Source of the DNA: a virus
IMG/VR virus record: IMGVR_UViG_3300021057_000098
Coordinates: 1-40,929 of that record
DNA length: 40,929 nt
Direction: 5' to 3' (one strand)
Position 1 is the first letter of the stretch, and the number at the start of each line of letters is the position of its first letter. Below are positions 1 to 40,929 of this stretch, piece by piece. A program made the position numbers and the translations under genes. The notes under the pieces are model-generated. The model had not been told where the DNA came from. It did not search any database and worked only from the letters and a program-made list of their open reading frames with translations.

Positions 1-58
1 AACGCGATCCGAAATTGCGACAGTAAAAATCCAAAGAGAAGGGGAAGCTATCTTTTCG

Positions 59-127
59 CCCATGCGGGTCAACCCCTTCTCAGGCCGTCGCAAGCCCCGG
101 ATCGGGTCCGCATGGGTTCTTTTTTTA
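59..127 (+). terminator. Stem-loop with T-run (terminator-like, long loop)
   Basis: Positions 59-67 are perfectly complementary to 108-116 (9 bp) and a T-rich run follows at 117-126. The 40-nt loop can fold further: CCCG pairs with CGGG around 96-106. A second partner, AACCC near 71-75 with GGGTT at 114-118, would compete with the 9-bp stem, so two alternative folds or a pseudoknot are possible. It may end transcription coming from the left edge. The long loop is unusual for a simple terminator. Confidence 0.45.
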
Positions 128-164
128 CCTCCTCAGCGCCCCTTCTTTTTCCTGTCTCTTTAGT

Positions 165-203
165 GTCCTGAGTTAGAGCCTTTCGCGGCTCACCACTTAG
201 GAC
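165..203 (+). other. Two-part stem-loop in leader
   Basis: An outer 9-bp stem (165-173 with 195-203, one G-T wobble) encloses an inner 5-bp stem (176-180 GAGCC with 187-191 GGCTC) closed by the loop TTTCGC. No T-run follows, so it is not a terminator itself. It lies just ahead of a second hairpin and a terminator, which suggests a structured RNA element. The role is unknown. Confidence 0.45.
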
Positions 204-225
204 TCCAAAAAGACAGAAAAGATAA

Positions 226-257
226 GAGGCTCTGAGGCCGAAAGGTCTCAGGGCTTT
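226..257 (+). other. GNRA-capped hairpin in leader
   Basis: A stem of about 14 bp with several G-T wobbles (226-239 with 244-257) is capped by a GAAA tetraloop at 240-243. GNRA tetraloops are typical of functional RNA structures. The hairpin ends 6 nt before the terminator hairpin at 264. Together with the hairpin at 165-203 it forms a tandem pair immediately upstream of a terminator. Confidence 0.45.
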
Positions 258-263
258 AATTTT

Positions 264-298
264 GCCCCGTTTGCCTTTCGGCATTCGGGGCTTTTTTA
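264..298 (+). terminator. Rho-independent terminator
   Basis: The arms GCCCCG..TGCC (264-275) and GGCA..CGGGGC (280-291) pair with a small internal mismatch across the loop TTTC, and six T follow at 292-297. This is a canonical intrinsic terminator. It lies 27 bases before the first gene, so transcription entering from the left must read through it or be attenuated. Confidence 0.8.
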
Positions 299-324
299 TT
301 GCCCCGCAACAGGAGGATGAGCAA

Positions 325-879
325 ATGAGCGGGAAGTTTACGAGGCAAGGAATGATTGAGGAGTTAGCGATGGAAGTTGAAGCCGCGGCAGATCACGCGA
401 TGGAGTATCCGGTGCCGCAAGAGGTAAAGGAAAAGCTCGAAAAAATCGAACGGGCTTCTCTGACTATTATCTCTCTTAATAATGGTCTTCGGACGCCGAA
501 AGATCGGCCGAACCGAAGACTTGCGGCCATTCTAGGTATCATGGCTCTGCTTCTATCCACTCCCGCCTTCGGAGCTACAGCCTCATGGTACAACGCCGAA
601 TCTTGCCGCCGTGAAGGAACGTCCGGCGTATGGACCGCCAACCAGGAGCGTTTCCACGAAAACGCGTTCACCTGCGCCATGCGCCGGCGTGACTTCGGGA
701 AAATGTACCGCGTGACCAACCTCGATAACGGGAAATCCGTGGTCGTCCGTCACAACGATTTCGGTCCCGCCAAGAAGCTTCACGACAAAGGCCGGATCAT
801 CGACCTTTCCAAAGGGGCATTTGCCCAAATCGCGGACCTGAAAAAAGGCGTCGTCCGCGTGAAAGTCGAGGCTCTCTAA
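325..879 (+). CDS. RlpA-like double-psi beta-barrel protein (possible cell-wall lytic enzyme)
   Basis: The protein has 184 residues and starts at ATG 325 behind AGGAGG. Residues 1-60 are a charged helical segment without an obvious domain, 61-83 look like a signal or anchor sequence (two arginines, hydrophobic core, S-T-P-A-F-G), and 85-184 match the RlpA double-psi beta barrel, including ASWYN, a V-V-V-R-x-N-D-F-G-P segment and RIIDLS. RlpA proteins are septal lytic transglycosylases. In the family the Ala-Ala-His motif contributes the active-site His; here that spot reads C-A-M (117-119), while the Asp of the N-D motif (145) is kept. It may be the phage endolysin, or a non-catalytic wall binder. 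The signal sequence in mid-protein is odd. The next gene overlaps its stop codon by one base. Confidence 0.75.
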   Translation: MSGKFTRQGMIEELAMEVEAAADHAMEYPVPQEVKEKLEKIERASLTIISLNNGLRTPKDRPNRRLAAILGIMALLLSTPAFGATASWYNAESCRREGTSGVWTANQERFHENAFTCAMRRRDFGKMYRVTNLDNGKSVVVRHNDFGPAKKLHDKGRIIDLSKGAFAQIADLKKGVVRVKVEAL

Positions 880-1166
880 TGAAAAGCTACGATTTCGTCG
901 AAATCGAAGTTTATAACGACGAGGCCGTCCTCATGGTCGACTTTGAGCGAGTGACAACCTGGGCGGTCGACGGCTCCTATGGCGCTGATGCCGACGGCCG
1001 CCGCGGAGTCAGGACCGTTTTCATCGAAGACGACGAGGCCACGGATATCTTCGTAGATGGCGAACCGATCAAATCACAACCCGAGCATATCCAGAAATTG
1101 GTGGATAAAGAAATCGCTGCTTGGCTCAAGAAGAACGAGCCTTGCTTCGACGAAGGAGGGATTTAA
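879..1166 (+). CDS. Hypothetical acidic protein, 95 aa
   Basis: The start ATG overlaps the TAA of the RlpA-like gene (TAATG), so translation is probably coupled. The protein is rich in Asp and Glu, with predicted beta strands at the N-terminus (VEIEVYNDEAVLMVDFE) and a helical C-terminal third. There is no membrane segment and no cysteine cluster apart from one Cys. I do not recognise the family. Its place ahead of the recombination genes suggests an early accessory function. Confidence 0.6.
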   Translation: MKSYDFVEIEVYNDEAVLMVDFERVTTWAVDGSYGADADGRRGVRTVFIEDDEATDIFVDGEPIKSQPEHIQKLVDKEIAAWLKKNEPCFDEGGI

Positions 1167-1168
1167 CC

Positions 1169-1402
1169 ATGCGTTCTTGGGGAGATTTTTCATCCGACGA
1201 GAAGGAATTTTTCACAAGGCTCGTCAGGGAACCGTGGAAAGACAGCGATCCTGAACTCGTTTCGCATCTTGAAGCGATCAAGCTGGATATGTTTTGCCGG
1301 GAGATAGACCTGAACGAAATCACAAAAGGAAACAATATTCTCGATGCGATTGATATGGGCCTTATTCGCCACGGGAAATCACAGTTAGGGGGCAGCAAAT
1401 GA
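1169..1402 (+). CDS. Hypothetical protein, 77 aa
   Basis: I take ATG 1169 as the start because AGGAGGG lies 9 nt upstream; a longer reading from 1121 would overlap the previous gene. The protein is predicted mostly helical, charged, with one Cys and no recognisable motif. Its end overlaps the ERF gene start (ATGA), which ties it to the recombination operon. Function unknown. Confidence 0.55.
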   Translation: MRSWGDFSSDEKEFFTRLVREPWKDSDPELVSHLEAIKLDMFCREIDLNEITKGNNILDAIDMGLIRHGKSQLGGSK

Positions 1403-2112
1403 CAACGAAACTACAAGAAAATCACCTGGAAACCACAAACGGCAGTTCCCCCGCCGAAATGATCCAGTTGGCAGTAAACAAGAATGCCGACCTCGAGAAG
1501 CTTGAAAAGGTTCTCGCCCTTCAAGAGCGGTGGGAAGCCAATCAAGCGCGAAAGGCTTATCACCAGGCGATGGCCTCTTTCAAAGCTAATCCTCCGGTTA
1601 TTGGCAAGGACAAGACCGTTTCTTTCGGTCAAGGGAAGGCGGCGTATAAACACGCGTCCCTCTACCAAGTGACTGAGAAGATAAGCACCGAGCTTTCTAA
1701 GTATGGCCTTTCCGCATCTTGGAGAGTGTCGCAAAACGGCTCGATTTCGGTCACGACGAGGATCGCCCATATTGACGGCCACTTCGAGGAAACGACGCTT
1801 TCGGCGCCGGCCGATACCTCGGGGTCGAAAAACTCAATCCAAGCCATTGGCTCGACGATTACCTATCTCGAGCGGTATGGCCTCTTGGCGATGACAGGCT
1901 TGGCCACGGTCGACGAAGACGACGACGGAAATGCGGCCGTCACCGAATTCATCGACCACAAGCAGCTGAACCAAATCCTCGACATGATCGCAGACAAGGA
2001 AGTGGACGTCACGAAGTTCCTGGCGTTCCTCAAGGTCGAGTCGCTTGAGAAGATGCCAAAAGCCAAGTTTCAGCAGGCGATGGCTGCGCTCGAGAATAAG
2101 AAAAAGAAATGA
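1399..2112 (+). CDS. erf: ERF-family single-strand DNA annealing recombinase
   Basis: The 237-residue protein carries the ERF-family signature: a helical N-terminal part (residues 20-65), a K-Y-A-x-L-like stretch (AAYKHASLYQV, 81-91), and the hallmark S-x-K-N-S-I-Q-A-I-G-S-x-x-T-Y-x-x-R-Y (143-160) followed by G-L-A-T and a D/E-rich loop. ERF proteins (P22 Erf type) anneal complementary single strands during phage recombination and genome circularisation. The C-terminal about 50 residues form a separate Lys-rich helical tail. The gene overlaps the exonuclease gene (ATGA at 2109), the usual two-component annealase/exonuclease pair. Confidence 0.92.
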   Translation: MTTKLQENHLETTNGSSPAEMIQLAVNKNADLEKLEKVLALQERWEANQARKAYHQAMASFKANPPVIGKDKTVSFGQGKAAYKHASLYQVTEKISTELSKYGLSASWRVSQNGSISVTTRIAHIDGHFEETTLSAPADTSGSKNSIQAIGSTITYLERYGLLAMTGLATVDEDDDGNAAVTEFIDHKQLNQILDMIADKEVDVTKFLAFLKVESLEKMPKAKFQQAMAALENKKKK

Positions 2113-2711
2113 TTACACTCGACGTCATCCAAGGTACGGATGAATGGTCCGCGGCTCGCTGCGGGATGCTCTCGGCGTCTAACTTCGACAAGGTTGTCAC
2201 GACAACGGGCGAACCATCGAAGCAGCGCCAGAAGTATCTTTATCAGCTTGTCGGCGAGCGTATTGTGGGCGCCAGGGAATGCGCCTATGAAAACGAATCG
2301 ATGCGGCGCGGCCGGGAGCTTGAATCCGAAGCGCGGACGCTTTACGAGCTATTGACCGACATGCCAGTTCAGGAGGTCGGTCTTTGCTATCCCGACGAAA
2401 GAAAGCTTGTCTGCTGCTCTCCCGATGGGCTTGTTGGAGAGGACGGGGGGCTTGAAATCAAATGCCCATCGCTTCCGACTCATATTGAATACGTGATCGG
2501 CGGCAAGCTTCCTACCGAATACATCCAGCAAGTGCAGGGGAACCTGTACGTCACCGGCCGCAAGTGGTGGTCGTTTATGTCCTACTATCCGGGCATCAAA
2601 CCGCTCATTGTCCGCGTCGAACGTGACGAGGCCTTTATCGCAAAGCTTAAAGACGCTTTGGAACAATGCTGCAGCGAGCTTGAAGTTCTCACCGAAAGGA
2701 TAAGCGCATGA
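2109..2711 (+). CDS. Lambda-exonuclease/YqaJ-type recombination nuclease
   Basis: The 200-residue protein has the PD-(D/E)XK core of the YqaJ/lambda exonuclease family: G-T-D-E-W-x-x-x-R near residue 9, M-R-R-G-R-E-L-E (65-72), S-P-D-G (104-107, catalytic Asp), L-E-I-K (115-118, catalytic Glu and Lys) and a Q-x-Q-G-x-L-x-x-T-G motif (140-150). It should resect double-strand ends 5' to 3' to give 3' single strands for the ERF protein encoded just upstream, whose stop codon overlaps its start. All expected active-site residues are present. Confidence 0.92.
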   Translation: MITLDVIQGTDEWSAARCGMLSASNFDKVVTTTGEPSKQRQKYLYQLVGERIVGARECAYENESMRRGRELESEARTLYELLTDMPVQEVGLCYPDERKLVCCSPDGLVGEDGGLEIKCPSLPTHIEYVIGGKLPTEYIQQVQGNLYVTGRKWWSFMSYYPGIKPLIVRVERDEAFIAKLKDALEQCCSELEVLTERISA

Positions 2712-2911
2712 TGAAAGACCTTTGCGTTCGCGAGTCATACGATAAGGACGGTGCCGAGCAAATCTCTTGGAATAAGGTCGGTGTCCTGATTGAAGCCAAG
2801 AACGGGAAGCAGTATGTGAAGCTTTTTCACATGCCGGGCGTCCTTATTAGCGTTTTTGAACCGAAGAACGAAAAGAAGTCGGCCGCCGCTCAAGGGGACA
2901 CTGAATTTTAA
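2708..2911 (+). CDS. Hypothetical protein, 67 aa
   Basis: ATG 2708 overlaps the TGA of the exonuclease gene, and a second in-frame ATG follows at 2711. The protein is predicted beta-rich in the middle and has a charged Lys/Glu tail. The family is not recognised. Its location between exonuclease and NinB-like genes in an unbroken overlapping series suggests a recombination accessory protein. Confidence 0.55.
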
Positions 2912-3336
2912 TGCCAAGGGTCCAAGCCAAAATTCTCGGAACGAAGTACGAAGACGGAAAGCTTCTCGCAAAGGTTCAGTTTAACGAGAAGTGTCCGAAG
3001 GTCGGTGAAACATTTACCGCCAAATGGGGATCGGTAAGGACCCGCAGTCAGAACAATCTTTATTGGCTCTTTCTGGAATGGCTCATTAAGGACGGCGGCT
3101 TAAAGGAACAAGGCCATTTCTCGGCCGAGGCGCTTCATCTGGACTTGAAAGCGTATTTTCTTTCCGAAAAGACGTTCGATAAAGGGAAGTTTAAAGCGAT
3201 CGAAGAAGCCACGACGACGACATTGACCAAATCTGAATTTGGGGAATACGTCGATGCCGTTGATAAATTCGTTCAAGATTTTTTTGGAATAGATACGTCA
3301 GCATTTTGGTCTGAGAAACAAGCGTACAGTATTTAA
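2911..3336 (+). CDS. NinB-like recombination accessory protein (tentative)
   Basis: The protein has 141 residues. R-S-Q-N-N-x-Y-W (about residues 44-51) followed by a long helical region and a closing T-T-T-L-T-K-x-E-F-x-x-Y-V-D-x-V-x-x-F (102-120) resembles the layout of NinB/Orf-type proteins, which bind single-stranded DNA and help lambda-type recombination. The assignment rests on pattern and on its place directly after ERF and the exonuclease. The start overlaps the preceding stop (TAATG). A terminator follows 52 bases after the stop, ending this operon. Confidence 0.5.
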
Positions 3337-3388
3337 TTTTTAAAGGACGACGAGAGATAAAAGCGGAAAAATGGAATTTCTTAAAGAC

Positions 3389-3423
3389 GCTCGGGCTGCA
3401 AAAAGCCCGAGCTTTCTTTTTTT
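3389..3423 (+). terminator. Strong rho-independent terminator
   Basis: A perfect 9-bp GC-rich stem (3389-3397 GCTCGGGCT with 3404-3412 AGCCCGAGC) has a 6-nt loop and is followed by TTTCTTTTTTT at 3413-3423. It separates the recombination genes from the replication genes. The rest of the 3337-3469 gap holds no other signal that I can support. Confidence 0.9.
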
Positions 3424-3469
3424 GTTCAACGGGTTTCAAAAGCGCTTATTGAAAGTTAAAAAGGCTTAA

Positions 3470-4318
3470 ATGGCCAAGCGATTCACTGATTCCGAGAAAT
3501 TTAAGAAACACTTCATAAGGTCGCTACCTTCAAAATACAAGCTTTTTTGGTTTTACATCCTCGACGACTGCTCGAACGCCGGAATCTGGGAAGTAGATAT
3601 GGAAGTCGCCTGCCTTCGGATCGGAGAAATTCTAGATAAAACCGAAGCTTTGAATTTATTCAATAAAGATGAAAAAAGAGTTTATGAATTTGATGGTGGT
3701 AAGAAGTGGTTTATTCCGTCTTTTGTATCGTTTCAATATGGGGATGATTTTAACCCTAAAAACCGTCTTCATGAGTCCGTGAAGGCTACCCTGGTTCGCC
3801 TTGGTTTGTTCTCTCTGATACCCGTTAGAGGCCCGTTAAATGGGGGCTTAGAGGCCCCCAAGGACAAGGAAAAGGATAAGGACAAGGACAGGGATAAGAA
3901 AGAGGGGGTCCAGGGGGAGGGAACCGTGGTCCCCTTTTTCGACCTTTTCTGGAAAGCCTACCCAGCTAGGAACGGCAAGAAGCTTGAAAAGCAAGAAACC
4001 TACCGAGAATTTCTAAAAATTTCCGTCACCGAACACAACCTCGTCGTAAAGGCAGCGGTTAATTACGCAAACAGCGGCTGGATCGCCAAAGACCCGAAGC
4101 GGTTTTTGAGAGATGGCTTCTGGCGAGAGTGGTTGGAGCCGGCAATATCAGATACCCCGCTTGCGCCTAAAAAGGCATTGCCATCGGGAACGTATCTAAC
4201 AAAAGCACAACAACACAACATGGAGGCGTTGAAGCGATTCAACGAAAAGCATGCAGATAGAGACGATAAACAAGGCAATACTCCTACTTTCAGCCTGCTT
4301 CCAGGGCCAGAAGTTTGA
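3470..4318 (+). CDS. Phage replication initiator / replisome organiser
   Basis: The protein has 282 residues. Residues 1-115 look like the winged-helix N-terminal region seen in phage replication proteins (F-x-K-H-F-I-R-S-L-P-S-K-Y-K-L-F-W-F-Y at 12-30). Residues 125-150 form a Lys/Asp/Glu-rich linker, and 150-225 match the C-terminal DnaD/DnaT-like segment (F-W-K-A-Y-P-A-R-x-G-K-K, later K-D-P-K-R-F-L-x-x-x-F-W-x-x-W-L). Such proteins bind the origin and recruit the host DnaB helicase. The linker codes for near-repeats of Lys-Asp. The gene overlaps the next by 68 bases, and the origin may lie inside it, as in lambda O. Confidence 0.75.
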   Translation: MAKRFTDSEKFKKHFIRSLPSKYKLFWFYILDDCSNAGIWEVDMEVACLRIGEILDKTEALNLFNKDEKRVYEFDGGKKWFIPSFVSFQYGDDFNPKNRLHESVKATLVRLGLFSLIPVRGPLNGGLEAPKDKEKDKDKDRDKKEGVQGEGTVVPFFDLFWKAYPARNGKKLEKQETYREFLKISVTEHNLVVKAAVNYANSGWIAKDPKRFLRDGFWREWLEPAISDTPLAPKKALPSGTYLTKAQQHNMEALKRFNEKHADRDDKQGNTPTFSLLPGPEV

Positions 4319-4586
4319 GCCGAGTTTATATTACGAGCTTTTACACGACATGGACGACGAGTGTTTTTTAAAAGCCGTGATTGAAGTCTGCAAAGTAACG
4401 AAAGAGCTTTATCCGGGTACAAATTTGATCGCGATTTTAAGAGAGAGAAGCATTGACCTTAGAAAACAAAAGATTTCGAGCTTTCCGAAACTGCCGCCGG
4501 CGAAGCCGGTTCTTGCCGACGGTAAATCGCTTACGGAAGCATTTGACGAGGAAGTAAAAAAACTCGCAAAGGAGAAATCTGTATGA
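4251..4586 (+). CDS. Possible helicase-loader-like protein (G39P-type)
   Basis: The 111-residue protein shows a helical N-terminal domain with L-L-H-D-M-D-D-E-x-F-x-x-A-V and a Y-P-G-T-N-L-I-A-I-L segment, the arrangement seen in short phage DnaB-loader or helicase-inhibitor proteins of the G39P kind (normally a P-P-T motif at this place). The C-terminal half is a Lys-rich tail. The start inside the preceding gene is uncertain because no good ribosome binding site precedes ATG 4251, but later starts would cut the domain. The position next to an initiator supports the role. Confidence 0.5.
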   Translation: MQIETINKAILLLSACFQGQKFEPSLYYELLHDMDDECFLKAVIEVCKVTKELYPGTNLIAILRERSIDLRKQKISSFPKLPPAKPVLADGKSLTEAFDEEVKKLAKEKSV

Positions 4587-4918
4587 AGTTTAAAAACGCT
4601 CGTTTTAACGGCTCCGACTACGAACTAAAATTCGACCAAGTCAGGCTTACCGGACAGATCGAGAGGGTTTTTAAGCTCATGCAAGACGGCCTATGGCGAA
4701 CGCTCGAAGAAATATCGATCGAGACTGGCGATCCGGCGGCGTCGGTATCCGCGCAGCTGAGGAATCTGAGAAAGCCGCAATTTGGTGGGCATTTCGTTTT
4801 GAAGAAAAGCCGAGGCGACAGGGCGAAAGGGCTTTATGAGTATCGGCTCATGGTCCGTCGCGAACGATACGAAGAACCGAAACGGGTTCCGAAGGATTTA
4901 TTCGAGGCGGCTTCGTGA
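4583..4918 (+). CDS. Winged-helix DNA-binding protein, 111 aa
   Basis: ATG 4583 overlaps the previous TGA, with GGAG upstream. Residues 22-75 read as a winged helix: Q-I-E-R-V-F-x-L-M (helix 1), W-R-T-L-E-E-I-S (helix 2), P-A-A-S-V-S-A-Q-L-R-N-L-R (recognition helix), then a G-x-x-x-L-x-K-K wing and Y-E-Y-R-L strand. This type is common in phage replication regions, next to NinB, RusA or DUF1064 genes. It may be a regulator or a replication accessory protein. Confidence 0.65.
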   Translation: MKFKNARFNGSDYELKFDQVRLTGQIERVFKLMQDGLWRTLEEISIETGDPAASVSAQLRNLRKPQFGGHFVLKKSRGDRAKGLYEYRLMVRRERYEEPKRVPKDLFEAAS

Positions 4919-4977
4919 ACATTTGCCGTTGGTGTGGCATAGGCAAGAAATGCCAATGCGAGAAAAAGCGCAAATGA
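4915..4977 (+). CDS. Zinc-knuckle microprotein, 20 aa
   Basis: GTG 4915 overlaps the TGA of the winged-helix gene (GTGA), and its own TGA overlaps the ATG of the nuclease gene (ATGA at 4974). The encoded peptide has four cysteines in the order C-x2-C-x5-C-x-C and a Lys/Arg tail, fitting one zinc knuckle that could bind nucleic acid. The tight overlaps at both ends favour real translation. It is too short for standard gene calling. It could otherwise be a coupling leader for the nuclease. Confidence 0.5.
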   Translation: MNICRWCGIGKKCQCEKKRK

Positions 4978-5324
4978 ATTGGCACGGTAATAAGTTCCGG
5001 GCCATTCGGACCAACGGCTTTTCATCAAAGCTTGAAAGCGCGGTTTACGAAATTCTGAAATTGCGCGAAAAGGCAGGCGAGATTTCGGACATTCAGCAAC
5101 AAGCGAGCGTCGACCTTGGTTTTGATATTCGCTGGAAAGTCGATTATTCGTTCACTGTTCGCGAGACCGGAAAGCGTTTTTGGGCAGAAGCGAAAGGTAT
5201 TGAAACCGACCGCTATCGTATTTGCCTAAAACTTTGGCGCGGCGGTCAAGGTCCCGGGCCTCTTGAAATTTGGAAGGGTAGTTATCAGAAACCGAAGCTA
5301 GTTGAAATTATTTATCCGAAATAA
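4974..5324 (+). CDS. DUF1064-like PD-(D/E)XK nuclease
   Basis: I choose ATG 4974 because it overlaps the stop of the microprotein and because the family normally begins with a short N-x-W-x-G-N-K-F segment; upstream in-frame starts would run deep into the winged-helix gene. The 116-residue product shows S-S-K-L-E (18-22), E-I-S-D-I-Q-x-Q (36-43), V-D-Y-S-F (57-61) and A-E-A-K-G (71-75), a nuclease-fold arrangement with Glu, Asp and Glu-x-Lys. DUF1064 proteins often stand where other phages have RusA-type Holliday junction resolvases, so a late recombination or packaging role is likely. Confidence 0.75.
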   Translation: MNWHGNKFRAIRTNGFSSKLESAVYEILKLREKAGEISDIQQQASVDLGFDIRWKVDYSFTVRETGKRFWAEAKGIETDRYRICLKLWRGGQGPGPLEIWKGSYQKPKLVEIIYPK

Positions 5325-5335
5325 GCGGGGAGCGA

Positions 5336-5419
5336 GTGGAAGTGTTCGGGGATAATTACCCTTTTTGGATTTATAAATATCACGTCAAACAAGGAGAAGA
5401 CCAAAGTGATCAAGGGTAA
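5336..5419 (+). CDS. Possible small peptide, 27 aa
   Basis: GTG 5336 is preceded by GGGGAG at a fair distance and the frame runs 27 codons, ending inside the start of the cold-shock gene. The product would be aromatic-rich (F, Y, W) and uncharged overall. There is no homology I can name. It fills the gap between nuclease and cold-shock genes, but chance is a real alternative. Confidence 0.25.
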   Translation: MEVFGDNYPFWIYKYHVKQGEDQSDQG

Positions 5420-5612
5420 GGTTAAGTGGTTTTCAAAAGAAAAAGGTTACGGCTTTATTACTCTCGAAAACGGCAAGGACGCTTTTTGTCACCATAGTGC
5501 GATCCAAGTAAAAAGCAAAGACGGTAAACATTTATTCGACGGCGAGCCGGTTATCTGCGAAGTCGTCGAAAGCCCGAAGGGTTTGCAAGCCCAGAACGTG
5601 CGGAGAGCCTAG
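5406..5612 (+). CDS. Cold-shock domain protein (CspA family)
   Basis: The 68-residue protein is a complete cold-shock domain: V-K-W-F-S-K-E-K-G-Y-G-F-I (RNP1, residues 6-18), D-A-F-C-H-H-S (RNP2, 25-31), a central loop, and the closing G-x-x-A-x-N-V. These proteins bind single-stranded RNA or DNA and melt secondary structure. It starts with GTG 5406 behind AAGGAGAA. Phage-borne cold-shock proteins are known. Here it lies two genes upstream of a large non-coding repeat array, so RNA chaperoning of that array is conceivable but unproven. Confidence 0.9.
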   Translation: MIKGKVKWFSKEKGYGFITLENGKDAFCHHSAIQVKSKDGKHLFDGEPVICEVVESPKGLQAQNVRRA

Positions 5613-5615
5613 AGC

Positions 5616-6017
5616 GTGGGAAAGAAGCTTTGCGTCGGCGACGAGGTATTCGCGATTCTTGCTGCCGTAGATGACGTCATCGAAGGCTCGGAGTGGTTCG
5701 GAAATCAATTTGAGTCTTTACAAGCTTCTCGAATGAAGTACGCGGCCGGAAAGAGTTTTCGGATCCATCACCATATTTTAAACCCGAGGACGATCAAGAG
5801 AACGCAAGAGTCGTTTATCGTAATCCGCGGCCGAATCGCGGTTGATATTTACGACAATAAGGCCGCATTCGTCGGGACGCTAGAAGCCGGGCCAGGAGAA
5901 GCGATTTTCGTTTATCGAGGTGGTCACGGCGTTCGCGTTTTAGAGGATGCGGTTTTTTACGAGGTTAAAGCCGGCCAATTTTCTTACGTTTCGGAAGATA
6001 AAATTTTTTTAGATTAG
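5616..6017 (+). CDS. Cupin-fold protein of the sugar-biosynthesis type
   Basis: The 133-residue protein has a single cupin barrel: I-H-H-H (metal-binding histidines, about 49-52), T-Q-E-S-F-I-V-I-R-G-R-I-A-V-D-I (62-77), G-P-G-E-A-I-F-V and G-G-H-G (102-105), ending in E-V-K-A-G-x-F-x-Y-V-S-E-D-K. Small cupins with this H-H, E, G-G-H-G pattern and E-V-K ending occur in surface-polysaccharide loci beside DegT aminotransferases. It starts at GTG 5616, three bases after the cold-shock stop. Its expected partner, the aminotransferase at 6988, is separated from it by the repeat-array module. Confidence 0.7.
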   Translation: MGKKLCVGDEVFAILAAVDDVIEGSEWFGNQFESLQASRMKYAAGKSFRIHHHILNPRTIKRTQESFIVIRGRIAVDIYDNKAAFVGTLEAGPGEAIFVYRGGHGVRVLEDAVFYEVKAGQFSYVSEDKIFLD

Positions 6018-6071
6018 GCGTGGCTCGCCGATGTGAGGTAAGCCGAGGCTTGTCCTGGTAAGGCAAGGTAA
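6017..6071 (+). repeat. 5-nt periodic array, upstream block (11 GGYNN units)
   Basis: From the last base of the cupin stop codon, the sequence falls on a strict 5-nt lattice for 11 units without a slip. Hand count: unit position 1 is G in 10 of 11, position 2 is G in 7 of 11, position 3 is a pyrimidine in 11 of 11, and position 5 is A or T in 10 of 11. Position 4 is free. The block ends 9 bases before the ribosome binding site of the RAMP-like gene. It encodes no protein. Confidence 0.85.
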
Positions 6072-6091
6072 TTAAAAAAGGAGAAATGAAA

Positions 6092-6697
6092 ATGAAAAAA
6101 GCGCTGCTAAATGGCAATTCAAATGAAGCAAAAGAAACTATCGAAATTGGCGCTCCTTATTCGGTAGAAGTCGAGCTGACAGGAACTTGCCCGATTTTAT
6201 TTCACAGATGGTCTTGTGATGACGTGAAAGCAAAATCCGAAGCCGCCAAAAACTCGAAAGCAAAAAAAACCGATAATCTTGAGGCTTATGTTTATCGGAA
6301 CGAAAAGGGTGAAATTTCTATCCCCGGCGAATATGTCAGGCAGTCGATCATTCATGCCGCGAAATATAAACAAGACCCGAGAAGCCCACGGAAGTCAGCA
6401 ATGGACATTTTTAAAGCGGGTGTAATTGTCGCGAATGAGCTGGCTTCTCTGGGTACGAAAGATTGGGATTTTATTGATAAAAGACGAGTCGTTATCCAGA
6501 GGAATGGCGTTACTCGTATGCGGCCAGCCATGCTTTCTGGTTGGAAGGCAAAATTTCAATTTGAAGTAATTTTGCCCGAATACATCACACCTGAATTTTT
6601 CCAAGATGTTTTGGTGAATGCTGGAAGATTGGTTGGGGTGGGTGATTTTCATCCAACTTTCGGTCGGTTTAATGTGACGAAGTTTGAGGTTATCTAA
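6092..6697 (+). CDS. RAMP-like (Cas7/Cas5/Cas6-fold-like) protein associated with repeat array
   Basis: The protein has 201 residues. I choose ATG 6092 because GGAG at 6080-6083 is 8 nt upstream; ATG 6086 is only 2 nt away. The N-terminus (residues 24-40) reads as a first strand plus P-I-L-F-H-R-W, residues 75-96 have I-S-I-P-G-E-Y-V-R-Q-S-I-I-H-A-A-K-Y, as in RAMP proteins where a proline-glycine turn leads into a helix, and the C-terminus (178-200) has G-R-L-x-G-V-G-D-F-x-P-x-F-G-R-F-x-V, like the RAMP glycine-rich loop. A basic segment (96-101) could bind RNA. I recall similar unnamed proteins in other phages. The fold call is inference; no Cas1, Cas2, Cas6 partner or CRISPR is present. 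Confidence 0.55.
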   Translation: MKKALLNGNSNEAKETIEIGAPYSVEVELTGTCPILFHRWSCDDVKAKSEAAKNSKAKKTDNLEAYVYRNEKGEISIPGEYVRQSIIHAAKYKQDPRSPRKSAMDIFKAGVIVANELASLGTKDWDFIDKRRVVIQRNGVTRMRPAMLSGWKAKFQFEVILPEYITPEFFQDVLVNAGRLVGVGDFHPTFGRFNVTKFEVI

Positions 6698-6700
6698 TCA

Positions 6701-6969
6701 GGATCGCTTTGGTGTTGCTAGGTTAGCATGGGTAAGCTGCGGCGCGTTGAGGCTAACTATTTAAGGCGAGTTGTGGAGAGGTGGGGTTCGTTTCGGATCG
6801 GCGCGGATTGGAAAGCTAGGTTATGGTACGGCGAGGCTAATTATTTCTGGTCAGGTAAGGACGGCTAGGGTCTTGTAAGGCGCGGTACGTTATGCCCGGG
6901 TTTAGGTGTGGTGATGTGCGTTAAGGAGCGGATAGGCAGGCTGAGGTAAGTTTTGGTGAGGTGTGGTTA
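6701..6969 (+). repeat. 5-nt periodic array, downstream block (about 50 GGYNN units)
   Basis: This gene-free stretch of about 270 bases consists almost wholly of pentamers of the form G-G-Y-N-N. The phase is constant for 6701-6760, then for 6765-6818, 6825-6844, 6849-6858, 6869-6903 and 6905-6969, with single-base slips between. Most units start with G, about two thirds with GG, and the third base is usually T or C. In 6701-6755 strong GG units alternate with weaker ones, giving a 10-base super-period. The + strand is G-rich and C-poor. No frame is open for any length, no inverted repeat dominates, and it ends just before the ribosome binding site AAAAGGAG of the next gene. Confidence 0.85.
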
Positions 6970-6987
6970 TTTTAAAAGGAGCTTCGT

Positions 6988-7986
6988 TTGATTAGAGTCT
7001 CAGAGCCGTTACTCGCAGGCAATGAAAAGAAATACGTCCTAGAGGCTTTGGACGCCGGCGAAATCTCAAGCGGCGGGAGATTTGTCCGTCAATTCGAGGA
7101 GGCGTTCGCCAAGTGGAGCGGGAATAAATATGCGGTCGCCGTATCCAGCGGAACCGCAGCGCTCGAAACCGCGATTTGGTCTTTGGGGATCAATGAAATA
7201 TCAATCCCGGCAGGGACCATTATCAGCTGCTATATCGCCGCTATCCGCGCCGGCGCCCGAGTGGTTTTTAGGGACAACGGAAACGGTGCCGGTGGCAGCC
7301 ATATCATGCGATGCCATCTTTTCGGCGAGCGTGAAAATTTACAACTATTCAATCCTATCGGCGACCCATTCTTGGCGGACCTGAAAGCGGTGGATGATTG
7401 CTCTCAGTATTGGGTGCCGTTCAGGACCGACGGCGTTGCCTGCTATTCGCTTTATGCAAACAAGCTTATAACTGCCGGCGAAGGTGGCGTCATCGTTACG
7501 AATGACGAAGCGGTTTATAGGCTCGCGCGTTCATACCGTGATTTATGCCATAGCGAGGAGCGATTCGTTCATAAACACCTGGGTTATAACTTTAGGATTT
7601 CAAACCTTCAGGCGGCCGTGGCACTCGCCCAGCTTGAGCAAATCGATCGGTTCACCGAGATAAAGCAAAGAAATCGAGACCTATATCTTAAATATCTGCC
7701 CGAGCAGGCCCAATGTCTTTTTAAAGTCGACGTGCCTTGGATGTATTTGGTGAAGACCCATTACGATGCCGGCGAAGTGGTTCAGGAAATGCGGAACGAA
7801 GCTGTTGAGTGCCGCCGATTCTTTTACCCGCTCCATCGCCAGCCTTGTATTAAGGCTGGCGGGTTATACCCGAATGCTGACAGCCTTTGGAATCATGCAT
7901 TTTATCTGCCTTCGGGCCTAAGTTTAACCGAAAAGGAAATCGCGTATGTTTGCGAGAGATTACGCTCGGTTCTACGATCTATTTAA
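6988..7986 (+). CDS. DegT/DnrJ/EryC1-family sugar aminotransferase
   Basis: The 332-residue PLP enzyme transfers an amino group to a nucleotide-linked keto-sugar. Family marks are S-S-G-T-A-A-L-E (53-60, phosphate binding), the Asp-Asp at 136-137, and the PLP lysine K159 in Y-A-N-K-L-x-x-A-G-E-G-G, followed by H-x-G-x-N-F-R-I-S-N-L-Q-A-A. It is somewhat shorter than the usual 360-390 residues, with a compact middle region. The start is TTG 6988 behind AAAAGGAG. It opens the main run of overlapping glycan genes. Confidence 0.88.
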   Translation: MIRVSEPLLAGNEKKYVLEALDAGEISSGGRFVRQFEEAFAKWSGNKYAVAVSSGTAALETAIWSLGINEISIPAGTIISCYIAAIRAGARVVFRDNGNGAGGSHIMRCHLFGERENLQLFNPIGDPFLADLKAVDDCSQYWVPFRTDGVACYSLYANKLITAGEGGVIVTNDEAVYRLARSYRDLCHSEERFVHKHLGYNFRISNLQAAVALAQLEQIDRFTEIKQRNRDLYLKYLPEQAQCLFKVDVPWMYLVKTHYDAGEVVQEMRNEAVECRRFFYPLHRQPCIKAGGLYPNADSLWNHAFYLPSGLSLTEKEIAYVCERLRSVLRSI

Positions 7987-8587
7987 TTCAGACAAGCCCT
8001 ATCAAAAGGAAATCACTTTTGTTTACGAGTGGGCCAGAAAGCCGCAATGGGTTTTCGATATCGGCTGCGGAAACGGCAGCTATTGGAAATATTACCCGAA
8101 AGACACGCATATATTGGGCATTGATAAATCACGCGCGATGGCATCTGGATCAAAAAACATTATCTGCGCGGATATTACGCGTTGGAAGCAGAACGGAACG
8201 CCGTCCCTCTTTGAATGCGCGACCGCGTTGTTTGACGTGCTTAATTACATTCCGCGGCATGACTGGTGGGGAAAGATTCCCGTCGAAAAAGGCGGCTATT
8301 TCATTTTCGACATTTGGGACAAAGAGAAGGTTGAGCTTGAGGGATTCAGAAAAACGCTCAAAGTCATGGGCAAGGCGTTTAGGAAAATAACGCCGGTTAA
8401 GTACGACGGGAAATCGGTTGATCTGAAAATCGACATTTGGGACGACAAGGTTAATTTTCAGGAGCTTCATACGATGTACCTTCATAGCGAAGAAGATATT
8501 GAAAGATTTTGCGGCCAGGAATTTGAAGTTGTTGAAACCATGCCAACGAAGAATTGGCAAAAGTGGTTTAAATGCCGAAGAAAATAG
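7946..8587 (+). CDS. Class I SAM-dependent methyltransferase
   Basis: The 213-residue protein has the Rossmann methyltransferase core: V-F-D-I-G-C-G-N-G (36-44, SAM-binding motif I), I-L-G-I-D-K-S (56-62, acidic end of strand 2) and I-I-C-A-D-I-T (motif II region). The N-terminal D-Y-A-R-F-Y-D-L-F is typical of small-molecule methyltransferases of sugar pathways. It overlaps the aminotransferase gene by 41 bases. The likely target is an amino or hydroxyl group on the sugar or glycan made by this island. Confidence 0.82.
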   Translation: MFARDYARFYDLFNSDKPYQKEITFVYEWARKPQWVFDIGCGNGSYWKYYPKDTHILGIDKSRAMASGSKNIICADITRWKQNGTPSLFECATALFDVLNYIPRHDWWGKIPVEKGGYFIFDIWDKEKVELEGFRKTLKVMGKAFRKITPVKYDGKSVDLKIDIWDDKVNFQELHTMYLHSEEDIERFCGQEFEVVETMPTKNWQKWFKCRRK

Positions 8588-9555
8588 CGCTTCTTCATAG
8601 ATTCCCAAAAGAGACGATCAAGGAAACGAACGCCGCGTTTCCTTATCTCCAATCGAAGGGCATTCACGTCATCACGTTTAAGAAATTTAATCGTCTGAAT
8701 AGTATTCAGAAACTATTTAAAAGCGTTCTTTGGATTTTTTATGCTCCACTTTTGGTTATCGGGAAAGGGTTCGATGTTATCTACTGCGACGACTCCTTTC
8801 CGTTCTACCCGGCGCTAGTCAAGATAGCCTCTCCAAAATCAAAAGTCGTTATCCGGCTAGGTGATCTTCATCTGATGTATTACGTCTCGGGCTTTGCATT
8901 TAAATTCCTCCATTTTTTTGAGCGGATGGTTTGGAAGATGGCCGACGAAATCGTTGCCATATCTGAGCCTATGGCGAAATACATTTACCAAGAAACGCGG
9001 AAATATCCGGCAGTTATCCTTGACCCGGTTGAACCGAAAGACTTTCCGTCGAACGGCGGCGCCGCTGGAAATATTGTTATGTTTCATGGCCTCATAACGA
9101 GGAACAAAAACATAGATATATTGCTCGAGGCCGCAACGAAACTGCCTCTATTTGACTTTCTGATTGTCGGCGACGGCCCAGATAAAGACCGTCTTTTAAA
9201 GAAGAAACCCAGAAACGTACATTTCGTTGGCTGGATTCCGTTCAAGCATATTCCCGCCTATATCGCCACTTGCAGCGTCGGCGTTGCGCTAAGGAGTAGC
9301 AATCCGGCCAATGAATACGTCGTTACTTCTCCTTTCCTTCAATACGGCGTCATGGGAAAGCCTTGTCTTGTTACCCGCCGGGAAGTGTTCGGCGATTACC
9401 CGTGGCAGTTTTCTAACGTAGACGAGCTAGTCGATAAAATCAGAATCCTTTTAAAGCGGCCGCAGCATGAAGGGAAAAAGCTTCAAGAATTCATTCTTAA
9501 AAACCATAGCGCCAAGAAGATCGCGGAGGAAATTTGGTCTCTGTTGTCATCCTGA
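8572..9555 (+). CDS. Glycosyltransferase, GT-B fold (family 4 type)
   Basis: The 327-residue protein has two Rossmann-like halves. The C-terminal half shows M-F-H-G-L-I-T-R-N-K-N-I-D-I-L-L-E-A, V-G-D-G-P-D-K-D-R-L and H-F-V-G-W-I-P-F, the standard nucleotide-sugar site of GT4 enzymes. The E-x7-E-like region is weakened (E-Y-V-V-T-S-P-F-L-Q-Y near 243-253). The N-terminal half carries a hydrophobic stretch that could touch the membrane. It overlaps genes on both sides, so expression is coupled. Confidence 0.85.
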   Translation: MPKKIALLHRFPKETIKETNAAFPYLQSKGIHVITFKKFNRLNSIQKLFKSVLWIFYAPLLVIGKGFDVIYCDDSFPFYPALVKIASPKSKVVIRLGDLHLMYYVSGFAFKFLHFFERMVWKMADEIVAISEPMAKYIYQETRKYPAVILDPVEPKDFPSNGGAAGNIVMFHGLITRNKNIDILLEAATKLPLFDFLIVGDGPDKDRLLKKKPRNVHFVGWIPFKHIPAYIATCSVGVALRSSNPANEYVVTSPFLQYGVMGKPCLVTRREVFGDYPWQFSNVDELVDKIRILLKRPQHEGKKLQEFILKNHSAKKIAEEIWSLLSS

Positions 9556-10304
9556 CAACTGGCGAAGCAAAGAGCGTCTTACGTGATCTTAAGAATCAGA
9601 CGCATCGGAATTTCGAGATTATTCTCGCCAAAGAGCGGGGCATCGTAAAGGCGATGAATAGCGCGTTATGGCAGGCGAAGGGGGATATTTTGGTCCGAAT
9701 CGACGATGACGTGACACTTCCGAAGAATTGGCTTGTTGAGCTAGTCAAGCCTTTCTCGGACCCGCAAGTCGCCGGTGCCACCGGACCGACCTTTGTCCCG
9801 AAGGATCGGAGACAGAATCGGGACAGTATTCGGATCGCCGAAGATCCGAATTGGTTTCTGCGATGGATGTTTGATAACGAGCCTTACGCTCTAGCCAAAA
9901 TTTATAAATGCGGCTCTGTATCCTACGGCTCCAATTTCCCAGAGGTTATCCGGCGTTTGGGAATATTCGAGCCTGACCATTTGGAGGGAACAAATTGGGC
10001 CATGCGGACAAGCCTTATTAAGATGGTCGGCGGCTTTGATCCCGCCTTTGACGGCGTTGCCGAGTGGTTTGACACCGACGTCGAGCAGAAGATTAAGCGT
10101 CTCGGGTACAAGCTGCGGTATAACCCGGAGGCTTATTTATTTCATATGCTCGAGAAAACCGAAAACTATTATGACCGCTTTGAAGTTTTCGGACGCATAG
10201 AAAACTGGCTTCGGTTTCATAAGCGTCACTCGAAGTTTCACTATAAAAAAATCATCTGGCTTTTGATGCTCCTGGGGTATGCGCTATGTCCGAAATATCG
10301 GTAA
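9534..10304 (+). CDS. Family 2 glycosyltransferase (GT-A)
   Basis: The 256-residue protein starts at TTG 9534 behind GGAGG. It has the GT2 beginning V-S-V-V-I-L-T-T, a D-D-D cluster at 57-59 (metal and nucleotide-sugar binding), and a later F-D-P-A-F-D-G-V-A-E-W-F-D-T-D-V acidic segment that stands for the E-D base motif. The C-terminus ends in a short hydrophobic helix (L-L-M-L-L-G), probably for membrane contact. The donor sugar cannot be told from sequence. Confidence 0.82.
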   Translation: MVSVVILTTGEAKSVLRDLKNQTHRNFEIILAKERGIVKAMNSALWQAKGDILVRIDDDVTLPKNWLVELVKPFSDPQVAGATGPTFVPKDRRQNRDSIRIAEDPNWFLRWMFDNEPYALAKIYKCGSVSYGSNFPEVIRRLGIFEPDHLEGTNWAMRTSLIKMVGGFDPAFDGVAEWFDTDVEQKIKRLGYKLRYNPEAYLFHMLEKTENYYDRFEVFGRIENWLRFHKRHSKFHYKKIIWLLMLLGYALCPKYR

Positions 10305-11104
10305 TTATTCCAACGATGAAGGGACGAGAAGCCCTTTTAAATAAACTTCTTTTGAGCCTGCCCGGAGACGTTGAAACGATTATTGTCGATGACGAAAGAT
10401 TACTTTTGGCCGCCAAGAGGAACAAGGGAGCTAAAAGGGCTAAAGGAAGATACCTTTTATTCGTCGATGACGACAATTATTTATCGACCGATGCCTTGCT
10501 AAAGATGGCCCGTTTTCAAGAGCGCGTTGGAGTGGTAGGCATGACCGCTTGCTATGACGATAAAAAGCTAAGAATAGCCGATGGTGGATCAAACAGAAAT
10601 TATCTCAGTGGATTTACTTCGGGCCAGAGAACTAACGCGCGGCTTTGGGAAGTGGGTAAGAATTGCTACGAGGTTGACGAGGTCGCCAACGCCTTCATGG
10701 TTCGGCGCGATTTATTTGAGCAATTGGGAGGATTCGACGAGGTTAATTTTCCAATCGATCTGGATGAAGCGGATTTCTGCAAAAGGGCAAAAGACGCCGG
10801 CTATTTAGTGATTATGAACCCAGAAGCGATTTGTTATCACAAGTCGCAAACCTACTCGCATATCCCAGACTTTCGCCGGCCGATGAACGCCTATTTTATG
10901 GGACGCAACCGGATTCTATACCAAAAGAAGCACTTGCCAGCCTGGAAGCTGGCCATCTATTTCGTGGTATTCTTCCCGATTTTTTATCTGTCTTATTGCG
11001 CTTGCCTTCTTTATCGGGGCAAGCCTGGCATGATCTGGCATTTCTCAAAGGGGGTTTTCGATGGAATATTCGGTCGTTTCAAGAATCAATTTCAACAAGG
11101 ATAA
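10286..11104 (+). CDS. Family 2 glycosyltransferase (GT-A), rhamnosyltransferase-like
   Basis: The 272-residue protein has I-S-V-I-I-P-T-M (4-11), V-D-D-D-N (60-64, the DXD site), G-G-F-D-E-V and D-L-D-E-A-D-F-C-K-R-A (the E-D base region), and a C-terminal hydrophobic stretch near residues 225-250 that is probably a membrane anchor. This layout is common for O-antigen transferases. It overlaps the preceding transferase by 19 bases and the HPr-kinase-like gene by 44 bases. Confidence 0.84.
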   Translation: MSEISVIIPTMKGREALLNKLLLSLPGDVETIIVDDERLLLAAKRNKGAKRAKGRYLLFVDDDNYLSTDALLKMARFQERVGVVGMTACYDDKKLRIADGGSNRNYLSGFTSGQRTNARLWEVGKNCYEVDEVANAFMVRRDLFEQLGGFDEVNFPIDLDEADFCKRAKDAGYLVIMNPEAICYHKSQTYSHIPDFRRPMNAYFMGRNRILYQKKHLPAWKLAIYFVVFFPIFYLSYCACLLYRGKPGMIWHFSKGVFDGIFGRFKNQFQQG

Positions 11105-11870
11105 AGCCCGTAAGATCGGGGCGTTTTTTTACGATCCCGACACCGATGGCCTGTATCACGAAAGCCCTTGGCCTTTTCCGGTCCAGCTTCTGATTACGCA
11201 TGGACTAAGTAAATGCTATGTCACGCCTGGCTTCTTAAAGCTGCCCTTCATTCTGAAAGGTTGGATCAATCTCGACATTCTCTTAAGGGAAATCGACCTT
11301 TTGAACCTGGCCCTAAACGGCAAGATTTTGATGCATGCCTCTTGCGTCGACGACACATTAATCGTTGGGTTTCCAAATTCTGGGAAGACCTATCAGACGT
11401 ATATGACTGTATCAAAAGGCGGCGAGTTGATTTCGGAGGAATACACCGTTATTGACGCCAAGACGAAGACCGCATCGCCTTATAAGAGGATCATGCGGAC
11501 CTGCTTTTCGGAGAGAACGCTAAGAGACTGCGGAATCCCGATAACCCCCCGCGAAACGCTCGGGCTTATCTTTGCGACGATCCGCGCGAAGCTCATGCCT
11601 TTCATGTTCGAGGCGGCGATCTGGAAGGAAATCCCAGCCAGCGGCCGCATATCCAAGATCAAGCGGATTGTTTACGGCTCAACGGGAACGGAAATAACCG
11701 AATGGAAGGCCTTCGCGATTCTCTGCGAAAACGAATTTCCTTTCATGTCGAGCGAGTTTTTGCAGGCATACGCCTTCGGCTCGGGCCTCGACCTTATCGG
11801 CATTCAGGAGCAACAAAGGAACCTAATCAAGGATTTTGTTTATGCGGTCTATCCTCATAACCGGAAATAA
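11061..11870 (+). CDS. HPr kinase/phosphorylase-like P-loop protein
   Basis: The 269-residue protein has the C-terminal HPr-kinase signature: L-M-H-A-S-C-V (90-96) leading into the P-loop G-F-P-N-S-G-K-T (103-110) and G-E-L-I-S-E-E-Y-T-V-I-D (121-132), the acidic segment after it. It lacks the full HPr kinase N-terminal domain and has about 85 unrelated residues instead. Such stand-alone homologues occur in glycan and peptide-modification clusters, where some phosphorylate small substrates rather than HPr. A sugar or lipid-linked substrate is possible. The start ATG 11061 follows AAAGGGGG. Confidence 0.75.
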   Translation: MEYSVVSRINFNKDKARKIGAFFYDPDTDGLYHESPWPFPVQLLITHGLSKCYVTPGFLKLPFILKGWINLDILLREIDLLNLALNGKILMHASCVDDTLIVGFPNSGKTYQTYMTVSKGGELISEEYTVIDAKTKTASPYKRIMRTCFSERTLRDCGIPITPRETLGLIFATIRAKLMPFMFEAAIWKEIPASGRISKIKRIVYGSTGTEITEWKAFAILCENEFPFMSSEFLQAYAFGSGLDLIGIQEQQRNLIKDFVYAVYPHNRK

Positions 11871-12552
11871 AGGTTTCATCGCCAGCGGGTTACATGGCGA
11901 CGGGATCGACATAAAAGACGGCATCGATATCGTTTCCTATCGCGCGACTCGGAAATATGAAGTTGTCATTCATACCGCCGCCAAGACAAGCGTGACCGAG
12001 TCTATGAAAGATCCGAAGGCTTATGTTCGGACCAACCTTGTCGGGACGTTGAATATGCTACTCGAGCATCCCGAATCGCATTTCGTCTATCTGTCCACGG
12101 CCGGCGTCTATGGGGAGGGGGAATTTCATACGGTGAAGTATTCTGTCCCGAATCCAAGCTCGATTTATGCTTCGACGAAGCTTGCCGGGGAGTTTTTAAT
12201 CAGGAACCTGGCCAAGTCTTGGACGATTTTAAGGCTTACCAACGTCATCGGCGACGAAGACCGAGGCGAGGCCAACGTGTATCAGGTATTCAGAAAAGCC
12301 GATGTTTTGCCGATTTACGGCGATGGGTTTCAATCGCGCGATTTTATCCGCGTTGAAAAGGTCCGAGAGGCAATCAATTACGTCGTAAAAAACAACATCT
12401 GCGGGACTTATAACGTGGGGTCCGGGCATTCAAAGACGATCCTACAGGTGGCCGACGAGTTTAAGAAGCCTATTCAATTCTTCCCAGCGCGGGAAGGGGA
12501 AATCAACCGATTCGGGATCGCTGATGCTTTCGATTATTCTTCCGAGTCATAG
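11842..12552 (+). CDS. NAD-dependent sugar epimerase/dehydratase (short SDR)
   Basis: The 236-residue protein (ATG 11842) has an extended-SDR core: I-L-I-T-G-N-K-G-F-I-A-S-G (nucleotide-binding glycine motif), H-T-A-A-K-T, Y-L-S-T-A-G-V-Y-G, and the catalytic Tyr-x3-Lys in I-Y-A-S-T-K (Y109, K113). The strand-2 region that normally follows is much shortened, and the protein is about 70 residues shorter than typical epimerases. It probably converts a nucleotide sugar used by the transferases next to it. It overlaps genes on both sides. Confidence 0.8.
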   Translation: MRSILITGNKGFIASGLHGDGIDIKDGIDIVSYRATRKYEVVIHTAAKTSVTESMKDPKAYVRTNLVGTLNMLLEHPESHFVYLSTAGVYGEGEFHTVKYSVPNPSSIYASTKLAGEFLIRNLAKSWTILRLTNVIGDEDRGEANVYQVFRKADVLPIYGDGFQSRDFIRVEKVREAINYVVKNNICGTYNVGSGHSKTILQVADEFKKPIQFFPAREGEINRFGIADAFDYSSES

Positions 12553-13108
12553 AGAGCCGGAAATCCAAGAGTTTGTGGAAGTGGTAGAAACCCGGCTTCC
12601 GAGGGCTTTTGAAATCATCGTTTCATCAGATAGGCATGGCAAAGGGAAAGGTTGGGCGATTCGCGAAGCTTTGCAAGAGGCAAGGGGAAGCGAGATAGCA
12701 TTTCTGGATGGGGACGGTGACATTCATCCGAGGATGCTTTTAAGGCTTCTGCCTTTCTTGGAAGATTTCGACGCGGTTGTCGGAACCAAGCGGATCGCTC
12801 ATAAACACTTTAGCCGGCGCGTTGTGACCGTATTTTCGAGGCTTTATATCCGGCTTCTATTCGGTTTGGAATGTGACACCCAGACGGGGATAAAGCTATT
12901 TCGCCGGGAAATGCTCGAGACATGGAAAACAGACGGTTTTTTGTTCGACGTGGAAGTGCTATCCAACATCAAAAGAAACGGGGGAAGGATCGTCGAAGTA
13001 CCAATAGAAGCGGAAATCAAAGAGAAAATGTCAGTGGGGGCCATTTGGAAGACTCTTATCGAGAGCGTTATTCTCAAGTTTCGATTATTATCCCGACCCG
13101 CGAAATAG
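12524..13108 (+). CDS. Family 2 glycosyltransferase, polyprenyl-phosphate (DPM1-like) type
   Basis: The 194-residue protein is a compact GT-A enzyme: L-S-I-I-L-P-S-H-R (2-10), D-R-H-G-K-G-K-G-W-A-I-R (36-47), L-D-G-D-G-D (61-66), V-V-G-T-K-R (74-79 region) and T-Q-T-G-I-K-L-F-R-R-E, followed by F-D-V-E-V-L. This is the pattern of dolichyl- or polyprenyl-phosphate sugar synthases, which charge a lipid carrier. It could feed the membrane-bound TMTC-like transferase at 17559, which would need lipid-linked sugar. Confidence 0.8.
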   Translation: MLSIILPSHREPEIQEFVEVVETRLPRAFEIIVSSDRHGKGKGWAIREALQEARGSEIAFLDGDGDIHPRMLLRLLPFLEDFDAVVGTKRIAHKHFSRRVVTVFSRLYIRLLFGLECDTQTGIKLFRREMLETWKTDGFLFDVEVLSNIKRNGGRIVEVPIEAEIKEKMSVGAIWKTLIESVILKFRLLSRPAK

Positions 13109-13746
13109 ACGATTACGCTTGGCGCTGTATGCGCCGCTGCGTCCGTCTCTATCCGACCGCGGAAATAATCGTCGTAACCGACAAGGAATGCCCGGGCTAT
13201 CCCGCCGGAAAGCGGAATTGGGCAATGCAACGGGCAAAAGGCAAAATCTTTGCCTTTATTGACTCGGATGCCTATCCTTCCGACCTTTGGCTTTATAAGG
13301 CGCTTTCATGGCTCGATATCCATCCCGCCGTTTGCGGTCCCGGCGTACTCCCGCCCGACGCACCTTTCGAGGAGCGGGTTTCGGATATTGTCTATCAAAT
13401 GCTGCCTTATGCCGAGCGCGTCGTTCCATTGAAAGAGAGAATCCTTTCCGAGTATCCGACCTTCAATCTCATCGTCAAAAGGGAGGTCGCCTGTCAATTT
13501 GAGAATTATCTAACCGGCGAAGATAGCCTTTTCTGCCGAAAGATAAAGGGCGGGGTTTTCTATCATCCCGATATCCTCGTATACCACAATCGGCGCCCGA
13601 TCTTTAAAAGGCTATGGAAACAGGTCGGAACATACGGCCGCCATCGCGGGAATTTCGTAAAACTGGCGCTTTTGGCCTGGGTTTCAGCGGTGTTTACCTA
13701 TGGGATCAATTTCATCAAGGGATTCTTTATGAGGAGGCCGTCTTGA
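13045..13746 (+). CDS. Family 2 glycosyltransferase (GT-A)
   Basis: I start this gene at TTG 13045 behind a GGGGG run, 12 residues before the first strand (V-S-I-I-I-P-T); the longer frame from 12922 would overlap the previous gene by far more. The 233-residue product has F-I-D-S-D-A-Y at 71-77 (DXD), an L-T-G-E-D-S-L-F acidic motif, and a short C-terminal hydrophobic segment before the stop. It overlaps the previous transferase by 64 bases, and its stop overlaps the TTG of the next gene. Confidence 0.75.
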   Translation: MEDSYRERYSQVSIIIPTREIDDYAWRCMRRCVRLYPTAEIIVVTDKECPGYPAGKRNWAMQRAKGKIFAFIDSDAYPSDLWLYKALSWLDIHPAVCGPGVLPPDAPFEERVSDIVYQMLPYAERVVPLKERILSEYPTFNLIVKREVACQFENYLTGEDSLFCRKIKGGVFYHPDILVYHNRRPIFKRLWKQVGTYGRHRGNFVKLALLAWVSAVFTYGINFIKGFFMRRPS

Positions 13747-14762
13747 AGGTTTTAGTCACGGGATCGCTTGGGCTTGTCGGCTCAGAAGCCGTCAAATTCT
13801 ATTTAAACAACGCTTGCGAAGTCATCGGCGTCGACAACGATATGCGCAAGCACTTCTTCGGAGAGGCGGCCAGCGTCGTCAAAAACAAGATCGATCACCC
13901 GAATTATCAACATTACGGCGTGGATATCTCGAAAATTGAGGGGCTTTTCCAGAACGAAAAACCCGACGTTATCATCCACGCAGCTGCGCAGCCCTCGCAT
14001 GACTATTCGGCAGTGAACCCGCTTCTAGATTTCGGGATCAACGCCTATTCGACGCTCATGCTTCTGGAAATGATGCGGAAACATACGCCTGAGGCGGTAT
14101 TTGTCTATCTCTCGACGAATAAGGTATACGGCGACACTCCAAATCAGCTGGATTTTGTCGAGGAAGAAACAAGGTACGAGAATTATAGGCGCGTAATTCA
14201 TTCTGACGAGGTCGATAAAACGATTTCTGATGGAATTGGGGAGTGGATGACGGTCGACCGGTCCATGCACTCGCCTTTCGGTGTCTCGAAGCTAGCAGGC
14301 GACCTTTACGTGCAGGAATATGCCAGATATTTTGGGCTAAAGACTGGCATTTTTCGATGCGGATGCATCACCGGCGCTGCCCACGCCGGGGCCGAGCTTC
14401 ATGGCTTTCTGGCCTATATGGTCCGCTGCAAGAAGGAGGGATGGCCCTACAAGGTTTTCGGATATAAGGGCAAGCAGGTCAGGGATCAGATTCACGCGCA
14501 TGATTTGGTCAAGGCGATCGATTGCTTTGTCCGAAACCCAAGGCCTGGCGAGGTCTATAACATGGGCGGTGGTCGGCATTCCAATGTCTCGGTTCTCGAG
14601 GCTTTGAATTGGCTCCAGATGGGAAATTGGCAATACGTCGACCAAGCTAGAAAAGGCGACCATATTTGGTACGTTTCCGACGTGTCCAAATTCAGAAGTC
14701 ATTACCCGGAATGGGATTATGATTTTAATTTGTGGTCTATTTTTGAGGATTTAATGAAATGA
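13743..14762 (+). CDS. NAD-dependent sugar epimerase (CDP-paratose 2-epimerase-like SDR)
   Basis: TTG 13743 lies behind AGGAGG and overlaps the preceding TGA; the product has 339 residues. The glycine motif T-G-S-L-G-L-V-G (6-13), H-A-A-A-Q-P-S-H-D, S-T-N-K-V-Y-G-D-x-P-N and G-A-E-L-H-G-F-L-A-Y are characteristic of the tyvelose/CDP-paratose 2-epimerase group. The usual catalytic Tyr of Y-x3-K reads Phe here (F179, with K183 kept). I recall a subgroup with the same replacement, so it may be a family trait. It is the last gene of the contiguous transferase block. Confidence 0.8.
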   Translation: MKVLVTGSLGLVGSEAVKFYLNNACEVIGVDNDMRKHFFGEAASVVKNKIDHPNYQHYGVDISKIEGLFQNEKPDVIIHAAAQPSHDYSAVNPLLDFGINAYSTLMLLEMMRKHTPEAVFVYLSTNKVYGDTPNQLDFVEEETRYENYRRVIHSDEVDKTISDGIGEWMTVDRSMHSPFGVSKLAGDLYVQEYARYFGLKTGIFRCGCITGAAHAGAELHGFLAYMVRCKKEGWPYKVFGYKGKQVRDQIHAHDLVKAIDCFVRNPRPGEVYNMGGGRHSNVSVLEALNWLQMGNWQYVDQARKGDHIWYVSDVSKFRSHYPEWDYDFNLWSIFEDLMK

Positions 14763-14803
14763 TCGCCCTCACCTGGTTCCACGAACGGGAGAAGAGGAGA
14801 TGA
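14759..14803 (+). CDS. Possible 14-aa coupling ORF
   Basis: ATG 14759 overlaps the TGA of the epimerase gene and its own TGA overlaps ATG 14800 of the next gene. The tiny frame contains the next gene's GGAGAAGAGGAG ribosome binding region. A frame of exactly the same length occupies 15954-15998. It may only serve to pass ribosomes on, or be chance. Confidence 0.25.
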   Translation: MIALTWFHEREKRR

Positions 14804-15114
14804 GTATCCACCCATTTTCAAGCGGCTCTCAGCATGGCGATTGGAGGGCTTCCAACTGCGATAGATGCACGAAATATACCCACAATCCAAACGAATCGAA
14901 ATGCGAGATTGATAAAGCAATTCTTAAAGCGCAGTTTGGTAATGGGACCGTCTCGGATGAAATCGCTAAGCGTATGGGTTACTACGATAACAACGGTAAA
15001 GACGGATTCTCTTACGTCTGGATGTGCAACGAGGTTGAATGTTCTTGTGGGGCATTGGTTGATAAGGTTTCGGGGCTTTGTACGAAATGCTGGAATACAA
15101 AGGAGCGGAGATGA
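14800..15114 (+). CDS. Cysteine-rich phage accessory protein, 104 aa
   Basis: The start ATG 14800 lies behind GGAGAAGAGGAG. The protein has an N-terminal N-C-D-R-C pair with a later Cys, a helical middle containing I-A-K-R-M-G-Y-Y, and a C-terminal C-S-C-G-A-L-V-x10-C-T-K-C-W zinc site. I recognise the general type: small treble- or double-knuckle proteins in phage accessory regions, with W-x-C ends. It probably binds zinc and nucleic acid or protein. It opens a small insert of typical phage genes inside the glycan island. Confidence 0.6.
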   Translation: MSIHPFSSGSQHGDWRASNCDRCTKYTHNPNESKCEIDKAILKAQFGNGTVSDEIAKRMGYYDNNGKDGFSYVWMCNEVECSCGALVDKVSGLCTKCWNTKERR

Positions 15115-15797
15115 CGACATGCACTAAATGTGGAAGCTCAGATGACTTCCTCCATACTTGCGTTAAATGTAAGCCGAATATTTACGATGAGCTTGCCGCC
15201 CTGAGGGAGGAGTGCGCGAGGTTGAAGAAGGCCAATGAGCTGTATGAGAAGCAGCTCACGGACATTGGTTATGAAGCGGCGTTTCCAAAGAACATCATTT
15301 TCTACGATGACGGCACAGAGCGAGAGATTGAATGGGTTACTGGCGACGGCCCTGAATACAATAGCCCTTCTTGTTGGGTGACAACGGATAAGTCTCAGGA
15401 ACTTTCAGAACTACGCGCACAGCTCGAAGCTGAGAAAGATGACAACGAAATATTGGCTCAGATTAGCGAGATTCTTGTTGGTTATCGGGAAGGAAGCCAT
15501 AAAGACATTCTCGCTGGACTTAGAGAACTGAAGGAAGAAAATCAACGTCTCAACGATCTAAACCGTCAAGAAGTCTCAGAGAAAATCGAGCCATTCAAGA
15601 AAGCGTGGGAAGAAGAACTCTCCACCCACCGCGTACTCATCTCAAGACTTACGCAGGCGTTGGAGAAGATTGTCCAGGTATGTGACCGACCAAGAGAAAC
15701 CGGAGATGTATTCGTCACCAGAGAAATCGCAAATACCGCCCTCCAATCCTCGCGCACATCTCACCTAGGGGAAAGAGACGATGAGAAAACAAAATAA
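15111..15797 (+). CDS. Zinc-ribbon plus coiled-coil protein, 228 aa
   Basis: ATG 15111 overlaps the previous TGA and follows AAGGAG. Residues 3-23 carry C-T-K-C-x8-H-T-C-V-K-C, a small zinc site, and residues 28-55 and about 95-190 are strongly heptad-like (L-R-E-E-C-A-R-L-K-K-A-N-E-L-Y-E and further E/L/K-rich stretches), so a long parallel coiled coil is likely. No enzyme motif is seen. Such proteins are frequent and uncharacterised in phage accessory regions. Confidence 0.6.
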   Translation: MTTCTKCGSSDDFLHTCVKCKPNIYDELAALREECARLKKANELYEKQLTDIGYEAAFPKNIIFYDDGTEREIEWVTGDGPEYNSPSCWVTTDKSQELSELRAQLEAEKDDNEILAQISEILVGYREGSHKDILAGLRELKEENQRLNDLNRQEVSEKIEPFKKAWEEELSTHRVLISRLTQALEKIVQVCDRPRETGDVFVTREIANTALQSSRTSHLGERDDEKTK

Positions 15798-15957
15798 ATC
15801 AACGTCCACAATTGAATGTCAGCCAAGAGAGCTAATTACCAGTTACAGAGGCTATCATTTTTGGTGGTGCAAGAAACATATTCAGCCACGTTACCAATGT
15901 GAGCTAGAAGCATTGGACAACGAATGGTGCGAAAAATTAATGAATCTAATCAAATGA
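15781..15957 (+). CDS. Small Cys/Trp-rich protein, 58 aa
   Basis: ATG 15781, within the end of the preceding gene, lies behind AGGGGAAAGAG. The product has four cysteines, including W-W-C-K-K-H and Y-Q-C, spread over 40 residues and several aromatic residues, suggesting a minimal zinc-binding fold. It has no name that I know. Its coding frame, ribosome binding site and place in the overlapping series support it despite the short length. Confidence 0.5.
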   Translation: MRKQNKSTSTIECQPRELITSYRGYHFWWCKKHIQPRYQCELEALDNEWCEKLMNLIK

Positions 15958-15998
15958 CGCGCACTCACCGCCTCGACGGGTGCCGGGAGGGGAAATGA
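15954..15998 (+). CDS. Possible 14-aa coupling ORF (second copy)
   Basis: ATG 15954 overlaps the preceding TGA and its TGA overlaps ATG 15995 of the membrane protein gene. Length and position mirror 14759-14803, and both share a CTCACC motif near the beginning and a purine-rich ribosome binding site near the end. Confidence 0.25.
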   Translation: MTRTHRLDGCREGK

Positions 15999-16438
15999 AC
16001 GAATTTATAACAGGCCTTACCGTCGTCCTCTGCGGTCTATTCTATTGGCTTGGCGGCCAAGAGGTCCCATGGACTAGGCGAGGCTATAAATGGATTCGCC
16101 GTTTCGTTCTTCCAGTCGTGTTATGTGTAGCGCTGATTTATCTCGGCGCCGCTTGGCATAAAGCACTCGCCGCATGCTCTGGCTTATGTGTAGCGCTTCA
16201 CGTCGGCTATCAAACCCACCTTTGGAAATACGCGATAACCGGCGCTTTTATGGGCGCTTGCGCGTTAATCGTTTCTCCACAGATTGATTTGCGATGGCTG
16301 ATTACCCTATTGCCAGCCGTCTTCCATACCGGATTCGGGCTTCTTTCGCTTAAAGACAACAAATTCGGTTGGGCCATCGTCGCGGTCCTCATGGGCGTCT
16401 CGATCGGAACGGTTTATCTATACCTAGGTGGCCAATGA
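15995..16438 (+). CDS. Multi-pass membrane protein, 147 aa
   Basis: The start is ATG 15995 with GGGAGGGG upstream. Hydrophobic segments near residues 4-20, 36-52, 55-70, 78-95, 98-118 and 122-143 suggest five or six membrane helices with short loops. I see no catalytic motif. It overlaps the radical SAM gene (ATGA at 16435), so it probably belongs with the glycan/lipid part of the island, for instance as a flippase-like helper or an immunity-type membrane protein. Function unknown. Confidence 0.6.
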   Translation: MNEFITGLTVVLCGLFYWLGGQEVPWTRRGYKWIRRFVLPVVLCVALIYLGAAWHKALAACSGLCVALHVGYQTHLWKYAITGAFMGACALIVSPQIDLRWLITLLPAVFHTGFGLLSLKDNKFGWAIVAVLMGVSIGTVYLYLGGQ

Positions 16439-17574
16439 GATATTTATTCCCGCTTAACCCCTATAACCAACAACGCCAATTTGAAAAGCCCGTTTGGGTC
16501 TACCCGGCTCATTTGGCTATGTATGCGACGTATCTAAAGAATCTCGGTTTGGACGTAATTTGGGATAGTGGGAATGAAAAAAATAAACAAATGTCCGATT
16601 ATATAATTAGGAGGTCGAAGGCGTTTCCTAAAGAAAAAATAACAATTATTAATAACGATTTTGATATTGCCGTTCCATTTGAGCAATTGCCTTATCCAGA
16701 CCGCATATTTACTGACGCCAAAAACCCACGCTGGCAATCCTACGGCAATTATAAATTTCATCCAGCCACGCATATGATGGCCTCAAACCTTTGTTGGTAT
16801 GGCAAATGCACGTTCTGCATCGATACCGCCAAGCTTCAAGCCGGGGAAAAGCGCGGTGTTCGTTCGGTAGATCATGTCATTGAAGAAATCGACGACTTGA
16901 TTGCTCAGGGCTATCGCGAAGTATTCGACGACTCGGGGACATTCCCGGTCGGCGCTTGGCTCGAGGAGTTTTGTAAGCGCATGAACGAGCCTTATGAGAA
17001 TAAGAAGCCAGGTATGGTTTATTGCTATCGAGACAAATACGGTCGCAAGAAACCGAGGAAAGATTTCATAACCATCGGCTGCAACATGAAACCGATCAAG
17101 CTCGATTACAAGATGATGGCCAATGCCGGCTTTCGCTTTATCTTGGTTGGCATTGAATCGGCGAATCAAGCGACCGTCGACCGAATTCAGAAAGGGCAAC
17201 GATCCGAGGATATCATCCCAATCATTAAAAGCATGTCGGACGCAGGCCTTGAGCCGCATTTAACGAGTATGTTCGGATACGAATGGGAAACCCATGAGGA
17301 TGCCATGCGGACGGTTAATCTTGTCCATTACCTACTGAAAAAAGGTTATGCCAAGACCGCTCAAGCCTCGGTTTTCTGCCCTCCGAGGACCGCGCCGGCG
17401 CCCGATCAGAAGGGACATAAGTATATCCCGATGATCTATGACGCCTATAAATCGCCTCAATTTTGGTATCACAAAGTAAAAGACATGAAACGCTGGGAAG
17501 ATTTCACGTATATTTTAAGAGGCGCGCGCCTCGTCGCTGAAGAAAAATGGAGGAAGCTGTGTTTGAAAATGTAG
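16435..17574 (+). CDS. Radical SAM enzyme (B12-binding-type family)
   Basis: ATG 16435 overlaps the preceding TGA; the protein has 379 residues. Residues 1-110 form a cobalamin-type N-terminal region without a clear D-x-H-x-x-G. The iron-sulfur cluster motif is L-C-W-Y-G-K-C-T-F-C (C120, C125, C128), a C-x4-C-x2-C spacing instead of the common C-x3-C-x2-C. Downstream, I-L-V-G-I-E-S-A-N and T-S-M-F-G-Y-E-W-E-T-H-E-D are usual radical SAM barrel motifs. It should do a radical modification such as methylation or rearrangement. The substrate is probably a lipid or sugar, given the neighbouring TMTC-like transferase. Confidence 0.82.
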   Translation: MRYLFPLNPYNQQRQFEKPVWVYPAHLAMYATYLKNLGLDVIWDSGNEKNKQMSDYIIRRSKAFPKEKITIINNDFDIAVPFEQLPYPDRIFTDAKNPRWQSYGNYKFHPATHMMASNLCWYGKCTFCIDTAKLQAGEKRGVRSVDHVIEEIDDLIAQGYREVFDDSGTFPVGAWLEEFCKRMNEPYENKKPGMVYCYRDKYGRKKPRKDFITIGCNMKPIKLDYKMMANAGFRFILVGIESANQATVDRIQKGQRSEDIIPIIKSMSDAGLEPHLTSMFGYEWETHEDAMRTVNLVHYLLKKGYAKTAQASVFCPPRTAPAPDQKGHKYIPMIYDAYKSPQFWYHKVKDMKRWEDFTYILRGARLVAEEKWRKLCLKM

Positions 17575-18938
17575 CCTGGATCATCATCGTCAATCTCGCG
17601 CTTTATTTTAAGACGCTCCGATTTAAATTCGTCTCGGACGATTTCACCGTCTGGAAGAATCCCCCCGTCGCCAAGAACGCCTGGCACCGACTATGGCTTC
17701 AAATGACCGGCCAAATGAAATTTTATGCCAAAAGCGCCCGTTTAGTGAAGGCCAACGGAAAGCTATTCCTGGCGATTATCCGCGCTGAGGAATTGGAACA
17801 TTTGGTGACGATCCTAATCCATACGGCGATCTGCATCGCGATCTATTTTGCTTTCGGTGCCTCATGGATATCGTTCGTGGCGGCGCTACTCTATTCAACG
17901 AATCCGGTCAATAACCAAGGAACCATCTGGCCGTCGGGCAGGGGATACGCCTTACCGATCCTCTTTCTATTGCTTTCTATGGCCATTCCGCTCCTATCAC
18001 CGCTCTTTCTATACGCCGGGACATGGTACACGGCAGGCTTCTTGGCGCCGCTCGCCCTCGTAGGCTCGAGCAAATGGTATATCCTAGCCTCGATGCCCCT
18101 TATTTGGTATCTGCACTCCAAGAAATTCACCAAAGCCGTCAAGAATAAGCAAAACACCGAATGCTTCGACGAGGATAAAGTCATTCATCCGAGGAAGCTT
18201 ATCCTTGCCATTAAGACCTTCGGCTTTTACCTGACGCTTTGCATCATCCCTTTTCGCATCACCTTTTATCACAATTTCCTTCAGTCGGCCGCTGGTAGCA
18301 TGAAACACAAGTGTTATACCTTCTGCCGATATTTCTGGATCGGGGCAACCGCTCTTTTGGGTATGGGCCTATATGCAGCCCTCAGGCCGTGGGACCCATT
18401 CATCTGGGCGCTCTTTGCTTTTGCGATCACAATCGTCCCTTTCTGTAACTTTATCCGGGCCAACCAAGAGATTGCCGAGCGATTCGCAGCCCTCCCGAAT
18501 GTTTTCTTGATGTATGCCCTAGCGCAGCTTATTACCGGGATTCCAGGAAGTGACGCGATTATCGCGGCATTCCTGGCGTTCTATGCAACGCGCACCTTTT
18601 ACACGCTCATCATGTACAAAGACGAGTATTACATCACCGAGCTTGCGATTATAGAGGACGAAAACGCTTGGTGGGCCTGGCATTGCCGCGCGATGAAGCG
18701 ATGGGAAACACAAAGTTACAGAGAGGCATTGATTTTATGGGTTCGCGCCCTACTCATTTCTAAGAACGAATTTAAACTATTAATAAATATCGCGACTTGC
18801 CTTCGACTCCTTAAAAACGATAAAGAGGCCGATATCTATCTTGCTAAAGCAGAGGCGAATATTGTGCCTGGGCAAGAAAAAGAGGCCAAGGAGTTTATCG
18901 AACAACACCGACGCGGGAAGCTGCCCATATTGCTTTAA
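17559..18938 (+). CDS. TMTC/GT-C-type membrane glycosyltransferase with C-terminal TPR-like tail
   Basis: I place the start at GTG 17559 because GGAGGA stands 5 nt upstream; ATG 17547 would add four residues. The 459-residue product has about ten membrane helices. F-V-S-D-D-F near residue 26 fits the catalytic acidic loop of GT-C enzymes. L-I-H-T-A-I and then Y-S-T-N-P-V-N-N-Q-G-T-I-W-P-S-G-R-G-Y match the H-P-V-x-x-E-x-x-x-x-x-x-G-R region of TMTC-type O-mannosyltransferases, and A-E-R-F-A-A-L-P matches E-R-Y-x-Y-L-P. Residues 375-450 are helical pairs like TPRs. It probably moves a sugar from a lipid carrier onto a protein or glycan outside the membrane. Confidence 0.72.
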   Translation: MFENVAWIIIVNLALYFKTLRFKFVSDDFTVWKNPPVAKNAWHRLWLQMTGQMKFYAKSARLVKANGKLFLAIIRAEELEHLVTILIHTAICIAIYFAFGASWISFVAALLYSTNPVNNQGTIWPSGRGYALPILFLLLSMAIPLLSPLFLYAGTWYTAGFLAPLALVGSSKWYILASMPLIWYLHSKKFTKAVKNKQNTECFDEDKVIHPRKLILAIKTFGFYLTLCIIPFRITFYHNFLQSAAGSMKHKCYTFCRYFWIGATALLGMGLYAALRPWDPFIWALFAFAITIVPFCNFIRANQEIAERFAALPNVFLMYALAQLITGIPGSDAIIAAFLAFYATRTFYTLIMYKDEYYITELAIIEDENAWWAWHCRAMKRWETQSYREALILWVRALLISKNEFKLLINIATCLRLLKNDKEADIYLAKAEANIVPGQEKEAKEFIEQHRRGKLPILL

Positions 18939-18958
18939 AAAAAGTCAAGTGCTATATT
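18930..18958 (+). promoter_or_regulatory. Sigma-70-type promoter for the virion operon
   Basis: TTGCTT (18930-18935), a 17-base spacer and TATATT (18953-18958) with an extended -10 TGC just before it. It overlaps the stop codon of the TMTC-like gene and lies 19 bases before the first small gene of the packaging module. The position at the switch from glycan to structural genes supports a late promoter. Confidence 0.6.
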
Positions 18959-18976
18959 AACCATAAGGGGGAATCG

Positions 18977-19144
18977 ATGGAACGAAAGCCAGTGTTCAGC
19001 ATGTTTGCCGCGTCGGACGAAATCACGGTTAACCGAGTCGGTAAGAAAGTAACGATTAAGGGCCGCGACGGCACATACCAAGACACCGATTCCGTCGAGG
19101 CGAACCTCCTGTTTGAAATATTGAAGGTGCTGAAGAAAAAATAA
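18977..19144 (+). CDS. Small protein ahead of terminase, 55 aa
   Basis: ATG 18977 follows AAGGGGG, and the TAA abuts the ATG of the terminase small subunit. The protein has a V-N-R-V-G-K-K-V-T-I-K-G-R-D-G-T-Y beta-hairpin and a C-terminal helix ending in Lys residues. It is the first gene behind the late promoter. No family is recognised; a regulatory or packaging accessory role would fit the place. Confidence 0.55.
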   Translation: MERKPVFSMFAASDEITVNRVGKKVTIKGRDGTYQDTDSVEANLLFEILKVLKKK

Positions 19145-19453
19145 ATGGCCGGCGTCAAAGGAAGAAGCGGAAGAAAGTCAAACGCCAACGAGGACCTACG
19201 GTTTCGCGTTCTCGATAAGGCCTGGCTTATCCTCGAAAAAGCACTAGATGATCCAGAAGTGGACCCAAGAGAAAAGCGAGAACTTGCCAAAACCCTCGCA
19301 TCGCGCAATATCCCTCAGCAAGTGCAAGGTGATTTTAATCACAATGTAACGGAAATGCCGACGATCCAGAAGCTTGTCCCTGGTGAGGCCAATAACATTA
19401 ACCGCATCGCGGTATATGACATTGGCTCACCTCCTCCTTCCGAAGATACTTAA
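19145..19453 (+). CDS. Terminase small subunit
   Basis: The 102-residue protein begins with M-A-G-V-K-G-R-S-G-R-K-S, the basic start common to phage small terminases. It has a helical core (residues 18-58) and a flexible end. It recognises the packaging site and hands DNA to the large subunit, which it overlaps at the 3' end. It is shorter than many small terminases. Confidence 0.75.
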   Translation: MAGVKGRSGRKSNANEDLRFRVLDKAWLILEKALDDPEVDPREKRELAKTLASRNIPQQVQGDFNHNVTEMPTIQKLVPGEANNINRIAVYDIGSPPPSEDT

Positions 19454-20777
19454 TATCCCCGACAAGCTTCTCGCGCTTGTCGACCCGGATATATTTAACA
19501 AATACCGCTATTTCATTATTAGGGGCGGCCGTGGCGGTGCCAAGTCTCAATCTGTTGGCCGCTTTGTCCTTTACCTCAACGAAAAATATAACCTCCGAAC
19601 TGTCTGCGGCCGTGAAACCCAAAACTCGATCGCAGAGTCGGTTTATTCCCTCCTTTCCGATTTAGTCCGAGAGTATCAACTCGGATTTGATACCCAAGCC
19701 TCTAGAATCACGTCCCATATTACAGGCAGCACAATCAATTTTCGTGGTTTCCGCGAGCAAGGCGCCTTTAATATTCAGGGTATGGAAGGTATCGACCTTC
19801 TCTGGATCGACGAAGCCCAAGCCCTCACCAAGCAAACCCTCGACGTCCTGATCCCGACCATCCGTAAAGAAAACGCCAAAGTCATCTTTACGATGAACCC
19901 TCATGTTTTTAATGACCCGGTCATCGTCATGCTCGCCAGGCGCGATGATTGTCTTGTGATTGATATTAATTATGACGAAAATCCGTTCTGCCCGATTGCG
20001 CTTAAGAAAGAAGCCGAGGAATGCCGGAAGCTGAGCGAAAAAGATTACGAGCATATTTGGCTCGGTCGTCCTCTCGATCAATCTGAGGATTCGGTTTTAT
20101 CTCTCGCGGATTTTGAATACGGCAAGCAAATGGCGCATATCCTAGCTCCCGGCTATGGTATCCGCGTTGGCGGTTTTGATATCGCACGTTACGGCGACGA
20201 CAAATGCGCGGCATTCATCTTTCAGCAAATGGGCGCTCTCCATTGGGAGGAAGTTTTTTGCGACGAGTGGGAGAAAAAAGACCTGAATTATACAACGGGT
20301 CGCATCCTCCAAATCTGTAACGAGCAAGGCCTCGATATGGCCGCGATTGATATTGATGGCCTCGGCGCCGGGCCATTTGACACGCTTTCTAAAGGCCGGG
20401 GGCTGGATTACTTCGTTGGTTTCAGAAATCCTACGATAAGCTATCAGGATAATAAAGACTTCGCCAATGCCAGGACCGCGAACGCTTATAAGTTTAAAGA
20501 CGCGATCGTTAAAGGCCATCGTCACGTTAAGACACAAAAAGCGATCGATGAGCTTCTAAGCCTAAAATACACGTTCGATCACAATCAGCGCCGCATTCTT
20601 ATCTCGAAAGATAAGATGCGAAAAGACGGAATCAAATCGCCAAATATTGCGGACGCAGCAATTATGGCCGAAAGTTTAATCGGGAAGGTGAAGCAAAAAC
20701 AGGATCATCAATACGAGCCGAATATTGTTCGATACTCAAAAGACGATAACTTATTTAATATCGCGGGGGTGATTTAA
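19416..20777 (+). CDS. Terminase large subunit (PBSX-type)
   Basis: I choose ATG 19416 (453 residues); TTG 19374 upstream is possible and neither has a clear ribosome binding site. Walker A is R-G-G-R-G-G-A-K-S (36-44), Walker B is L-L-W-I-D-E-A (128-134), followed by T-M-N-P (motif C region). The C-terminal nuclease half has G-G-F-D-I-A-R-Y-G-D-D and A-I-D-I-D-G-L-G-A-G-P, the acidic residues of the RNase-H-like nuclease. It powers DNA packaging and cuts concatemers. Confidence 0.93.
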   Translation: MTLAHLLLPKILNIPDKLLALVDPDIFNKYRYFIIRGGRGGAKSQSVGRFVLYLNEKYNLRTVCGRETQNSIAESVYSLLSDLVREYQLGFDTQASRITSHITGSTINFRGFREQGAFNIQGMEGIDLLWIDEAQALTKQTLDVLIPTIRKENAKVIFTMNPHVFNDPVIVMLARRDDCLVIDINYDENPFCPIALKKEAEECRKLSEKDYEHIWLGRPLDQSEDSVLSLADFEYGKQMAHILAPGYGIRVGGFDIARYGDDKCAAFIFQQMGALHWEEVFCDEWEKKDLNYTTGRILQICNEQGLDMAAIDIDGLGAGPFDTLSKGRGLDYFVGFRNPTISYQDNKDFANARTANAYKFKDAIVKGHRHVKTQKAIDELLSLKYTFDHNQRRILISKDKMRKDGIKSPNIADAAIMAESLIGKVKQKQDHQYEPNIVRYSKDDNLFNIAGVI

Positions 20778-21052
20778 TGGCAGTCGGTACAGCTACAGCA
20801 ATCGCTATCGGACTTGGTGCCGCAGGCGCAGGTTTCGCAGCATCAAAATCAGGGATTTTCGGTGGGGGACCAAAGCAACCAATCTCGGCCCCGATGCCTT
20901 TACCGCAGGCCCCGAGGCCCGAGGCTGCGGCCGAGAAAGCGGCCGAAATTGGCAGAAAGAAGAAAGCCGTGGCGACGACGAGCATTTATACCTCACCGCT
21001 CGGAGTGGCAGGGGAAGCAAACGTTGCAAGGAAAACCCTCTTAGGACAGTAA
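20777..21052 (+). CDS. Small structural-region protein, 91 aa
   Basis: ATG 20777 overlaps the terminase TAA, with GGGGGTGA upstream. Residues 5-30 are Gly/Ala-rich and hydrophobic, the middle is Pro-rich, and the end has T-S-I-Y-T-S-P-L-G-V-x-G-E-A-N-x-A-R-K-T-L-L-G, a tail that I recall from small proteins lying between terminase and portal genes in many podoviruses. Its role in the virion is not known to me. Confidence 0.65.
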   Translation: MAVGTATAIAIGLGAAGAGFAASKSGIFGGGPKQPISAPMPLPQAPRPEAAAEKAAEIGRKKKAVATTSIYTSPLGVAGEANVARKTLLGQ

Positions 21053-21109
21053 TTAAACTTTATGGCCGAAAATCATAATAAGCGATTTCTAATTTAACGA
21101 AAGCATAAT

Positions 21110-21547
21110 ATGACCGTTGAACCCTACTCCGACAAATACTTCGGCGATATCCTGAAAATCGTCGAGAATTTCCACAAAGAGGCGGTCTGCGAATACGGGG
21201 AATCCTTTGACGTGGAGGTCTTAGCCGAGACCATTAGGAATGCCGATACGCAGAATGCCTTTCTAATGATCGTCGACGGTAGCTGCCAGGGGCTTATTTA
21301 CGGCTCGCGGTGGCAATCTCCCATGAGTGGGAAGGTAATTTTTCAGGAAACTATTTGGTACGTAAACGAGAGTTTTAGAAGGTATGGCATATCCCTGCTA
21401 AGAGAAGTTGAAAAACTGTTGAAATCGCAGGGAGTTAATATTATGATAATGGCAGTACTAGAGAATTCTAAAACCGAGAAGATCAAGACCTTTTACGAAA
21501 GGCTCGGTTTTAAGCCGATGGAAACGCATTATATGAGGTCGCTGTAA
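21110..21547 (+). CDS. GNAT-family N-acetyltransferase
   Basis: The 145-residue protein has the GNAT layout: E-T-I-W-Y-V-N-E-S-F-R-R-Y-G-I-S-L-L-R-E-V-E (79-100, motif A with the acetyl-CoA pyrophosphate loop, here R-R-Y-G-I-S) and K-T-E-K-I-K-T-F-Y-E-R-L-G-F-K-P (motif B). Acetyltransferases between terminase and portal occur in several phages; targets are unknown. The ribosome binding site is weak. It might acetylate a host or virion protein. Confidence 0.78.
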   Translation: MTVEPYSDKYFGDILKIVENFHKEAVCEYGESFDVEVLAETIRNADTQNAFLMIVDGSCQGLIYGSRWQSPMSGKVIFQETIWYVNESFRRYGISLLREVEKLLKSQGVNIMIMAVLENSKTEKIKTFYERLGFKPMETHYMRSL

Positions 21548-21548
21548 T

Positions 21549-21752
21549 TTGGGTTGGGCCGCTCGTAAAAATTTAAATAGCAAATGGAATAGAAGTCGGA
21601 ACGGCGATGGCGCCGCTCCTGAAGTGCAGGTGTTGACTCCAAGAAACGCGGATGAGCCTGTGGTGATTGAGTTATCCCTTAAAAACATTTGGGGTATCCT
21701 ATGCCGCAGACTAAATCCGTCACGCCCTCAAAGCCCCGCGCTGAGGAATTAA
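21549..21752 (+). CDS. Hypothetical basic protein, 67 aa
   Basis: TTG 21549 lies just after the acetyltransferase stop, and the frame overlaps the portal start by 52 bases. The start G-W-A-A-R-K-N-x-N-S-K-W-N-R-S-R-N-G is highly basic and resembles short proteins seen ahead of portal genes. No ribosome binding site is clear, and the start is weak. Confidence 0.4.
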   Translation: MGWAARKNLNSKWNRSRNGDGAAPEVQVLTPRNADEPVVIELSLKNIWGILCRRLNPSRPQSPALRN

Positions 21753-23365
21753 TTCAGCAGTACCAACAAAATCTTTCCCGTCGCCGTAACTTTGAAAGTT
21801 ACTGGCAGACGCTTCACGATTATTTTTACATCGAATCCCAAGACGTAAATAGGACCTATTCAGCCGGCAACGAGTTGAATGCGTCGCCACTTTGGGATTC
21901 GACCACGCTTGAAGCCGCGGACGTTTTCGCGTCCGGTTTTATGAATTATCTCACCCCTCCCACGTCCAAGTGGTTTAGGCTACGCCACCGTGATCCCGAG
22001 CTTTCATCTAGCAAGGCCGTCGCTGATTACCTTGAGGACGTCGCCGCCGAAGTAAATTCAGCGATCAACCGATCTAACTTCTACGACCAAATGTTCCCCT
22101 CCTACAAGTCAAGTGGCGTGTATGGAACGGCGCCGCTTTTTGAGGAGGAGGACGAAGAAGACGATATCCGCTTCTATAACCTTCCCGTTAAGCAAGTCGT
22201 CATCGTTGAAGATGCCAGGCAGCGCGTTTGCAAATATTACATCGAGTTTGAATATACGGCCAACCAAGCGGCGAGTCGCTGGGGCCAAGAAGCGCTTTCA
22301 ACCGCCCTAAAAGAGGAAATCAAAGAGGGCCGGGGAGATGAGAAAAAGCACCAATTCTTGCTCTACATCGGACACCGCTATGTTAGAGAAATCCAGAAAT
22401 CCGACAAGAAGAACATGCCGATCGAGGCAAGCTGGATCGACGTCGAAGGCCGGATGATTATCGACGAATCAGGCTATAACGAGTTTCCCGCGTTCTGCCA
22501 CCGCTTTGATAAGCGACCGTTTTTGGCTTGGGGCTTCTCGCCGGCCATGAAGGCTCTACCATTCGCTAGGCTCTTAAATGCGATCTCTAAAACCAATCTT
22601 CGGGCCATGATGAAGGCCACCGATCCACCGATTGCCGTTCCGCATAATGCCTTTCTCGCGCCGTTTAATATGAACCCGAGAGCAATTAACACCTATAAAA
22701 AAGACGCGATGGACACCGGGAAAGATATTTTTTCATTTGGTAACTTTGGCGATCCTCAAGTCGGTCTCACCGCCGTCGAGTATTATTCGGGAAAAGTAAA
22801 AACGCTTATGTACCATGACGTCTTTTTGGCGTTCTCGAATATCACTAAAGACATGAACAACCCCGAAATCATGGAGCGCATCAACGAAAAAATGACCATG
22901 CTCGGGCCTGCCGTCGGACGCTATCTCGATGAGGTTTTAAGCCCAATCATCCAACGGACCATCGGAATCCTCTTTCGCCGTGGCAAACTTCCAGAGCCGC
23001 CAGCCGAGCTTATGATGGACCCCAACTATGAGATTGATTTTGTCGGCGTCCTGGCCCAATCCCAGCGCAGGGCTGAACTGAATACGCTGATTACAGGCCT
23101 TTCAATGGTCGGTCAATTGGCTCAATTCTCGCCTGAAGTCTTAGACAAGATCGACCCGGATAAGGTAACCGACGAGGTTTGGAGCATCACCGGCGCCCCA
23201 GTCAAAGTGCTTCGGGATGACGACGAGGTCCGTCAAATCAGGGAAGGCCGCGCCGAGGCCTCGATGAAGAATCAGGAAATCGCTGAAATGGCCGCTGGCG
23301 CCCAGATCGCTAAAGACGCAGGCGCTGCCGATGCCGCGTTTGCCAAGGCCAAGGAAGGTAAATGA
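21701..23365 (+). CDS. Portal protein (podovirus head-to-tail connector)
   Basis: The 554-residue protein fits the T7-type head-to-tail connector family in length and motifs: R-R-N-F-E-S-Y-W-Q-T-L-H-D-Y-F-Y (26-41), T-L-E-A-A-D-V-F-A-S-G-F-M-N-Y-L-T-P-P-T-S-K-W-F (about 65-88) and A-P-F-N-M-N-P. It forms the ring at the packaging vertex and binds the tail tubular protein. I take ATG 21701. The C-terminal region is Ala/Glu/Lys-rich and helical, ending at an overlap with the next gene. Confidence 0.92.
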   Translation: MPQTKSVTPSKPRAEELIQQYQQNLSRRRNFESYWQTLHDYFYIESQDVNRTYSAGNELNASPLWDSTTLEAADVFASGFMNYLTPPTSKWFRLRHRDPELSSSKAVADYLEDVAAEVNSAINRSNFYDQMFPSYKSSGVYGTAPLFEEEDEEDDIRFYNLPVKQVVIVEDARQRVCKYYIEFEYTANQAASRWGQEALSTALKEEIKEGRGDEKKHQFLLYIGHRYVREIQKSDKKNMPIEASWIDVEGRMIIDESGYNEFPAFCHRFDKRPFLAWGFSPAMKALPFARLLNAISKTNLRAMMKATDPPIAVPHNAFLAPFNMNPRAINTYKKDAMDTGKDIFSFGNFGDPQVGLTAVEYYSGKVKTLMYHDVFLAFSNITKDMNNPEIMERINEKMTMLGPAVGRYLDEVLSPIIQRTIGILFRRGKLPEPPAELMMDPNYEIDFVGVLAQSQRRAELNTLITGLSMVGQLAQFSPEVLDKIDPDKVTDEVWSITGAPVKVLRDDDEVRQIREGRAEASMKNQEIAEMAAGAQIAKDAGAADAAFAKAKEGK

Positions 23366-23613
23366 TCGACTTAAGAAATATCGAAGACGTTCGTATGCTT
23401 CAATCGAATCTCAGGTCTTCGCTTGATACGCCACAAGGCAAAGAGGTTGTGAAGTGGCTCGAAGAAATTTGCGGTTGGTATGACTTTAGCGAGACCAACC
23501 CCAATTTAATCCAAATTAAACACGGGAAGCGTCAAGTTTTAGCGACGATTAAGACGCTTCTTGAGTGCAAAGCAGAAGTAATCGTCGCGGTAGCAACTAA
23601 CCAGGAGCAATAA
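23362..23613 (+). CDS. Hypothetical protein between portal and scaffold, 83 aa
   Basis: ATG 23362 overlaps the portal TGA. The protein is helical, with V-R-M-L-Q-S-N-L-R-S-S-L-D-T-P-Q-G-K-E-V and I-K-H-G-K-R-Q-V-L-A-T-I-K-T-L-L. A small helical protein at this place is usual in this phage type. Function unknown, perhaps an assembly factor. Confidence 0.6.
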   Translation: MIDLRNIEDVRMLQSNLRSSLDTPQGKEVVKWLEEICGWYDFSETNPNLIQIKHGKRQVLATIKTLLECKAEVIVAVATNQEQ

Positions 23614-23617
23614 CAAA

Positions 23618-24481
23618 GTGGAAAATCCTGTGACCCCTCTTGTGGAGAATCCAGAGACCCCAAAAGCACCAGAAGCACCGAAGCCGCAAGCGCCGTCCGA
23701 GTTTAGCTGGAAGACTCAGCTTGCATCCGACTTCGCCAATAGCCCGACGATGCAGAAATTTCCAGACACGAAAGAAGGCTTTAACGAGGCAGTCAAAAGC
23801 CATCTTTTACTTGAGAAGCTTTTAGGCTACGAGAAGGTTCCTATTCCCAAATCGAAGGATGACGCGGCCGCTTGGGACGTCTTCTCGAAAGCCATGAGAA
23901 TCCCGGAAAAGCCAGACGGCTACGCGCTTCCCGACGTCGAAATCCCCGAATCTATGAAGGGGCTTTCATTCGACAAAAAGAAGTTTGCCGAGATCGTCCA
24001 TGCTAATAAGCTGACGCCCGATGCCGCAAAAGGCCTTTGGGAAGCTTATACGACGATGACGAAGCAGGCTTATGCTGTCGCAACGAAGGAGCATCAGGAA
24101 AAGATCAACGCCACGATCAATCAGCTGCGCGGCGAGTGGGGCGATGCCTATCAGTCGAAGATTGAGCTTGGTCAGATGGTTATCAATAAATTCTCGGATA
24201 ACCAGGAGACCAATGATTATATTACGGCTACTCTCTCCAAGGACCCGAACGGAATCCGGTTTTTGGCGAAGATCGCTGAGCAGTTTGCCGAGAATAAAAT
24301 CGGTGACTTTAAGTATCAGCGTCATTCGCTGACGCCAGAGGAGGCCCAAAGGGAGGCTGATTCAATCCGTAACGATATGAATCATCCTTACAACAACGAA
24401 AAGGCTCCGCAGGCAGAAAGAGATCGCGCCATCGATTATGTGAATAGTTTAATCGGTATCGCAAGAAGGCCCAGAGGATAA
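23618..24481 (+). CDS. Capsid scaffolding-like protein
   Basis: The 287-residue protein starts at GTG 23618 with AGGAG upstream. The first 30 residues are Pro/Ala/Glu-rich and disordered. Then come helices with P-E-K-P-D-G-Y-A-L-P (about 92-101), a long coiled region and an L-T-P-E-E-A-Q-R-E-A helix near the C-terminus. Position directly ahead of the major capsid gene, length, acidic disordered start and helical body all fit a scaffold. No protease motif is seen. Confidence 0.75.
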   Translation: MENPVTPLVENPETPKAPEAPKPQAPSEFSWKTQLASDFANSPTMQKFPDTKEGFNEAVKSHLLLEKLLGYEKVPIPKSKDDAAAWDVFSKAMRIPEKPDGYALPDVEIPESMKGLSFDKKKFAEIVHANKLTPDAAKGLWEAYTTMTKQAYAVATKEHQEKINATINQLRGEWGDAYQSKIELGQMVINKFSDNQETNDYITATLSKDPNGIRFLAKIAEQFAENKIGDFKYQRHSLTPEEAQREADSIRNDMNHPYNNEKAPQAERDRAIDYVNSLIGIARRPRG

Positions 24482-24642
24482 GCGAAAAGCCCCAAAAGGT
24501 CTTTTGTAAAGGTCGGCCGGACAAGCTTAAATGCCCCGGCAAATAGCAGGCGTAAGAGGCGACCCTCCTAAAGAGGACAATCAAATCCCAAGCGTTTAAT
24601 TCGTTGGTTTTTGTTGAACTCTAAAAATAGGAGGGGCCAAAA

Positions 24643-25530
24643 ATGGCCGACACTCAGAATATCGTATACGCGCAAGCGTATGCGCAGAACATCATGCAAT
24701 TGGCTCAGTCGAAGTATTCCAAGCTGATGCCGATTGTGTATATGAAGCCGAACGTCAAGGCAAAGACCTTCTTCCAGGATCAGATCGGGAAATGGTCTAT
24801 GTCAACAAAGGGTGGACGCAACGTCCAGACCCCGAATAACGACCCGAATCTCGGACGCCGCATGGGCACGCTTGTCGATTACCACGACAATCGTATGCTT
24901 GACCGTGGCGACGAGCTTCGGATGATCTCCGATCCCCGCTCTGCCTATACGATCGCCGCGGCGCAGGCTCTTGGCCGTCAGATCGATACGGTTATCGCCA
25001 ATAGGATTCTGGCGACCGCTAATCACGGCGAGACGGGTTCGTCCACGATCACCCTCGGCACGACCGCTATCGCGGCTCACGTTAACCCGACCGGGACTTC
25101 CACCGGAACGCCGGCGACTCTCACTTTCGCCCGTGTCCGCAGCGTCAAGAGGGTTCTCGACCTCGAAGACGTGGAAATGGAAGATCGCGTGTTCGTCGTT
25201 AGCCCCCACGCGATGGATCACCTCTTGAACACCACGCAGGCGACCTCCTCGGACTATGCGGCCGTCAAAGCCCTTGTCCGCGGTGAAATTGATACCTGGA
25301 TGGGCTTCAAGTGGATCGTCTCGACGAATCTCTCGTCCTCGGGCACTATCACCAGCTGCTTTGCGATGCAGCGCTATGGCCTCTGCCTGGCGCTCGGTAG
25401 CGAGCCGCTAGTGCGTACCGACGAACGTGCCGACATGTCTTATTCTTGGCAGGTCTATTACGAGCTGAATATCGGCGCCGTCCGTTTGGAGGAAGCCCGA
25501 GTCGTTCAGGTCGACGTAACTAGCGAATAA
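24643..25530 (+). CDS. Major capsid protein
   Basis: The 295-residue protein has a strong ribosome binding site (GGAGGGG) and begins with A-D-T-Q-N-I-V-Y-A-Q-A-Y-A-Q-N-I-M-Q-L. It matches the podovirus capsid family in length and pattern, including R-M-G-T-L-V-D-Y-H-D-N-R-M-L-D-R-G-D-E-L-R-M-I-S-D-P and F-V-V-S-P-H-A-M-D-H-L-L. An insert-like Thr/Gly/Ala-rich stretch (about 130-160) probably forms a surface loop. The preceding 160-base gap (24482-24642) contains weak stem-loops but no clear promoter. Confidence 0.88.
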   Translation: MADTQNIVYAQAYAQNIMQLAQSKYSKLMPIVYMKPNVKAKTFFQDQIGKWSMSTKGGRNVQTPNNDPNLGRRMGTLVDYHDNRMLDRGDELRMISDPRSAYTIAAAQALGRQIDTVIANRILATANHGETGSSTITLGTTAIAAHVNPTGTSTGTPATLTFARVRSVKRVLDLEDVEMEDRVFVVSPHAMDHLLNTTQATSSDYAAVKALVRGEIDTWMGFKWIVSTNLSSSGTITSCFAMQRYGLCLALGSEPLVRTDERADMSYSWQVYYELNIGAVRLEEARVVQVDVTSE

Positions 25531-25558
25531 CACGCTATAGGCGAAAAGGAGAAATAAA

Positions 25559-26056
25559 ATGCCGAGTGCATATTTTGGAGCGAATACAACGAAGTTCAAC
25601 GCAGGCGGCTCGGGCGATAACATCATCGCCGATGGCCAGATCAAATCCGTCGAAAAGATATGGCTTGATAGCTACTCTTTCGTAGCTGGCAATCCTACCA
25701 AGACGACGATTGATATTGCCATTCTGCCTGCGGGTAGGAGGCTGGTCGGAATCGATGTGATGATTGCGACCACGACTTCCCAGACGAACGGAACGTTGTC
25801 GTTGGGCTGGTCCGAAGATGCGACGTTCGGGACAATCATGTCACCCGTCACGATCACGCATAACGCGACCCTCTCGACGATCTCGCTTCCGACCGGTGGT
25901 ATTCTTGGCAACGTCGTTACGATTGGTGGCCCCGATGCGTTTAAGATCGGCGCTTTCCAAGAAGAAGCGACGGGAACCAAGACCACGATCACGCTCCAGA
26001 TCAACAACTGGACGATGACGAACGGGACCGTTAAAACGCGCGTCCGTTACGTCTAA
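25559..26056 (+). CDS. Probable head decoration or minor virion protein, 165 aa
   Basis: The start ATG 25559 lies behind AAGGAGAA. The protein is Gly/Thr/Ile-rich and predicted nearly all beta, which fits a small capsid-surface protein. It lies between the capsid gene and a strong terminator, so it shares the capsid transcript. I do not recognise a named family. Confidence 0.6.
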   Translation: MPSAYFGANTTKFNAGGSGDNIIADGQIKSVEKIWLDSYSFVAGNPTKTTIDIAILPAGRRLVGIDVMIATTTSQTNGTLSLGWSEDATFGTIMSPVTITHNATLSTISLPTGGILGNVVTIGGPDAFKIGAFQEEATGTKTTITLQINNWTMTNGTVKTRVRYV

Positions 26057-26063
26057 AAAAATG

Positions 26064-26109
26064 GCCGGGCAAAGGGGCGTTATGAGCGCCCTTTTGTCCG
26101 GCTCTTTCT
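26064..26109. terminator. Strong, possibly bidirectional terminator inside the virion operon
   Basis: A 16-bp stem (26064-26079 with 26087-26102, two G-T wobbles) encloses the loop TTATGAG. TCTTTCTT follows on the + strand, and seven A precede the stem (26055-26061), giving a T-run on the other strand. It separates the capsid pair from the tail genes and would keep capsid transcripts more abundant than tail transcripts. Confidence 0.85.
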
Positions 26110-26124
26110 TAAAGAAGGGGATTT

Positions 26125-26733
26125 ATGGCGACCTATACGACCATCGGGCTTTGTAACCACGCGCTTGTATTATGCGGCGCCTCTCCAATTACGAGCCTCA
26201 CCCAAGACACGCCGAACGCTCGGGCTTTAAACGCTGTCTTTGAAAACGCAAGAAAAGGCTTTCTTACGGAGTGCCGCTGGACCTTCGCGCTGACCCGGTC
26301 CTCGCTCGCTACAAGCGCCACCGTCATGGCTTGGCTTCATGATGAAGAATCTTATGTTTTTGACCGTCCTTCTGGTGCTTTAAGAGTTTGGGAAGTGTCG
26401 GACATTGAGGCTATTTGGCGTGAGGAAGGAAATTACATTATCTCGAATACCGCTAGCCTGGGAACGCTTTACACCGTAGATCACTCCGAAGTCGGCCTTT
26501 GGCGTCCGAAAGCGATCATCGCTTTTATGGACAAGCTCTGCTCGGATATCTGCTTTATGATTTTGAACTCTGGAACGAAGGCGCAAGCCTTCTTAGAGAA
26601 GTATCAAAAAGTCTCGCTCCCGGCGGCTATGGCCGAGGAATCGCAGACCGGAACTCATCAACAGGTCCAAGATGACGCCTGGCTTAAATCCAAATTTGGC
26701 GACGGCGGCAATCCTACAAGGTCATACAGCTAA
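26125..26733 (+). CDS. Tail tubular protein A-like (T7 gp11 type)
   Basis: The 202-residue protein has the family start L-C-N-H-A-L-V-L-C-G-A-S-P-I-T-S-L-x-Q-D-T-P-N-A-R-A-L-N and C-R-W-T-F-A-L-T-R (49-57). It forms the ring between portal and tail nozzle. Its stop overlaps the next start (TAATG). Confidence 0.9.
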   Translation: MATYTTIGLCNHALVLCGASPITSLTQDTPNARALNAVFENARKGFLTECRWTFALTRSSLATSATVMAWLHDEESYVFDRPSGALRVWEVSDIEAIWREEGNYIISNTASLGTLYTVDHSEVGLWRPKAIIAFMDKLCSDICFMILNSGTKAQAFLEKYQKVSLPAAMAEESQTGTHQQVQDDAWLKSKFGDGGNPTRSYS

Positions 26734-26909
26734 TGAGAAGGTTCATTATCGGATTTGTTTTAGGCTTTTTAATTGGAAGCACCTACGTCGGATGGGCCAA
26801 AACCGAAATGGAGTCGTCCGACGCGGAATCCGTTGTCGGGTATGGGTATAACGGCACCACGCTTGTCGCGATTAAGGTCGACGCCGACGGCGTCGTTCAG
26901 GTGAACTAA
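26733..26909 (+). CDS. Small protein with signal-like helix, paralogous to tail fibre N-terminus, 58 aa
   Basis: ATG 26733 overlaps the previous TAA, and its own TAA overlaps ATG 26909 of the fibre gene. Residues 1-22 form a signal or membrane helix (R-R-F-I-I-G-F-V-L-G-F-L-I-G). The remaining 35 residues (S-S-D-A-E-S-V-V-x-Y-G-x-N-G-T-x-x-A-I-K-V-D-A-D-G-V-V) match residues 24-58 of the fibre, so the two arose by duplication. It may bind the same virion partner. Confidence 0.6.
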   Translation: MRRFIIGFVLGFLIGSTYVGWAKTEMESSDAESVVGYGYNGTTLVAIKVDADGVVQVN

Positions 26910-29755
26910 TGAAGCGCATCCTTGCCATCCTATTATCGGTCCTTTTACTGGCTTCCCCAAGCCTTGCCAAAGACGAATCATCCTCTAGAGACGCAGCCTC
27001 CGTCGTTCTGTACGGAAACAATAATGGGACAATTGTCCCGATCAAAGTCGACGCAACCGGAGTGGTTGATATTTCGGGAGCGGGCGTTAACGACGCTGAA
27101 TATCTTGTTTCTACGGCTCATGCCGATCTAAGCGCCGAGGACGTTGTCACCGAAGGCTATATGGTTGATTACACCAATGGCGCTGGAACAGGCACGTTTG
27201 CGGTCGATACGACAGAAATGGATGCGGCCGACACTTTCGGCGATGGCACTCAAACCTCAATCACGCATACTTACGACTTTTCCTCAGGTACTGATCCGAC
27301 TGTCGCTTATTCGACAAACCGCGCTCATTTAACAGGAAATGTCGGAGGAACATTCGGCTATCGCGTCACCAATAACAGTTTGCCAGGATCAATGGAAATG
27401 GGCCTCGCGACGGCTTACGGTGGTTATTTTGGACGCGTTGGGACCGGCCTTGGAGGTTTTGCTTTCCCCGATGCTGGAGACATTGTTCCTATTCGCAATC
27501 TCGGATTGGACGATGGGAACGTCAATATCGGCCGCGATGGTTTCCGCTTCGGATCGTTTATCGGCTACGACCTGAACCTCGCCGATGACGCGGTAATCGG
27601 CGACGACCTGGGAGTCTCTGGTCAGGTGTCCTTTGGCAATCCAGCCGCAACCTCGAATCAGATGTATGTCACGAACGGCCTTGGGACGACCGGACTCGTC
27701 GTTTATGCCCTTTCGACGACAAGTACGATTCCCGTCATGCTCCTCGAATCCACCGGGACCTCTGCCTCAAATTACACGTTACAGACTTTCTCTGGGAATG
27801 GCTCAGGCATCATCCATTACGACAGCGGCCCGGTCGTCATCAACGAAGGTGGCGGCACGGCGGTTGATTTGCGCGTCGAATCCGATTCCAACACCCACGC
27901 GATCTTTGTCGACGCGTCTGCCAACACTACCGGATTCAATGAAAGCTCTCCCGTCTACAACATCGACATCAACTCTACGGTGGCCGGAGATCGAGGAATC
28001 AACCTCGATTGGTCAGGAAATGGTAGCACAGGCATTTATGTCAGCGGCACAGGCGCCCAAACATCCTCAAATTATGGTTTCATTGTCCAACACTTAACCA
28101 CGAACACGACAACCGACGGACTAGAAAAGATCGGCTTTCAAATTAACTCAACAGGGAATTTTACTGGTGGCGCTGGAACCGCGAACAAGAACTATGGCGG
28201 TTATTTTACTGCTTCCGGCGGCGATGAGAATTGGGCGATCTATGCACCGACCGGAGACACCTATGTCGGCGGCGATCTTTGGATGACAGACGACAACTGG
28301 ACCGGTCTCGGCTCGTCCGCTGGACGAATTGAGTTCGATGACCAATCAACCGACGAAGTCTTAATCAAAAATGCCTACCTTGGCGTTGGCGATGTGACTC
28401 AACCGCGCGGTGAGCTTCACGTCAGCGGTACGGCTGGACAGATTTGGTTCACTGATAGCGATACGTCGGTCGATTACAAGCACTGGCGATGGAGGGCAAC
28501 GGACGAGTCGTGGTACTTCGAGCTAATCAATGATGCCGTAAGCGCCTCGACTGTTTTTATTCAGGCAACTAGGGCGGGGATGACCGCTTCGGAATATCGT
28601 CTCGTAAATGGGAAATTTGTCCTCGGAAGCGGCTCGGCTGGTTTCGAGATGGACGACGATGGGGACGGCGCTTTGACGATGAAGGCGCGGGGCGATGGAT
28701 CAAACGAAGATTTGACGCTGAACTTGGACGACACGGCAAATACGGCCTTCTGGTCCTCTAGTACCGGATTAAATAAGTGGGCTATTGCAAACGGCACCGG
28801 CGACACGGAATTTTATCTCTACAGCGATTTTACTGACGCGAGCAATTATAGCCGATTGGAACTTGCAACACAGACGAGCAATTCGGTGATTGGTATTTTA
28901 TCGCGCGGGGCTGGAACTGTTAGCCCACAAGCTCTTGAAATTGGCACCGTTGGCGTTACAGACCTTTATTTCACCACGCAGAACGTCATTCGATGGTATG
29001 TGAAATCAAACGGTCATTTGGTTTCAAACTCCGATAATTCATACGATATAGGGGAAAGCGGAGCGAAGCGCCCACGGAACGTTTACGTCGGCACCGACGT
29101 CTTTGTCGCCACCGAGGCCTATGATGCGACCGGATGGAACGGCGATCTTTCCGTCCCAACAAAGGACGCGGTTCGTGACAAATTTGAATCTCTCTCGAGC
29201 GGTGGCGATGGAATGCCTAACGGGGGCTATTTCGTCGGCACTCGCTATTACTATGGATGGCCATATTTTACAAATAACAATACTGGTAATGCTCTTGTGG
29301 CAGACCGTCTTTATGCGCGGCCCTTTATGGTTGGCAAGACAACCACGTTCGAGCGAATCGGATGCAATATCCTCACGGCTGCGGCATCTTCAAGTATTCG
29401 TATCGGGATATATAACTTTGAGAATGGCCTGCCGACGTCTCTAGTTCTCGATGCTGGAACCGTGGATTCAAGCTCAACTGGTGTCAAAGAAATCACGATC
29501 AGCCAACAATTAACACCCGGCGCTTATGCCTTCGCCTGGGTATCGAATGGGACGCCAACCCCAATAGCTACTGGCGCCCCAGGGACAGGTGATGTTGAAT
29601 ATTTTTGGGGCGCCCCGGACACAAGCACCGGATCAACGATCCGTCAGGCTTATTACGCATTTACATACGCCGCCCTACCCGCAAACTTTAGTTCAAGCGT
29701 TACCTACGATACGAGCAATAACCCAGCCGCCGTATTCTTGAGGGATGCATCATGA
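26909..29755 (+). CDS. Tail fibre / receptor-binding protein with N-terminal signal-like sequence
   Basis: The 948-residue protein starts with K-R-I-L-A-I-L-L-S-V-L-L-L-A-S-P-S-L-A, a textbook signal peptide, unusual for a virion protein. Residues 24-60 are a short domain shared with the preceding small protein. The long body is Gly/Ser/Thr/Asn/Asp-rich and beta-repetitive, with W-x-S-N-G-H-L-x-S-x-S-D-N-S-Y-D-I-G-x-S-G-A-K-R-P-R-N-V-Y-V-G-T (about 692-728), the fibre segment often found before the knob. The last 200 residues form a beta-rich tip (Y-F-V-G-T-R-Y-Y-Y-G-W). It probably binds host surface sugars. Confidence 0.82.
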   Translation: MKRILAILLSVLLLASPSLAKDESSSRDAASVVLYGNNNGTIVPIKVDATGVVDISGAGVNDAEYLVSTAHADLSAEDVVTEGYMVDYTNGAGTGTFAVDTTEMDAADTFGDGTQTSITHTYDFSSGTDPTVAYSTNRAHLTGNVGGTFGYRVTNNSLPGSMEMGLATAYGGYFGRVGTGLGGFAFPDAGDIVPIRNLGLDDGNVNIGRDGFRFGSFIGYDLNLADDAVIGDDLGVSGQVSFGNPAATSNQMYVTNGLGTTGLVVYALSTTSTIPVMLLESTGTSASNYTLQTFSGNGSGIIHYDSGPVVINEGGGTAVDLRVESDSNTHAIFVDASANTTGFNESSPVYNIDINSTVAGDRGINLDWSGNGSTGIYVSGTGAQTSSNYGFIVQHLTTNTTTDGLEKIGFQINSTGNFTGGAGTANKNYGGYFTASGGDENWAIYAPTGDTYVGGDLWMTDDNWTGLGSSAGRIEFDDQSTDEVLIKNAYLGVGDVTQPRGELHVSGTAGQIWFTDSDTSVDYKHWRWRATDESWYFELINDAVSASTVFIQATRAGMTASEYRLVNGKFVLGSGSAGFEMDDDGDGALTMKARGDGSNEDLTLNLDDTANTAFWSSSTGLNKWAIANGTGDTEFYLYSDFTDASNYSRLELATQTSNSVIGILSRGAGTVSPQALEIGTVGVTDLYFTTQNVIRWYVKSNGHLVSNSDNSYDIGESGAKRPRNVYVGTDVFVATEAYDATGWNGDLSVPTKDAVRDKFESLSSGGDGMPNGGYFVGTRYYYGWPYFTNNNTGNALVADRLYARPFMVGKTTTFERIGCNILTAAASSSIRIGIYNFENGLPTSLVLDAGTVDSSSTGVKEITISQQLTPGAYAFAWVSNGTPTPIATGAPGTGDVEYFWGAPDTSTGSTIRQAYYAFTYAALPANFSSSVTYDTSNNPAAVFLRDAS

Positions 29756-30075
29756 TTAAAAAACTGTTCATCAGTTTATATCTATTAAATTTTACAGCAA
29801 CCCATCTACTCGCTGCTACCGCCGAGGTAAAAGTTTACGACAGAAACGGAAATTTGATTGCAACCGAAACCGTCGAATTGCCTCCACCGGACCCGGTTGA
29901 AACCGCTAAGGTTTCCGATAAGAGCGAGTATTCGACGCACGTTTTTAAAAATATGACGCCAGCCGAAGCCGATGCATGGATTCAGGCAAACGTCACGGAT
30001 TTAGCCAGTGCAAAAATTGCACTGCGCAGGATGGCCAGAGTTCTTATGTACCTAGTCAGAAGAAGCGATTTATAA
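29752..30075 (+). CDS. Exported small protein, 107 aa
   Basis: ATG 29752 overlaps the fibre TGA. Residues 1-22 are a signal peptide (K-K-L-F-I-S-L-Y-L-L-N-F-T-A-T-H-L-L-A-A), the middle has a short beta-hairpin and a proline-rich stretch, and the C-terminal half is a helix pair (M-T-P-A-E-A-D-A-W-I). No named family. It belongs to the run of signal-bearing products at 26733-30326. Confidence 0.55.
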   Translation: MIKKLFISLYLLNFTATHLLAATAEVKVYDRNGNLIATETVELPPPDPVETAKVSDKSEYSTHVFKNMTPAEADAWIQANVTDLASAKIALRRMARVLMYLVRRSDL

Positions 30076-30086
30076 AGGGGGCAAGT

Positions 30087-30326
30087 GTGAGACACATTAT
30101 CAGTCTATGGATTTTCTTTATCTCGACAAGCGCCTTCGCAGCCGACACCTATACAAAAGTCGGTGAAAATACGCTTGAGATTACAAAGACCGTCGAACAA
30201 AAACAGAAATTTACCATTAATGAACTTGAATTCAGAAAAAATAACTTAGAAGCGTCTCTTGCGGAAGTAAACGCGCTTATAAGCAAAGCCCAAGAAATAG
30301 GAATCGAATCCAACATTGAAGGTTGA
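30087..30326 (+). CDS. Exported small coiled-coil protein, 79 aa
   Basis: I choose GTG 30087 behind AAAGGGGG; an upstream frame would overlap the previous gene. Residues 1-20 are a signal peptide (R-H-I-I-S-L-W-I-F-F-I-S-T-S-A-F-A-A), and residues 35-78 form a helix of coiled-coil type (F-T-I-N-E-L-E-F-R-K-N-N-L-E-A-S-L-A-E-V). The second part resembles small chaperone-like proteins beside tail genes. The role is unknown. Confidence 0.55.
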   Translation: MRHIISLWIFFISTSAFAADTYTKVGENTLEITKTVEQKQKFTINELEFRKNNLEASLAEVNALISKAQEIGIESNIEG

Positions 30327-33282
30327 TGTAATACAAACCTCATTCGCGGCTGGCGAGATCGCGCCCTCCCTATTCGGGAGGACCGATATCGCGCAGTATT
30401 CCAACGCCTGCGAGATTGTCGAAAACATGATTCCGCGGTCTTATGGACCCGCGATTTCGATGCCCGGCACCCGGTATGTTGCGACTGTTAGCGATTCCAC
30501 GCTAAGAACACGCCTTATTAAATTCGTTTTTAACCGCTCCGACGCCTATTCCATCGAAATGGGCGATCGATATATGCGTTTTTTTACGGACCGTGGCCAG
30601 GTTGTATCCAACGGCGGGACAGAAGACCTATCGGCTATTTCAAATTTAATCGCCCATTGGAAATGCAACGATAACACCAACTCGACGACGGTTATTGACG
30701 CGCAAGGCACTCACAACGCGACGACCTCAACACTCACGACAAGTCTAAGCACAACCGGAATCGTCAGCACTTGTTTTGATTTCAAAGGCCTTTACTACGC
30801 TTCGGTCGCGGATCACGCCAATTTCACCAGAACAGCCTCAAGCCAACCTTTTGCGTATGCCGCCTGGGTTTATTATTCGCCGAACGGAGACATGCAAACG
30901 ATCCTTGCCAAATATACGGATGGCAACCAATACGAATATATATTTGAAGTCGATTCTTCTGGGACGCCTATTTTTAAATGCGTCGACCCTGCGGCGGGAA
31001 CGGTTGAATTTCGATCGTCGATTACATTAACGACAGGATGGCATTTTATAGTCCTTAATTTCGCCGGCGACGGTACACAGCAGACCGATTGCAATATCTC
31101 GGTAGACGCTGAATTTGCCGAAATAACTCGCGTCCAATTTGGATCATATTCAAAAATGCAGAACACAACCGCTCCGCTTCATATCGGATCGCGGCTGAGC
31201 GGCGGGGCTTTGATTGATTCATGGGCGAATAAAATTGATAACATCGCTTTTTTTCATAAAGTCTTATCTGCTGCGGAGATTTCATCCTTATACACGCAAA
31301 ACGCCTATCAAATAAGTACGGTATTCAGAGAAAACGAAATCTTCGACGTTCAATATACGCAGTTAAACGACATTATTTGGCTGACCCATTCAAACCACCC
31401 ACCACAAAAGCTTGTCCGAACGTCCGCGGCTGAATGGGCAATTGCTGATGCACCAATTACTGGCGGTCCTTTTCTTGACAGCAATACCAACACCTCCACG
31501 ACCCTTTCAGTCTCGGCGACACAAGGAACCATTAACGTAACGGCCGGAACTGGCAAAGTCGTATTTACACTATCAGGAAGCACTCTCGGCCATCACAATG
31601 CCTTCTTCGCTATCGGCGGCCAGACAGTCGAGACCAACTCGACGACGGGGTTAAAAGAAGTCGCCTATGTCAAGATCACCCATGTAATAAATTCTTACAC
31701 CGCAACGGCTACGGTTATAAAAAACATTCCGGCCACGACGGCGACCTCCAACTGGGCTGAAGGCGCATGGAGTGCCGTCAGAGGGTACCCCGCCAGGGTA
31801 ACGCTTCAGGAGCGCCGTCTTTGGTTTGCCCGAACCAACCATGAACCTCAAAAAGAATGGGGGTCTAAGCCTTTTGAATACGAAAATTTCGCTCTCGACA
31901 CCCAAGCCGATGACGACGCCCTAAACCTTCCTTTAGCTTCCAACGAATCGAACGAAATTCAATGGCTGGCCCCAGGGAAATCCCTTATTGCCGGCACTTA
32001 CGGCGGCGCATTTGTCACAAACTCAGGATCAACCGAGCCGATTACCCCAGACAATGCCAACGCCTCTGAGGAAATCGGCTTCGGCTCTGAAGACATTATG
32101 CCGAAGAAAATTGGGAGTTTTATCTATTACGTCCAGCGCTTCGGAAAGAAGCTCCGCGAGATGTTCTACAATTGGGAACTTGACACCTACAGGGCAGCCG
32201 ATCGGACGATCCTGTCGCCTCACATTCTAGGCGACGGCGTTGTCGATATGGACGTCCAGCACAACCCCGAGACCATCCTTTACTGCGTCCTCACAAACGG
32301 CACCTTGGCCACGATGACGCGCGAAGTTGACCAGGACGTAACGGCTTGGGCGAGGCATACCACGGCTGGAACCTATACCTCCGTCGCGATCATCCCTTCT
32401 CAATCGGCCAATTACGACGAAGCCTGGGTCATTGTAGAGCGCTGGATTAATGGTGTTCAGAAAAAATACGTCGAGTTTTTCGAGAATATTGAAGTGCCGA
32501 GTCGACAGGATCAATGCCTTTATCTTCATTCGGCCTTAACCTTTGACGCTTACGAGGCGACAAGCACGTCCTCGGCGACTATCTCGCTTTCGGCGTCCTC
32601 CGGGTCCGTGACGCTCACGTCTTCAACCGCCTACTTTAACGGCAGCATGATCGGGAAACGAATCCGCGCCATCGATGCCAGCGGGACCACGCTCGGCGAA
32701 GGCCAGATCACCGCAACCGCGTCGACGACGAGCATAACCCTTAGCATTACGACAGTCTTTAGCGCATTAGCGTATTCGGCCGGACGATGGGGAGTCTCGG
32801 TCTCGAGCGTTTCAGGCTTAACGCATCTAAACACCGAGACGGTCGGAATCCTAGCCGACGGCGTCACCGAATCCCTGACGCGAACAGTCACCTCCGGCGC
32901 CGTCACCCTGGGGAGCAATTATTTCGTTGTTAGCGTCGGCCTCTCCTACGACCAGAAGCTATTTACCTTACCCAAAGAAGCCGGGACCAACCGGGGAACT
33001 GCACAAGGGAAGCTTCAGCGATATAACGAAGTCGCGTTCAAGGTCAATCGTTCAACCCAAAATTTCAAATATGGCCCGGACGCGGACAGCCTGGACGACG
33101 TTAATTTGTCTTTCACGCCAACAGTTACGACTTTATACACAGGGGTTTTACCGCCTCAAGGTGGCGGTATTGCCATGCGCGGAGGTTATGCGCGTGGTGC
33201 CAAAATTTATATCAAAAACTCAAACCCATTACCCCTTGAGATTTTAAGCATCATTGGGTCATTGGATACAGAGGATAAATAA
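30316..33282 (+). CDS. Tail tubular protein B-like (T7 gp12 type) with inserted LamG/concanavalin-like domain
   Basis: The 988-residue protein starts at TTG 30316 with Q-T-S-F-A-A-G-E-I-A-P-S-L-F-G-R-T-D (7-24) and E-N-M-I-P-R-S-Y-G-P-A, the standard start of podovirus nozzle proteins. The family sequence R-F-F-T-D-R-G-Q-V (88-96) normally runs on directly to the Y-x-x-x-x-x-Y-T-Q-x-x-D-I segment, found here at 347-354. In between sit about 220 residues (108-328) with the marks of a LamG fold: A-H-W-K-C-N-D-N, W-V-Y-Y-S, G-W-H-F-I-V and D-N-I-A-F-F-H-K-V-L-S-A-A-E-I-S-S-L-Y. It should put a sugar-binding lectin domain on the tail nozzle. The C-terminal part is beta-rich and normal. Confidence 0.85.
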   Translation: MKVDVIQTSFAAGEIAPSLFGRTDIAQYSNACEIVENMIPRSYGPAISMPGTRYVATVSDSTLRTRLIKFVFNRSDAYSIEMGDRYMRFFTDRGQVVSNGGTEDLSAISNLIAHWKCNDNTNSTTVIDAQGTHNATTSTLTTSLSTTGIVSTCFDFKGLYYASVADHANFTRTASSQPFAYAAWVYYSPNGDMQTILAKYTDGNQYEYIFEVDSSGTPIFKCVDPAAGTVEFRSSITLTTGWHFIVLNFAGDGTQQTDCNISVDAEFAEITRVQFGSYSKMQNTTAPLHIGSRLSGGALIDSWANKIDNIAFFHKVLSAAEISSLYTQNAYQISTVFRENEIFDVQYTQLNDIIWLTHSNHPPQKLVRTSAAEWAIADAPITGGPFLDSNTNTSTTLSVSATQGTINVTAGTGKVVFTLSGSTLGHHNAFFAIGGQTVETNSTTGLKEVAYVKITHVINSYTATATVIKNIPATTATSNWAEGAWSAVRGYPARVTLQERRLWFARTNHEPQKEWGSKPFEYENFALDTQADDDALNLPLASNESNEIQWLAPGKSLIAGTYGGAFVTNSGSTEPITPDNANASEEIGFGSEDIMPKKIGSFIYYVQRFGKKLREMFYNWELDTYRAADRTILSPHILGDGVVDMDVQHNPETILYCVLTNGTLATMTREVDQDVTAWARHTTAGTYTSVAIIPSQSANYDEAWVIVERWINGVQKKYVEFFENIEVPSRQDQCLYLHSALTFDAYEATSTSSATISLSASSGSVTLTSSTAYFNGSMIGKRIRAIDASGTTLGEGQITATASTTSITLSITTVFSALAYSAGRWGVSVSSVSGLTHLNTETVGILADGVTESLTRTVTSGAVTLGSNYFVVSVGLSYDQKLFTLPKEAGTNRGTAQGKLQRYNEVAFKVNRSTQNFKYGPDADSLDDVNLSFTPTVTTLYTGVLPPQGGGIAMRGGYARGAKIYIKNSNPLPLEILSIIGSLDTEDK

Positions 33283-33285
33283 AAG

Positions 33286-33864
33286 ATGGCCATCGGGACA
33301 GCAGGCGCGTTACTGATTGCAGGGGGAGCGTTCTCAGCTACGACTCAGATCATGGGCGCCAATCAGCAGGCCAAGTCTATTCAAAAACAAGCCGAATACA
33401 ACGCCCAAGTTTACGAGCAGCAAGCCACGATGGTCATGGAAAAGAAGAAAATCCAAGACTATCAATTCCATCGGCAGGCGGCGGCGGTCCGCGGCTCGAT
33501 CATCGCAAAGACCGCTGGGAAAGGGCTTATGCTTTCGGGGTCGCCGCTGGCAATCCTCATCGACAACGAAACGCAGATGCAATTTGACAAGGCGATTGGT
33601 GATTACAACCTTGATATTGAAAGAAACCAGGCTATGTCTTCGGCTACAAGTATCCGTGAAACAGGTGCAACTGAGGCTCGGGCAGCGAAGGCGGCTGGGT
33701 ATAGCAACGCATTTTCAACCATTTTAAATACCGGGTCAACAATGGCGATGATGAATTTAGGAAATCCTTTGGCTAAAAACCAAGCGCCGCAAAGAATAAT
33801 TCATCGTCCTTCAAATACAGGCAGAACATATAAATCACCTTACGGGAATACATATAAATACTAA
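33286..33864 (+). CDS. Internal virion protein (T7 gp14-like)
   Basis: The 192-residue protein has an N-terminal hydrophobic Gly/Ala segment, a long helix with A-N-Q-Q-A-K-S-I-Q-K-Q-A-E-Y-N-A-Q-V-Y-E-Q-Q-A and the loop G-L-M-L-S-G-S-P-L-A-I-L, all typical of the podovirus core/ejection protein after tail tubular protein B. It is injected with DNA and probably forms the outer-membrane pore. Confidence 0.82.
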   Translation: MAIGTAGALLIAGGAFSATTQIMGANQQAKSIQKQAEYNAQVYEQQATMVMEKKKIQDYQFHRQAAAVRGSIIAKTAGKGLMLSGSPLAILIDNETQMQFDKAIGDYNLDIERNQAMSSATSIRETGATEARAAKAAGYSNAFSTILNTGSTMAMMNLGNPLAKNQAPQRIIHRPSNTGRTYKSPYGNTYKY

Positions 33865-33876
33865 ACGAGAGAGAAG

Positions 33877-35232
33877 ATGCCAGAATTTCCTAGATATGAG
33901 TCAAAAGGCGAATTAACGACACAGCAGCCTTCGGCACAAGCGCCAGAAGATAATACTGGCGAAGCCTTGGCGAAAGCTGGCCAAGTTGTAGGTGGCGCTA
34001 TTCAAGACGCATCCTTGGAATGGATAAAAGCCGTTGACAAGATTCAAAAGACGACAGCATCGTCGAATTTCAAGACTGGCCTTTTGGACATAACAAACCG
34101 CGCCCAAAGTGACCCAAATTACAACAATTCGGAACAATATTATAGGGAAATTGAAAAGCTTAGATCGGATAGCTTAAAAGGTTTTTCGTCTAAGGTTGCC
34201 GAAGCAGAAGCCGCGGCTGAATTTAATTTTGAATCAAAAGTCGCTCAGATACAAATAGAGAACACTTATAAGAAGAAGATGATCGATGCTGGCCAAACAA
34301 GCTCTCTCAAACTGATCGATCTCGAAATAAACAATCCTACAGAATATAGCATTGAAAATATCCAAAGAGAATTGGATGGTCAGGTTGAGAGGGGAATTTT
34401 TGAGCGCAGAGACGCGCTAAAAATTCTTCAAAACTCCGAACAAAAGGTTAAATTTAATTCATTCCTTAGAGATTTTAGAACTGACCCTATCCAAGCAGAA
34501 AAAACTTTTAATAAAAACGCATACGGAATGGATATCGAAACTTCAGAAAAGGCTCGTTCAAAACTTAAGGAATTAAAGCAACTCTACAAGGAAAACGAAG
34601 CAAATCTGTACGGCGATATGGGCCTGAGAGTAGCTACTGGCCAGATCACGGAAGATGAGATTGATAATGCTGTTGCCCTGAATAAATCAAACCCTAATGA
34701 GGGCATTACAGAAGCACACGGAAAGCAGCTTAAGCTAGCTCTTTATAGGGATGTTACTCAGAGGATTGGAGCGAAGCAGTTTAAAAAATACAGAGAAGCG
34801 ATAGACTTTGCTTTTTCAGATTCTACTCAAGACAAGATTATTGGTTATCAAGCCATTCTTGAGGCATATCAGAATGGCATTGATCCAGACGAAGCGAAAT
34901 TTCTTAAGCACGTTTTGGATGCGAAAAAAGATAAAGATTATGCTGCCAAAGCCGCGGCTGGCAAGAAGCTCATCGAGACGCTATTTGGTGGGCGCCCAAA
35001 GGATATGCAAAAAGAGACGCAATCTCTGCTTGCCTATGCCAAAAGAATCGCAAATGGGACAACCCCAGAAGTGGCTGCTCAACAAACAGCGGTAAATATA
35101 GTTCAAATGATTCATCCAGCAACCGTGGCAGATCCGACTCTTGTAGGCGTATTTACTCCGTCGAAAGGCTTTAAAAACATACCAAAGGTGAAGAGTGAGA
35201 GTTCTGCTGGAAGACAAGAATCAAACAGTTGA
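33877..35232 (+). CDS. Internal virion protein (ejection protein), 451 aa
   Basis: Starts at ATG 33877 behind GAGAGAGAAG. The protein is almost wholly helical, Lys/Glu/Gln-rich, without a membrane segment. It resembles the second ejection protein of podoviruses (T7 gp15 position). The base composition is more AT-rich than in upstream genes. It overlaps the next gene by 38 bases. Confidence 0.7.
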   Translation: MPEFPRYESKGELTTQQPSAQAPEDNTGEALAKAGQVVGGAIQDASLEWIKAVDKIQKTTASSNFKTGLLDITNRAQSDPNYNNSEQYYREIEKLRSDSLKGFSSKVAEAEAAAEFNFESKVAQIQIENTYKKKMIDAGQTSSLKLIDLEINNPTEYSIENIQRELDGQVERGIFERRDALKILQNSEQKVKFNSFLRDFRTDPIQAEKTFNKNAYGMDIETSEKARSKLKELKQLYKENEANLYGDMGLRVATGQITEDEIDNAVALNKSNPNEGITEAHGKQLKLALYRDVTQRIGAKQFKKYREAIDFAFSDSTQDKIIGYQAILEAYQNGIDPDEAKFLKHVLDAKKDKDYAAKAAAGKKLIETLFGGRPKDMQKETQSLLAYAKRIANGTTPEVAAQQTAVNIVQMIHPATVADPTLVGVFTPSKGFKNIPKVKSESSAGRQESNS

Positions 35233-38200
35233 TATCCCAGACGGCCTAAGCCCCGAGCAAATAGAGGCTGAGCTTAGGAAGTTTTACACGCCTGAGGAGC
35301 TTTACGGCTCGACCACTTTCGGACAGCGCGAGGACTATCGACTGAGAAAAGGCCGAGCAATGGTCGAGGATGGTAATAACTGGTACGAAGCCATGGTTGG
35401 TGCCCGTCCGATAGAAGAAGCCAAAACAAAGTCAGCCGAAATCAATGCCGACTTTACCGAAGAAAACGACGAAAAGTATCAGGCTTATAACTGGCCTGAG
35501 CGTTTTGCTGGCGCCACGACAGAGCTTGCCCCTTATATGCTTGATTCTGCCATTCAGGGTGGCTTGTATGGTGAGGCGTTAGGAGCCACGGCTGCCGGCG
35601 CGGCAGCGATTGCAGGACAGGCGGGGCCTCAAATTGTTCTTCCAGAGGAGATAATCACGGTCCCAGCAGCCTATATCGGAGGTCGGGCCGTCGGGCAAGC
35701 CTACGGCACATGGATGAACGCCGCCAAGATCGAGAGCGGTCATCTGTATAAAAGCTTGATCGACGATGGAATTGACCCCGCAACCGCCAGGAATTTCGCC
35801 GCCCCCGCCGGCTACCTGATTGGAGCCATAGAGCTACTACAGGTCGAGCGGTTGATCCCTGGGTTTGGAAAAGAGGGAATTACCAATCTTCTAAAAGCTG
35901 CTGCCAAGAAGGGCGGCACTAAAGCCGCCGAAACGCTTGGTAAGTTCTCCGGTCGCCTTGCCGCAAATCTCGCAAAAACTACCGCAGTCGAGACAGGTCA
36001 AGAACTTGCCCAAGACGTTGTCGGTATAACCGCCGAAATCGGTGCCAGTATTTACGAAGATATGTCGACGCAAGAAGGCTATTTTGGCCCTGGCCCAGAG
36101 GATATCAAGCTTCAACTACAAGACACCCTGACTTCCTCGCTTTTTGCTTTTCCGCTATTGGGCCTTCCTCGCGCGATCCATTCGACGGCCTCGCTTCATA
36201 GCAAAGAACGCTTCGCCGAGCGCTTCCTTACAAAGAAGGCGCAGAAATCGCTAAATCTGGATTTGACCGAGTTCATTGAAAAGGCTGCCGAATCTAAGGA
36301 TTTCCAAGAGTTTCAGCAAAGCATCGGCGAGGAAATCGACGATAAAGCTGTAAATAAACTCGGCTTTGACAACCGGACTCTATTTGAGGAAGCCATCTGG
36401 AATCAATCGCGCAACCTTCAAGGGGAGCATATTTACGAAGAAAATTTCAGGATGCAAGAGGAAAGCGGTGACGCGATGCAACCCATAGTCGACGCTTACC
36501 GTTCCGTTGAGCAATCTATATCAAGGATCGCAGAGCCTATTTCCACCCGCCTTAAGCAGATAAATCCAAAGCTTAAAAACAAAATGCGTCGTTACGAATT
36601 CGACCTAAAGCAGCAGGTTTTAAGAGACGAAAGGGCGGTGAAGCCTTTTCTCGAAGGATACAAGAAACTCTCTGATCGAGATAAAGCTGATTTAGACCTT
36701 GCACTTAAAAATAGCGACAAGGCCAAGATCGATGAAGTTTTGAAAAGGAATAGCTTAGAGAAAGAATTTGAGTCAGTAAAAGGCGCTTTAAACGCTGCTC
36801 ATAAAAGAGCGACCGAATCAGGGGTTGAATTAGGATTCATTGAAGATTATTTTCCGCGCCAGGTCAAAGACGTAAAAGGCATGCTTAAATTCTTCCAAAA
36901 AGAAGAAGCCTGGCCCGAGATGGTTAAGGCGATCAAGGAAAAAGAGGAAAAGCTGGGCCGAAAGATGACCGATGACGAAAAGGCCGAGCTTCTTAATACC
37001 ATGCTCAAGGGCTTCAAGGGCAAGGCGAAGCCCGGAAACGTGAAGGGTAGGGAGATCTCCGTCGTTACCCCTCAAATAAACCAATTTTACCAAGAGTCGC
37101 CGCAGGCCTTAGTTAATTACATTTACAAGGTAAACGACTATATCGAGGCCAGACGCTTTTTCGGGAAGTCGGTTAAAGGCTCTGAAATGAGTGGGAAAAT
37201 GCTCGAACAAAGTATTGGTAATTTTGTCTTGGATTTATTGGCTTCAGGGGATATCAAGGGAACGGATGCCAAAGATATCGAGAAAATTTTAAGCGCTCGT
37301 TTTCAAAGCGGCGCTCCAAGTAAAGGGATTGCGGCCGTCAGAAACATAACCTACATAGAAACGATGGGTAGCATTATATCTGCGATAACTCAGGTCGGAG
37401 ATATATATCAATCACTTTACAAAAACGGGTTCTATAAAACCGGGAAAGCACTAGCAAAGACTGTCACAGGACAGGCTGAATTAAGTAAGGAAGATATAGG
37501 GATTGAGTTAATCGCCGAGGAATTTTCAGATAAAAGCAAAACTCAAAAAGCACTTCAAACTACTTTCAAGCTTGTCGGTTTAACGTGGATGGACAGGTTA
37601 GGGAAGGAAACTCTTATTAACTCGACCTTGGAGCGGCTTTATGGTGAAGCAAAGAATCCAACAAAGAAATTTATAAAGCAAATAAACGACACCTTCGGCA
37701 ATGAATCAGAACAAGTAATAAAAGATTTACAGAGTGAAACGGCCTCAGATAACGTGAAATATCTCTTATTTTCTCAACTTGCTGATTTTCAGCCAATAGC
37801 CCTTTCGGAAATGCCAGAGAATTACCTTAAAAGCGGTAATGGACGGATATTCTACATGCTGAAAACTTATACCATAAAGCAATTCGATGTTTTCAGAAAC
37901 GAATGCTTCATTGATATGAAAAATCGTCCGGCTGAGGCCATTGGAAATCTCATACGCCTTACGGCATTAATTATTCTTTCAAACGGGACCGCAGATCTTA
38001 TAAAAGATTTGATTCTAGGACGTGAGATCGACTTTGAGGATTATTTACTTGTAAACATAATGAGGCTATTCGGATTTTCAAAATATAACTACTACAAATT
38101 TAAAACTGGCGGGATCGTTGAAGGAGTAGCTAGTGTTGTTGTACCTCCGTTTGGCGATTTCATTGGAAGCGCTGCGAAAGATTTAGATCGATGGATAGAA

Positions 38201-38317
38201 GGGGAGGATGAAATAGAGCCTCACCAAGCCGAGATCATCCAAAGCATACCCGTTGTTGGTAAGGTGCTTTATTGGTGGATAGGCGGCGGTCGCAAAAAGA
38301 TTGAGGAAGCGGAATGA
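35195..38317 (+). CDS. Large internal virion / ejection protein, 1040 aa
   Basis: Starts at GTG 35195 behind AAAGGTGAAGA. The first 30 residues (V-D-I-P-D-G-L-S-P-E-Q-I-E-A-E-L-R-K-F-Y) look like a short domain common at the start of large phage structural proteins. Residues 110-300 are Gly/Ala-rich with several hydrophobic helices, then come long coiled helices (about 370-560) and a final mixed region with two hydrophobic segments near 910-990. No transglycosylase motif such as T7 gp16 has is seen, though the role should be the same: a trans-envelope channel for DNA. Confidence 0.72.
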   Translation: MRVLLEDKNQTVDIPDGLSPEQIEAELRKFYTPEELYGSTTFGQREDYRLRKGRAMVEDGNNWYEAMVGARPIEEAKTKSAEINADFTEENDEKYQAYNWPERFAGATTELAPYMLDSAIQGGLYGEALGATAAGAAAIAGQAGPQIVLPEEIITVPAAYIGGRAVGQAYGTWMNAAKIESGHLYKSLIDDGIDPATARNFAAPAGYLIGAIELLQVERLIPGFGKEGITNLLKAAAKKGGTKAAETLGKFSGRLAANLAKTTAVETGQELAQDVVGITAEIGASIYEDMSTQEGYFGPGPEDIKLQLQDTLTSSLFAFPLLGLPRAIHSTASLHSKERFAERFLTKKAQKSLNLDLTEFIEKAAESKDFQEFQQSIGEEIDDKAVNKLGFDNRTLFEEAIWNQSRNLQGEHIYEENFRMQEESGDAMQPIVDAYRSVEQSISRIAEPISTRLKQINPKLKNKMRRYEFDLKQQVLRDERAVKPFLEGYKKLSDRDKADLDLALKNSDKAKIDEVLKRNSLEKEFESVKGALNAAHKRATESGVELGFIEDYFPRQVKDVKGMLKFFQKEEAWPEMVKAIKEKEEKLGRKMTDDEKAELLNTMLKGFKGKAKPGNVKGREISVVTPQINQFYQESPQALVNYIYKVNDYIEARRFFGKSVKGSEMSGKMLEQSIGNFVLDLLASGDIKGTDAKDIEKILSARFQSGAPSKGIAAVRNITYIETMGSIISAITQVGDIYQSLYKNGFYKTGKALAKTVTGQAELSKEDIGIELIAEEFSDKSKTQKALQTTFKLVGLTWMDRLGKETLINSTLERLYGEAKNPTKKFIKQINDTFGNESEQVIKDLQSETASDNVKYLLFSQLADFQPIALSEMPENYLKSGNGRIFYMLKTYTIKQFDVFRNECFIDMKNRPAEAIGNLIRLTALIILSNGTADLIKDLILGREIDFEDYLLVNIMRLFGFSKYNYYKFKTGGIVEGVASVVVPPFGDFIGSAAKDLDRWIEGEDEIEPHQAEIIQSIPVVGKVLYWWIGGGRKKIEEAE

Positions 38318-38403
38318 TTAACGATGCTCAATATCGGGTTGGTCTAGGACATTTAGAGGCTTTGTCCAAGCTCTATAAAAAGCCCACCCACCAACGCCAA
38401 TGA
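38314..38403 (+). CDS. Possible short protein, 29 aa
   Basis: ATG 38314 overlaps the TGA of the ejection protein, and the frame ends after 29 codons. No ribosome binding site of its own is clear apart from GAGGAAGCGG. Weak evidence beyond coupling. Confidence 0.3.
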   Translation: MINDAQYRVGLGHLEALSKLYKKPTHQRQ

Positions 38404-38457
38404 TTAGCACCCAAATTAATATGCCACAAAAAGTATCGATTATTTTTTTAAAAACTG

Positions 38458-38625
38458 TCATATACCTCGGCCGTCTTGCCAGCCATAACTGGATTCGGAT
38501 TTATAGCCGATTAGTGAGCTTAGGCCAGATGATTCACTGTCATCAGATGATCCGCGGAGTGAATAAGCGAATGCAGGTGCAGAAATTGAACTGGCAATTA
38601 CAAAAACTAGCACTAAACGCTTCAT
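38458..38625 (-). CDS. Small secreted protein, 55 aa, only minus-strand gene
   Basis: The frame reads on the minus strand from ATG 38625 with AAGGAGAA just upstream. Residues 1-20 (K-R-L-V-L-V-F-V-I-A-S-S-I-S-A-P-A-F-A) form a classical signal peptide with an A-x-A cleavage site. The mature part is Ser/Gly/Asp-rich with G-Y-K-S-E-S-S-Y-G-W. It has its own promoter at 38663-38671, pointing against all other genes. This is the pattern of a lysogenic-conversion (moron) gene expressed in the prophage. Confidence 0.7.
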   Translation of the reverse strand: MKRLVLVFVIASSISAPAFAYSLRGSSDDSESSGLSSLIGYKSESSYGWQDGRGI

Positions 38626-38662
38626 GTTGTTCTCCTTATGGGTTAGGGCATGAACGGGGGAA

Positions 38663-38671
38663 AGTATACCA
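38663..38671 (-). promoter_or_regulatory. Extended -10 promoter for the minus-strand gene
   Basis: On the minus strand the sequence reads TGG-TATACT, an extended -10 element close to consensus. No good -35 box lies 16-18 bases further upstream, which extended -10 promoters do not need. The start of transcription would be about 30 bases before the gene's ATG. Confidence 0.5.
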
Positions 38672-38705
38672 TACAAAAGCTGTTTGTGGGGGATTGGGCT
38701 AACTA

Positions 38706-39011
38706 ATGCAAGCTCAGTCCAAAACCGACAAATTATTTATGAGAGCAAAGGACCTGATCCTAATTGCCGGCTTTATCGGAACTCTTTTTATGTGGGCTGT
38801 TAAGTATCACGGTTTGCCTGATGAGGTTTCTGCTCAAGCGAAGCAGATCGAATCGGTCAAGCTCGAAATCCGGGAACTCCACGACTACACCCTCAAGACG
38901 GATGGCCGTTTGGCTCGTATTGAGGATAGTCAAATCTATACAAACAAGGGGATCGACGAAATCAAAAGCTGGCTCAGGGCAATCTCAAAAAGGAGGAACG
39001 AAAATGAATAA
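38706..39011 (+). CDS. Membrane-anchored coiled-coil protein (possible spanin or holin partner), 101 aa
   Basis: Residues 16-33 are one membrane helix (D-L-I-L-I-A-G-F-I-G-T-L-F-M-W-A-V), followed by a soluble heptad-like helix (about 43-92). This N-in, one-helix, coiled-coil shape is shared by i-spanins and by phage proteins of the lysis cassette. It overlaps the next small membrane protein gene. There is no lipoprotein partner nearby. Confidence 0.55.
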   Translation: MQAQSKTDKLFMRAKDLILIAGFIGTLFMWAVKYHGLPDEVSAQAKQIESVKLEIRELHDYTLKTDGRLARIEDSQIYTNKGIDEIKSWLRAISKRRNENE

Positions 39012-39150
39012 ATGGGTTAAAAACCAAAAAGGCGCAGCGGAATTGGTGTTGATCGGAATCGGCATGATCTGGGGATTGATCGCCACGGTCGCGGTTCAAC
39101 AGGTTCAGAAGCAACAAGCGGCGGTAGTTAAAGCGGAGGCCTGCAAATGA
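39004..39150 (+). CDS. Small membrane protein, 48 aa
   Basis: ATG 39004 lies behind AAAGGAGGAACGA inside the end of the previous gene. It has a single hydrophobic segment (residues 13-31) after N-K-W-V-K-N-Q-K-G-A-A-E-L, a basic-Gly junction resembling a prepilin peptidase site, then a Gln-rich tail. The stop overlaps the next ATG. The start M-N-K-W is shared with the next protein. Confidence 0.55.
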   Translation: MNKWVKNQKGAAELVLIGIGMIWGLIATVAVQQVQKQQAAVVKAEACK

Positions 39151-39356
39151 ATAAATGGCTAAACGGTAAAAAGACGCTGATCGCTGGCATCGCGGCCGCT
39201 TTGACTGGTCTAGGTACGGCTGTCGGAACGCTGCAAGACGGTTTCCAAATCTCCGATCTTCAGGTTTGGGGCATTGCCATAGCGAGTGTCATGACAATCT
39301 TCGGCTTTGGCGGAAAGCTTGAAAAGATCATCGGAGCCTTGAACGAAAAAAAGTAA
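39147..39356 (+). CDS. Holin-like small membrane protein, 69 aa
   Basis: Two hydrophobic segments (residues 11-27 and 41-55) with a short polar loop and a charged end (K-L-E-K-I-I-G-A-L-N-E-K-K) fit a class II-type holin. Position after the ejection proteins and before the integrase is usual for lysis genes. The RlpA-like enzyme at 325 could be its endolysin. Confidence 0.6.
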   Translation: MNKWLNGKKTLIAGIAAALTGLGTAVGTLQDGFQISDLQVWGIAIASVMTIFGFGGKLEKIIGALNEKK

Positions 39357-39373
39357 GACGCGCCCTGTCAATC

Positions 39374-39610
39374 TTGAGGCTCCTTGCAAACGTCAAGATT
39401 GAGCGGGGAAATCTCACTACGCCACTAGGAACGCCTTATATCGGCTTTAAGGTGACGATCGGTGCCGTCACTGACCCGAGGACTATTGCCCGGACCTACG
39501 AAGATATTGAGGCCATCTTAAAATCAAATAAGGTGAGCTATCGAGAAACCTTGGAACGTCGGCCAGATGGAAAGTTTAAAAGCTACAAGGTGGAATCTGG
39601 ACAGTTTTAA
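39374..39610 (+). CDS. Hypothetical protein, 78 aa
   Basis: TTG 39374 is the only likely start in this frame and has no clear ribosome binding site, so the start is uncertain. The protein is a mix of beta strands (Y-I-G-F-K-V-T-I-G-A-V) and a helix (T-Y-E-D-I-E-A-I-L-K-S). It ends 15 bases before a strong promoter. Function unknown. Confidence 0.45.
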   Translation: MRLLANVKIERGNLTTPLGTPYIGFKVTIGAVTDPRTIARTYEDIEAILKSNKVSYRETLERRPDGKFKSYKVESGQF

Positions 39611-39624
39611 GGTAAATTTGCCCC

Positions 39625-39653
39625 TTGACAAGACCCCTCCCCATAAATAAAAT
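39625..39653 (+). promoter_or_regulatory. Consensus sigma-70 promoter ahead of integrase
   Basis: TTGACA (39625-39630), a 17-base spacer and TAAAAT (39648-39653) give a near-perfect promoter 148 bases before the integrase start. The stretch between is AT-rich. Confidence 0.75.
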
Positions 39654-39698
39654 CACCCGGCTTTTTGCTTAAATTCAGTTAATCTGGGTAATTTGCAA

Positions 39699-39710
39699 TA
39701 ATAATTATTA
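39699..39710. other. AT palindrome in the integrase leader (attP candidate region)
   Basis: TAATAATTATTA is a perfect 12-base palindrome, followed by the near-palindrome TTAAAAGTTTTTAATT. Around it lie three related short words, GGTAAATTTGC (39611-39621), GGTAATTTGC (39687-39696) and GAGTAATTTCC near 39747. An AT-rich leader with repeated words beside the integrase gene is where attP commonly lies. No core sequence can be defined without the host site. Confidence 0.35.
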
Positions 39711-39801
39711 AAAGTTTTTAATTCCACCGATTGCCTCGCTTTCCCGAGTAATTTCCTTCTTGGCGCCGCAAAGCAGCAAAATGTGGTACAAGGGGAACGC
39801 C

Positions 39802-40734
39802 ATGCTTACAGTAATTGAAAACCCAATCGAAGGTTATTTGGAATATAGCAAGACGCTCCGAGTCCTTCAGCCAACCACGATCAAGCGATACGCGCTACAT
39901 CTAACTCGCATTCAAGCGGAGCTAGGATTCCCGATCCTAGAAGTGACACGCGGTTCCCAAATAGAGCAGGCCATTATCCAGGCAGCCACAAAAAGAAAGA
40001 TGAAATATAACGGCGGCCACGTCGACGATGGCCGGCAGTTCCGTTTCCGCATGGGGATCGAGGCTGCGAATTTCTTCTCTTGGGCGCATAGAGAGTTTCT
40101 GATAGAACGAAACCCTTACCCGAGAAACACATTTCCAAAGCCGCCGAAGCCTCCGGTTGGATTCCTTGACGATGACCGCTTATCATTGGTTTTAAGTTCC
40201 CCCGTCCTGCGCGTCGAGGAGCATATGCTCATTCGCTTTATGCTCGATACAGGCTTAAGGCGCTTTGAAGTTTGCGACGTGAAGCTCTCGGATATTAACT
40301 TTGAGACGCGCCTTGTCCGGGTAAAAGGTAAATGCGACAAATGGGCATCCCTCCCAATCACCCCGACAACGATAACTTGGATCGCCTTTTATCTGAGCCT
40401 TCGGAAAGTCGAAAGCGAATACCTTGTCTGTAATCTTGAAGGGGGGAGGCTCAATCCAAATATGCTGAATAAAATCTTCCACGATATATCAGCGGCAATG
40501 AATTTCCGGGTCCACCCGCACATGCTTCGGCATACACTCGGGACAATGCTCATTATGCAGAACGAGCAAATTGTCGTTATGCAGTACCTACGGCATAACC
40601 GGCCGGAGATGACGAACCATTACGTTCATTTGACCGGGAAGCACCTGAAGCAGATACAGGAAAAGACCTTTTCCAACAAGCCTAATATCTTTGCGGCACA
40701 ATACCCTTCGAGATACCAGGCAAATAATAATTAA
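39802..40734 (+). CDS. int: Tyrosine recombinase / phage integrase
   Basis: I choose ATG 39802 behind AAGGGG. The 310-residue protein has the SAM-like N-terminal domain (10-110) and a full catalytic domain: R153 in T-G-L-R-R-F-E-V, K177 in V-K-G-K, H240 and R243 in H-M-L-R-H, H265 in Y-L-R-H, and the nucleophile Y274 in T-N-H-Y-V-H-L. The compact layout without a lambda-type arm-binding domain resembles XerC/D-like integrases. It marks the phage as temperate. Confidence 0.92.
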   Translation: MLTVIENPIEGYLEYSKTLRVLQPTTIKRYALHLTRIQAELGFPILEVTRGSQIEQAIIQAATKRKMKYNGGHVDDGRQFRFRMGIEAANFFSWAHREFLIERNPYPRNTFPKPPKPPVGFLDDDRLSLVLSSPVLRVEEHMLIRFMLDTGLRRFEVCDVKLSDINFETRLVRVKGKCDKWASLPITPTTITWIAFYLSLRKVESEYLVCNLEGGRLNPNMLNKIFHDISAAMNFRVHPHMLRHTLGTMLIMQNEQIVVMQYLRHNRPEMTNHYVHLTGKHLKQIQEKTFSNKPNIFAAQYPSRYQANNN

Positions 40735-40743
40735 AAAAGAGTA

Positions 40744-40772
40744 TTGACAACGTTAAACGTTTAACATATACT
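40744..40772 (+). promoter_or_regulatory. Consensus sigma-70 promoter with operator in spacer
   Basis: TTGACA (40744-40749), a 17-base spacer and TATACT (40767-40772) form a very strong promoter. The spacer is filled by a perfect palindrome. The next ATG is at 40781, only 8 bases after the -10 box, so the transcript is probably leaderless. Confidence 0.82.
40752..40765. promoter_or_regulatory. 14-bp palindromic operator
   Basis: GTTAAACGTTTAAC is a perfect inverted repeat lying exactly between the -35 and -10 boxes. A dimeric repressor bound here would block RNA polymerase. No other copy was seen in the window by eye. Confidence 0.7.
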
Positions 40773-40780
40773 ACTCTCAA

Positions 40781-40929
40781 ATGCACAACAAAATCTGCTC
40801 TGTATGTAAGAAGGCGTTTCAAGCAAAACGGATTAACGCCGATACATGCAGCCCAGGTTGCCGAGTTGAAAAGCACTTTCTAAAAAAAGTCGCTCGGCGA
40901 AGAAAGCAGTTGACACGAGTAAGTAAACC
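40781..40929 (+). CDS. Zinc-finger protein, runs off the window end (partial)
   Basis: The visible 49 codons encode C-S-V-C-x13-C-S-P-G-C, a four-cysteine zinc ribbon, followed by a Lys/Arg-rich helix. The type resembles small DUF2116-like zinc ribbons. The frame is open at the window edge; if the sequence were circular it would continue to a TAG at 161-163, giving about 103 residues, across the first stem-loop. As the first gene behind an operator-controlled promoter it may be a regulator. Confidence 0.6.
   Translation, partial: MHNKICSVCKKAFQAKRINADTCSPGCRVEKHFLKKVARRRKQLTRVSK

What the first reader, a model, noticed from the sequence alone, without database searches (positions are those of the whole stretch)
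6017..6969. Stand-alone RAMP-like protein flanked on both sides by a degenerate 5-nt periodic (GGYNN) non-coding array
The sequence shows a 201-residue protein gene with 11 pentamer units directly upstream and about 50 directly downstream. In the upstream block G occupies lattice position 1 in 10 of 11 units and a pyrimidine position 3 in 11 of 11, while the other bases vary freely. This is neither a microsatellite, CRISPR nor coding sequence: selection seems to act on spacing and on the GGY face only. RAMP proteins of the Cas7 group assemble on RNA with a regular few-nucleotide step (6 nt in known Cas7 filaments). A protein that steps 5 nt along a G-G-Y lattice would explain the array. I infer a self-encoded ribonucleoprotein filament, made from one transcript that carries both the protein gene and its scaffold RNA. 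The function (counter-defence, RNA protection, packaging, regulation) is open.
Basis: partly seen in the sequence, partly recalled or inferred. Interest (0 to 1): 0.95.

Follow-up and report, generated by a model that had tools for sequence, protein, structure and literature searches.

The report
Phage VIPR RNA-guided DNA-targeting locus
This phage carries a small CRISPR-like protein gene flanked by arrays of five-letter GGY-NN repeats, which is the signature of the recently described VIPR system, in which the variable letter pairs guide the protein to rival DNA; the locus is a new member of that system, from a widespread phage branch with no accessory gene.

Summary
The gene at 6086-6697 encodes a Cas7-fold RAMP protein (AlphaFold pLDDT 90.9; best PDB fold matches are Csm3, type VII Cas7 and Cas7-11). 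It is flanked by GGYNN arrays: 11 units upstream and about 50 downstream. Two reciprocal scans of IMG/VR agree. A search for the array alone returned 120 stretches, of which about 88 encode a homologue. A search for the protein alone returned 348 relatives; all 80 examined carry a same-strand array. The system is already described. The family profile matches PDB entry 36pp, "SUSP1 Vipr protein" (E=3e-50). A 2026 preprint (PMC13142463) describes VIPR: Vipr plus vrRNAs of GGY/NN repeats that recognise DNA through the NN pairs with a one-base skip. The window's clade is monophyletic (100/100), separate from SUSP1-like Viprs, has no shared accessory gene, and often has long arrays. In a sister locus, one guide decodes under the one-base-skip rule to a rival's vipr gene (21/22 letters) but matches its own less well (17/22). 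No target was found for the window's own guides.

The parts
6017..6071 (+). Upstream GGYNN block, 11 units (candidate vrRNA guide U); begins at the stop codon of the preceding gene and runs into TTAAAAAAGGAG, the ribosome-binding region of vipr
   Evidence: 29 of 33 lattice letters, 0 of 20,000 simulations
6086..6697 (+). vipr homologue: 203-aa RAMP/Cas7-fold protein, PHROG 4652, with C-terminal glycine-rich loop LVGVGDFHPTFGRF
6701..6755 (+). Downstream block D1, 11 units (candidate guide); weakest on its own
6756..6764 (+). AT-rich junction ACTATTTAA with register shift between D1 and D2 (possible processing site, inference)
6765..6839 (+). Downstream block D2, 15 units (candidate guide)
6840..6848 (+). 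AT-rich junction ATTATTTCT with register shift between D2 and D3
6849..6904 (+). Downstream block D3a, 11 units, the last being the 6-nt unit GGTTTA (candidate guide)
6905..6967 (+). Downstream block D3b, 12-13 units (candidate guide), followed by TATTTTAAAAGGAG and the next gene

Best explanation
This is a VIPR (Viral Interference Programmable Repeat) locus of a probably temperate phage. The 203-aa Vipr protein, a minimal Cas7-like RAMP, is inferred to coat short RNAs cut from the flanking GGYNN arrays, with one subunit for each 5-nt unit. The GGY letters would be held by the protein, and the NN pairs would pair with double-stranded DNA read as NN-x-NN-x (one base skipped in every three). The bound complex would silence the target gene, most likely in a competing phage, prophage or satellite. 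Shown here: the protein family and fold, the arrays, their coupling and strand, and one-base-skip matching in a sister locus. Shown by others in the SUSP1 system: vrRNA expression, RNP formation (also in P. fulva), DNA binding and silencing. Inferred for this window: expression, processing into about five guides, and target identity, which is unknown.
For: The family profile matches PDB 36pp 'SUSP1 Vipr protein' at E=3e-50; the single sequence gives 6e-9. The model has pLDDT 90.9 and the top Foldseek hits are type VII Cas7, Csm3 and Cas7-11. Arrays are present beside 80 of 80 homologues found by protein alone, with 5295 units on the gene's strand against 84 on the other; shuffled loci gave 2 of 80. 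About 88 of 120 array-only hits encode a homologue. Positions 4 and 5 are near uniform while 1-3 are fixed. In sister locus L124, a guide at 789-883 decodes to the vipr motif KKTDNIETYVY of L074 with 21 of 22 letters, in the codon frame with the skip at the wobble base; all 13 clade genes align best at that site, and its own gene matches 17 of 22; shuffled guides reach at most 16. One-base-skip seed matches number 12, against a mean of 4.7 for shuffled unit order and 3-6 for other skips. The published description matches point for point.
Against: No target for any of the window's own guides was found in IMG/VR or in the window beyond chance. The window lacks a vap1-like gene and the structured 3' tail of type II vrRNAs. 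Its units are less regular than most. The in-silico support for the skip rule in this clade is modest (12 against a shuffled maximum of 9).
Confidence: 0.93

Rival explanations
1. Self-encoded RNP filament in which the RNA is only a scaffold: the protein packs on GGY units and the NN letters are free spacers.
For: The Cas7 fold and 5-nt lattice fit.
Against: NN pairs decode to a conserved coding motif under the one-base-skip rule in a sister locus, and skip-1 seed matches exceed shuffled unit order. In the SUSP1 system, changing the NN letters abolishes or redirects silencing (PMC13142463).
Confidence: 0.03
2. Autoregulatory leader: Vipr bound to the upstream block next to its own ribosome-binding site represses its translation, as TRAP does on 5-nt-spaced triplets.
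For: The upstream block ends directly at the ribosome-binding region of vipr. From general knowledge, TRAP binds NAG triplets with 2-nt spacers.
Against: Of 80 homologues, 17 have arrays only downstream, so an upstream block is not required. It could be an added effect rather than the main role.
Confidence: 0.1
3. DNA-level binding array, such as an origin, partition or packaging site read as double-stranded DNA.
For: Arrays are always next to the gene of the putative binder.
Against: Arrays lie upstream or downstream but almost always on the gene's strand (5295 against 84 units; 6308 against 352), as expected for a transcript. vrRNAs are expressed and co-purify with Vipr in SUSP1 (PMC13142463).
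Confidence: 0.02
4. A decaying VIPR locus: once active, now losing array regularity.
For: GG occurs in only 61% of units, 10th lowest of 81, and D1 alone is weak.
Against: The ORF is intact with all clade-invariant residues, and several sister loci have similar regularity.
Confidence: 0.1

Closest known systems
VIPR type II (SUSP1 / Felixounavirus, P. fulva prophage; PMC13142463, PDB 36pp)
   Same: Homologous Vipr (31% identity to wV8 gp95, profile E=3e-50 to 36pp); GGYNN arrays on both sides of vipr; same strand; phage-borne.
   Different: The window's clade is separate on the tree, has no vap1-like gene, and the window shows short AT-rich junctions instead of the hairpin-like tails seen in wV8.
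VIPR systems with staggered arrays or without vap (possibly type I)
   Same: The preprint names seven types, six vap genes, and staggered arrays with overlapping vrRNAs; a vap-less type fits this clade.
   Different: Assignment is inference only: the supplement with type assignments could not be read.
Class 1 CRISPR Cas7 (Csm3, type VII Cas7, Cas7-11)
   Same: RAMP fold, glycine-rich loop, RNA lattice with a regular step.
   Different: No CRISPR array, no other cas genes, 5-nt rather than 6-nt step, non-contiguous guide.
TRAP (trp RNA-binding attenuation protein)
   Same: Recognises triplets spaced by 2 nt, a 5-nt period (general knowledge).
   Different: Different fold; an 11-mer ring with a fixed regulatory site, not guides.

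Membership tests
VIPR system | Vipr protein: stand-alone RAMP homologue with RRM core and G-loop | tested here: met
   (36pp); glycine-rich loop
VIPR system | Flanking vrRNA arrays of alternating GGY/NN | tested here: met
   80 of 80 relatives
VIPR system | vrRNAs of 9-16 units | tested here: inconclusive
   Register shifts split the window's arrays into 11, 11, 15, 11 and 12-13 units, but clade-wide segment lengths are broad and no RNA data exist.
VIPR system | NN pairs recognise DNA with a 1-nt skip | tested here: inconclusive
   Supported in sister L124 against L074 and by seed counts; no target for the window's own guides.
VIPR system | vrRNAs expressed and bound by Vipr; transcriptional silencing | not testable with these tools
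   Shown in PMC13142463: expression and binding for SUSP1 and P. fulva, silencing for SUSP1.
VIPR type II | vap1 gene next to vipr | tested here: not met
   No vap1-like ORF in the window; no gene family shared by more than 10 of 78 clade loci. wV8 gp94 was taken as vap1 from its position.
VIPR type II | Structured 3' tail with pseudoknot after each repeat tract | tested here: not met
   No repeated structured tail in the window; downstream block folds no better than shuffles, z=+1.03. Sister L008 does carry a repeated ~52-nt tail.
Class 1 CRISPR-Cas | CRISPR repeats and other cas genes | tested here: not met
   No tandem repeat array of that kind; no PADLOC match for the window protein; annotated neighbours are recombination and sugar genes.
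Hammerhead-interspersed VIPR arrays | Hammerhead ribozymes between vrRNAs | tested here: not met
   No Rfam family at gathering score in the window.

The most novel reading that the evidence does not exclude
The window's clade, which has no accessory gene and often long arrays (up to about 147 units in one stretch), may set guide boundaries or use its arrays differently from the characterised type II systems, for instance by overlapping guides or longer filaments, and may silence rival VIPR genes.
Probability: 0.2. Interest if true: 0.65.

Novelty: new member of a known kind. Interest (0 to 1): 0.5.

Why it matters
VIPR is a newly reported form of RNA-guided DNA recognition, proposed to predate CRISPR. 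This locus was found independently from raw sequence. It adds a large branch (348 relatives in IMG/VR) without a shared accessory gene, an unbiased test in which array and gene went together in 80 of 80 loci, and a computed case of one VIPR's guide matching a rival's vipr gene better than its own.

Tried and rejected
Pfam and PADLOC give no usable name for the protein. Rfam finds nothing in the window. Targets of the window's five guides were sought in IMG/VR with 8-9-unit one-base-skip seeds. U gave 26 hits whose flanks match at about chance; D1 gave 1, D2 1, D3a 0 and D3b 4, none extending. The D3b hits in L157 and L158 lie in a 206-aa protein that looks to me like a DnaQ-type exonuclease, but their flanks do not match. 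No self-target was found in the window. Register shifts as universal guide boundaries: the segment-length distribution is broad, so not shown. An iterated vap1 profile drifted into translated arrays and was used only for its absence in the window. A genome-contig scan gave one relative only, a Fimbriimonadaceae MAG contig. The window is a virus record, so no relatives were drawn for it.

Full report
The finding holds. The window is a 40,929-base virus record. The ORF at 6086-6697 encodes 203 residues. Non-coding blocks on both sides follow a 5-nt lattice: period-5 power downstream is 6.28 against a simulated mean of 0.71 and maximum of 4.2, the highest value in the window. The upstream block has 29 of 33 expected letters, never reached in 20,000 simulations; of the four downstream segments D2 and D3b are never reached, D3a 7 times and D1 102 times. 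The downstream block changes register three times, so it reads as segments of 11, 15, 11 and 12-13 units.

The coupling of gene and array is general. Iterated profile searches on those stretches plus the first five homologous loci found 93 homologous ORFs, one per locus, about 88 of them in the pattern-found stretches. The reverse scan used a 13-member protein alignment only and found 348 relatives. All 80 of the best have a same-strand array within 1.5 kb: 35 on both sides, 28 upstream only, 17 downstream only. Units on the gene's strand number 5295 and on the other strand 84; shuffled sequence gave arrays in 2 of 80 loci. Some of the 80 are near-duplicates, so they are not 80 independent cases. 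Orientation that holds on both sides of the gene points to RNA rather than duplex DNA. Across these loci position 1 is G in 93%, position 2 G in 83%, position 3 a pyrimidine in 90%, and positions 4 and 5 are near uniform.

The protein is a RAMP. AlphaFold gives pLDDT 90.9 and pTM 0.84. Foldseek against the PDB gives 141 matches at E <= 0.001, led by type VII Cas7, Csm3 and Cas7-11. Pfam has no family for it; PHROG 4652, of unknown function, covers all 74 aligned members. The profile matches one solved structure strongly, 36pp, "SUSP1 Vipr protein", E=3e-50.

[quoted passage not shown] It describes VIPR: Vipr, an ancestral RAMP, and vrRNAs of 9-16 YNNGG repeats whose NN letters recognise double-stranded DNA with one skipped base per triplet. 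vrRNAs are expressed and co-purify with Vipr, and the complex silences genes and protects against lambda. Natural targets are competing phages, satellites and other VIPR loci. The window matches the description in protein, array and phage context, so it is filed as a VIPR member. Expression and targeting were not tested for the window itself.

I tested the code on this clade as far as sequence allows. In sister locus L124, an array at 789-883 on the minus strand decodes, with a one-base skip, to the antisense of vipr codons KKTDNIETYVY in L074: 21 of 22 letters, in codon frame, skip at the wobble position. All 13 clade genes match best at this same site and frame. Its own vipr gene matches only 17 of 22, among the lowest, and shuffled guides reach at most 16. 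This looks like a guide against a rival VIPR that tends to spare itself. Across all arrays, exact eight-unit seeds hit 12 distinct guide segments under skip 1, against a mean of 4.7 (maximum 9) for shuffled unit order and 3-6 for other skips. This is modest but independent support.

For the window's own guides I found no target. Seed searches of IMG/VR gave U 26 hits, D1 1, D2 1, D3a 0 and D3b 4, with flanks no better than chance. The host is unknown and its prophages may not be in the collection.

What differs from the characterised type II systems: the window's clade is monophyletic (100/100), on a long stem apart from the SUSP1-like wV8 protein; no vap1-like gene is in the window and no gene family is shared by more than 10 of 78 clade loci; and the window has no repeated structured tail, the downstream block folding no better than shuffles (z=+1.03), with AT-rich junctions instead. 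Sister L008 does have a repeated ~52-nt tail, so tails vary within the clade. Because the preprint lists seven types but six vap genes, a vap-less type I is a plausible home; this is inference, since the supplement could not be read. Array stretches of up to 147 units (L206) exceed the 9-16 units given for single vrRNAs and may correspond to the "staggered arrays with overlapping vrRNAs" that the preprint mentions.

The system is already described, so this is a new member of a known kind.

Noticed in passing
window 6988-14762: A run of sugar and glycan genes directly downstream of the VIPR locus: DegT aminotransferase, methyltransferase, several glycosyltransferases and two NAD-dependent epimerases. 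Together with an integrase at 39760-40734 this suggests a temperate phage that alters its host's surface glycan.
   Followed up: partly
window 16369-17574: Radical SAM enzyme (Pfam E=9e-14) between the glycan genes and the terminase, next to ORFs of unknown family.
   Followed up: no
window 5406-5612: Cold-shock (CspA-like) nucleic-acid-binding protein two genes upstream of vipr; it did not turn up among the gene families shared by other VIPR loci.
   Followed up: partly
L124:789-883 (minus strand): Array on the strand opposite to its own vipr gene whose decoded guide matches vipr genes of related phages better than its own.
   Followed up: yes
L160-L239 arrays: Register shifts inside arrays are mostly insertions: 65 units of 6 nt plus 19 one-base steps, against 13 units of 4 nt. 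Why +1 steps are preferred is unexplained.
   Followed up: partly
L008:1206-1820 and its downstream arrays: Sister locus with blocks of 12-16 units separated by a nearly identical ~52-nt tail (GCCTTATTGC...GTGCAATCG) that looks able to form a hairpin and a long-range pairing.
   Followed up: no
L126:7968-8609: A clade member in a contig binned as a Fimbriimonadaceae (Armatimonadota) genome, possibly a prophage.
   Followed up: no
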